IMG/VR virus record: IMGVR_UViG_3300013125_000682
Coordinates: 1-31,945 of that record
From: a virus
Reading direction: 5' to 3' (one strand)
DNA length: 31,945 bases
The position numbers and the translations under genes are program-made. The notes below the pieces were generated by a model. The model was not told where the DNA came from. It saw nothing but the letters and a program-made list of their open reading frames with translations, and searched no databases. Numbering within the stretch: the stretch's first letter is position 1; every line of letters begins with the position of its first letter. This document shows positions 1-31,945 of this stretch, piece after piece.

Positions 1-433
1 GAATGGTCGCGAGTCCCCCGGTAGGCGCTGGACGCCCCGAGAACCAGAGCTTCACCCTCTTCAGGGTCTCCTGAACAACGGGGACCCCGATGGCATAACA
101 GAGCTTGGTCCACAACGCAGGCTTCGCGGGTTCGCCTACATAGCCGCGCCAGACGATATCCGAGATCCAGGGGCCGACGAGCCACTTGAAATCATCCTCT
201 CTGGTCAGGATCTCGTTCATTGTTGTCAACATGGGATCTATGCCGGCATGAACCAGGAGATCCTCAGTTCTTTTCATATGCACGCCATTGATCACGATGG
301 AGTCGCCGCCATCCGGCCTGTTTGTCAGGAAGTTCTCGAATGTGGTGGGCGTTCCCGGCTTTTTTTCATTCCCCCGAAACTGCCGAAAGGGCATGACCAC
401 CTTTTCCAGCAATGTGCTTTTGAGTCCCTGCAT
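1..433 (-). CDS. Phage head structural protein, probable major capsid subunit (5' part; runs off left edge)
   Basis: An open minus-strand frame starts at ATG 433 and stays open to base 1, giving 144 residues without a stop. A clear AGGAGA Shine-Dalgarno lies 8-13 bases upstream. The N-terminus begins MQGLKSTLLEK, and a later stretch reads EILTREDDFKWLVGPWISDI. I do not recognise a catalytic motif. In Mu-like phages the gene after the protease/scaffold, or after a decoration protein, encodes the major head subunit, so the position suggests that role; it is inference from gene order. The gene follows the decoration-like gene across a short repeat-filled gap. No palindromic repeat is seen in the visible part. 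Confidence 0.6.
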   Translation of the reverse strand, partial: MQGLKSTLLEKVVMPFRQFRGNEKKPGTPTTFENFLTNRPDGGDSIVINGVHMKRTEDLLVHAGIDPMLTTMNEILTREDDFKWLVGPWISDIVWRGYVGEPAKPALWTKLCYAIGVPVVQETLKRVKLWFSGRPAPTGGLATI

Positions 434-448
434 TTTCTATTTCTCCTT

Positions 449-526
449 TGTGGGACAGGCTTTCCAGCCTGTCGCTAATGGCAGGCTAGAAAGCCTGCCC
501 CACATTGCCCCTCACCCCAGGGGCGG
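449..526. repeat. Family C palindrome pair plus family D remnant
   Basis: Two inverted family C units (GGACAGGCTTTCCAGCC and its partner ending AAAGCCTGCCCCAC) are followed by a short CCCTCACCCCAGGGGCGGG family D arm. They fill the gap between the decoration-like gene and the probable capsid gene. Confidence 0.85.
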
Positions 527-529
527 GAA

Positions 530-1522
530 TTACGATTCTATAGTCTCTATTGCCGCGTCCTTGGCGCCGCCGACGATAATCATGCACCGTTTGGCAGACG
601 GATCATGGCTCGGGAATCCGCCATCAGTGACGCCCGGCGTTAACCCGATTGTGGTATAACAATCCTCTGTGGTCACGGCTTCCGCGGTCAATCCGAGCGC
701 GGTAGCGGCTGTGCTGCCCGAGGCCACGATTTCCAGAGCTGTCCGCGGGTCCGCGGCATAGAGGCGCAGTTTCTGGTCCGCGGTCCGGACTGCATAGAAA
801 TCCGTCGCAGCCGCATTGATGTCCGCGGCCACGGCTGCGGCGGATTGTGTCGCTCCCGCGGTCAATACGAACGTCTGATTGCCGCCGGAACCAACCTTCA
901 CAACCAGGCCGTCGCCCGATGTCTCCACGATGTTATATGGCCCCGCGGTTGAACTGACGATCTCAACCGTATCCTGGACGATCTCCAAAGCGGTCCCGAT
1001 GGTAAGGCAGGTCAGCACGAGCTTTCCATCGCTCGATGCCGATGCCACGAACCCTACCGCAGCAGCGTTAAGCTCCGCTGCAATCTGCGCCGCGGTGCGG
1101 GCAGCGCCGGCCGTGAGCGCGAACGTCTGGATCGGTCCGTTGCCCACACGCACCGTGAGCATGTCGTTCACGTCAAGCGTGATGGCATACGGCCCCGCAT
1201 TGGCCGCGGTGATGACCGCAGCGCTGCCGGGAATATATTGATAGACCTTGTCCGACGGCCCGAATACGCCCTGGCCCGCTACAACAATCTCCCCCGCGAT
1301 CCGGGTTTGCAAATTGTGAAGCCCCAGGATGCGGATGGTGCACTCCTTGAGCGCATTGCGCACGTCGATGCATTCGCCGAGCTCGCGTGGCCCGCCGATG
1401 GCGCTCAGTGCCTGGGCCTTGCGGCCGGTTGTTATTTCGAGCCGATCGCCGATGGCCGGCTCGGTATCATAGTCGAAATCTATATTCAGCCCTTTTGCAT
1501 GTCGATCAGCGGCTGTGCTCAT
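530..1522 (-). CDS. Decoration-like structural protein with two tandem repeats
   Basis: The 330-residue protein starts at ATG 1522 with a strong GGAGG Shine-Dalgarno. The middle holds two similar units of about 75 residues (roughly 109-182 and 193-266). Each starts near AGPY and contains a QTF.LTAGA element, an alanine-rich helix (AAQIAAELNAAA or AAVAADINAAA) and a TALEIV end. This pattern suggests duplicated beta-rich domains, as seen in phage decoration and fibre proteins; that assignment is inference. It lies between the protease/scaffold and the probable capsid gene, where Mu-like and other phages often place decoration proteins. The C-terminus is Cys- and Gly-containing. No palindromic repeat interrupts the gene. 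Confidence 0.7.
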   Translation of the reverse strand: MSTAADRHAKGLNIDFDYDTEPAIGDRLEITTGRKAQALSAIGGPRELGECIDVRNALKECTIRILGLHNLQTRIAGEIVVAGQGVFGPSDKVYQYIPGSAAVITAANAGPYAITLDVNDMLTVRVGNGPIQTFALTAGAARTAAQIAAELNAAAVGFVASASSDGKLVLTCLTIGTALEIVQDTVEIVSSTAGPYNIVETSGDGLVVKVGSGGNQTFVLTAGATQSAAAVAADINAAATDFYAVRTADQKLRLYAADPRTALEIVASGSTAATALGLTAEAVTTEDCYTTIGLTPGVTDGGFPSHDPSAKRCMIIVGGAKDAAIETIES

Positions 1523-1539
1523 TTATTGCCTCCTGTCAT

Positions 1540-1623
1540 TTTCTCCGCAGATTGCGCAGATTTACGCAGATTGAATCCTGAATTCCTGGTCCGAGAATCT
1601 GTGTCATCTGCGTAATCTGCGGT
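1540..1623. repeat. Family F inverted repeat
   Basis: Left arm TCCGCAGATTGCGCAGATT and right arm TCTGCGTAATCTGCGG are separated by about 45 bases. Together they fill the gap between the protease/scaffold stop and the decoration gene. Confidence 0.85.
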
Positions 1624-1636
1624 TCATTTCCTGATT

Positions 1637-2218
1637 TTATTTGCCGCCCTTTTGCCATGCGGCCACAGACGCCGCGGCCCGCTTTTGCTCGGGGTTCAAT
1701 GGCGTTTCCGATCCGGTGGCCGGATCTTCAGCCAGCGAGGTGCGCCGGCTTTGAGGCCGGCCGAAACGAGCGTCGGCCTGTGCCCCATATTCCGCGCAAT
1801 ACGCCTTGAGCTGGCCTATGTCCGTGCAATTGCCGATCACCGCCCTGATCTGCTTGGCCTCATCGGACAGATCGGGCCGGCTCGGATCGACCTTCGCGGA
1901 ATCAAACGCCTTCAGAGCAGCCTGCTTGAGGTCCTCGATATACTGTTCGCCGGCCGTGGCCAGCTCCAGACGCGCCGGAATGCGCTCCACAATCTGGGCC
2001 AAAGCAACGGCCGATTCCCCCTCCGTTCTCAGGGCCTTTTCCATAGCCTGCAATTTGGCCGCCAGAGCATTGTAAGCGTCTCTGATGCCGGTGAGCCCGT
2101 TGAGCTTTTCCAGGGTCCGCTCCACGAGCCCGTCTGTCACCGTGCCTTTCTCATCGAAAACGTATTCGATCCCCAGGACGCCGAGGACCGCTGCGCAGAG
2201 CGCTATCAGCTTCTCCAT
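1637..2218 (-). CDS. Nested scaffold protein from an internal start (Mu gpZ-like)
   Basis: Inside the protease gene, in the same frame, ATG 2218 follows a strong AGGAGGAGG sequence about 8 bases upstream. Translation from here gives 193 residues beginning MEKLIALCAAVLGVLG. It contains the entire helical C-terminal half of the longer protein. Mu makes its scaffold from an internal start of the protease gene, and the lambda C/Nu3 pair works the same way. The strength and spacing of this internal ribosome site are directly visible; use of the site is inference. Confidence 0.5.
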   Translation of the reverse strand: MEKLIALCAAVLGVLGIEYVFDEKGTVTDGLVERTLEKLNGLTGIRDAYNALAAKLQAMEKALRTEGESAVALAQIVERIPARLELATAGEQYIEDLKQAALKAFDSAKVDPSRPDLSDEAKQIRAVIGNCTDIGQLKAYCAEYGAQADARFGRPQSRRTSLAEDPATGSETPLNPEQKRAAASVAAWQKGGK

Positions 2219-3106
2219 GATCGTGCCTCCTCCTGTCTCCCCGTGATTGAAATCCTGTGCGGCCCCCGCCGCATTTGTTATTTTGTTTTGCGCATCCCGC
2301 GGCCCGGCATTCGCATCCGCTCCGGCCCAGACCATCCCCAGATGCAACACGCCTTCGGCAGCGAGGTCCACGGGCCGCCAGCAAACAATCTCGCCGTCCA
2401 CTTCGCGGCCCTGCATTTCAACGAACGTTCCGAAATCCATATCCGGATGGCTCATTTCAAAATCAGGGTCCCATGCCACGGACATGGCATTAATTTCGCC
2501 GCCCTCAAGACCAAGGCATGCCTTGGGATCATAGGCCCTCCGGATCACAGCCACCGCATTACAGCCGGCTTCTATGCCTGTCGGTTCCTCCCATGCTCCA
2601 TTTTCCAGCCGGCCCGCCTTGTCCTTAATCGAAAACGAATGGTCCCACACGAACCCCACGGGCCGCGATGTCTGCCGCTGCGTTATAAAGCCCGGCATTT
2701 TGCGCAGGGCATAGGCGTCGTTGTATCCGTTATCGACCAACTGCGGCCCGAGCCATCCCATGCAAGACCAGGTCGGAGCGGCGCTCAGCACGCGCACGAG
2801 CATACGGAGTTCGTCAGCATTGCCGCCGGACCCGCCTTCCGGCGCCTCGCCAGGCCCTTCCGCGGGCGGCGCATCATCCGGCAGGCCATTGGCCTGGCTG
2901 TTTACCGTAGCGCCGGCGCCTGCCCCGGACCTTGATCCGGGGTCCTGCCGGTGATCGTTGCCCTCGACCGGTTCGCGGAACACGGCCCCGATATCATGTG
3001 ACGGGTGACAGTCGGCTATGCATCGAATGCCCGCATTTGACATCCGGTAGCGTTTCCGGCCGTTAACCACCGTGAACGGCGGTTCTTTGATCTGGTCCTT
3101 CTTCAT
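1637..3106 (-). CDS. Prohead protease/scaffold protein (Mu gpI-like)
   Basis: The 489-residue protein starts at ATG 3106 with a GGAGG Shine-Dalgarno. The N-terminal half (about 100-260) includes FVWDHSF, GGEINAMSVAWDPDFEM and MGMVW-type segments, which resemble phage prohead protease domains; I did not confirm a catalytic triad. The C-terminal part (about 297-489) is helical and charged, as expected for scaffold, and ends in a Lys-containing tail. In Mu, gene I encodes a protease whose C-terminal half is also made separately as scaffold Z; an internal start here suggests the same arrangement. The segment around 55-95 is rich in Gly, Ala and Pro and looks like a linker. It lies between the portal/head fusion and the decoration protein, as expected for a head-maturation gene. 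Confidence 0.65.
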   Translation of the reverse strand: MKKDQIKEPPFTVVNGRKRYRMSNAGIRCIADCHPSHDIGAVFREPVEGNDHRQDPGSRSGAGAGATVNSQANGLPDDAPPAEGPGEAPEGGSGGNADELRMLVRVLSAAPTWSCMGWLGPQLVDNGYNDAYALRKMPGFITQRQTSRPVGFVWDHSFSIKDKAGRLENGAWEEPTGIEAGCNAVAVIRRAYDPKACLGLEGGEINAMSVAWDPDFEMSHPDMDFGTFVEMQGREVDGEIVCWRPVDLAAEGVLHLGMVWAGADANAGPRDAQNKITNAAGAAQDFNHGETGGGTIMEKLIALCAAVLGVLGIEYVFDEKGTVTDGLVERTLEKLNGLTGIRDAYNALAAKLQAMEKALRTEGESAVALAQIVERIPARLELATAGEQYIEDLKQAALKAFDSAKVDPSRPDLSDEAKQIRAVIGNCTDIGQLKAYCAEYGAQADARFGRPQSRRTSLAEDPATGSETPLNPEQKRAAASVAAWQKGGK

Positions 3107-3113
3107 GTTGCCT

Positions 3114-3218
3114 CCAGGGCGACCACCGGTCGCCCCTACAATCCGTATCCGCAGATTGCGCCGATTACGTAGGGGCGCATGGCGTGCGCCCAGGGCGACC
3201 TGTGTAATCTGCGGTTGT
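3114..3218. repeat. Family A units with one nested inside family F
   Basis: A GGGCGACCACCGGTCGCCC family A palindrome is followed by a family F left arm (CCGCAGATTGCGCCGATTACG). A second family A unit (GGGGCGCATGGCGTGCGCCC) then splits F, whose right arm TGTGTAATCTGCGG resumes afterwards. Confidence 0.85.
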
Positions 3219-3223
3219 TCTTC

Positions 3224-5698
3224 TCATGCGGCCATTCTCCACTCGCCGGCCAGGACGACTAGACTCGTCTCCCATCGGCGGCTGTTACTCGATGCCCCTT
3301 CCAGCACGGCTATGGTGCGATGCCTGCATTGCGGATGTATAGGAGCCGACACCATCCCGGACGCCTGTATGTCCGCCGCATCCGAACCTTGGAGCCTCTC
3401 CAGACCTGCTGACCCGCCATAGCGCGATGTGACGAAATCGGTGAATTTGGAAATGTCCTCATCCCCCGATTCGATGATTTTGTTGATGCGATCCACTTCC
3501 AGAGCTACCTTGAATTCCTTGCCCTGGATCGCATAGCACCAGTCACAGGTTCGGCTATCCCACGGCCCCGCGATCCTGAAGACCTTGAACGCCTCATCGT
3601 GCAGGCCCAGCACCTCGCCCCAGTTCTGGCACCGCGAGACGCCGGTATCGATGATGACCCGCGCGCGATGGTCGGTTATCTGCTCGGAAAGATCGCCAAA
3701 CTGGTCCTTGAACTGCGCCAGCTCCTTGGCTGTTGTCCCGCGGCCGAAATTTTTCTCCTGGTATTGTTCCCGCATGAAATTCTGAATGCGGCGGGATGTC
3801 AGCTCATCATTCGAGATATACTTGCTCACATAGAGCCTATCCACGCGGCTCAAATAATTGGTTGCGGTCTCATCCGCAGCATCGAATATGGTCGCGGCGC
3901 GGCGTTCCCACCCGCCGCCGAACAGTGAATCATCCTCATATTTGGCCCACTGAAAGATCGTCCGGTTATGTTTTTTGGCGATCTGTTCGAGCGTGGCCGC
4001 GTCCAGCGATCCCTCCGCCTTCTCGGTAAATCGCCGCAGGGCTTCCTGAACGAACCCGTCTTCATCTTCGATATGATGCAGCCGCGCCCATTCATAGACC
4101 GCATCCACGCCGGCCTGGCCCGCATCCGAGAGCTGCCCCCGGACCTGGTAAACGTAATCCCGTGCAGCCTTGCGAGCATCACGGGCCGAATTCTCGGCCC
4201 GCGTCCCCACATATTCAATTTGCCTTTCTTCGTAGCGCCGGCGTCCCGCCGGTATTTTCTGCACTGGTCGTGCACCGTGCGCCCCTACGTTCCTCTCTCC
4301 CCTCGCGGGAGAGGGCGGGGTGAGGGGACGCAGGCCATTGCCGGGCCATGCGGCCGGCTTGAACGGCAGCATCCGGTAACAATTCTCGACCCGGTTGAAT
4401 GAGGCGACAAAATCTCCGGACTGCGCCGGGGCATTGTCAAACCCGAGTTTGCGCCGCAATTCATCCCTGTCGGCGAGGTCCGCCTGCAGCAAAGTCGCGG
4501 CGGCTTGCGCTTCCATCTGCCAGGATTCTGCGCCAAGGAAGGCATCCAGGGATCGGTTCGGATTGAAACGCAGCGATATGCCCACATCGGCCAGCCCCGA
4601 CAAGGCCAGGTTCAGCCTATAACCATGCTCCATGCTGCGCTTGGCCGCGAGTTGATAGGTGTAGATCTTGCCGAGCATCTCCTCGAAAACCACTTTGGCG
4701 AACGTTTCGGTCGAATTGAAATTCCATCCCATGAAAACCGGATCGACGCCGAGCCCCGCAAACAATGCCTGGAGCACCATTTGCAGAATGTCTTTTGCGC
4801 CGGCTGCTCCCTGCGATGTATTATGATGCTCGAATTTCACATTATCGAAGGCGGCTGCCAGCCCGCCCTTCAGATTGGTCTTGGCGCCCTGCACGAAATC
4901 ATCGAGGTATTTGCCCGTCCGGGCGTCATAGTCCGCATCCGATTCATTTCTCGCAAAATCCTGTTGCGGCTGTTGCAAATAGGCCATCAGGAGCCCGAGG
5001 CCGGACAATTTGTTCAGCCAGCCATCAATGGATTCATCGAATTTGGCCAGCTTGGCCAGGGCCTTCATTGCTGTGATGGCTGGCGGGATGGGATTGGGGT
5101 TGTCATCCCACATGGTCGGCGCGGTAAACGTGGTCTGGACCGGATTGAGCGGGACCAGGCGGCCGAGTTGCACCTGGCATACTTCCAGAGCCAGGTCCGG
5201 CCGGCGACGGAAGCGGCAGGTCTTTATCGGGATCAGATATGCCCTTTCCACCCGAGCCAGGTCCGCTGTCGCGGGCCATTCGCAGCACGTTGCGCCTGAA
5301 CGGACTATTTGCGAGAGCATGCCATTGACCAGGCCGTCAGCTCCGCCTCCGAACGGATAGCACCTGGCCGCAAGATCGTTTGTGGCCGTGAGCGCGCCTT
5401 GCGCTTGCGCTTCGTTACTGGCGGCAATTTCCAATTTATGGCCGGTGTTGCCGAGCGCCTGGACCTGATGCAGCAGGCGCCCGAGATAAGGCTCCTTCAT
5501 GAACATCCAGTCCATGACATCATAGAACTGGAATGGAAACTTGGCCGCGAGCCCGCTCAGGCTGCTGGCAAATGTATCGAGCATCATGGCATAGGGACTG
5601 CCTTCATCGACGCTCACGCGGCTGCCAATTCCGGGCACGGCCTTGCGGCCGCTTACCGCATTTGCCAACCAATTTCTTGCCCGCCGCCACCGGTTCAT
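3224..5698 (-). CDS. Portal protein (gp29-like) fused to an F-like head morphogenesis protein
   Basis: This 824-residue protein is chosen to start at ATG 5698, which overlaps the terminase stop (ATGA); an in-frame ATG at 5713 is an alternative. Residues to about 440 look like a Mu gp29 (DUF935) portal, including QALFAGLGVDPVFMGWNF and MLGKIYTYQLAAKRSMEHG. The C-terminal third (about 495-824) resembles the phage Mu F / SPP1 gp7 head morphogenesis family, with a SRCQNWGEVLGL segment, a WDSRTCDWCYAIQG Cys pair and a final PIHPQCRHRT motif. In Mu these are separate genes. Here the join falls at residues about 451-492, encoded by adjacent family D, A and B repeats (LTPPSPARGERNVGAHGARP and a following B-type stretch). 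The gene sits between the terminase and the protease, as expected for a head-assembly operon. Confidence 0.8.
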   Translation of the reverse strand: MNRWRRARNWLANAVSGRKAVPGIGSRVSVDEGSPYAMMLDTFASSLSGLAAKFPFQFYDVMDWMFMKEPYLGRLLHQVQALGNTGHKLEIAASNEAQAQGALTATNDLAARCYPFGGGADGLVNGMLSQIVRSGATCCEWPATADLARVERAYLIPIKTCRFRRRPDLALEVCQVQLGRLVPLNPVQTTFTAPTMWDDNPNPIPPAITAMKALAKLAKFDESIDGWLNKLSGLGLLMAYLQQPQQDFARNESDADYDARTGKYLDDFVQGAKTNLKGGLAAAFDNVKFEHHNTSQGAAGAKDILQMVLQALFAGLGVDPVFMGWNFNSTETFAKVVFEEMLGKIYTYQLAAKRSMEHGYRLNLALSGLADVGISLRFNPNRSLDAFLGAESWQMEAQAAATLLQADLADRDELRRKLGFDNAPAQSGDFVASFNRVENCYRMLPFKPAAWPGNGLRPLTPPSPARGERNVGAHGARPVQKIPAGRRRYEERQIEYVGTRAENSARDARKAARDYVYQVRGQLSDAGQAGVDAVYEWARLHHIEDEDGFVQEALRRFTEKAEGSLDAATLEQIAKKHNRTIFQWAKYEDDSLFGGGWERRAATIFDAADETATNYLSRVDRLYVSKYISNDELTSRRIQNFMREQYQEKNFGRGTTAKELAQFKDQFGDLSEQITDHRARVIIDTGVSRCQNWGEVLGLHDEAFKVFRIAGPWDSRTCDWCYAIQGKEFKVALEVDRINKIIESGDEDISKFTDFVTSRYGGSAGLERLQGSDAADIQASGMVSAPIHPQCRHRTIAVLEGASSNSRRWETSLVVLAGEWRMAA
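4222..4345. repeat. In-frame B-A-D repeat cluster inside the portal/head fusion gene
   Basis: From left to right on the plus strand, a family B unit (CGTAGCGCCGGCGTCCCGCC), a short family A remnant and a family D hairpin (CCTCTCCCGC with its GGGAGAGGGCGGGG partner) lie side by side within the coding frame, at the join between the portal and F-like domains. All are read without a stop. Confidence 0.8.
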
Positions 5699-7362
5699 CA
5701 CATTTCCCCCCATCCCACATATTTGGGGAGCACAGTGGTTGACGGGCCTCTAATTCCCAGTTCCAGGGCTGCAATGCGACCGCTATTCATAGCCATGCCA
5801 AAATGGTTGTCCACATGATCCAGATAGGTCCGCCGCATATTTCCGCTAGGGTCTTCAGTGGTCTCGGTTATGAGCATCTTCAGGTGGGCATCCACATCCT
5901 CGCGGATTGCTTTCTCAGCGGGGCTCAATCGCTCCATTGCAGGCAAATACATTTCGACATTGACGAGCATATCCACGGTGGCATCAAGGCTTTCTGTCCG
6001 GTCCACCTTCACGTTCTGAATGGGGACCTTGTTCTCGAATAATTCGGAGCCTACGGTCAGCTCCTTGACCGGCGAAAAATATTGAATCCAAACCCTATCT
6101 CGAAAATTCACGGCAAATTCTTTGGCCGACCGTTTATAGGGCATGGCGTCGATCACGCAACCCGCAATGCCGTATTTCCGCATTAATTCAGGCAACCGGC
6201 CCCATTTGTCGGTTATTTCAAACCAGACCCAATCCAGATCGCTCCCAACGCGGCGATTGATGGCAATGTGCAGCAGGTCGCCAACATCCACGCCCATGAA
6301 ATGCCCATAGCCGCTCTGGCAAATGAACCCGTGTTCGATCTCGCACCTGCGCAGCACATCATCCGTGATCTTGGCATCGTCGCCGCCATAAGGGTCGCCT
6401 ATGATGCTGATCGTGAAGCGCTTCAATTCCAGCCGGCGTTTCAGAGCCGCCTGATACTGGCGCATTATGAATGTGGCATAATTGGGGGCCTTCTTTTTCG
6501 GCGGCTCAATCTGAGTATAGAGCTGCGAAATATGATAGCCCCGCACGTCGCGGCCGGGCCGGTGGGCCTCCCATCGGCCCTTCTTCATATCGAGCTCGGC
6601 GCCGCAGTTGAGGCAGCCGCGGTAATGGGTTGCGCCGTCAGGATAGGATTTGAGGCGATTCTGCGGAATTTCCATGAAGTTCGCTGGAAATTCCTTTTCC
6701 AGGCAATTCTCATGGCCGCACGCCGGGCAGATCAGGTGCCAGTAATGCTGGTCGCTGGGCACGAACATTTTGTTAATGCCGTACCCCGGAAAGCTCGGCT
6801 GTGACAGCGCATGATCCCATTGCAGCGTGCTCGCCATAATGCGATCTTTGACGAACTCGGAATGGTCCTGCTTGGACCGATCGACTTCATCACGGATTAC
6901 ATAGTCGCCCGGCGCGGTGATGACATTGGCCTCCGAAAACATGCCCATAACCTGAATGGAGCCGTCGCCTAAATCCATGTGCTCCCAGGAATAGGTCTCG
7001 CCGATATGGGCCTTGATTTCAGGGCTGCGATTGATCAGCCGCTGGATGCGCTTCTTGCTAAACGTGCGCGCTTTTTTATCATTGTCCAGGTAATAGAGGG
7101 AGGTCAGTCCCAAATGGTCCGCCACGTAAATTGCGCGGATAGCCATGATTTCCGAAGCGCCGATCTGAGCTGCCTTCTGAAGCACCTGGACCGGATGGTC
7201 ATCCTCCATGATCTGCTGCTGAAACTCGAACCCCTCATATGAATACGGCCCGCCGCCCACGACAATGCCCGCGGTCCGCACATATTCACCGGGATTCAGG
7301 CGCCGTCCCCGCGTGGCCCTCATGGCTGCGGTTTTCGGCAATATTTCAGCAACTACGCTCAT
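5698..7362 (-). CDS. Large terminase subunit (Mu gp28-like / GpA-like)
   Basis: The 554-residue protein starts at ATG 7362, overlapping the preceding stop (TAATG). It is the DNA-packaging motor ATPase and nuclease. An ATPase region lies near the N-terminus (VLQKAAQIGASEIMAIR), followed by a GDYVIRDEVDRS Walker B-like segment and then a zinc-binding pair (CPACGHEN and CLNCGAEL). Further on, MGVDVGD and CVIDAMPYK segments fit an RNase H-like nuclease domain. The zinc module and overall length suggest the GpA-like side of the terminase family. The gene contains no repeat insertions, unlike many neighbours. It is translationally coupled to the gp27-like gene upstream and to the portal fusion downstream. 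Confidence 0.88.
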   Translation of the reverse strand: MSVVAEILPKTAAMRATRGRRLNPGEYVRTAGIVVGGGPYSYEGFEFQQQIMEDDHPVQVLQKAAQIGASEIMAIRAIYVADHLGLTSLYYLDNDKKARTFSKKRIQRLINRSPEIKAHIGETYSWEHMDLGDGSIQVMGMFSEANVITAPGDYVIRDEVDRSKQDHSEFVKDRIMASTLQWDHALSQPSFPGYGINKMFVPSDQHYWHLICPACGHENCLEKEFPANFMEIPQNRLKSYPDGATHYRGCLNCGAELDMKKGRWEAHRPGRDVRGYHISQLYTQIEPPKKKAPNYATFIMRQYQAALKRRLELKRFTISIIGDPYGGDDAKITDDVLRRCEIEHGFICQSGYGHFMGVDVGDLLHIAINRRVGSDLDWVWFEITDKWGRLPELMRKYGIAGCVIDAMPYKRSAKEFAVNFRDRVWIQYFSPVKELTVGSELFENKVPIQNVKVDRTESLDATVDMLVNVEMYLPAMERLSPAEKAIREDVDAHLKMLITETTEDPSGNMRRTYLDHVDNHFGMAMNSGRIAALELGIRGPSTTVLPKYVGWGEM

Positions 7363-7943
7363 TACACCTTTTCCAGCATCCGCTCTTCAGCAGCGGCGAT
7401 CTTGTTATAGAGCTTCGTGATCAATTCCGGGTCCCCTTCAAGGTCCTTCCGGACTTCGTCTTTCAAATCCTTTACGGCATCCCGCACCTGCTGGCCCTTT
7501 TTCTGCTCCCATTGTTCGCGGGTTTGCGTGGAGCGGCCGAGGCGCTGATGCGCGAGAATGAGTCGGCAGAAATCCTCGATGCCTTGCGCCTGCATTGGGG
7601 CCGCGTTATAGAGCGTTTCCATCAGGGTCGCTTCCATCAATTGCTGGCGGCCTTCTTCAATCGTAGTATCCGCGGGAATCAGCGCCAGAATGGTCCTGGC
7701 CCGCATCAGAGCATCATCAATGCGATGGATGTCGTCGCCGAGCTCCACCCGGTGTTTAAAAATTTGATTGCGGCTGATCTTATGGCCGAGCTTTGCCAGT
7801 TCTTCCGAGATCTGCTCATACGTGAGGGAATTCGGCCCAGGCATGAGCCATTCCCGAATCTGGAGCCGAATTTCTTCGGGCAATTTGTTGATGGCCGAAT
7901 GCCGCCTGTTCGGCCGCCGGATAGGATGATCCGCAGATTTCAA
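7362..7943 (-). CDS. gp27-like protein (DUF3486), probable small terminase subunit
   Basis: The core reads INKLPEEIRLQIREWL, then YEQISEELAKLGHKISRNQI, a helix-turn-helix typical of Mu gp27/DUF3486 proteins, which recognise DNA for packaging. A coiled C-terminus follows. The usual family starts a few residues before the INKLPEE segment, but no ATG is present there. The nearest supported starts are TTG 7943 (GGAGAAGG about 7 bases upstream) and GTG 7979 (AAAGGA upstream). Both lie in a family F repeat that appears to have displaced the original start; I chose TTG 7943 with moderate confidence. The stop overlaps the terminase start. Confidence 0.75.
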   Translation of the reverse strand: MKSADHPIRRPNRRHSAINKLPEEIRLQIREWLMPGPNSLTYEQISEELAKLGHKISRNQIFKHRVELGDDIHRIDDALMRARTILALIPADTTIEEGRQQLMEATLMETLYNAAPMQAQGIEDFCRLILAHQRLGRSTQTREQWEQKKGQQVRDAVKDLKDEVRKDLEGDPELITKLYNKIAAAEERMLEKV

Positions 7944-8013
7944 AGATGGGACCTTCTCCACAGATTTCGCAGATTTCACAGGTTCCTTTCTGCGTAGTCC
8001 GCATAATCTGCGG
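7928..8013. repeat. Family F inverted repeat across the gp27-like start
   Basis: The arms ATCCGCAGATTTCAAAGAT and TAATCTGCGGTTAG, with TTCTCCACAGATTTCGCAG-type units between them, cover the region just upstream of and including the probable start of the gp27-like gene. Confidence 0.75.
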
Positions 8014-8037
8014 TTAGATTCTTTTGGCTGTGAGGAC

Positions 8038-8343
8038 CTAGCAGACAATCTCGACCCCCGGATCGGGACCAATCACGCCATCGAGCAGATCAATCCCCTG
8101 CGGAGTTATCCATACCAGCCAGCGTTCCACGAGGGACTCACGATCCTTCAGCAGCTCCTTGCGGAGATATTCTTTCTCCGCAAGGTAACGGACGTCCTCC
8201 TCCAATTGCTCGAAACTCCCCAAGCGGCCGGCTCGTTGGAATATGCGCTGCAATCCCTCAAGGGAGAGCCCCTGGCCGCCATAGACCCGGACCTTTCTGA
8301 GAATTTCGCCTCTCCGCCGCAGCTTGGCGTCCACTCCGGTCAT
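8038..8343 (-). CDS. Mu gp26-like protein with a winged-helix look
   Basis: The 101-residue protein starts at ATG 8343, overlapping the upstream stop (TAATG). Segments include SLEGLQRIFQRAG, ELEEDVRYLAEKEYLRKEL-type helices and WLVWITPQGIDLLDG. These look like a winged-helix DNA-binding fold with a beta-wing end, as in the gp26 position of Mu-like phages. It lies between the gp25-like membrane protein and the gp27-like gene, which matches that order. The exact role of gp26-type proteins is not known to me. Confidence 0.65.
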   Translation of the reverse strand: MTGVDAKLRRRGEILRKVRVYGGQGLSLEGLQRIFQRAGRLGSFEQLEEDVRYLAEKEYLRKELLKDRESLVERWLVWITPQGIDLLDGVIGPDPGVEIVC

Positions 8344-8873
8344 TATTGCTCCTGTTTGACCATCAACGCTGTCAATGCAGCCGTCACCTGTTTGTAGGTG
8401 TCATCGACACGGCTGTGAACTGCCGTAACAGAGGAAATGAGTTTGTCGTATTTCTCCCCTATTTGCGTTTCCAGCCTGAGAATATCTCCGTGATGTTCTT
8501 CCTTCTGGACGAAGCAGCCCTGGCGGGTATTCTCATTCGCCTGGCACTTCAGGATTGCCACCTCCAGAATGTGAATCTTCTGATCGTGCTCGCGATCGCG
8601 TTCGGAGCCCTTCAGCTCGGAGGCGTTCAATTTCTTTTCCAGGGCCAGAAGGCGATCATTCTGAGCCTTGTCGGCTTCGGCCTTCTTGTTGAATGCCCGG
8701 TTCACGATTACCAGCACGAATCCGGGCCAGACACTCAAGAGCAGCAATACCATGACCTCCAGCCACCATGACACCGCTAAAGGCGTGCTCACATCCGGGT
8801 TGGGCATCACATTGCCCCAGGCGGCGGTTGAACTTGCGATCAGTGCGATGACAATTCCTCGAAAGCTGATCAT
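8343..8873 (-). CDS. gp25-like (DUF2730-type) membrane coiled-coil protein
   Basis: The 176-residue protein starts at ATG 8873, overlapping the upstream stop (ATGA). An N-terminal signal-like segment (IVIALIASSTAAWG) is followed by a transmembrane stretch (WLEVMVLLLLSVWPGFVLVI) and a long charged coiled coil (LALEKKLNASELKGSERD onward). One membrane segment followed by a coiled coil directly before gp26- and gp27-like genes is the layout of Mu gp25/DUF2730. Two cysteines lie in the middle of the coil (KCQANENTRQGC). It may belong to lysis or head assembly; the family's role is not settled. Confidence 0.65.
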   Translation of the reverse strand: MISFRGIVIALIASSTAAWGNVMPNPDVSTPLAVSWWLEVMVLLLLSVWPGFVLVIVNRAFNKKAEADKAQNDRLLALEKKLNASELKGSERDREHDQKIHILEVAILKCQANENTRQGCFVQKEEHHGDILRLETQIGEKYDKLISSVTAVHSRVDDTYKQVTAALTALMVKQEQ

Positions 8874-9301
8874 GATTTCCCGCCGGAGATTTTCATCCAC
8901 GCGATCTGCACCAGGAACCGTGCGATGCGTTCGGGCGTACTCGGGAATACTTCTTGGAGCCGCTCCAGGGCCTGGCCGCGTTTTTCAGCGGAAGTGAGCG
9001 TCTCCAACTTGGCCAATTCGCCCACGAGCGCCTCGGCCGCGTCCAATTGTTTCGCAGTTACGCCGATCCCGTGCAGGATCACCACGAATTCGAGGAATCC
9101 CCGGAGGATGGTCTCGGGGATGAATCCGAACCCGCCGAGCCTTTCCAGGGCCCACGCACGCCGCGCCGCAGGACCTTCGATCTCCTTATCCGCCTGCTCC
9201 ACGAAGTAGAGCGCTTTTTCAAAGTAGTCGGCCGCGCCCGCCAGGGCCTTGGGCAGCAACCACCACAGGATTTTCGTGACTAATGGGACTAACCAGATCA
9301 T
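8870..9301 (-). CDS. Membrane-anchored lysis-region protein, holin candidate
   Basis: The 143-residue protein starts at ATG 9301, about 7 bases after a GGAG Shine-Dalgarno. An in-frame ATG further upstream (9319) is less likely. The N-terminus is hydrophobic (MIWLVPLVTKILWWLLPKAL), followed by helical segments and another hydrophobic stretch (FLEFVVILHGIG). It lies directly after the NlpC/P60 endolysin and before the gp25-like gene, so a holin-type function is plausible. No holin family was recognised, and the long soluble C-terminus is unusual for a simple holin. Confidence 0.55.
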   Translation of the reverse strand: MIWLVPLVTKILWWLLPKALAGAADYFEKALYFVEQADKEIEGPAARRAWALERLGGFGFIPETILRGFLEFVVILHGIGVTAKQLDAAEALVGELAKLETLTSAEKRGQALERLQEVFPSTPERIARFLVQIAWMKISGGKS

Positions 9302-9317
9302 ATCAATCCTCCATCTC

Positions 9318-9436
9318 ATCCGCAGATTGCGCAGATGGCTATAGGGGCGACCGGCGGTCGCCCAGAAGAAGGGCGCATGCCGTTCGCCCCTACATTGTTC
9401 CGAGAATCTGCGTCATCCGCGAAATCTGTGGTTGCC
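9318..9436. repeat. Family A nested inside family F
   Basis: A family F left arm (ATCCGCAGATTGCGCAGAT) is split by two family A palindromes (GGGCGACCGGCGGTCGCCC and GGGCGCATGCCGTTCGCCC). F sequence (GAATCTGCGTCATCCGC, AAATCTGTGG) resumes after them, immediately before the endolysin stop. Confidence 0.85.
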
Positions 9437-9437
9437 T

Positions 9438-10088
9438 CTAGTATGGAGGCCGTATGGCTAGCACGATACGCGGCTGCCAATACGGCCTGAGATTCGTTTC
9501 CGAGAAGCCCTTGGTTTTGCCCGCATGGACCGCGCGGCCCTTTTGGACGTATTGCATCAGCACATGGTTGATGAAGAAATCCGCCTTGGCTGGCCGCATT
9601 TGTAGGGGCGAGGCACGCCTCGCCCTTCCCGTGGGCGACGCATGCGTCGCCCCTACACCCGCATCCGGATAATCCTCGGAATTTGCGAACAGCAGATCTC
9701 CGAACATGGCCTCATCCAGCCTCATAAGCGGCGGCCACGGCCATCCGGCCATTGCCTCCGCGGTCGTGCGATGGAACCATTTTGTCAGGGTGAGTTCGGG
9801 CCACAAATCCTTGAGCAGCTTCCACATCTGCATGGAGCAATCCGCTTTGCCCCAGACATATGGCGGATTCTCGGCAAGCATCACCTGGACGTTGGTATAG
9901 AGCACCGCGCGCCGGCCGGTGTAGGCATGGGAGGATGATCCGCAGATTGCGCAGAAGATGCAGAGAAGAAGAACAGCCTTCACCACAGAGATCGCAGAGG
10001 GTGCTGTAGGGGCGCATGGCATGCGCCCAGGGCGACCGCCGGTCACCCCTACGAGAACCTGTGTTCTCCGCGGTGAACCGTTCCCCAT
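9438..10088 (-). CDS. NlpC/P60-type endolysin with repeat insertions
   Basis: The 216-residue protein starts at ATG 10088, with GAGGGG about 7 bases upstream. The catalytic region has NPPYVWGKADCS (Cys84 as nucleophile), FGDLLFANS and NHVLMQYVQKG (His175), matching NlpC/P60 cysteine peptidases that cut peptidoglycan peptides. Family F and A repeats fill residues about 5-35. A hydrophobic signal-like stretch (VVKAVLLLCIFCAICG) follows, and its C-terminal part matches family F sequence. Another family A pair lies at about 145-163, between the GDLLF strand and the catalytic His. The core motifs survive, so it may be active. The gene follows a membrane protein by 3 bases and precedes the holin candidate. 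Confidence 0.78.
   Translation of the reverse strand: MGNGSPRRTQVLVGVTGGRPGRMPCAPTAPSAISVVKAVLLLCIFCAICGSSSHAYTGRRAVLYTNVQVMLAENPPYVWGKADCSMQMWKLLKDLWPELTLTKWFHRTTAEAMAGWPWPPLMRLDEAMFGDLLFANSEDYPDAGVGATHASPTGRARRASPLQMRPAKADFFINHVLMQYVQKGRAVHAGKTKGFSETNLRPYWQPRIVLAIRPPY
9600..9658. repeat. In-frame family A pair inside the endolysin gene
   Basis: Two family A palindromes (GGGGCGAGGCACGCCTCGCCC and GGGCGACGCATGCGTCGCCC) lie back to back in the open reading frame, encoding a VGATHASPTGRARRASP-like stretch between the conserved GDLLF and NHV motifs. Confidence 0.8.
9940..10080. repeat. Family F arms with a nested family A unit, inside the endolysin N-terminus
   Basis: F-type arms (GATCCGCAGATTGCGCAGA and CACCACAGAGATCGCAGAG, with the partner ACCTGTGTTCTCCGCGG) flank a family A pair (GGGGCGCATGGCATGCGCCC and GGGCGACCGCCGGTCACCC). 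All are read in frame. Confidence 0.75.
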
Positions 10089-10091
10089 ATT

Positions 10092-10871
10092 CTATCCCCT
10101 CACCGCGGCTGTGATTATCCAGCCCAGGACGAGCAATTTCATACAAACAATGCAGGTCGACGCCCAGGTGTTGTCATAAAGGTCCTTGTCCCACCAGAAA
10201 TTGAAAATCCTGCGCATGATGACCAGGCCGAGAATAAATGCGCACATCGCGATAAGGACCGTTACGCCCACGCCCGCGCCTTTGACCGCGGCCACCACCA
10301 GCGGCGTAGCGCCGCCGATCCTTAGTATCTGCTCCAACTGTTCATATTCGACCGGAGTCAACAGCACGCTCGGGTAGTTGTCGTCATTGTCCGGTCCCGT
10401 GGCCTCTTCATCATCCTCTTGGCCCCCTCGCCCCATGGGAGAGGGACGGGGTGAGAGCGCATCGTTCGTAGCGCCGGTGTCCCGCCGGTAATTCATTGCA
10501 GGGGCCTTCGGGAATGCAGGCCATTCGAGGCCTTTCGCTGACCACAAAGCGTGTCCCTCTCCCCTGTGGGGCAGGCTTTCCAGCCTGCCGACGGCCTGGA
10601 AAGGCCATCCCACAGAGAGGGGCGGGGTGAGGGGGTCCTGTCGATAATTGTTCTTGGCCGGGGAGGTTAGAGTCGGATTCGGGAACAGGTCCCGCGCGGC
10701 CTTGTCAATGCCGCTTTGCATGGGCGCATTCGAGGAAGATTCGCCGGCTGCCCTGCAGGGCGCTGATAGGCCGAATGCTGTTAGGCTGACTACCACGGAC
10801 AGGAAAATCGCAATGCTGCGGCGTGAGCTGCGGATACGTAGCGCCGGCGTCTCGCCGGTAGTTTGCGCCAT
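10092..10871 (-). CDS. Membrane protein of unknown function, heavily built from repeats
   Basis: The 259-residue protein starts at ATG 10871 after a GGGAGGG Shine-Dalgarno. A hydrophobic N-terminal segment (IAIFLSVVVSLTAFGL) is followed by a long repeat-filled region and two C-terminal transmembrane stretches (GVGVTVLIAMCAFILGLVIM and MKLLVLGWIITAAV). Family B lies directly after the start (TTGETPAL), family C and D units lie near residues 80-105, and B and D units lie near 125-150 (NYRRDTGAT, LSPRPSPMGRGG). Its place, before the endolysin, suggests a lysis role such as a holin or spanin-type protein. I do not recognise the family. Confidence 0.6.
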   Translation of the reverse strand: MAQTTGETPALRIRSSRRSIAIFLSVVVSLTAFGLSAPCRAAGESSSNAPMQSGIDKAARDLFPNPTLTSPAKNNYRQDPLTPPLSVGWPFQAVGRLESLPHRGEGHALWSAKGLEWPAFPKAPAMNYRRDTGATNDALSPRPSPMGRGGQEDDEEATGPDNDDNYPSVLLTPVEYEQLEQILRIGGATPLVVAAVKGAGVGVTVLIAMCAFILGLVIMRRIFNFWWDKDLYDNTWASTCIVCMKLLVLGWIITAAVRG

Positions 10872-10972
10872 TGGAGCCCTCCCGAGGTGTGGGGCAGGCC
10901 TTCCAGCCTGCCGAGGGGAATCAATTGCATTCCCCCCGCTGATACCTCACCTGAGAGGGCAGAACAAATAAA

Positions 10973-11002
10973 CCGCTTGAAAAAAATACCCTTTTCAAGC
11001 GG
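10973..11002 (-). terminator. Possible intrinsic terminator before the lysis genes
   Basis: An 11-bp perfect inverted repeat (CCGCTTGAAAA and TTTTCAAGCGG) has an 8-base loop. On the minus strand it is followed by TTTATTTG. It lies between the 11.1 kb gene and the lysis-region genes, where a new late operon could start. A late promoter was not recognised. Confidence 0.4.
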
Positions 11003-11084
11003 CTTCCTGAACCAGACGAAAATTTATCAGCGACGATTACCGGCGAGACCGCAGATTACGCGGATCCCCGCAGATTCCAACCGA

Positions 11085-11435
11085 TCAGATTTCATCCATG
11101 ACTACATCATCTACCCCGGACTGATGGCAGGCCTTCCAGGTTGTGACTATCAATTCGCCATGCGGATTTGTTTTAGGCGCTCCGAATATCCGCTCAAAGT
11201 CACGCTGATTGCGCACGACCACAATTCGGGCGCCGGATGGTTCAATAACGCCGAGATCTATAATGCCGTCCTTTCTGAGCGCATTCCCCGACACCACCTC
11301 CCGCTGTCCATTATCGAGAAATTCGACCAGGCGGGAATTGCGCCAACGTCTCAGGACGCGGCATGTTCGATTGAAAAGCGTGGCTCGCTTCTCATTGTTA
11401 TGCCAGGCATAGCGGTAGAGCGATTCGGATGTCAT
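11085..11435 (-). CDS. Small phage protein of unknown function
   Basis: The 116-residue protein starts at ATG 11435, with an AGGAGAG Shine-Dalgarno. The N-terminal half reads RATLFNRTCRVLRRWRNS, then LVEFLDNGQREVVSGNALR. It has the compact look of a small beta-barrel nucleic-acid or ribosome-associated protein, of a kind I recall as conserved hypothetical in bacteria and phages. The C-terminal half ends VDDVVMDEI with no known motif. The last codons overlap sequence resembling a family F fragment. Function not assigned. Confidence 0.6.
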   Translation of the reverse strand: MTSESLYRYAWHNNEKRATLFNRTCRVLRRWRNSRLVEFLDNGQREVVSGNALRKDGIIDLGVIEPSGARIVVVRNQRDFERIFGAPKTNPHGELIVTTWKACHQSGVDDVVMDEI

Positions 11436-11514
11436 CCTTATCTCTCCTCATTCCTAACCTAAAACGATATCCCCTCGGCTGTTCCCTCTGCGTTCTCTGC
11501 GGTGAATCCCGATC

Positions 11515-11748
11515 CTACTTCCCCACCGTGCCGATTATTCGGCCGAAACGGTCCCGGACATAGATCCGGTTGCCCGTTCGGGTCCATGTTTCTGTCAGAC
11601 GGCCCGAGCGGTCCCGCACATCCGCCGCGGCCCCGCGACGTTGCCACGTCTCCACTGTGCGGCCCGACCGATCGCGGACCGTGTAATCCGCGGAGAAGGC
11701 GGGAAGAGCAAGCAACATCATGGCCGCAAATACGAGAGCTGATTTCAT
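11515..11748 (-). CDS. Small secreted repeat protein
   Basis: The 77-residue protein starts at ATG 11748, with a strong GGAGG Shine-Dalgarno. It has a typical signal peptide (MKSALVFAAMMLLALPAFSA). The mature part has three related units: YTVRDRSGRTVETWQR, DVRDRSGRLTETWTRTG and YVRDRFGRIIGTVG. The unit VRDRSGR plus a strand suggests short beta-hairpin repeats. It resembles small exported proteins I have seen in Mu-like phages, but no role is known to me. It lies between two small genes of unknown function, and no repeat insertion is seen. Confidence 0.65.
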   Translation of the reverse strand: MKSALVFAAMMLLALPAFSADYTVRDRSGRTVETWQRRGAAADVRDRSGRLTETWTRTGNRIYVRDRFGRIIGTVGK

Positions 11749-11816
11749 GACTCCGCCTCCTGTTTATTCGCAGTTTCCACAAATTTGGACGTATCATGCT
11801 CCGATTCGTTCATTCA

Positions 11817-11935
11817 ACCCTCACCCAACCCTCTCCCAGAGGGAGAGGGCAATATGTAGGAGTTTTTGGGAGGAGGTCTGGAGGGGGCCTTTTTGCAAAA
11901 AGGCCCCCTCCAGATGCTTTCTCAGCGCCTCACCG
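11817..11935. repeat. Composite family D plus family E hairpin
   Basis: A family D arm pair (CCTCACCC.., CTCTCCCAGAGGGAGAGGG) is followed by AGGAGTTTTTGGG and a perfect 36-base palindrome at 11878-11913 (CTGGAGGGGGCCTTTTTG and its mirror). The ATGCTTTCTCAGCGCCT tail comes next. The composite lies between the secreted repeat protein and the HTH gene. Confidence 0.85.
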
Positions 11936-11960
11936 GCATGCTCCATTCTACCATATCCAT

Positions 11961-12266
11961 TCACTGCTCCGTCAACAAATCCCGGTTCAATAATCGCCAG
12001 CGGAGAATGCCATTGAGATCCTCGCCCCGATATATTGGGAAGCCGGCATCCGCGACTGTTCGCAGGTCCCGTGTAATGGTCGCCAGCGACACTTCCAATT
12101 CGGCGGCTAATTCCAGTGTGCTTTTTCCCATGCGACAGGCCGCGAGAATCCTTAACAGCCGCCATTGCCTGGCCAGACAGAGCGATAACGTCGGCCGCTG
12201 CCTCGTGCGGACCTGCTTTCGCTCAAACGTCACAACCGAGGTCCTGCCTGTCATAATTTGAGTCAT
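11961..12266 (-). CDS. HTH transcriptional regulator (DeoR/HTH_11-type)
   Basis: The 101-residue protein starts at ATG 12266, just after the previous stop, with a GAGGG Shine-Dalgarno. Residues about 35-85 form a winged helix: RLLRILAACRMGKSTLELAA, then LEVSLATITRDLRTVADAGF and a wing ending YRGED. This matches the HTH_11 type that starts DeoR and WYL regulators. No ligand-binding domain follows. It lies downstream of the Mor-family gene, so it could modulate middle or late expression, but no target can be inferred. Confidence 0.7.
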   Translation of the reverse strand: MTQIMTGRTSVVTFERKQVRTRQRPTLSLCLARQWRLLRILAACRMGKSTLELAAELEVSLATITRDLRTVADAGFPIYRGEDLNGILRWRLLNRDLLTEQ

Positions 12267-12269
12267 AAT

Positions 12270-12476
12270 TTACCCTCGAAAATGCAAATCGGCCGCAGAG
12301 CGCTGAGAGAGCATCCGCCGGATTTCCTTGAGCGATTGATTCCGCACAGGACCGTAGCATCTCGGGCAATACTCGCGGTCGGCGCCGAATTCGCCCGAGT
12401 GATAAAGCACAACGGGTTTTGGCCCTCTCCAATCACACATCCAACAAGCCCAGCCTTTCAAAATGGCCCCATGCAT
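12270..12476 (-). CDS. Small zinc-ribbon-like protein (start uncertain)
   Basis: From ATG 12476 the protein has 68 residues and two Cys pairs: CWMCDW near the start and CPRCYG in the middle. It looks like a small zinc ribbon. No good Shine-Dalgarno precedes this ATG, and a TTG start at 12524 would give 84 residues, so the start is uncertain. The C-terminus is helical (LKEIRRMLSQRS). The stop lies next to the start of the HTH gene. Function unknown. Confidence 0.5.
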   Translation of the reverse strand: MHGAILKGWACWMCDWRGPKPVVLYHSGEFGADREYCPRCYGPVRNQSLKEIRRMLSQRSAADLHFRG

Positions 12477-12550
12477 AATTTGCGTGAATAATGCAATGAA
12501 TATTTTCCGGCAAAAATCCAACAAACCGGGAGGCTGCGTACCATGCGCCC

Positions 12551-12784
12551 CTATAAGTATCGCCGCTTACCGTATGCGATTCGCAGCCGCCAATACCAGA
12601 ACAGGAATTCCAGCACTATCACATGGACCTCATAACCGAGGTCCGGGACTGAGGCCAGGATGCTCTTATGCCACGGAGTAAACGCCGCGGCCGGGAATAT
12701 GAACCGCCGCCAATGCTCCGCCTTCTCCGTCCGGAATGAGCAGGAGCACCAGCGGGATTTGTCTTTGGCTTCCCAATGCTTCAT
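12551..12784 (-). CDS. Small hypothetical protein coupled to its upstream neighbour
   Basis: The chosen start is ATG 12784, which overlaps the preceding stop (ATGA), giving 77 residues; a longer open frame upstream is not supported. It begins MKHWEAKDKSRWCSC, includes an aromatic and hydrophobic stretch (VHVIVLEFLFWYWRL) and ends in a basic tail (AYGKRRYL). No family is recognised. Confidence 0.5.
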   Translation of the reverse strand: MKHWEAKDKSRWCSCSFRTEKAEHWRRFIFPAAAFTPWHKSILASVPDLGYEVHVIVLEFLFWYWRLRIAYGKRRYL

Positions 12785-13002
12785 AAAGCCAATTCCCCCT
12801 GCTTCCCGTTTGGCCGGCATTCCTCGCATCCCCATCGGCCGGTTCTGACGGCCTCGATAGTCACCTGATGCACGTTCTCGCCAGCAGCGATCCATTGCTG
12901 AACCTCTCTTATAAGGCCCTTGGCCGGGCATGCTGGATCTACGAGCGCAACCGCTGCAAAACAGCCGCACGGTTTGATTATTGCGTAAGTCCGCTCTGCC
13001 AT
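12781..13002 (-). CDS. Small Cys-containing phage protein
   Basis: The 73-residue protein starts at ATG 13002. It begins MAERTYAIIKPCGCFAAVALVD and has a CxC early and a CEEC near the C-terminus, which together could hold a metal ion. The Shine-Dalgarno for this start (GAGGG) lies inside a family D repeat arm. The gene overlaps the next one by 4 bases. No family is recognised. Confidence 0.5.
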   Translation of the reverse strand: MAERTYAIIKPCGCFAAVALVDPACPAKGLIREVQQWIAAGENVHQVTIEAVRTGRWGCEECRPNGKQGELAL

Positions 13003-13007
13003 TATGT

Positions 13008-13268
13008 CACCCTCACCTTGGCCCTCTCCCTCGGGGGGAGGGAACCTCTTCGTTGCATTTGCGCGAGCGGTCCTCGGACCATTTTCCCGACATCGGGAAA
13101 ATGGTCCGAGGATGCTTTCCCAGGGCCGCCAGGACCCATCATATGGGAGTTTTTGCGGGAGGGGTGCGGGGAGGGAGCTTCTTGCAAGAAGCTTCTTCCC
13201 CGCATCTTGCCTGCGCCCCCTACGGGCGACCGCCGGTCGCCCCTACAAGGGCACGGCATGCCTCGCCC
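13008..13268. repeat. Repeat block: family D, two E-type hairpins and family A
   Basis: The 266-base gap before the ASCH gene contains, from left to right: a family D unit; an E-type hairpin with a 20-bp perfect stem at 13071-13112 (TCCTCGGACCATTTTCCCGA and its mirror); a second E-type hairpin at 13166-13203 with the AGTTTTTG flank; and a family A pair. No gene is supported here. Confidence 0.85.
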
Positions 13269-13757
13269 CTACATGGCCCGCAGCGCATGTCCGGCGATCT
13301 GGGCGTCAGGGACCTCGAAGAGACCCTGGCGCCCCAGGAGATGCCAGGGCGCCTCGAAGGCCCTTGGGTCCTCGAATTGCCATGCTCTCCGGCCGGGACT
13401 GAAATTCCCGAGCTGCAATTCCGTTTGAGCTTGTAGCGCCGGCATCCTGGCGATAGCGATGTTGGTCGGATGATCGTCCTCCAGCGTCACTATGCCGAGG
13501 GCCTTGCCGAACGCCAGCCGCCGATAATCCTCATACTGAATGCCCAGATCGTGCAGGCCGAAATCCCGAAACTCCCGAGCATCCAGGACGCGCCTGGCTG
13601 CATGGATCAATAGCGGCCCCCAATGCGGCTTGCCGTTCCGGATGGGCCTCCAGGAACGAGTCTCGAAATGCTTCCGGATCGGCGGATCGACCGGTAGGAT
13701 GCCCGCGCTGCTGAAGATCAGCGAAGCCCACGGCTGCCATAACGAAATTGCTAACAT
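13269..13757 (-). CDS. ASCH-domain protein with in-frame repeats
   Basis: The 162-residue protein starts at ATG 13757 and begins MLAISLWQPWASLIF. It shows HFETRSW and GPLLIHAARR, the typical opening of ASCH-like phage proteins, which are thought to bind RNA or modified nucleotides; its target here is unknown. Between LIF and FETRSW lies an in-frame family B remnant (SSAGILPVDPPI). Another B-type piece encodes RMPALQ near residue 105, and the C-terminus (ALRAM) falls at the edge of a family A unit. The Shine-Dalgarno (GAGGGG) is part of a family D repeat. Confidence 0.7.
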   Translation of the reverse strand: MLAISLWQPWASLIFSSAGILPVDPPIRKHFETRSWRPIRNGKPHWGPLLIHAARRVLDAREFRDFGLHDLGIQYEDYRRLAFGKALGIVTLEDDHPTNIAIARMPALQAQTELQLGNFSPGRRAWQFEDPRAFEAPWHLLGRQGLFEVPDAQIAGHALRAM

Positions 13758-13762
13758 TGTCC

Positions 13763-13880
13763 CCTCACCCTAACCCTCTCCCGCCAGGGGAGAGGGGAAT
13801 GTATAGGAGTTTTTGGGGGGAGGTCCGGAGGGGGCGTTTTTGCAAAAACGTCCCCTCCGGATGCCTTCTCAGGGCCTCCC
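13763..13880. repeat. Composite family D plus family E hairpin
   Basis: A family D arm pair (CCTCACCCTAACCCTCTCC and partner) is followed by an AGGAGTTTTTGGG flank and an E hairpin at 13825-13860 (CCGGAGGGGGCGTTTTTG and its mirror, one G-T pair), then a CCTTCTCAGGGCC tail. It is near-identical in layout to the 11.8 kb composite. Confidence 0.85.
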
Positions 13881-13938
13881 GGATTTATCAATCACCGGCA
13901 AGCCTGCCCCGGACCGCGATCCGGGGATGCCGGCGTTA

Positions 13939-14298
13939 CTATTCGAACAGGCCTCCTTGCTGGTCTGGCGGCCGGACGATTTCGTAGATCGTGCTCGTGG
14001 TCAGCCCGTACCGTTGCGCCAAGGCCCTATGGTTCGCGCCCGTGAATTCGTTTCGTATGCGGTCATCCCTGAGCTGCCGCCATGCTCCCTCCGATTTCGG
14101 GATATAGATCTGCTGCCCCTGGAATGCGTCAATCAACCGGATCGTGCCGGCCAGGCCGATCAGCTCGATCAGTTCACGGACCTGCGGCGGCACCGCAGCG
14201 AGGACGGCCGCAAGGTCCTCATCGAGCAGCCAATCATACGCTCCCGTAGCGCCGGCATCTTGCCGGTAATCATTCGGTTGTGCGGCTGTGTTGATCAT
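13939..14298 (-). CDS. mor: Mor-family middle transcription activator
   Basis: The 119-residue protein starts at ATG 14298. It contains VRELIELIGLAGTIRLIDAF, then QQIYIPK and a C-terminal helix-turn-helix (HRALAQRYGLTTSTIYEIV). This is the Mor/C family layout: a dimerisation region, an IYIP strand and a DNA-binding HTH. In Mu, Mor activates the middle promoter that drives the late activator C. The N-terminus carries a family B insertion (NDYRQDAGATG, residues about 9-19) just ahead of the conserved part. The gene follows the MazG-like gene. I see no separate C gene in the window. Confidence 0.85.
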   Translation of the reverse strand: MINTAAQPNDYRQDAGATGAYDWLLDEDLAAVLAAVPPQVRELIELIGLAGTIRLIDAFQGQQIYIPKSEGAWRQLRDDRIRNEFTGANHRALAQRYGLTTSTIYEIVRPPDQQGGLFE

Positions 14299-14317
14299 TT
14301 CCTAGACCTGGGCGGCG

Positions 14318-14373
14318 TTGTAGGGGCGCATGGCATGCGCCCTCCCCAGGGCGACCGCCGGTCGCCCCTACAG
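14318..14373. repeat. Family A pair between the Mor and MazG-like genes
   Basis: TGTAGGGGCGCATGGCATGC..GCCC and GGGCGACCGCCGGTCGCCC lie adjacent and fill the gap between the genes. Confidence 0.85.
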
Positions 14374-14387
14374 ACACCGATTGTTTG

Positions 14388-14699
14388 CTATATATCCCCG
14401 TCCTTATCGATCACATCCTGAATGAACCTTATGGCCATCGCAGCCACTTGGATGGCTTCCTGTTTCATTCTTTCCGGGCTGCGCAAAGTCTTCTTCTTCT
14501 TGATCTCATCCCATAGCTCATCCAACTCCTCTTTGATGACCGCATAGTGATCATGTGCGCTATTGAACGGCGGATGTTCACCTATGGCCCGGCATAACTC
14601 TCGACGGACTTCCGCGAATATCTGAAGTCCCGTTATTTCGGAAAGAAGATCTTCGATCCCCTCTGGATTCACCTTGAACTCAATTTCCGTCGCTGCCAT
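14388..14699 (-). CDS. MazG-like nucleotide pyrophosphohydrolase
   Basis: The 103-residue protein starts at ATG 14699 with a GGAG Shine-Dalgarno; a longer frame upstream only reads through repeats. The core reads HDHYAVIKEELDELWDEIKK, whose EExxE-type acidic residues are typical of MazG-like NTP-pyrophosphohydrolases. A second helix (QEAIQVAAMAIRFIQDV) has the conserved hydrophobic pattern. Such proteins split nucleoside triphosphates to monophosphates and can alter nucleotide pools or ppGpp-linked signalling; the substrate here is unknown. It is a single-domain version, placed after the methyltransferase. Confidence 0.7.
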   Translation of the reverse strand: MAATEIEFKVNPEGIEDLLSEITGLQIFAEVRRELCRAIGEHPPFNSAHDHYAVIKEELDELWDEIKKKKTLRSPERMKQEAIQVAAMAIRFIQDVIDKDGDI

Positions 14700-14707
14700 T
14701 TCGCTCC

Positions 14708-14812
14708 TTCTCCCGGCAGGCTGGAAAGCCTGCCCCACATCATTAGGAGTTTTTGCGGAAGGGGTGCGGGGAGGGAGCTTTTTGCAAAAAGCTTCCTCCC
14801 CGCATTCCTTTT
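14708..14812. repeat. Family C unit plus family E hairpin
   Basis: CCGGCAGGCTGGAAAGCC lies just before AGGAGTTTTTGCGG and an E hairpin at 14766-14803 (GCGGGGAGGGAGCTTTTTG and its mirror). Together they fill the gap between the methyltransferase and the MazG-like gene. Confidence 0.85.
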
Positions 14813-14818
14813 CCCTCT

Positions 14819-15991
14819 TCATAGGCTCATGGCCCTCAAAGCATTGGCCTGGTTGCCATCGAATTCATGCAGCCAGGGCTTCGGGTCCTCGAAGTCAGCC
14901 AGGCCCTCATTGATCAGTCGGTGTCGGGCGCCGAGGAACGTCTCGGGGTTCAGTTCAATGCCCACCGCATCGCGGCCCCATTTCGAGGCGGCAAGCAGTG
15001 TCGTGCCCATGCCCGCATAGGGATCGAATACCAGATCTCCCGGCCGGCTGCCCAGGTTCACGCAGATCTCGGCCAACAGCAAGGGGAATGTCGCTATGCC
15101 CTCGATCAATTCCCCCCTCACCCCGCCCTCTCCCGCCAGGGGAGAGGGGATTTCAACAATCGGCGCGGGCTCGGACGGTATCTCCCACACGGAGCGGAGC
15201 AATGCGCCGGGCCGGGATTTGATGCCCTCGATCATGCGCCGTTTGGTATCGCATGGGTCCTCACCGGCCTGGCCGCGCCGCCGAGCGCCCCTACTGACAC
15301 CCTTGAACGGGCGCTTCAATTGCGCGGCGGTCTTGCTCGAATATTCCTGCAATACTGCGTTGCGGTCAACCACATGATCCGGATTCGCGGCAAACAATAG
15401 GATTTCGTCAGCCTCATATTGGATTGCGCTATCCGAGGCTGAAAACACAAGCACATCCTCATGGGAATGCGACGGCCGATCTGCGGCCCCGCGGCGTGAG
15501 TCCTTCTTGTCCCAGGTGATTCTGAGGATCGGGCACCAGCCCACTTCTGCGAGTGCTATCCGAGTATATTCCGGTATGAGGAGCTGACATTTGCGGCTCG
15601 CCCCCGGCTCACGAGCGCCCTTCACCTGGAAACGATAATCGATAGCGCCGGAGTCCCCGGACCGCCGATAGTCCCCGCCCGTCGATCCTGTCCCGTTGAA
15701 CGTGTCCTGTATGATCCAAAACATCACCGCGTCCGGTGTGGCAATGCGGAGCAATTCAGCCGCCAGCTCCTGCTGATAGGCTATGTATTCTCTTCTTGAT
15801 GCTTCCTGGCCGCGCTGCCGACAATGCCGGTAATCGACCTTCCTAAAATACGGCGGGCTAGTCGCGATGAGCTTGGCTATGCCGCCCGGCAGCAACCGCG
15901 ATTGCTCCAGAGCATCGCCGCACTGCATCAACCAACGGCCCGGCTGCGAAGGCCGTTCGCGTGTGAATATGAAATTGCCTCGTTTCGACAC
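14819..15991 (-). CDS. DNA methyltransferase (N4/N6 amino-MTase, beta-type motif order)
   Basis: The chosen start is GTG 15991, with AAGGGG about 8 bases upstream, giving 390 residues. The first 25 residues are basic and aromatic. A catalytic TSPPY motif lies at residues 44-48 and the AdoMet-binding FDPYAGMGTT motif at about 322-331. TSPPY before FDPYAGMG is the beta-type order of N4-cytosine and N6-adenine enzymes, and TSPPY is more common in N4-cytosine members; the base modified cannot be read from sequence alone. An in-frame family D unit (SPLAGEGGVRGE) lies at about 280-293. No restriction gene is nearby, so an orphan, anti-restriction role is likely. Confidence 0.83.
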   Translation of the reverse strand: MSKRGNFIFTRERPSQPGRWLMQCGDALEQSRLLPGGIAKLIATSPPYFRKVDYRHCRQRGQEASRREYIAYQQELAAELLRIATPDAVMFWIIQDTFNGTGSTGGDYRRSGDSGAIDYRFQVKGAREPGASRKCQLLIPEYTRIALAEVGWCPILRITWDKKDSRRGAADRPSHSHEDVLVFSASDSAIQYEADEILLFAANPDHVVDRNAVLQEYSSKTAAQLKRPFKGVSRGARRRGQAGEDPCDTKRRMIEGIKSRPGALLRSVWEIPSEPAPIVEIPSPLAGEGGVRGELIEGIATFPLLLAEICVNLGSRPGDLVFDPYAGMGTTLLAASKWGRDAVGIELNPETFLGARHRLINEGLADFEDPKPWLHEFDGNQANALRAMSL

Positions 15992-16032
15992 GCCAAAACC
16001 CCTTTCAACCACAGATTACGCAGATACCGGAT

Positions 16033-16134
16033 TCATCGCACCGGCCCGAGCTGCCGGATGATCTCGATCAGCAGGACTGCGAGTAATAGGATTGCCTCAA
16101 ACAATAGGCGAGCCAATACCTCGATAATCATCAT
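16033..16134 (-). CDS. Very small membrane peptide
   Basis: The frame starts at ATG 16134, overlapping the preceding stop (ATGATG with TGA), and gives 33 residues: MMIIEVLARLLFEAILLLAV followed by a short charged end. It is one hydrophobic helix. The overlap and length suggest translation coupled to the upstream small membrane gene. No family recognised. Confidence 0.4.
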   Translation of the reverse strand: MMIIEVLARLLFEAILLLAVLLIEIIRQLGPVR

Positions 16135-16361
16135 TCGCCCCGTGTGATTCCGCCTCTGATTGAATCATCCATAGCATCCGACCGCTCGCCGGTAGGCGAA
16201 TAGCCGACAGGCCAGCGATGTATCCAAAAAAGCGGCTTCGGATTTACGATCACTTGCGGCCGGTCGCGCAACATCGCGAACATGGTCAGCAGCCCCAGGC
16301 CATAGCAGAGGCTGCCAATCACCACCAGCGTCAACAATATGTTGTGAAGTTCAAGCGTCAT
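16131..16361 (-). CDS. Small membrane protein
   Basis: The 76-residue protein starts at ATG 16361, with AAAGG about 9 bases upstream. The N-terminal half is a hydrophobic helix (HNILLTLVVIGSLCYGLGLL) followed by TMFAMLRDR. The rest is soluble and ends in a charged tail (DDSIRGGITRGE). It lies next to two other small membrane genes in the semi-early region. No known family. Confidence 0.55.
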   Translation of the reverse strand: MTLELHNILLTLVVIGSLCYGLGLLTMFAMLRDRPQVIVNPKPLFWIHRWPVGYSPTGERSDAMDDSIRGGITRGE

Positions 16362-16389
16362 TATGAGCGCCTTTCGTTGCCTTCGGTTG

Positions 16390-16450
16390 AGGGGTGAGGA
16401 AGTGATTTCCGGGACCGGAAATCACTTCCTCACGCTTTCCCAGCGCCCCT
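16390..16450. repeat. E-type hairpin with variant stem
   Basis: A 19-bp perfect stem (GTGAGGAAGTGATTTCCGG and its mirror, GA loop) lies at 16394-16433, followed by GCTTTCCCAGCGCCCCTC. This tail matches the other E elements although the stem is different. A family B unit follows near 16470-16491. Confidence 0.8.
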
Positions 16451-16488
16451 CGGGTTTGCTGCGCTGAATCACCGGCGAGACGCCGGCG

Positions 16489-16692
16489 CTACCAATACAT
16501 GGGAGTTTTTGCGGAGGGGTCCGGGGAGGAGCTTTTTGCAAAAAGCTCTTCCCCGGAGGCTTTTTCAGGCTCTCTTCGGCTTTCAGCCTGCCCTGCATCC
16601 GCCAGCACCCAGATCGTCACCACGAGCCAGACCAGAAACAGGTAACCCAGCGCTTGCAGCCCGCAATAAACCATGTTCGCGACATCATCCAT
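16489..16692 (-). CDS. Small membrane protein with a repeat-encoded C-terminus
   Basis: The 67-residue protein starts at ATG 16692 and overlaps the end of the GemA-like gene. It has one strong transmembrane helix (LQALGYLFLVWLVVTIWVLA). The last part, from about residue 42 to the end (GEELFAKSSSPDPSAKTPMYW as two stretches), is encoded by a family E hairpin and its flanks. The original C-terminus was probably replaced. It may be inner-membrane-bound; no family is recognised. Confidence 0.5.
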   Translation of the reverse strand: MDDVANMVYCGLQALGYLFLVWLVVTIWVLADAGQAESRREPEKASGEELFAKSSSPDPSAKTPMYW

Positions 16693-17212
16693 CGTCTGAC
16701 AGCCCCTTCCGGAGTCGGATCTCCCGGACGGCCTTCAGAGCAACCTCATATTGCCGCAGATTTAGGAACCGGATATCCTCAACCGCGAAGCGTTTCTTCA
16801 AGAACGCTCGCAGGGCCGCATTCTGGTTGATGGTGCCGTATCCTGGTGTGGTGTTGAACAGCGCATCGAGTTTCCGGAGCTGCGCAGGGTTCGGCATGCC
16901 CCGCCGATCGCCAAGCTCCTCATATTTCAGCGGCGCTCGACCCGTAGCGCCGGCATCTTGCCGGTAATTCTTGTCGAGCGCCTGCCATTCTTCCCTGGTC
17001 AGCAAATACCCGTTCCATCCGAGGCGCTTGAACTCCCGTTGCAGAGCCGGCATCTGATCCGGCGTGATATCACGTGCGGATGAATGTCCGGTTACACGCT
17101 CCAGGATGATCCGATAGGCATCATCCGACAAACAGAGTTGCTTCTTGGCAATGTGAAGCTTCGCCAGGACTGCTCGGGATAGTTTGGATATGCCTTTGTG
17201 ATCGGGTTGCAT
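16685..17212 (-). CDS. gemA: GemA/gp16-like regulatory protein (DUF1018)
   Basis: Starting at ATG 17212 gives 175 residues; a TTG further upstream (17224) is possible. The conserved core reads LAKLHIAKKQLCLSDDAYR, then ILERVTGHSSARDITPDQM and LQREFKRLGW. This is the DUF1018/gp16 (GemA) family of Mu-like phages, which modulates host gene expression. A family B insertion (KNYRQDAGATG, near residues 82-92) lies between this core and a second helical half (LFNTTPGYG, NQNAALRAFLKKRF). The insertion sits at a probable domain boundary. The neighbours are a small membrane protein downstream and a short helical protein upstream. Confidence 0.83.
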   Translation of the reverse strand: MQPDHKGISKLSRAVLAKLHIAKKQLCLSDDAYRIILERVTGHSSARDITPDQMPALQREFKRLGWNGYLLTREEWQALDKNYRQDAGATGRAPLKYEELGDRRGMPNPAQLRKLDALFNTTPGYGTINQNAALRAFLKKRFAVEDIRFLNLRQYEVALKAVREIRLRKGLSDDG

Positions 17213-17227
17213 GGTCAAATCCAAGAT

Positions 17228-17318
17228 CCTTAACCGCGAATTACGCAGATGGCGCAGATTCCTGTACGGCGCGCATGGCGTGCGCCCTCCCGAGGGCGAC
17301 CGCCGGTCGCCCCTACCG
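17228..17318. repeat. Family F arm plus family A pair
   Basis: An F-type arm (AATTACGCAGATGGCGCAGA) is followed by a family A pair (GGCGCGCATGGCGTGCGCCC and GGGCGACCGCCGGTCGCCC), whose end forms the stop region of the next gene. Confidence 0.8.
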
Positions 17319-17507
17319 CGGCGTTTCGGTTTTCAGTCTCTCCGAGGCATCCAGGATGATCGCCGCACATGAGGGCAATAGCCGGGCCAGAACATCTTTT
17401 GGCGTCCATTGCTTCGTCAGACCTTTCCTGATAGCCCGGATGCCGTCCTCCGCCCGTTTCAGCTCGCTAATGACCGACCGTTCTTCTTCGGTTAGGGGTG
17501 CTTTCAT
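17313..17507 (-). CDS. Small helical protein of unknown function
   Basis: The 64-residue protein starts at ATG 17507, with GAGGG in the spacing for a Shine-Dalgarno. It begins MKAPLTEEERSVISELKRAE, an amphipathic helix. The middle contains RLLPSCAAIILDASE and the end is short and charged. The Shine-Dalgarno overlaps family F sequence and the stop lies at the edge of a family A unit. No family is known. Confidence 0.5.
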   Translation of the reverse strand: MKAPLTEEERSVISELKRAEDGIRAIRKGLTKQWTPKDVLARLLPSCAAIILDASERLKTETPR

Positions 17508-17550
17508 GTTTCCCTCTGCGCAATCTGCGGATTATCTCTTCTGCAAACAG

Positions 17551-17645
17551 TGGAGAGAGGCGGATCGAGCTGGGAGGCCCTTTTCCTACGCCGTGGACAT
17601 TCAGTCGGATATGATGAACTGAAATGCATAGGCCGCCTCTCTCCA
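17551..17645. other. Long-range inverted repeat
   Basis: TGGAGAGAGGCGG at 17551-17563 pairs perfectly with CCGCCTCTCTCCA at 17633-17645, leaving a 69-base loop. A short minus-strand frame covers part of the loop and overlaps the next start, but support for it is weak. The repeat may be a structured RNA or a repeat remnant. Confidence 0.35.
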
Positions 17646-17709
17646 AAGTGGGCCAGGCTCTCCAGCCTGGCATTCAATCAATAGGCAGGCTCGAAAGCCT
17701 GCCCCACAA
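17646..17709. repeat. Family C pair
   Basis: GGGCCAGGCTCTCCAGCC and a mirrored GGCTCGAAAGCCTGCCCC unit are separated by about 15 bases. Confidence 0.8.
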
Positions 17710-17715
17710 ATACAA

Positions 17716-18225
17716 TTACCCCGCCCGCGGGCAATCGCCGTCTGTGGGCGGACCCGCGGGTCCGCCCCTACCCACGCCTTTCGGCCGCAATTGCCGCACC
17801 TTCTGGCTCACAAGGGCCATCGTGGCCCCGTGTGGGCCAGGCTTTCCAGCCTGGCATTCGGGCGACGCATGCGTCGCCCCTACCGTAGCGCCGGCGTCTC
17901 GCCGGTTATTTTCGGGCGCTCCAGGATGACACAGGTCGATGAATTGCTCGAAGCCGTCCAGAAGCTTCTGAAATATCTCCTGTTGTTTGACCAGGGCCCG
18001 AATCACCCTGTCGAGCATTTCGTCGACCTGCGTTTCCATGTCGTCAAACCGCTCGATCACGTCATGCAGGGTTGGTTTGGAGTCCCATTTCCGTTTGGTC
18101 GCCCGCTCGATCATCAAATCGACCAACTCCTCGGATTCCGCCTGCGTCAATGGTACGGTTTTGACCGCCTCCTGGAAGGAGGTCTTGTCCGCAAGGTCCA
18201 GGAGTTTCTTTAGATTGTCAGCCAT
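17716..18225 (-). CDS. Helical phage protein with a repeat-encoded C-terminal part
   Basis: The 169-residue protein starts at ATG 18225. The first 100 residues are helical and charged (LLDLADKTSFQEAVKTVPLT, DMETQVDEMLDRVIRALVKQ), probably a coiled coil. From about residue 107 to the end, the sequence matches translated repeats: NRRDAGATVGATHASPE from B and A, then a C unit (QAGKPGPH) and another A-like end (GGPAGPPTDGD). The native C-terminus may have been replaced. Family unknown. Confidence 0.6.
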   Translation of the reverse strand: MADNLKKLLDLADKTSFQEAVKTVPLTQAESEELVDLMIERATKRKWDSKPTLHDVIERFDDMETQVDEMLDRVIRALVKQQEIFQKLLDGFEQFIDLCHPGAPENNRRDAGATVGATHASPECQAGKPGPHGATMALVSQKVRQLRPKGVGRGGPAGPPTDGDCPRAG

Positions 18226-18239
18226 TGCCTAATCCTTTC

Positions 18240-18357
18240 GCCCTCACCCTAACCCTCTCCCGCAAGGGGAGAGGGGAATTTGCCCACGAGACGCCTGCGC
18301 TACGGTAGGGCCGACCGGCGGTCGCCCGATAGATGGGCGCATGCCATGCGCCCCTAC
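18240..18357. repeat. Family D, B fragment and family A
   Basis: CCCTCACCCTAACCCTCTCC with its GGGGAGAGGGG arm, then a short B-type remnant (GAGACGCCTGCGCTAC) and a family A pair (GGCCGACCGGCGGTCGCCC, GGGCGCATGCCATGCGCCC). Confidence 0.85.
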
Positions 18358-18373
18358 AGCCCCTTGGGACTTG

Positions 18374-18685
18374 CTAATTAACGTACAGGCCCTGCGAGGC
18401 CCGCAGCCGTCCCATTTCGAGCAGGTCGAAGTACCGGGCCATGGCCATGATGATGTCCTGGCGATTGCGTTTCAGCGCCTGAATGGCCTCATGAATGGAT
18501 CGGTGAATTTCCTCACGGCTCGCAACACGGCCGCAGGCGCCCTTCCGCGCCGCCTCCGCCTGGAGTTTCAGCCCTTCTTTGACGAGCTCCACGTCCCGAT
18601 CGCTGACCTCTATGCCCAGGCCCCGCAACCACCGTGTGTCGGCATCCACACAAAGCCCCATGCATGCCGCGTGATGACTAGACAT
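18374..18685 (-). CDS. Small helical phage protein after Gam
   Basis: Starting at ATG 18685, which overlaps the Gam stop, the protein has 103 residues. It has two or three Cys near the N-terminus (HHAACMGLCVD), a helical middle (VELVKEGLKLQAEAARKGAC) and a helical C-terminus (IQALKRNRQDIIMAMARYFD). No repeat lies inside. The overlap with gam suggests coupled translation. Family not recognised. Confidence 0.55.
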   Translation of the reverse strand: MSSHHAACMGLCVDADTRWLRGLGIEVSDRDVELVKEGLKLQAEAARKGACGRVASREEIHRSIHEAIQALKRNRQDIIMAMARYFDLLEMGRLRASQGLYVN

Positions 18686-19243
18686 CCGACACCTCCGCAA
18701 GCTTCTCCCGGTCGGGTTCCACAAAAAACACATCGCCGCCCTTCCGTTTCGTCAATCCGAGCACCTCGAGGACCCCATCGGCGAGCTTGAAGATCGCGGA
18801 CTTCAGGACGTATTTTTCGGTGTGAATAGCAACAACCGGCCGGGTAGCGGACTGCTTTGGCCAGGTCTCCAATGTCTGGATCAATGCGGCCATCTCTTCG
18901 GTCCCCTTCTTAGGAACTCCGGAATCTCATCCTTGGCCTTGCGCCAACCCACCTGCCCGAAATCCAGTTTGACCGCTTTTTTCTTGCCAAGAAGCTCATC
19001 CCTGTGCGCAGTGACGTATGTTTCCACCGCGGCCAAAAGCGGCTGGCGTTCATCCGCCAATTCTGCCTTGCGCTTGGCATAGCGGTCTTTGAGCCGTTGT
19101 TTTTCGATGTTGTATTCCGTCTCATTCGCCTCGATGGCCAGATCGAGCCGGCCGATCAACCTGAGATGCGCCTCCAGGTCCTCGATGCAGGTTATCCCGC
19201 CCTGCTCGCCTCTATGCCTAAGTGATATTGCTGCCTGTGCCAT
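18678..19243 (-). pseudogene. gam: gam-like host-nuclease inhibitor, split by a frameshift
   Basis: Two overlapping frames together match Mu Gam, which binds DNA ends and blocks exonucleases such as RecBCD. The first frame (start ATG 19243) gives IEANETEYNIEKQRLKDRYA, then VGWRKAKDEIP, and stops at 18881. The second frame carries VPKKGTEEMAALIQTLET, then VLEVLGLTKRKGGDVFFVEP and ends at 18678. Joined after DEIPE they form a continuous Gam-like chain. One missing base (a G in a short GG run near 18920) explains the break. A true mutation would disable Gam; an assembly error is equally possible. Confidence 0.75.
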
Positions 19244-19261
19244 TTCTCTCCTCTTGCCCTC

Positions 19262-19343
19262 ACCCCAAAGTGCGATCCCTATCCGCAGTTTCCACAGATT
19301 TTCACAGAACGGAATCTGTGTAATCGGTGCAATCTGCGGATGC
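19262..19343. repeat. Family F inverted repeat with a D remnant
   Basis: Arms ATCCGCAGTTTCCACAGATT and TGTGTAATCGGTGCAATC..TGCGGAT lie upstream of the Gam start, next to a CCCTCACCCC fragment. Confidence 0.75.
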
Positions 19344-19346
19344 TCT

Positions 19347-20162
19347 TCACTCCGCTTCTGCTACCTGCATGATCTCACCAGTGACCCCGCAGGCGGTTGT
19401 GCCCATCATCCGTCGAGCTCGTGCGGCCGCGGCCTGTTCTTCTCTGATGCGGGCCAGCATGCCCACGCTCAACCCGATTTTGCCCGTGCCCGGGTCCCGG
19501 TAGAAATCTCTCCGGAATGTCCGCACCACGTATCCAATGGTGACGTAAATCGCATCGGGACTGTAGTTTGTCCCGATGCCCGGAGTTTTTGACAGGACCT
19601 CCTGCAGCTCTCGCTGCGTGTGCTGCGATCCATCCTTGAGCATTCCAAGCAACGCATCTTCGATGCGCTGTCGCCGCAGCTCCGTAACTGATGTTGCCGA
19701 CATTTGAACCTCCCAAACCTTCACGTCCCCTTCGGGACCATGCCAAAGTTGAAAAATACGGGAATCCGGGTATCGTTCCCGGATTGCATCCACGGTCTCC
19801 GATCGCTTGACAAGCCGCAATCCAGGAGACCGGCGAGACGCCGGCGCTACAGAAATCAACCACGACAGCCGCCCTTTGCCGGATGCCAGGGCCTCGGCAG
19901 CCTCACGATCCCGAATGATCGCGGCCAGCTTCTCGACGATCTTCTCGCCATTGCCCCCATAGCTGCCCCTGCGGATCTTCGATAACGTCCCTGCCGATAT
20001 CCCGGCCTCGCGGGCAAGCTCCGCAGCCCGTCCCTTCGGCGCAGCGGCCAGGTAGGAGGCCAGGAGATGGCCTGCCGGGGAGGATGTTTTTGCAAAAACA
20101 CCCTCCCCGGACCCCTCCCCAAAAACTCTATTGTCATGCGGCTTTGCCGGTCTTCTGTTCAT
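19347..20162 (-). CDS. HTH-type early regulator with E and B insertions
   Basis: Starting at ATG 20162 (overlapping the upstream stop as TAATG), the protein has 271 residues. Residues about 30-85 form an XRE-like HTH (RAAELAREAGISAGTLSKIR). A second helical region (RRQRIEDALLGMLKDGSQHT, then LQEVLSKTPGIGTNYSPDAI) resembles a winged helix. The C-terminus has the long helix LARIREEQAAAARARR. A family E hairpin encodes residues about 11-31 (VFGEGSGEGVFAKTSSP) between the start and the HTH. A family B unit encodes VAPASRRSP near residue 108. The likely role is DNA binding; no family was named. Confidence 0.6.
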   Translation of the reverse strand: MNRRPAKPHDNRVFGEGSGEGVFAKTSSPAGHLLASYLAAAPKGRAAELAREAGISAGTLSKIRRGSYGGNGEKIVEKLAAIIRDREAAEALASGKGRLSWLISVAPASRRSPGLRLVKRSETVDAIRERYPDSRIFQLWHGPEGDVKVWEVQMSATSVTELRRQRIEDALLGMLKDGSQHTQRELQEVLSKTPGIGTNYSPDAIYVTIGYVVRTFRRDFYRDPGTGKIGLSVGMLARIREEQAAAARARRMMGTTACGVTGEIMQVAEAE

Positions 20163-20512
20163 TATTTGGCTGCCTTTTCCAAGCTCGCGGCCATGATCCG
20201 CCTCGCCAAGGCTTTCAGGTCGTCGGTTGCTTTTCCCGACGCGTGTGAGCTGAGCCACTCGTCAATCAGCTCCAGGACCCGGTTAGGATCGTTCAGAGCA
20301 CCAGCGATGTTGGCGGCCAGCTTGAACAGGGCAATATGGACGGGCCGAATCTCATCGGCCTGAATGCGTCGCACCGCCTTTTCCAGCATTACGTAAGCCC
20401 TTTTGGCCACGTGATATGCCCGTGTCTTGCGGCCCTCCTGGTCCAATTGCAACGCCCGCCCCATCAACGCCATCGCTGCCCGGTGATATTGTCTGGCTTT
20501 TTTTTCGTTCAT
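20162..20512 (-). CDS. Small all-helical protein
   Basis: Starting at ATG 20512, 116 residues. It begins MNEKKARQYHRAAMALMGRA and has TPR-like helix pairs (RAYHVAKRAYVMLEKAVRRI, ALFKLAANIAGALN and DDLKALARRIMAAS). A longer frame upstream crosses a family C unit and lacks support. The stop overlaps the next start (TAATG), so the two genes are probably co-translated. Function unknown. Confidence 0.55.
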   Translation of the reverse strand: MNEKKARQYHRAAMALMGRALQLDQEGRKTRAYHVAKRAYVMLEKAVRRIQADEIRPVHIALFKLAANIAGALNDPNRVLELIDEWLSSHASGKATDDLKALARRIMAASLEKAAK

Positions 20513-20565
20513 CGTTTCGCTTTTCCCCGGCAGGCTGGAAAGCCTGCCCCACATCTGGGGTCGTA

Positions 20566-20897
20566 CTACTTCCTCAATTGTTCGAACAGGTCGCCGGATT
20601 CGCCGGGAGCTGTAGGTGGAGCCGCTTTTTCCGGTAGGGACCGGCCTCCGCGCCGGTCCTTGCCGCACTCGGTCCGGGTGATGGAAACGATCTTCCCATC
20701 GAGCCTGAACACTGCATAACATTTGCCTTCGACCACGATGTATCGGACCGATCTGGCGAGCTGCTTGTCCTGTTCCGCGACGGCGGGTTCGCCCGCCGCG
20801 GCAGCGCTTCTCGTGATTGTGGGTTGTCCTCCTGCGAGCCAGCCCAGAAAGGCCAGCGACGCTATTGCCGTAATATGTTCAATGCATTGCGCAACAT
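20566..20897 (-). pseudogene. Small exported protein gene broken by a frameshift
   Basis: ATG 20897 has an AAGGAAGG Shine-Dalgarno and opens MLRNALNILRQ, then meets TAG at 20862. A different frame from just upstream of that point continues without a stop to 20566: IASLAFLGWLAGGQPTITRS, then YIVVEGKCYAVFRLDGKIVS and a C-terminus FEQLRK. Adding one base near 20868 would join the parts into an exported protein of about 108 residues with a signal peptide. It may be a true mutation or an assembly error. No family is recognised. Confidence 0.45.
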
Positions 20898-20914
20898 CTC
20901 AAACCTTCCTTCCG

Positions 20915-21055
20915 AATTACCGGCAAGATGCCGGCGCTACGAAACACAACCCGAAACTGCAGATTGCGCGGATTACGTAGGGGCGCATGCCATGCGCCCT
21001 TCTCCCGGGCGACCGCCGGTCGCCCCTACAGCAAATCTGTGTAATCTGCGGATGA
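20915..21055. repeat. Family B, then family F with nested A
   Basis: A B unit (TTACCGGCAAGATGCCGGCG) is followed by an F left arm (CTGCAGATTGCGCGGATTACG), a nested A pair (GGGGCGCATGCCATGCGCCC, GGGCGACCGCCGGTCGCCC) and an F right arm (CTGTGTAATCTGCGGATG). The right arm forms the end of the next gene. Confidence 0.85.
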
Positions 21056-21859
21056 TTCCCTCTTCTCCTCAACCCGGTAGGTCACTCCCGCGCCTCGCCG
21101 CCATTTCCGTTTCCTTGCGATGGTCACCTGGTATCCCTCCGCGGCGAGCAGGTCCAGAGCGGCCCTGATAGCATTGCCCGCCTTGGGGCCGGTTAACCCC
21201 CCCGTGGGAATATCCGAAGCCGTGAACGTCTCTCCGAGGCGCCCGCGGAAGAAGAGCCGGAGGGTCGATTGATGCTCCGGTGGATCATACCTATATGCTC
21301 CGCCCTCTTGAGGAGTGAAAACTCCGCGGCCTGTCAATCCCTTCCATGCGAACTTGAAGGACTTACTGTCATATCCGCCGGCGCCTACCATCACCGCCTT
21401 GAGTTCCTCTCGTGTGAAATGTCCCATTCCCTCCGCAGCCAGCCTCATCCGACCGGAATAGGTGGGCAGACGGTTCCCCTCACCCCTCGGGTTATCTGTA
21501 GGGGCGCATGGCGTGCGCCCTTCTCCCGCGCGACCGCCGGTCGCCCCTACGGCGCCCCCTCGCCCGCTGGGAGAGGGTTGGCGGGAGGGTGGCAGATTCG
21601 GGTCCATGAAATTGCCCTCGTCATCCAGATATGGCGCATAATCGCCCGTGCGTATGACCTGCCGGAATGCGATCTCATATTCGCCCGACGGCAGCCGCTT
21701 GCAGGCCGCGAAGCGCACGTAACCCATCCTGATCAACTCCTCGAGGTAATCGAGCGCATCACGCGGCATGACTTCCCCGAGTAGCTCGACATCCTGGAGC
21801 GTCACAGTCACGGAATTGCCGAGCAGGGCCCAGACAGCATTGCAAGTAGCGAGGTCCAT
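21026..21859 (-). CDS. Protein downstream of the B gene, unknown function, with repeats inside and at the end
   Basis: The 277-residue protein starts at ATG 21859, with GGAGG upstream, 3 bases after the B-like gene stop. Segments include DALDYLEELIRMGYVRFAA, FTREELKAVMVGAGGYDS and AGNAIRAALDLLAAEGYQVT, probably winged-helix-like modules. D and A repeats encode residues about 92-120 (LPPSRQPSPSGRGGAVGAT and what follows). The last ten residues (SSADYTDLL) come from a family F arm. Its function is unknown, but it is tightly linked to the transposition genes. Confidence 0.6.
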   Translation of the reverse strand: MDLATCNAVWALLGNSVTVTLQDVELLGEVMPRDALDYLEELIRMGYVRFAACKRLPSGEYEIAFRQVIRTGDYAPYLDDEGNFMDPNLPPSRQPSPSGRGGAVGATGGRAGEGRTPCAPTDNPRGEGNRLPTYSGRMRLAAEGMGHFTREELKAVMVGAGGYDSKSFKFAWKGLTGRGVFTPQEGGAYRYDPPEHQSTLRLFFRGRLGETFTASDIPTGGLTGPKAGNAIRAALDLLAAEGYQVTIARKRKWRRGAGVTYRVEEKRESSADYTDLL

Positions 21860-21862
21860 ATC

Positions 21863-22669
21863 CTATGCCTCCGCTGCAACGGCAGCCGCTGAGACGTCTG
21901 CCGCGGCCGTGGACCTAATCGTATGCAATGCGGCCCGTCCGTTCGATCCCGTACGCAACGCCCGGTATTCCCGAAGCGTCACCGTCTGGATGTTATTGTT
22001 CTCGGCCAGGCGTTCCATGGCCCGGACCTGATCCACCACGGTTCGCAGCGAGAAGTTCCCTCCATCCTCGAATACGGCTTTGCAGACGTCGCGCTCGACC
22101 GGCACCTCGCACCGGGCCTTGATCAGCGCAGCCACATCCTCTTCAGTGTTGTCGCCCGCGGTGATTATGGCGTCCGTGTTGATGCGATTGAAAAACGAGT
22201 GAAACCGTTTGAGGAGGCTCTTAAGACCGAGCTCACCAAATAGCAGAATGGCCGATTGTGTAAGATCGTGGATGTTTTTGAGGATGCGGACCATGTCCTT
22301 TGATTCCGCGACCACATCGGCCTCATCGATCAGGATCATGGCAGGATGGTCCCGCAAGCAGCGTTCGAGCTCATCGAACAGGGCATCCTTGCGGTATGAC
22401 TGAGTTGCACCGCCAACCGCGGCGTTCAGGTCCTTGAGCATGCTGGTCGGCGTCCAGATGCCCTTTGCCATGACCGCGACGGTCCGGACCTGGCCCTGCT
22501 TGCGGCTCATTGCATCGTAATGGCGCATCCAACGGGTCTTGCCCTTGCCGGGGCTGCCCTGAATGAACCCGATCCCCATCACTTCCTTGTCCGTGAACCG
22601 CTGTTCAAGCACTGCGGCAGCCCGTGCAAACCGGTTCACATGCCCTGTTGACACAAATACATTTTTCAC
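21863..22669 (-). CDS. B: MuB-type transposition ATPase
   Basis: The 268-residue protein starts at GTG 22669, which overlaps the transposase stop, with GGAGAA upstream. A Walker A motif (GSPGKGKT, residues about 38-45) and a Walker B motif (MILIDEAD) are clear, with a sensor-like stretch (SAILLFGELGLKSLLKRFHS) after them. It is the AAA+ ATPase that selects target DNA and stimulates the transposase. A short C-terminal helical tail replaces the longer tail of Mu B (312 residues). No repeats are present inside the gene. Confidence 0.9.
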   Translation of the reverse strand: MKNVFVSTGHVNRFARAAAVLEQRFTDKEVMGIGFIQGSPGKGKTRWMRHYDAMSRKQGQVRTVAVMAKGIWTPTSMLKDLNAAVGGATQSYRKDALFDELERCLRDHPAMILIDEADVVAESKDMVRILKNIHDLTQSAILLFGELGLKSLLKRFHSFFNRINTDAIITAGDNTEEDVAALIKARCEVPVERDVCKAVFEDGGNFSLRTVVDQVRAMERLAENNNIQTVTLREYRALRTGSNGRAALHTIRSTAAADVSAAAVAAEA

Positions 22670-25050
22670 GTATTCTCCTCCTGTAGACTTTCTTCGAATT
22701 GCTCGGGCGCGATTTCAGTCAGCCAGACTCGATCGCGCTCGGGCATAGACTCCATCGTCATCCACGCATGCATCTGCCATTCACGAATAGTCCTTCGCAG
22801 GAATGCCACCTCTCGATCCGTCAGTTTGCGCCGCCGTTGCTCCACCCTGAGCAGCTCGAATATCGTGATCGGTTCGGTTACCAGGGTCAGGTCCACTTCC
22901 TCAGGCTCCGGCAGCCGCAATTTGACCACCTTGGGATTGTCCGGGGTGTCCCCGAAGATCCCGGTCTCGGCAGGCTGGAAAGCCTGCCCCACATTGGGGG
23001 GGGTTTCATCGTGGGGCAGGCTTTCCAGCCTGCCTTCTTCCGTCGCCCGTCCTGCATCCACGGCCTCGAAACATGCATTGATAAATGGATTGTCCTTGAT
23101 CGGATCGCCGACCGGCAGATTAGTAATCGTGTGGGACAGGCTTTCCAGCCTGTCGTCCCTGCCGGCAATGATCCGCTGGAGTTCCTCGCCCACCGGATCG
23201 CCGAAGCCTTTAGCCATTGCTTCGAGGGCCTTGGCCCGCTCCCGGACGATCTTGTTGGCCCGTTTTTTGGCCGCGATCTTCTCGCCGATTGTGATGCCCG
23301 AGATGGCCATGTCACGAGCCGTGCATATGAACGATCTGTCGTCTGGGTCGAAACAAAACAGCCTGCCGGCATCGTTCAGATCCACCACGACGACGATCTT
23401 GCGGCCTACCCAGTCCACCAGGCTGCCGGGATCGGTCCCGGCCGTGGCCGGATCGTCCCAATAGTGGCCGTTGTCGTAGCGGATGCCATTCGTGCTTACC
23501 TCGCGGTGCTCCCTGGGTGAAAGGGCCAGGGCCAACACCGCAGGATCGTCGATCCGCCTGGGCCGATGCGTTACCGATGCGCGTTTGGCGTTCGGCGGCA
23601 TATTCAGCTCGCTGTGACGGCGCTGGTGATACCGATTCTCAGTCCATTTGTTGATGATCTTCTGGAGCTCCGCGGGGCTGAGGCCGATCTCAACGATCTG
23701 GCCTCGTTTCATGAGCCGATCTGCGAAGGATTTGCGGTTCTCGATGGCCTTGCGTTCAGCCACGTTATGGCCCACGTAGCCGGAGAGCAGCGGGAATAGG
23801 CCGTGCAAAAGCGTCCGAAACATGCGTTCAATGTGCGGTTTGGCTTCTGGTGTGAACGGCGGGAGCACTTCGATGGCGCATTCCAGGCCCGTCAGGGCCT
23901 CATTAATGTGCCGCGACGCGTAGTCCTGGCCATTATCGCGGACGAGGTGCTCGGGAATGCCCCATTCCGTGCAGACTGCCCAGAGCAGGCCCGCAATGGC
24001 CCATGCATTGGATGTCGGCGACACCACAAACCGGGCGCATCGCGAGAAAACGTCGATCAGGCCGCAGATGTTGTATCGGCGGCCGTCCGAGCACTTCACA
24101 TCGCCCGGAGTGGAATCCACTTCCACATAGTGCAGGAAACGCTCGGCCCTTTCCGAACGATTGCCCAGGGCTACCTGGTATCGGCTTCGATACTCGTCTG
24201 GATTGTTGATCAAGCAATAGGTGCGGGGATCGCGTTCCCTCTCGCGGCGCAGAAATTGTCGGACCGTGGTCTCACATACGCATGAACCGTTAAATTTCGC
24301 CTGCAAGAGGCCATGCAGATGCACCGGCGATAAATCGGGCTTTGTGGCCATGAGACTGACCAGGAATTTCTGCTGCTCAGGCAGGAGGATTGTCCCGCCC
24401 CGTTTCCATTGCCCGTTGCGGCTGATAAGACCTGCAATGCCTTCCGCCTTGAATTTCCGTTCCCATTCGTATAACTGTGTCCGTGAGATGCGCTTCACCC
24501 GGTCGTAGAGCGCGGGGTCGATGCCGGACGCCTGACGGCTGTTGTAGAGCGCCGCGAATTGGTCGGTGGCTGCTCGTCTTCCGCGCTGCTGTAGGGGCGC
24601 ATGGCGTGCGCCCTCCGGAGGGCGACCACCGGTCGCCCCTACCGTAGCGCCGGCGTCCCGCCGGTATCTTTCAAGGGCCTTCAGGATTTCCGCTCTATGC
24701 GTGGCCCAGTCCCGTTGCCATTGCTCGGCCGCGCCCCATTGTTTCGCGCATCGTGCGATTTTCTCCTTGTCCCAGGAGATCGGTATGCCGTCTGCGAGCT
24801 CCGCAGGGAGTTCGCCCAAATGAACCCTGACCCTCCGCTGCACCTCTATAGGTAATGTTCTGAGAGGGAAGAGTTTCTGTTGCCCACCACGAACCGCAAC
24901 CTCTTGAAATGGCCAGGATTCCTTGGCCGCTCGCCTAGAAAGAGTCCCCTTATCAATGGCCAGTATTTCGACGAGTTCACCGAATGGGATCATCCTGGAT
25001 GATTGCAACGCTTTCTCATTGTCCGGTTCAGTAGTGCAGCCTGATATCAT
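22666..25050 (-). CDS. A: MuA-type DDE transposase
   Basis: From ATG 25050 the protein has 794 residues; ATG 24993 (MIPFGELVEILA) is an alternative. N-terminal DNA-binding modules are followed by an HTH (RISRTQLYEWERKF) and an RNase H-like core. The proposed catalytic triad is Asp312 (VDSTPGD), Asp372 (VRDNGQDY) and Glu408 (AKPHIERMF). A Mu_transpos_C-like beta domain follows, then a helical C-terminus that contacts the B partner in Mu. B and A repeats encode residues about 129-155 (YRRDAGATVGATGGRPPE), between the end-binding region and the HTH. C units (GRLESLPH, VGQAFQPAETG) lie in the C-terminal linker. All insertions avoid the core. Confidence 0.93.
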   Translation of the reverse strand: MISGCTTEPDNEKALQSSRMIPFGELVEILAIDKGTLSRRAAKESWPFQEVAVRGGQQKLFPLRTLPIEVQRRVRVHLGELPAELADGIPISWDKEKIARCAKQWGAAEQWQRDWATHRAEILKALERYRRDAGATVGATGGRPPEGARHAPLQQRGRRAATDQFAALYNSRQASGIDPALYDRVKRISRTQLYEWERKFKAEGIAGLISRNGQWKRGGTILLPEQQKFLVSLMATKPDLSPVHLHGLLQAKFNGSCVCETTVRQFLRRERERDPRTYCLINNPDEYRSRYQVALGNRSERAERFLHYVEVDSTPGDVKCSDGRRYNICGLIDVFSRCARFVVSPTSNAWAIAGLLWAVCTEWGIPEHLVRDNGQDYASRHINEALTGLECAIEVLPPFTPEAKPHIERMFRTLLHGLFPLLSGYVGHNVAERKAIENRKSFADRLMKRGQIVEIGLSPAELQKIINKWTENRYHQRRHSELNMPPNAKRASVTHRPRRIDDPAVLALALSPREHREVSTNGIRYDNGHYWDDPATAGTDPGSLVDWVGRKIVVVVDLNDAGRLFCFDPDDRSFICTARDMAISGITIGEKIAAKKRANKIVRERAKALEAMAKGFGDPVGEELQRIIAGRDDRLESLSHTITNLPVGDPIKDNPFINACFEAVDAGRATEEGRLESLPHDETPPNVGQAFQPAETGIFGDTPDNPKVVKLRLPEPEEVDLTLVTEPITIFELLRVEQRRRKLTDREVAFLRRTIREWQMHAWMTMESMPERDRVWLTEIAPEQFEESLQEENT

Positions 25051-25142
25051 TTGATTGTCGTCTCCACTTTCGCTTTTCTTTCGTACAACACTTTATGCAA
25101 CGCTTTCCGGTTCAAAGTGTTGCAACCTTGTCCGGTTCAGTG
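25019..25142. promoter_or_regulatory. Three transposase-end-like sites upstream of the transposase gene
   Basis: TTGTCCGGTTCAGT (25019-25032), TTTCCGGTTCAAAG (25105-25118) and TTGTCCGGTTCAGTG (25128-25142) all have the same orientation; each is preceded by GCAAC-type sequence. They match the sites near the right end at 31.68-31.83 kb. They may be sites for transposase autoregulation or a second end-like array. Confidence 0.6.
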
Positions 25143-25154
25143 CCGCTTCTTTTC

Positions 25155-25200
25155 CCGTAGCGCCGGCGTCCCGCCGGTAATGCGACCGGCAAGATGCCGG
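25155..25200. repeat. Two family B units
   Basis: CGTAGCGCCGGCGTCCCGCC and the mirrored GACCGGCAAGATGCCGG lie next to each other upstream of the transposase region. Confidence 0.8.
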
Positions 25201-25218
25201 CACGCTACGAATGCGCCC

Positions 25219-26358
25219 CTACATCGCAGCGATGGCATCCCGCGGCATGGTTTCCGGCATTGATGGGTCGTGCCTTATCGGCAAATCCTGAAGCCTGGGG
25301 GCCCAGCGGCCGCAGCTCCGGCACAGTTTCATCTTCTCCCAGGCCTTGTGCGGATCTGTGCCCGGCGCGCGCCACCTGGCCTGCCATTCCAAACAGGATT
25401 TCAAGGATATTTGCGGGATGTTCTCCCGCAGGCACGGATGCCACCCCTCCGGAAGGTCGGCGGCTTCATCCGTTGCCTCTGTAGGGGCGCATGGCATGCG
25501 CCCTTCTTCCGGGCGGCCGCCGGCCGCCCCTACGTCCTCCCCCTCGCCTTCCAGGTAAGGGCCGGGGCGAGGGTCTTCCTCTTCGATTTCCGTAGCGCCG
25601 GCATCTTGCCGGTATTCTTCGTCTTCGGGATCTTCATCTTCGATGGGCTCGGCAGAAACTACCGGCGGGACGCCGGCGCTACGGGGCCGGTCAGCAGCCG
25701 TGGGCTTCCGGTTTCGTCTTCCGCGTGGCGAACACGGCGGCGATATTCCCGCTTCTCTGGCCCATAGAAAGATCGTCCATCTGGCAGGAATGCGGCCTCC
25801 GGCCTTGGTTTCCGATTCAAGCCGCCGAATGGCCGCTGAAACGTCCAGACCCTTCCCGAGCAATTCCAGGGTGCGATTCTTCACCCCTTCGGGGAGTCTC
25901 TTGAAGCAATCCGTGTAGTTGCGCTTCCGTTTTTCTTGCGGCTTCCTCCATTCATGGAACCAGGCGCAGACGGTGGAAACATGCACCGCGGACTTCCCGA
26001 ATTCTGCGCACAATGCCCTGTGAACCGCACTGGGCCGTAATTTTTCTTGAAACAGGGCCTCCGCCCGTGCCTTTATAGGCAAATTTGCCGCCCTCACCCT
26101 CCCATCCCTTCTCGGAGGAAGAGGGCAATCTGTGGTAGGGGCGCATGGCGTGCGCCCTTCTTCCGGGCGACCGCCGGTCGCCCCTACGTCTTCTCCCTCG
26201 CCCCTTGGGAGAGGGCCGGGGTGAGGGGAGGCCTCTCTACCCTGCTCTGCGGTATCGCCCAGAAATTCTCTCAGGGCCGAATCGCCTATAACCTTTGCCG
26301 CTTCCAGCCGTATCCGTTGCAGTTCCAGCCATTCCTGGCCGGTCAATTCCCGTCGCAT
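25219..26358 (-). CDS. Early DNA-binding protein with many repeat insertions
   Basis: Starting at ATG 26358 (with GGAGGGG upstream), the protein has 379 residues. Two HTH-like parts are visible: AVHRALCAEFGKSAVHVSTV (about 120-140) and a helical half ending RLESETKAGGRIP. The C-terminus has a CRSCGRW Cys pair. Repeats encode the segments between: D and A (SPHPGPLPRGEGED, VGATGGRPEEGRTP) near 48-75, B units (RSAGVPPVVS, EYRQDAGAT), D (RPGPYLEGEGED) and A (VGAAGGRPEEGRMP) near 225-285. The final residues (AIAAM) reach an A-type remnant. It may be an early regulator; no family was named. Confidence 0.6.
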   Translation of the reverse strand: MRRELTGQEWLELQRIRLEAAKVIGDSALREFLGDTAEQGREASPHPGPLPRGEGEDVGATGGRPEEGRTPCAPTTDCPLPPRRDGRVRAANLPIKARAEALFQEKLRPSAVHRALCAEFGKSAVHVSTVCAWFHEWRKPQEKRKRNYTDCFKRLPEGVKNRTLELLGKGLDVSAAIRRLESETKAGGRIPARWTIFLWAREAGISPPCSPRGRRNRKPTAADRPRSAGVPPVVSAEPIEDEDPEDEEYRQDAGATEIEEEDPRPGPYLEGEGEDVGAAGGRPEEGRMPCAPTEATDEAADLPEGWHPCLRENIPQISLKSCLEWQARWRAPGTDPHKAWEKMKLCRSCGRWAPRLQDLPIRHDPSMPETMPRDAIAAM

Positions 26359-26369
26359 CTTCCCCTCCT

Positions 26370-26924
26370 TCACCGGCCCCGGCCGGATAGCATCTTGCTC
26401 AGTTGCCGTTTGATGGCAGCGCCTTCCTTCAGGTGCTGTTCGAGCTTCCCGACAAGGAGCTCCGCCCGTTCATTCGCAGAAATGACCGTCGCGCCGCGTC
26501 TGGAAGCCAGCACATCGAGCGGAGTCAGGTTGTCGGTCGCAACGATGATCCCGAGGAGCAGCCAGGTGGGCATGCGGCATTCATGCGGTTTGGAAAGATG
26601 ATTGTTGAAGACGTGAATGGATGTGGGCCGTGAGCTTTCCGAGCCATCAGATCCCTCAGCATCGTCGGATACTGAGTAATATTCATTGATCCTTTCCAGG
26701 ACTTCCTCTCTACTCAACCCGGAATCTCGGATGGCCTGCTTGCAAGCCGCAGCCAATTCGACGTAAAGTTCCGCCTTACTTTCTTTCACCGGTTCATCTG
26801 TGGGCAATTGAGCCGGGGCCTGCGCACGTTCCGCTATGGCCTTTGTGTATTCGCAGAACTGATCGATCTGCTGGCAGAAGTCGATTTCGAGCTGATTCGG
26901 ATCAGGCACTCTCCTCGGGCTCAT
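26370..26924 (-). CDS. Early phage protein of unknown function
   Basis: Starting at ATG 26924, which overlaps the upstream stop, the protein has 184 residues. It begins MSPRRVPDPNQLEIDF and continues with a helical stretch (AELYVELAAACKQAIRDSGL) that could be HTH-like (LSREEVLERINEYY). Later segments include IHVFNNHLSKPHECRMPTWL, a region ending NLTPLDVLA and a helical C-terminus. Part of the family layout recalls uncharacterised proteins placed near the transposase in Mu-like elements. No repeat lies inside. Confidence 0.6.
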   Translation of the reverse strand: MSPRRVPDPNQLEIDFCQQIDQFCEYTKAIAERAQAPAQLPTDEPVKESKAELYVELAAACKQAIRDSGLSREEVLERINEYYSVSDDAEGSDGSESSRPTSIHVFNNHLSKPHECRMPTWLLLGIIVATDNLTPLDVLASRRGATVISANERAELLVGKLEQHLKEGAAIKRQLSKMLSGRGR

Positions 26925-27721
26925 CGGGCGGCCCTCGCTTCCCGGCATTGAGCCTTGTGGAGCGCAGCTCTGACCGCGGCGTTTTCCTTGCGTGACAGGA
27001 ATAACGGGCAACCCCGGCAGGCCCGGAGCGACGGAGCGATCATCTCGCTATCCCGCGCCCGAGCGCCAAGCGCCCCGGCCTTGATGGTGTGCTCGAACGG
27101 CCCGCCGACCTGACGTGCCAGGCATGCAATAGCTGAGAGCCTGGTCACGCCTTCGCACTGACATGACAAGCCGACATCATCCCGGTTCAACCGCTGCTGA
27201 AACTTCTCCGGAAGGTCCGGCCCGATTGCCATCAGCCGCCTGGTCGTTGGAAACGGGGCAAACGTGGAATGTCGTACCGGGGAGATGCCAGACGAAGCAC
27301 TCGCCGTGGGATCGAGGCCATATCGTGCATCGCGGGGCACGATCAATATGGTCTTCTCGCCGTTGCTGTCGTTTTCGTGGCATCTGGCCGCTCCCTTACT
27401 GACAATTGTTGCCCTCACCCCTCCCTCTCCCTCGGGGAGAGGGTTGGGGTGAGGGTCTTCCTGCTCTTCCTCTTTCCCCTCGCCCTCCGGGAGAGGGCTT
27501 TTCGCCTTGCCCCCTCGCCCTTTGGGAGAGGGTTGGGGTGAGGGGCCTTCCCGTCTTGCCAGGCGTGCGATCGCTCCGAAGGACGGTATCGGCAGGTCGA
27601 GGATGCGCTGGATCTCATCCTGGATGGCTGTGAAATCGCATCGGTGTTCGATCAATTCGAGCGCAAGGGCCTTGGCCGCGGGATACAGCTCCCAATAGTC
27701 GGATGCGCTGGAGGCTCTCAT
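26921..27721 (-). CDS. Cys-rich early protein with three family D insertions
   Basis: The 266-residue protein starts at ATG 27721, with GGAGG upstream, and overlaps the stop of the upstream gene. The first 56 residues are helical (LALELIEHRCDFTAIQDEIQ). Residues about 57-108 come from three family D units in tandem (SPQPSPKGRGG, KSPLPEGEGK and HPNPLPEGEGGV). The C-terminal half has several Cys (CQCEG, CLARQ, CRGCPLF, CREARAAR), perhaps a metal-binding fold. Function unknown. Confidence 0.6.
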   Translation of the reverse strand: MRASSASDYWELYPAAKALALELIEHRCDFTAIQDEIQRILDLPIPSFGAIARLARREGPSPQPSPKGRGGKAKSPLPEGEGKEEEQEDPHPNPLPEGEGGVRATIVSKGAARCHENDSNGEKTILIVPRDARYGLDPTASASSGISPVRHSTFAPFPTTRRLMAIGPDLPEKFQQRLNRDDVGLSCQCEGVTRLSAIACLARQVGGPFEHTIKAGALGARARDSEMIAPSLRACRGCPLFLSRKENAAVRAALHKAQCREARAAR

Positions 27722-28242
27722 GACGCCGCCTCCAATTCCTCAACCTTGGACCGGAAGAGTTCCTCGCCCATGTGGAATTCGATCTCTTCCGTGGCCAGAT
27801 CCCGCGGCCGGCCAGCGAATTCCCGTGGTAGGGGCGCATGGCATGCGCCCTCCGGAGGGCGACCGCCGGTCGCCCCTACAGCATCCACCCCTATCATCTC
27901 GAATGCATCCTTTGCCGCCTCGATCGCCGCCACGACCGGCAGGATGCCGGCCGCTACGTCCGAATCTTCTCCCTCTCCCGGAGGGAGAGGGCTTTCCACC
28001 AGCCGCCCCCTCGCCCCTTGGGAGAGGGATGGGGTGAGGGCCGCGTGTTCGACGCCTTCCACGGCGAGTTTATTGATGCTCCGGACCAGCCTGATCGCGT
28101 TGTTCCATCCTTGCCGGTCGAATTCATCGATGGCTCGTGCGCTGAGCCATGCAATCTCTCGGATTCGGTTATTGACCTGCTCGAAAGGCTCGAATTGAGC
28201 CTTCTCCTGGACCCTTCCCACAACAATTGCATTCGATTTCAC
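27718..28242 (-). CDS. Early protein of unknown function with D, B and A insertions
   Basis: The 174-residue protein starts at GTG 28242, with GAGGGG upstream. The N-terminal part is helical (EQVNNRIREIAWLSARAIDE). Residues about 67-90 come from D units (LTPSLSQGARGR, SPLPPGEGEDS) and about 92-100 from a B unit (AAGILPV). A family A segment (VGATGGRPPEGACHAP) lies near 125-140, and the C-terminus (EIEFHMGEELFRSKVEELEA) is native and helical. Function unknown. This is the rightmost gene to carry repeats. Confidence 0.6.
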   Translation of the reverse strand: MKSNAIVVGRVQEKAQFEPFEQVNNRIREIAWLSARAIDEFDRQGWNNAIRLVRSINKLAVEGVEHAALTPSLSQGARGRLVESPLPPGEGEDSDVAAGILPVVAAIEAAKDAFEMIGVDAVGATGGRPPEGACHAPLPREFAGRPRDLATEEIEFHMGEELFRSKVEELEAAS

Positions 28243-28253
28243 TGATACCCCCC

Positions 28254-29057
28254 TCAGCTAAATTGCCCCCGCACTACCGTGGGCCTCTTGCCCGCCGCAG
28301 CCTCTTCCCGATCTCTCATTCTTCGATGGTGCCTCCACAACCCGTTCACTTTGGGCACTCTGTGCGCCCCGAACTTCTCCGCCGCCAAGACGTGAATTGC
28401 CCGGTATGTCATCGTTTCATCCTTCAGCTGATTTTCCACAAACGCCTTGACCTCCGGGTCCTTATCCAACCTGCCGATGGGCGGCTTCACACGACGCCGA
28501 TCACCCTTCCGCGCCTGTTGTGGCTTCACCGCGGCTACTAGACCAAGGTATTCACTCATGTCGGTCACTCGGCCGTAGGTCTCTGCCATGAGCTTTTGTA
28601 GGATTGAACTTGTAGGGTCTTTCGCGAGCTCCACGCGAACGCGCAGTTCTTGCAACCTGAGCCGTTCCGGAGCTGCCAGTTCTCCGATCCAACCGCTGTC
28701 CGCCAGCGAGTAGGACCCTGTCGTCATGACTTCGTACAGCACCGTCTCAGCCCAGTCCCGGAACTGCGCGGCACGTGGCGCATCCGAGCGCATGGCGACT
28801 CTAATGATTCCCCGCTTCGAGAGAACCATGGTTTCCTGGAACCCCCCCGACGTCGCCAAAGGTACCCAATTAAGATGGGTACCTTTGTGAAGTTCTCCGC
28901 GATCACGCATTACCCTGATAAGTTCACCCACACTCTTCGGATCTGCGTATCCGAGAGCCGCTCCCAGATCCTTCATAGTGATCCAGCGGTCGCCTTCCGC
29001 GTCATAGATTCGAACTTCCGTGTCTGCGAACCGTAAGGTCGTAAGCGAACCCTTCAT
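28254..29057 (-). CDS. Bro-N antirepressor-like protein
   Basis: Starting at ATG 29057, with GGAGGG upstream, the protein has 267 residues; a longer frame to 29159 is open but lacks a good ribosome site. The N-terminal Bro-N domain has TEVRIYDAEGDRWITMKDLG, then YADPKSVGELI and SKRGIIRVAMRSDAPRAAQF. Bro-N proteins often act as phage antirepressors or DNA-binding regulators. The C-terminal half contains an HTH-like stretch (MTYRAIHVLAAEKFGAHRVP). It lies just after the Ner-like gene, where it could counter the repressor; the target is not shown. A perfect hairpin lies inside the gene at 28857-28887. No palindromic repeats of the A-F families are present. Confidence 0.8.
   Translation of the reverse strand: MKGSLTTLRFADTEVRIYDAEGDRWITMKDLGAALGYADPKSVGELIRVMRDRGELHKGTHLNWVPLATSGGFQETMVLSKRGIIRVAMRSDAPRAAQFRDWAETVLYEVMTTGSYSLADSGWIGELAAPERLRLQELRVRVELAKDPTSSILQKLMAETYGRVTDMSEYLGLVAAVKPQQARKGDRRRVKPPIGRLDKDPEVKAFVENQLKDETMTYRAIHVLAAEKFGAHRVPKVNGLWRHHRRMRDREEAAAGKRPTVVRGQFS
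28857..28887. other. Perfect intragenic inverted repeat in the antirepressor-like gene
   Basis: CAAAGGTACCCA at 28857-28868 and TGGGTACCTTTG at 28876-28887 form a 12-bp perfect stem with a 7-base loop. It lies within the Bro-N coding part and is unrelated to families A to F. It could be an operator or an RNA hairpin. Confidence 0.5.
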
Positions 29058-29155
29058 GATTTGATCCCTCCAAATTCCAAGCGATTTTTGATCTTGCTCG
29101 CAGCCCATTTCGCGCGTACACTCCAACGCGGAAACGGCCACGACCGCGCATCGCA

Positions 29156-29437
29156 TCACGCAGCCGTGGCCTCATTAGGGTTGTCGAGGTCCACCGGAAA
29201 AAACAGCTCTTCGACGGGCTTCTCAAAATAGTCCGCAATGGCACTGGCCACGCTTTCGGAAGCCCGACGCCGTCCCCCCATGACCTGGCCGATGTGGTCC
29301 CGGCAATAACCGAGGTCTTTCGCCATGCGAGTAATACTGACCCCGACTTCGGCCCGGACGACCCGCAAAGCCTTTGCCCGCGGCATCCATACGATATTGG
29401 GGGGAGCACTTTCCCGTGCTCGGGGCTTGTGCGACAT
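29156..29437 (-). CDS. Ner/Cro-like HTH regulator
   Basis: Starting at ATG 29437, with a strong AGGAGG upstream, the protein has 93 residues. Residues about 20-65 form an XRE-type HTH: LRVVRAEVGVSITRMAKDLG and CRDHIGQVMGGRR. It is divergent from the repressor and the first gene on the minus strand, the position of Mu Ner, which represses both the repressor gene and the early promoter. The sequence looks more like Cro-type XRE proteins than classic Ner. The gene is preceded by the promoter and operator at 29.47-29.54 kb. Confidence 0.82.
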   Translation of the reverse strand: MSHKPRARESAPPNIVWMPRAKALRVVRAEVGVSITRMAKDLGYCRDHIGQVMGGRRRASESVASAIADYFEKPVEELFFPVDLDNPNEATAA

Positions 29438-29467
29438 GCCCAATCCTCCTTTTTTTGCCCTCCCCTA

Positions 29468-29507
29468 ACGTCAATTCGGGGGAGGGAAATTGACCGTCTA
29501 TTGACGT
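29468..29507. promoter_or_regulatory. Operator-like half-sites between the regulator genes
   Basis: ACGTCAAT at 29468-29475 is the mirror of ATTGACGT at 29500-29507, and a related ATTGACC lies at 29489-29495. They lie around and after the start point expected for the early promoter, so repressor or Ner-like binding would block early transcription. Confidence 0.55.
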
Positions 29508-29515
29508 ATAAGGAT

Positions 29516-29544
29516 TAGATATGCTCCAAAAGGATCACTGTCAA
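29516..29544 (-). promoter_or_regulatory. Probable sigma-70 early promoter
   Basis: Read on the minus strand, TTGACA (29539-29544) and TATCTA (29516-29521) are separated by 17 bases. This is close to consensus and would drive the Ner-like gene and early operon. The operator half-sites lie just downstream. Confidence 0.65.
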
Positions 29545-29570
29545 GAGAAAAATGAGAACTGTGAGAAATT

Positions 29571-30305
29571 ATGAGCGTTCGTGAACGATTAAAATATCTT
29601 ATGGAGATTTACGAACTTGACACGGCAGCGGCAGTCTCCAGGGCTACGGGCGTCCCGGATAAAACCATTCGAGGCATTCTTAGGCGGGATGCGATAGGCC
29701 CAAAATCGGGCAGAATGATTGCCAATTCGCTCAATATCAATTACCAATGGCTGGTCGAAGGAAAGGGCCCCGTCGAAAAGCGAGGTTTCCCGAAAGTGGT
29801 GGGAGAAGAGGCGTGGCCGAGCGGGGAAGAGGCTGAGAAGGCCGAGGAAGCTGCGGCCGCGCTGCCGGTGCCGCCCTTACAACCGGTCACGCCGGAGGAG
29901 TTCGTGTACATTCCCAAGACCAAATCCCGTTTGGCAGCCGGACATGGCCTAATTCCTGACAATGAGGAATATACGGAGAGGTTTGCTTTTCGCCGGAATT
30001 GGCTGCGCAGCGTCTGCACCGGTCTGAGCAAGGTCATTCTGATGGAAGTCGATGGCGACAGCATGTATCCGACACTCCGGAGCGGGGACACCGTCCTGAT
30101 CGACGTGGGCCGCACCGAAGTGCATGGAGGCGGCATATACGCATTCAGCTCGGACGATTTCATACTGATAAAGCGCCTTGAATGGCTGGGGGGCGGGATC
30201 ATCCGCATCATTTCGGACAATGCGATCTATCCCCCCGAGGAAAAACCAGCCGATGAAATCACGATCATCGGACGCTGCATCTGGTTCGGACGCACGTTGC
30301 TATGA
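29571..30305 (+). CDS. LexA/CI-type phage repressor with S24 peptidase domain
   Basis: Starting at ATG 29571, 244 residues. The N-terminal HTH reads TAAAVSRATGVPDKTIRGIL. After a Pro-rich linker (about 85-108), a possible autocleavage Ala-Gly (SRLAAGHG) precedes a peptidase S24 domain with GDSMYPTL (Ser164) and FILIKRL (Lys201), the Ser-Lys pair that cuts the repressor when RecA is active. The gene is the only regulator on the plus strand and keeps the prophage silent by blocking the early promoter. It lacks repeats. Mu c differs, being ClpX-regulated, so this prophage is probably damage-inducible. Confidence 0.9.
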   Translation: MSVRERLKYLMEIYELDTAAAVSRATGVPDKTIRGILRRDAIGPKSGRMIANSLNINYQWLVEGKGPVEKRGFPKVVGEEAWPSGEEAEKAEEAAAALPVPPLQPVTPEEFVYIPKTKSRLAAGHGLIPDNEEYTERFAFRRNWLRSVCTGLSKVILMEVDGDSMYPTLRSGDTVLIDVGRTEVHGGGIYAFSSDDFILIKRLEWLGGGIIRIISDNAIYPPEEKPADEITIIGRCIWFGRTLL

Positions 30306-30391
30306 GATGTCTAATAATTTCCTGAAAATAGATGTTGCTGAACAGGGGTTTAGGGGAGTAGACTCAGGCAGAAGCTTTGAGGGGGTGGAAG

Positions 30392-30961
30392 ATGAGAATA
30401 ATGGCTGTTGCAGGTGTTGTTCTTTCTCTCTATTTACTTCCCTTATATACAAGAGCGGATCAATCGCTACAGGACCAATTGAGTGCGGCTGTGAAGGCGG
30501 GTGATGTCCGCAAATGCACGGAGCTGATACAGAACGGCGCCATGCTCTTTCGGGCCGATTCCGCTGGCAGGTTGCCACTTGAATACATCAAGGACGAGAG
30601 TCAGGCCAAGGAATTGATCAAGGCATTGAATGCTTTGCAGACCAGGACTTCTGCCGATAAGGCGCAGCGCGCAGACCCCATTGATCCTGAATTTGAGCGA
30701 ACCTTTATTCGCGTCCTCAACCGAGATTGCTTCGCTGCAGCTTCGCAAGAACTATACGGGAAGATGGCTCAAATGGCGCTGGCCAAGGACTTCGCGGCGT
30801 TTGCCGAAATGATTAGGCAGGGTGCTGGTGTATCGGTGAAGAAAGGCACGGAAGTCGTCAGAAGCGGTGCAGCCGGCGATTGGGGTTGTATTCGTATCCG
30901 CATCCGGGGAACAACACAGGATCTATGGATAAATGATGAATGTCTTAGCCGGAAGCGTTAG
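30392..30961 (+). CDS. Exported ankyrin-like protein 1 (cargo gene)
   Basis: From ATG 30392, with GGGGGTGG upstream, 189 residues. A signal peptide (MRIMAVAGVVLSLYLLPLYT) is followed by an ankyrin-like unit (QLSAAVKAGDVRKCTELIQN, GRLPLEYIKDESQA). The rest is a helical domain and a Cys-containing end (GDWGCIRIRIRG, CLSRKR). The gene lies between the repressor and the prophage end, a usual place for lysogenic cargo. It may be active in the host periplasm or surface. The function is unknown; the second gene downstream is similar in signal peptide and ankyrin content. Confidence 0.65.
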   Translation: MRIMAVAGVVLSLYLLPLYTRADQSLQDQLSAAVKAGDVRKCTELIQNGAMLFRADSAGRLPLEYIKDESQAKELIKALNALQTRTSADKAQRADPIDPEFERTFIRVLNRDCFAAASQELYGKMAQMALAKDFAAFAEMIRQGAGVSVKKGTEVVRSGAAGDWGCIRIRIRGTTQDLWINDECLSRKR

Positions 30962-30977
30962 ATCCTCATGGGGGTGG

Positions 30978-31658
30978 ATGATGAGGGTTCTGGCTTTGTT
31001 GGGGGGTGTTGCTCTTGTTATTCTTTCCATAGTCCCTTTATTTGTGAGCGCGGATGACTTCCGGGACCGGGCTCGAGCCATTGTTCAACAGGAAAAGCGG
31101 CGCACCTTGTCGCCCCGGGCGCCGCAAGAGCAGTCCTATCCTAAACTGATCGAGCTGTGCGATGCCTGCCATGATGGCGATCTGCCCGCTGTCAACCGGC
31201 TACTGACCCAGGGGGCTGATAGAGATGCTGAGTGTCCGATTGGGCCAGGATCGTGCCTGGTGTGCGCTGCCTTTGAGGGCCAATATCCCATTGTACTGCT
31301 GCTATTGAACAGCGGCGCCGAGGCGAATTGCCGTGACGCCGTCAGCCGGCCGATTCTCTATCATGTGGTGCGTGGTCACAGCGGATCGGGGTTGAAGGGC
31401 CGCCCGGAACTGGCTCTCAAGATAGCGGATTTGCTCATTTCCAGGGGCGCTGATGTTAATGCGGCCGATGATATGGGCATAACGCCCCTAATGGAGGCTG
31501 CGGCTCGCGGAGATTTGGAGATGGCTCTCTTTCTCATTAAGAAGGGCGCAGATATTAATGCAAGGACTCGATACAAGGGGACGACAGCACTCTCCTTCGC
31601 ACGCCAGAAGGGCCATCGGCATCTTCTTCGAGCCCTGGTCGATCTGGGCGCCAAATAG
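30978..31658 (+). CDS. Exported ankyrin-repeat protein 2 (cargo gene)
   Basis: From ATG 30978 (or the next ATG 30981), with GGGGGTGG upstream, about 226 residues. A signal peptide (RVLALLGGVALVILSIVPLF) is followed by a short Arg/Lys-rich stretch and at least four ankyrin repeats. Among them are LIELCDACHDGDLPAVNRLL, SGAEANCRDAVSRPILYHVV, KIADLLISRGADVNAADDMG, TPLMEAAARGDLEMALFLIK and KGADINARTRYKGTTALSFA. Ankyrin repeats bind other proteins. Its neighbour is a similar gene, and the probable prophage end lies just downstream. Possible roles are protection of the host or a host-interaction function; this is inference. Confidence 0.75.
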   Translation: MMRVLALLGGVALVILSIVPLFVSADDFRDRARAIVQQEKRRTLSPRAPQEQSYPKLIELCDACHDGDLPAVNRLLTQGADRDAECPIGPGSCLVCAAFEGQYPIVLLLLNSGAEANCRDAVSRPILYHVVRGHSGSGLKGRPELALKIADLLISRGADVNAADDMGITPLMEAAARGDLEMALFLIKKGADINARTRYKGTTALSFARQKGHRHLLRALVDLGAK

Positions 31659-31676
31659 CAGAAAAGCATTTCGCTC

Positions 31677-31828
31677 TTGTCCGGTTCAGTGGCGCAGGGG
31701 ATGCCCGAAAAACCCAATGATTAGATTTTGTGGCCGGTTCTAGTCCAATCTTGCCCCACTCTCCGGATTTCCTAATGCCATCATGCGCTTATCCCCAGAA
31801 TGTTGCAGTTTTTTCTGTCCGGTTCTAT
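31677..31828. promoter_or_regulatory. Transposase-binding-like array at the probable prophage end
   Basis: TTGTCCGGTTCAGTG at 31677-31691, GGCCGGTTCTAGT at 31732-31744 and TCTGTCCGGTTCTAT at 31815-31828 have the same orientation. Mu ends carry three transposase sites each. The outermost site is followed by possible CA ends at 31842-31849. Confidence 0.6.
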
Positions 31829-31850
31829 CCTGTGCTTTACACACACTCAC

Positions 31851-31945
31851 TCTGTGGACTACGCCAACAAAGACCTGGAAAGGGACATAGACGCCCTGAA
31901 CAGGCCTCTTTATCGAGCGGATACGCAAGCAAGCTGGGACCCCTC
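31851..31945 (+). other. Possible flanking host coding frame (partial)
   Basis: The frame beginning near TCT GTG GAC TAC stays open to the right edge and gives SVDYANKDLERDIDALNR and further residues. It may be a host gene interrupted at the prophage end. It is too short to name. Confidence 0.25.

Follow-up and report, generated by a model that had tools for sequence, protein, structure and literature searches.

Gene organization of the left region

The window analysed here is the whole 31,945-bp stretch of an IMG/VR virus record, and all counts within the record refer to that length. It comprises the left, transposase-proximal portion of a Mu-like transposable phage with its early genes, and extends through the neighbouring late genes as far as the portal. 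As is characteristic of Mu-like phages (Caudoviricetes), a MuA-family DDE transposase is followed by a MuB-like ATPase, head and packaging genes lie downstream (terminase large subunit 2e-96, portal 1e-37, Mu Gp27 2e-10), and a repressor and a Ner-type gene sit between the left end and the transposase. The layout is that of an ordinary Mu-like left part, with cargo near the left end, and includes the following elements:

30933–31658, plus strand: ankyrin-repeat cargo gene in the interval from repressor to left end (Pfam Ank 3e-22)
29571–30305, plus strand: CI-like S24 repressor (Peptidase_S24 6e-20, phrog_4 4e-42)
29516–29544, minus strand: candidate early promoter TTGACA-N17-TATCTA (a consensus match only; the sole match in the window, 0.06 expected)
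29156–29443, minus strand: HTH regulator in the Ner/Cro position, first gene of the early operon (HTH_31 1e-7)
28254–29159, minus strand: BRO-N antirepressor (Bro-N 7e-10; phrog anti-repressor 4e-17)
25219–28242, minus strand: four more early ORFs separating the transposase from the regulators (gaps of 11, −4, −91 and −4 nt)
25051–25218, minus strand: 168-bp gap containing sites I1 and I2
22666–25050, minus strand: MuA-like DDE transposase (phrog_310 3e-83, Mu-transpos_C 5e-12)
21863–22669, minus strand: MuB-like AAA ATPase (AAA_22 1e-12, phrog_296 6e-25)

Two plus-strand ORFs (30377–31658), one of them with ankyrin repeats, separate the repressor from the left end, and because they intervene the repressor–Ner region lies approximately 2.3 kb from the terminus. 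On the opposite strand, between 29443 and 21026, the early ORFs adjoin or overlap one another, with gaps of −4, 11, −4, −91 and −4 nt, and of −4 and 3 nt after the transposase, when ORF starts are assigned mechanically; the 168-bp interval ahead of the transposase is the only early-operon gap longer than 11 nt. An alternative transposase start at 24993 fits the homologues better, given that the alignments begin at residue 20. Compared with solved structures, the profile of the transposase family matches the Iα domain of MuA (1tns), the Mu C repressor and TnsB, and members of the family carry an N-terminal domain of the enhancer type, with an HTH segment where the end-binding domain would be.

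Two arrays of a common motif

A single motif occurs in two clusters, an outer array (L1–L3) at the left border of the phage and an inner array (I1–I3) at the start of the transposase gene:

31842–31945, no strand: putative host flank outside the phage, 104 bp past the predicted TGT, with one frame open throughout (HTHSVDYANKDLERDIDALNRPLYRADTQASWDP)
31839–31841, minus strand: predicted left terminus 5'-TGT, terminal base 31841, its TG 13 nt outside L1
31813–31828, minus strand: site L1, ATAGAACCGGACAGAA
31728–31743, minus strand: site L2, CTAGAACCGGCCACAA
31675–31690, minus strand: site L3, ACTGAACCGGACAAGA, with an exact copy of the 14-mer
25126–25141, minus strand: site I1, ACTGAACCGGACAAGG, with an exact copy of the 14-mer and the best match to the L1–L3 matrix outside the outer array
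25101–25116, minus strand: site I2, TTTGAACCGGAAAGCG, weaker, inside the inverted repeat CAACACTTT/AAAGTGTTG (25086–25122)
25017–25032, minus strand: site I3, ACTGAACCGGACAATG, overlapping the first transposase codons if the gene starts at 25050

The exact 14-mer TTGTCCGGTTCAGT was found in the window at 25019, 25128 and 31677, always on the plus strand, and a copy with three mismatches lies at 31815. Read on the minus strand, each of the two arrays holds three GAACCGG cores, at 31825, 31740 and 31687 for L1–L3 (spacing 85 and 53) and at 25138, 25113 and 25029 for I1–I3 (spacing 25 and 84). Two clusters of three GAACCGG within 160 bp are thus present in the window, against none in 300 order-2 Markov shuffles. 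The longer form GAACCGGMCA occurs five times, against 0.18 expected by chance, with all five copies on the minus strand and within the two arrays; the sixth array site, I2 (GAACCGGAAA), is weaker and falls outside these matches. I1 and L3 are identical over 15 bp (CACTGAACCGGACAA). When a matrix was built from L1–L3 alone, I1 and I3 were the top two remaining sites in the whole record, I1 being the best match outside the outer array, and the window scan placed no copy of the motif in the repressor–Ner region. The initial annotation had described three like sites per array, all in one orientation; the two arrays and the common orientation are confirmed, while the likeness is less even than it implied, since I2 is weaker and L1 and L2 depart further from the 14-mer than L3, I1 and I3 do. 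The full motif is restricted to the two arrays within the 31.9-kb record, and over that extent it is not common elsewhere.

The outer array (31,677–31,828) has the arrangement of a Mu-type left end, that is, three direct transposase-type sites beside a terminal TG. The TG begins 13 nt outside the 13-mer of L1 (TGTAAAGCACAGG), with equal spacing in the relatives L229, L236 and L278, and the position of the terminus is ambiguous by a few bp due to TG repeats at the site. This spacing is absent in four other relatives (L240, L125, L133 and L138). TGT is conserved at Mu-like ends, and the left end of the D3112 group consists of three direct repeats at 10, 93 and 124 bp plus a terminal TGT (PMC4378225). 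The same design of three direct repeats is found in relatives with other motifs, where, in viral contigs, it lies mostly inside the first few hundred bases. The last 104 bp or so past the terminus appear to be host, non-phage DNA. These comparisons support the outer array as a putative Mu-type left attachment end on the repressor side, an assignment that draws on one junction, the right end of the phage lying beyond the limits of the record. To judge by the anatomy common to the relatives, this is where the MuA-like transposase would be expected to bind and make its cut. The earlier proposal of a Mu-like end is therefore borne out by the three direct repeats, the TGT spacing of relatives and the apparently non-phage DNA beyond.

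The inner array (25,019–25,141) fills and overlaps the 168-bp gap at the start of the transposase gene, and if that gene starts at 24993, then I3 too lies upstream of it. I1 and I3 are intact, without the look of decaying relics. The array lacks the terminal TG/CA of a Mu-type left end: there is no TG 11–15 nt outside any of I1–I3, and none within 45 nt outside I1. Nor does it have the makeup of a Mu enhancer, in which sites unlike the end sites occupy the repressor–Ner interval, for it carries the end motif and lies approximately 4.4 kb further in. A consensus scan of the gap recognised no sigma-70 promoter, and an Rfam search gave no match. Other repeats are found in the same place, namely a perfect 9-bp inverted repeat that encloses the weak site I2, and copies of GAAAGCGTTGCA at 25004 and 25096, beside and in the gap; these may be the operators of another regulator that shares it.

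Relatives and known transposable elements

Searches of the viral contigs with the transposase and the MuB-like protein gave no close relative, in scans that may leave out records very near the window's own. Profile scans of viral and genome contigs recovered relatives 25–43% identical in the transposase, and searches by phylum and order gave none closer. End-type sites at the transposase gene were seen neither in Mu, D3112 and MuM16-1 nor in approximately eight distant relatives with recognisable left-end arrays; in those with clear arrays, the best score near the transposase equals the background. In the first 4.5 kb of Mu, the scan recovered L1–L3 at the end and no end-type site near gene A. 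The transposase genes of D3112 and MuM16-1 likewise have no such sites nearby, as judged with left-end sites fitted from a weak alignment. For a set this small and distant (about eight relatives), the description of the inner array as unusual is better supported than the description as unique.

The likeness to Mu attL extends to the three transposase sites near the terminus, the order of end, repressor, Ner-type gene, transposase and MuB-like gene, and the Iα-type domain. The difference is that the internal sites of Mu are enhancer and operator sequences of another motif, whereas in the present phage sites of the end type are found again where the transposase gene begins. With D3112-like phages (the PaMx73 group, PMC4378225) the phage shares the small genes between Ner and the transposase, although D3112 has no comparable array ahead of that gene. 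A third comparison is offered by Tn7.

At Tn7-type ends, TnsB sites adjoin the tns promoter. The two systems are alike in that arrays of transposase sites beside a transposase operon could give autoregulation, but the sites of Tn7 are the transposon end itself, while those described here are internal and have no terminus.

A different array at the same gene position is present in one relative, L219, in which four direct copies and one inverted copy of TTAGAAAGGGACA (1379–1507) run from the final portion of a small HTH gene into the beginning of the transposase gene; no other copy of the motif was found in that locus. Scans by motif gave a number of matches that were set aside. The exact motif scan of viral contigs returned 111 stretches, a number close to that expected by chance, and none of them was accompanied by a related transposase; most three-copy matches of the paired-motif scans were coding repeats (period 3) or low complexity. 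The TCCCCGACTCGAA array of L144, L145 and L256 resembles tRNA genes (judged by eye), and the arrays of L151 and L254 resemble repressor-region operators. Repeats of GAACCGGACA in L310 (9605–9695), L378 (1861–1950) and L393 (955–1035) lie in apparently coding sequence, and the three viral records have no Mu-type transposase; the repeats are partly palindromic and not in one frame, and may be origin repeats belonging to a phage replication gene.

Function of the inner array

We regard the inner array as a set of intact predicted transposase-binding sites that act in cis, most probably in negative autoregulation of the transposase, and not as an end; from the sequence, this reading has a probability of about 0.5. 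In MuA, the Iβ and Iγ subdomains bind the end sites and Iα binds the enhancer (PMC3362531), so end-type inner sites would recruit the transposase through its end-binding module. As the protein accumulates, it would occupy I1–I3 by that domain and would block transcription, either from the early promoter approximately 4.4 kb upstream or from an atypical or unrecognised local promoter, and the block would limit the transposase and the MuB-like gene that follows it, which amounts to negative feedback. Since no sigma-70 promoter was recognised in the gap, repression would have to target read-through transcription or an atypical promoter, and a roadblock fits better than classical repression of a promoter. 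The binding of the transposase to the inner array, the effect on transcription and the direction of that regulation are what we infer. Autoregulation is favoured because the same motif is present at both arrays and nowhere else in the record, because the inner array coincides with the sole gap of more than 11 nt in an overlapping early operon, because I1 and I3 are intact, lack an end-spaced TG and are ranked next by the matrix of L1–L3, and because the transposase family combines an enhancer-type N-terminal domain with an HTH at the end-binding position. Against it stand the outcome of the promoter scan of the gap, the fact that Mu, D3112, MuM16-1 and the relatives do without such sites, and the chance that the gap repeats are operators of another regulator.

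The limitation of transposase after induction is usually explained, in transposable phages, by the repressor and Ner. If autoregulation holds, the intact end-type sites at its start would place the transposase gene in a direct feedback loop, and sites of the end type could reside inside an element without serving as ends. The question then bears on how a transposase discriminates a true end, where a terminal TG accompanies the sites, from internal sites to which it is bound. A further step, a little more tentative than autoregulation, is that the end-binding sites of the transposase double as the operator of the early operon, with the level of the protein set by the same protein–DNA contact that builds the transpososome.

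Other functions have to be weighed against autoregulation. The three inner sites share the motif and orientation of L1–L3, and the initial annotation had suggested that they could act as an alternative left end which, with the right end, would mobilise a shorter element made of the transposase and late genes, without repressor and cargo. This suggestion was not supported, as the TGT that Mu-like ends conserve (PMC4378225) has no counterpart at the end spacing of I1–I3, the sites are 25 and 84 apart as opposed to 85 and 53 at the left end, and no element ending at the inner array was found among the relatives searched; the latter absence is weak evidence because close relatives are lacking and only distant ones are available. 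The TG test excludes a canonical end only, and a non-canonical one is conceivable, considering that KS10 has been reported to be without the terminal TG...CA (PMC2628397), but on balance an alternative end is very improbable. The number of sites, their left-end orientation and their place directly ahead of the transposase would also suit the relic of an older left end, outside which a block of repressor, cargo and early genes was later added with a new end. However, the sites are intact, they have no terminal TG and their flanks are dissimilar past the cores; there is no composition break at 25.2 kb, and the succession of repressor, Ner-type gene, small genes and transposase is an ordinary order, with small genes likewise in between in Rhodobacter phage RC1 and D3112. 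A relic thus seems improbable.

A role in transposition itself is also unlikely, though it has a precedent: in Mu, transposase at the internal enhancer helps assembly (PMC3362531), and in the present phage the cargo places the repressor–Ner region, the expected location of an enhancer, about 2.3 kb from the left end. The inner array could then aid transpososome assembly as an internal loading site that helps to unite the ends, or immunity, by making the removal of the MuB-like protein from phage DNA more effective. Yet the Mu enhancer uses a different domain (Iα) and a motif unlike that of the ends, and the way the array fits exactly into the operon gap ahead of the transposase speaks for gene control. 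It has to be considered, too, that both arrays might be operators of some other DNA-binding protein of the phage or host. Inverted and direct repeats of another kind share the gap, and the transposase start of L219 bears an array of a different motif; against this, the outer array matches transposase end sites in position, number, orientation and TG spacing, relatives with other motifs are alike in this respect, and the repressor–Ner region has no copies, which makes such operators quite unlikely.

The predicted RNA fold of the gap (z −3.6) was given no weight, since much of its stem is a dispersed palindromic repeat (25157–25205). Two repeats of this kind are distributed across the phage, with 12 copies of GTAGGGGCGCATGGCRTGCGCCC and 14 of GTAGCGCCGGCRTCCCGCCGGTA (up to three mismatches; 0 expected), for example at 3169, 10006, 14320, 18335, 21498, 24591, 25481, 26135 and 27828, and at 4232, 24644, 25157 and 25660. 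Many of them are located within ORFs, and one pair is in frame in the transposase gene, where it forms residues ~131–158, a segment with little counterpart in the homologues.
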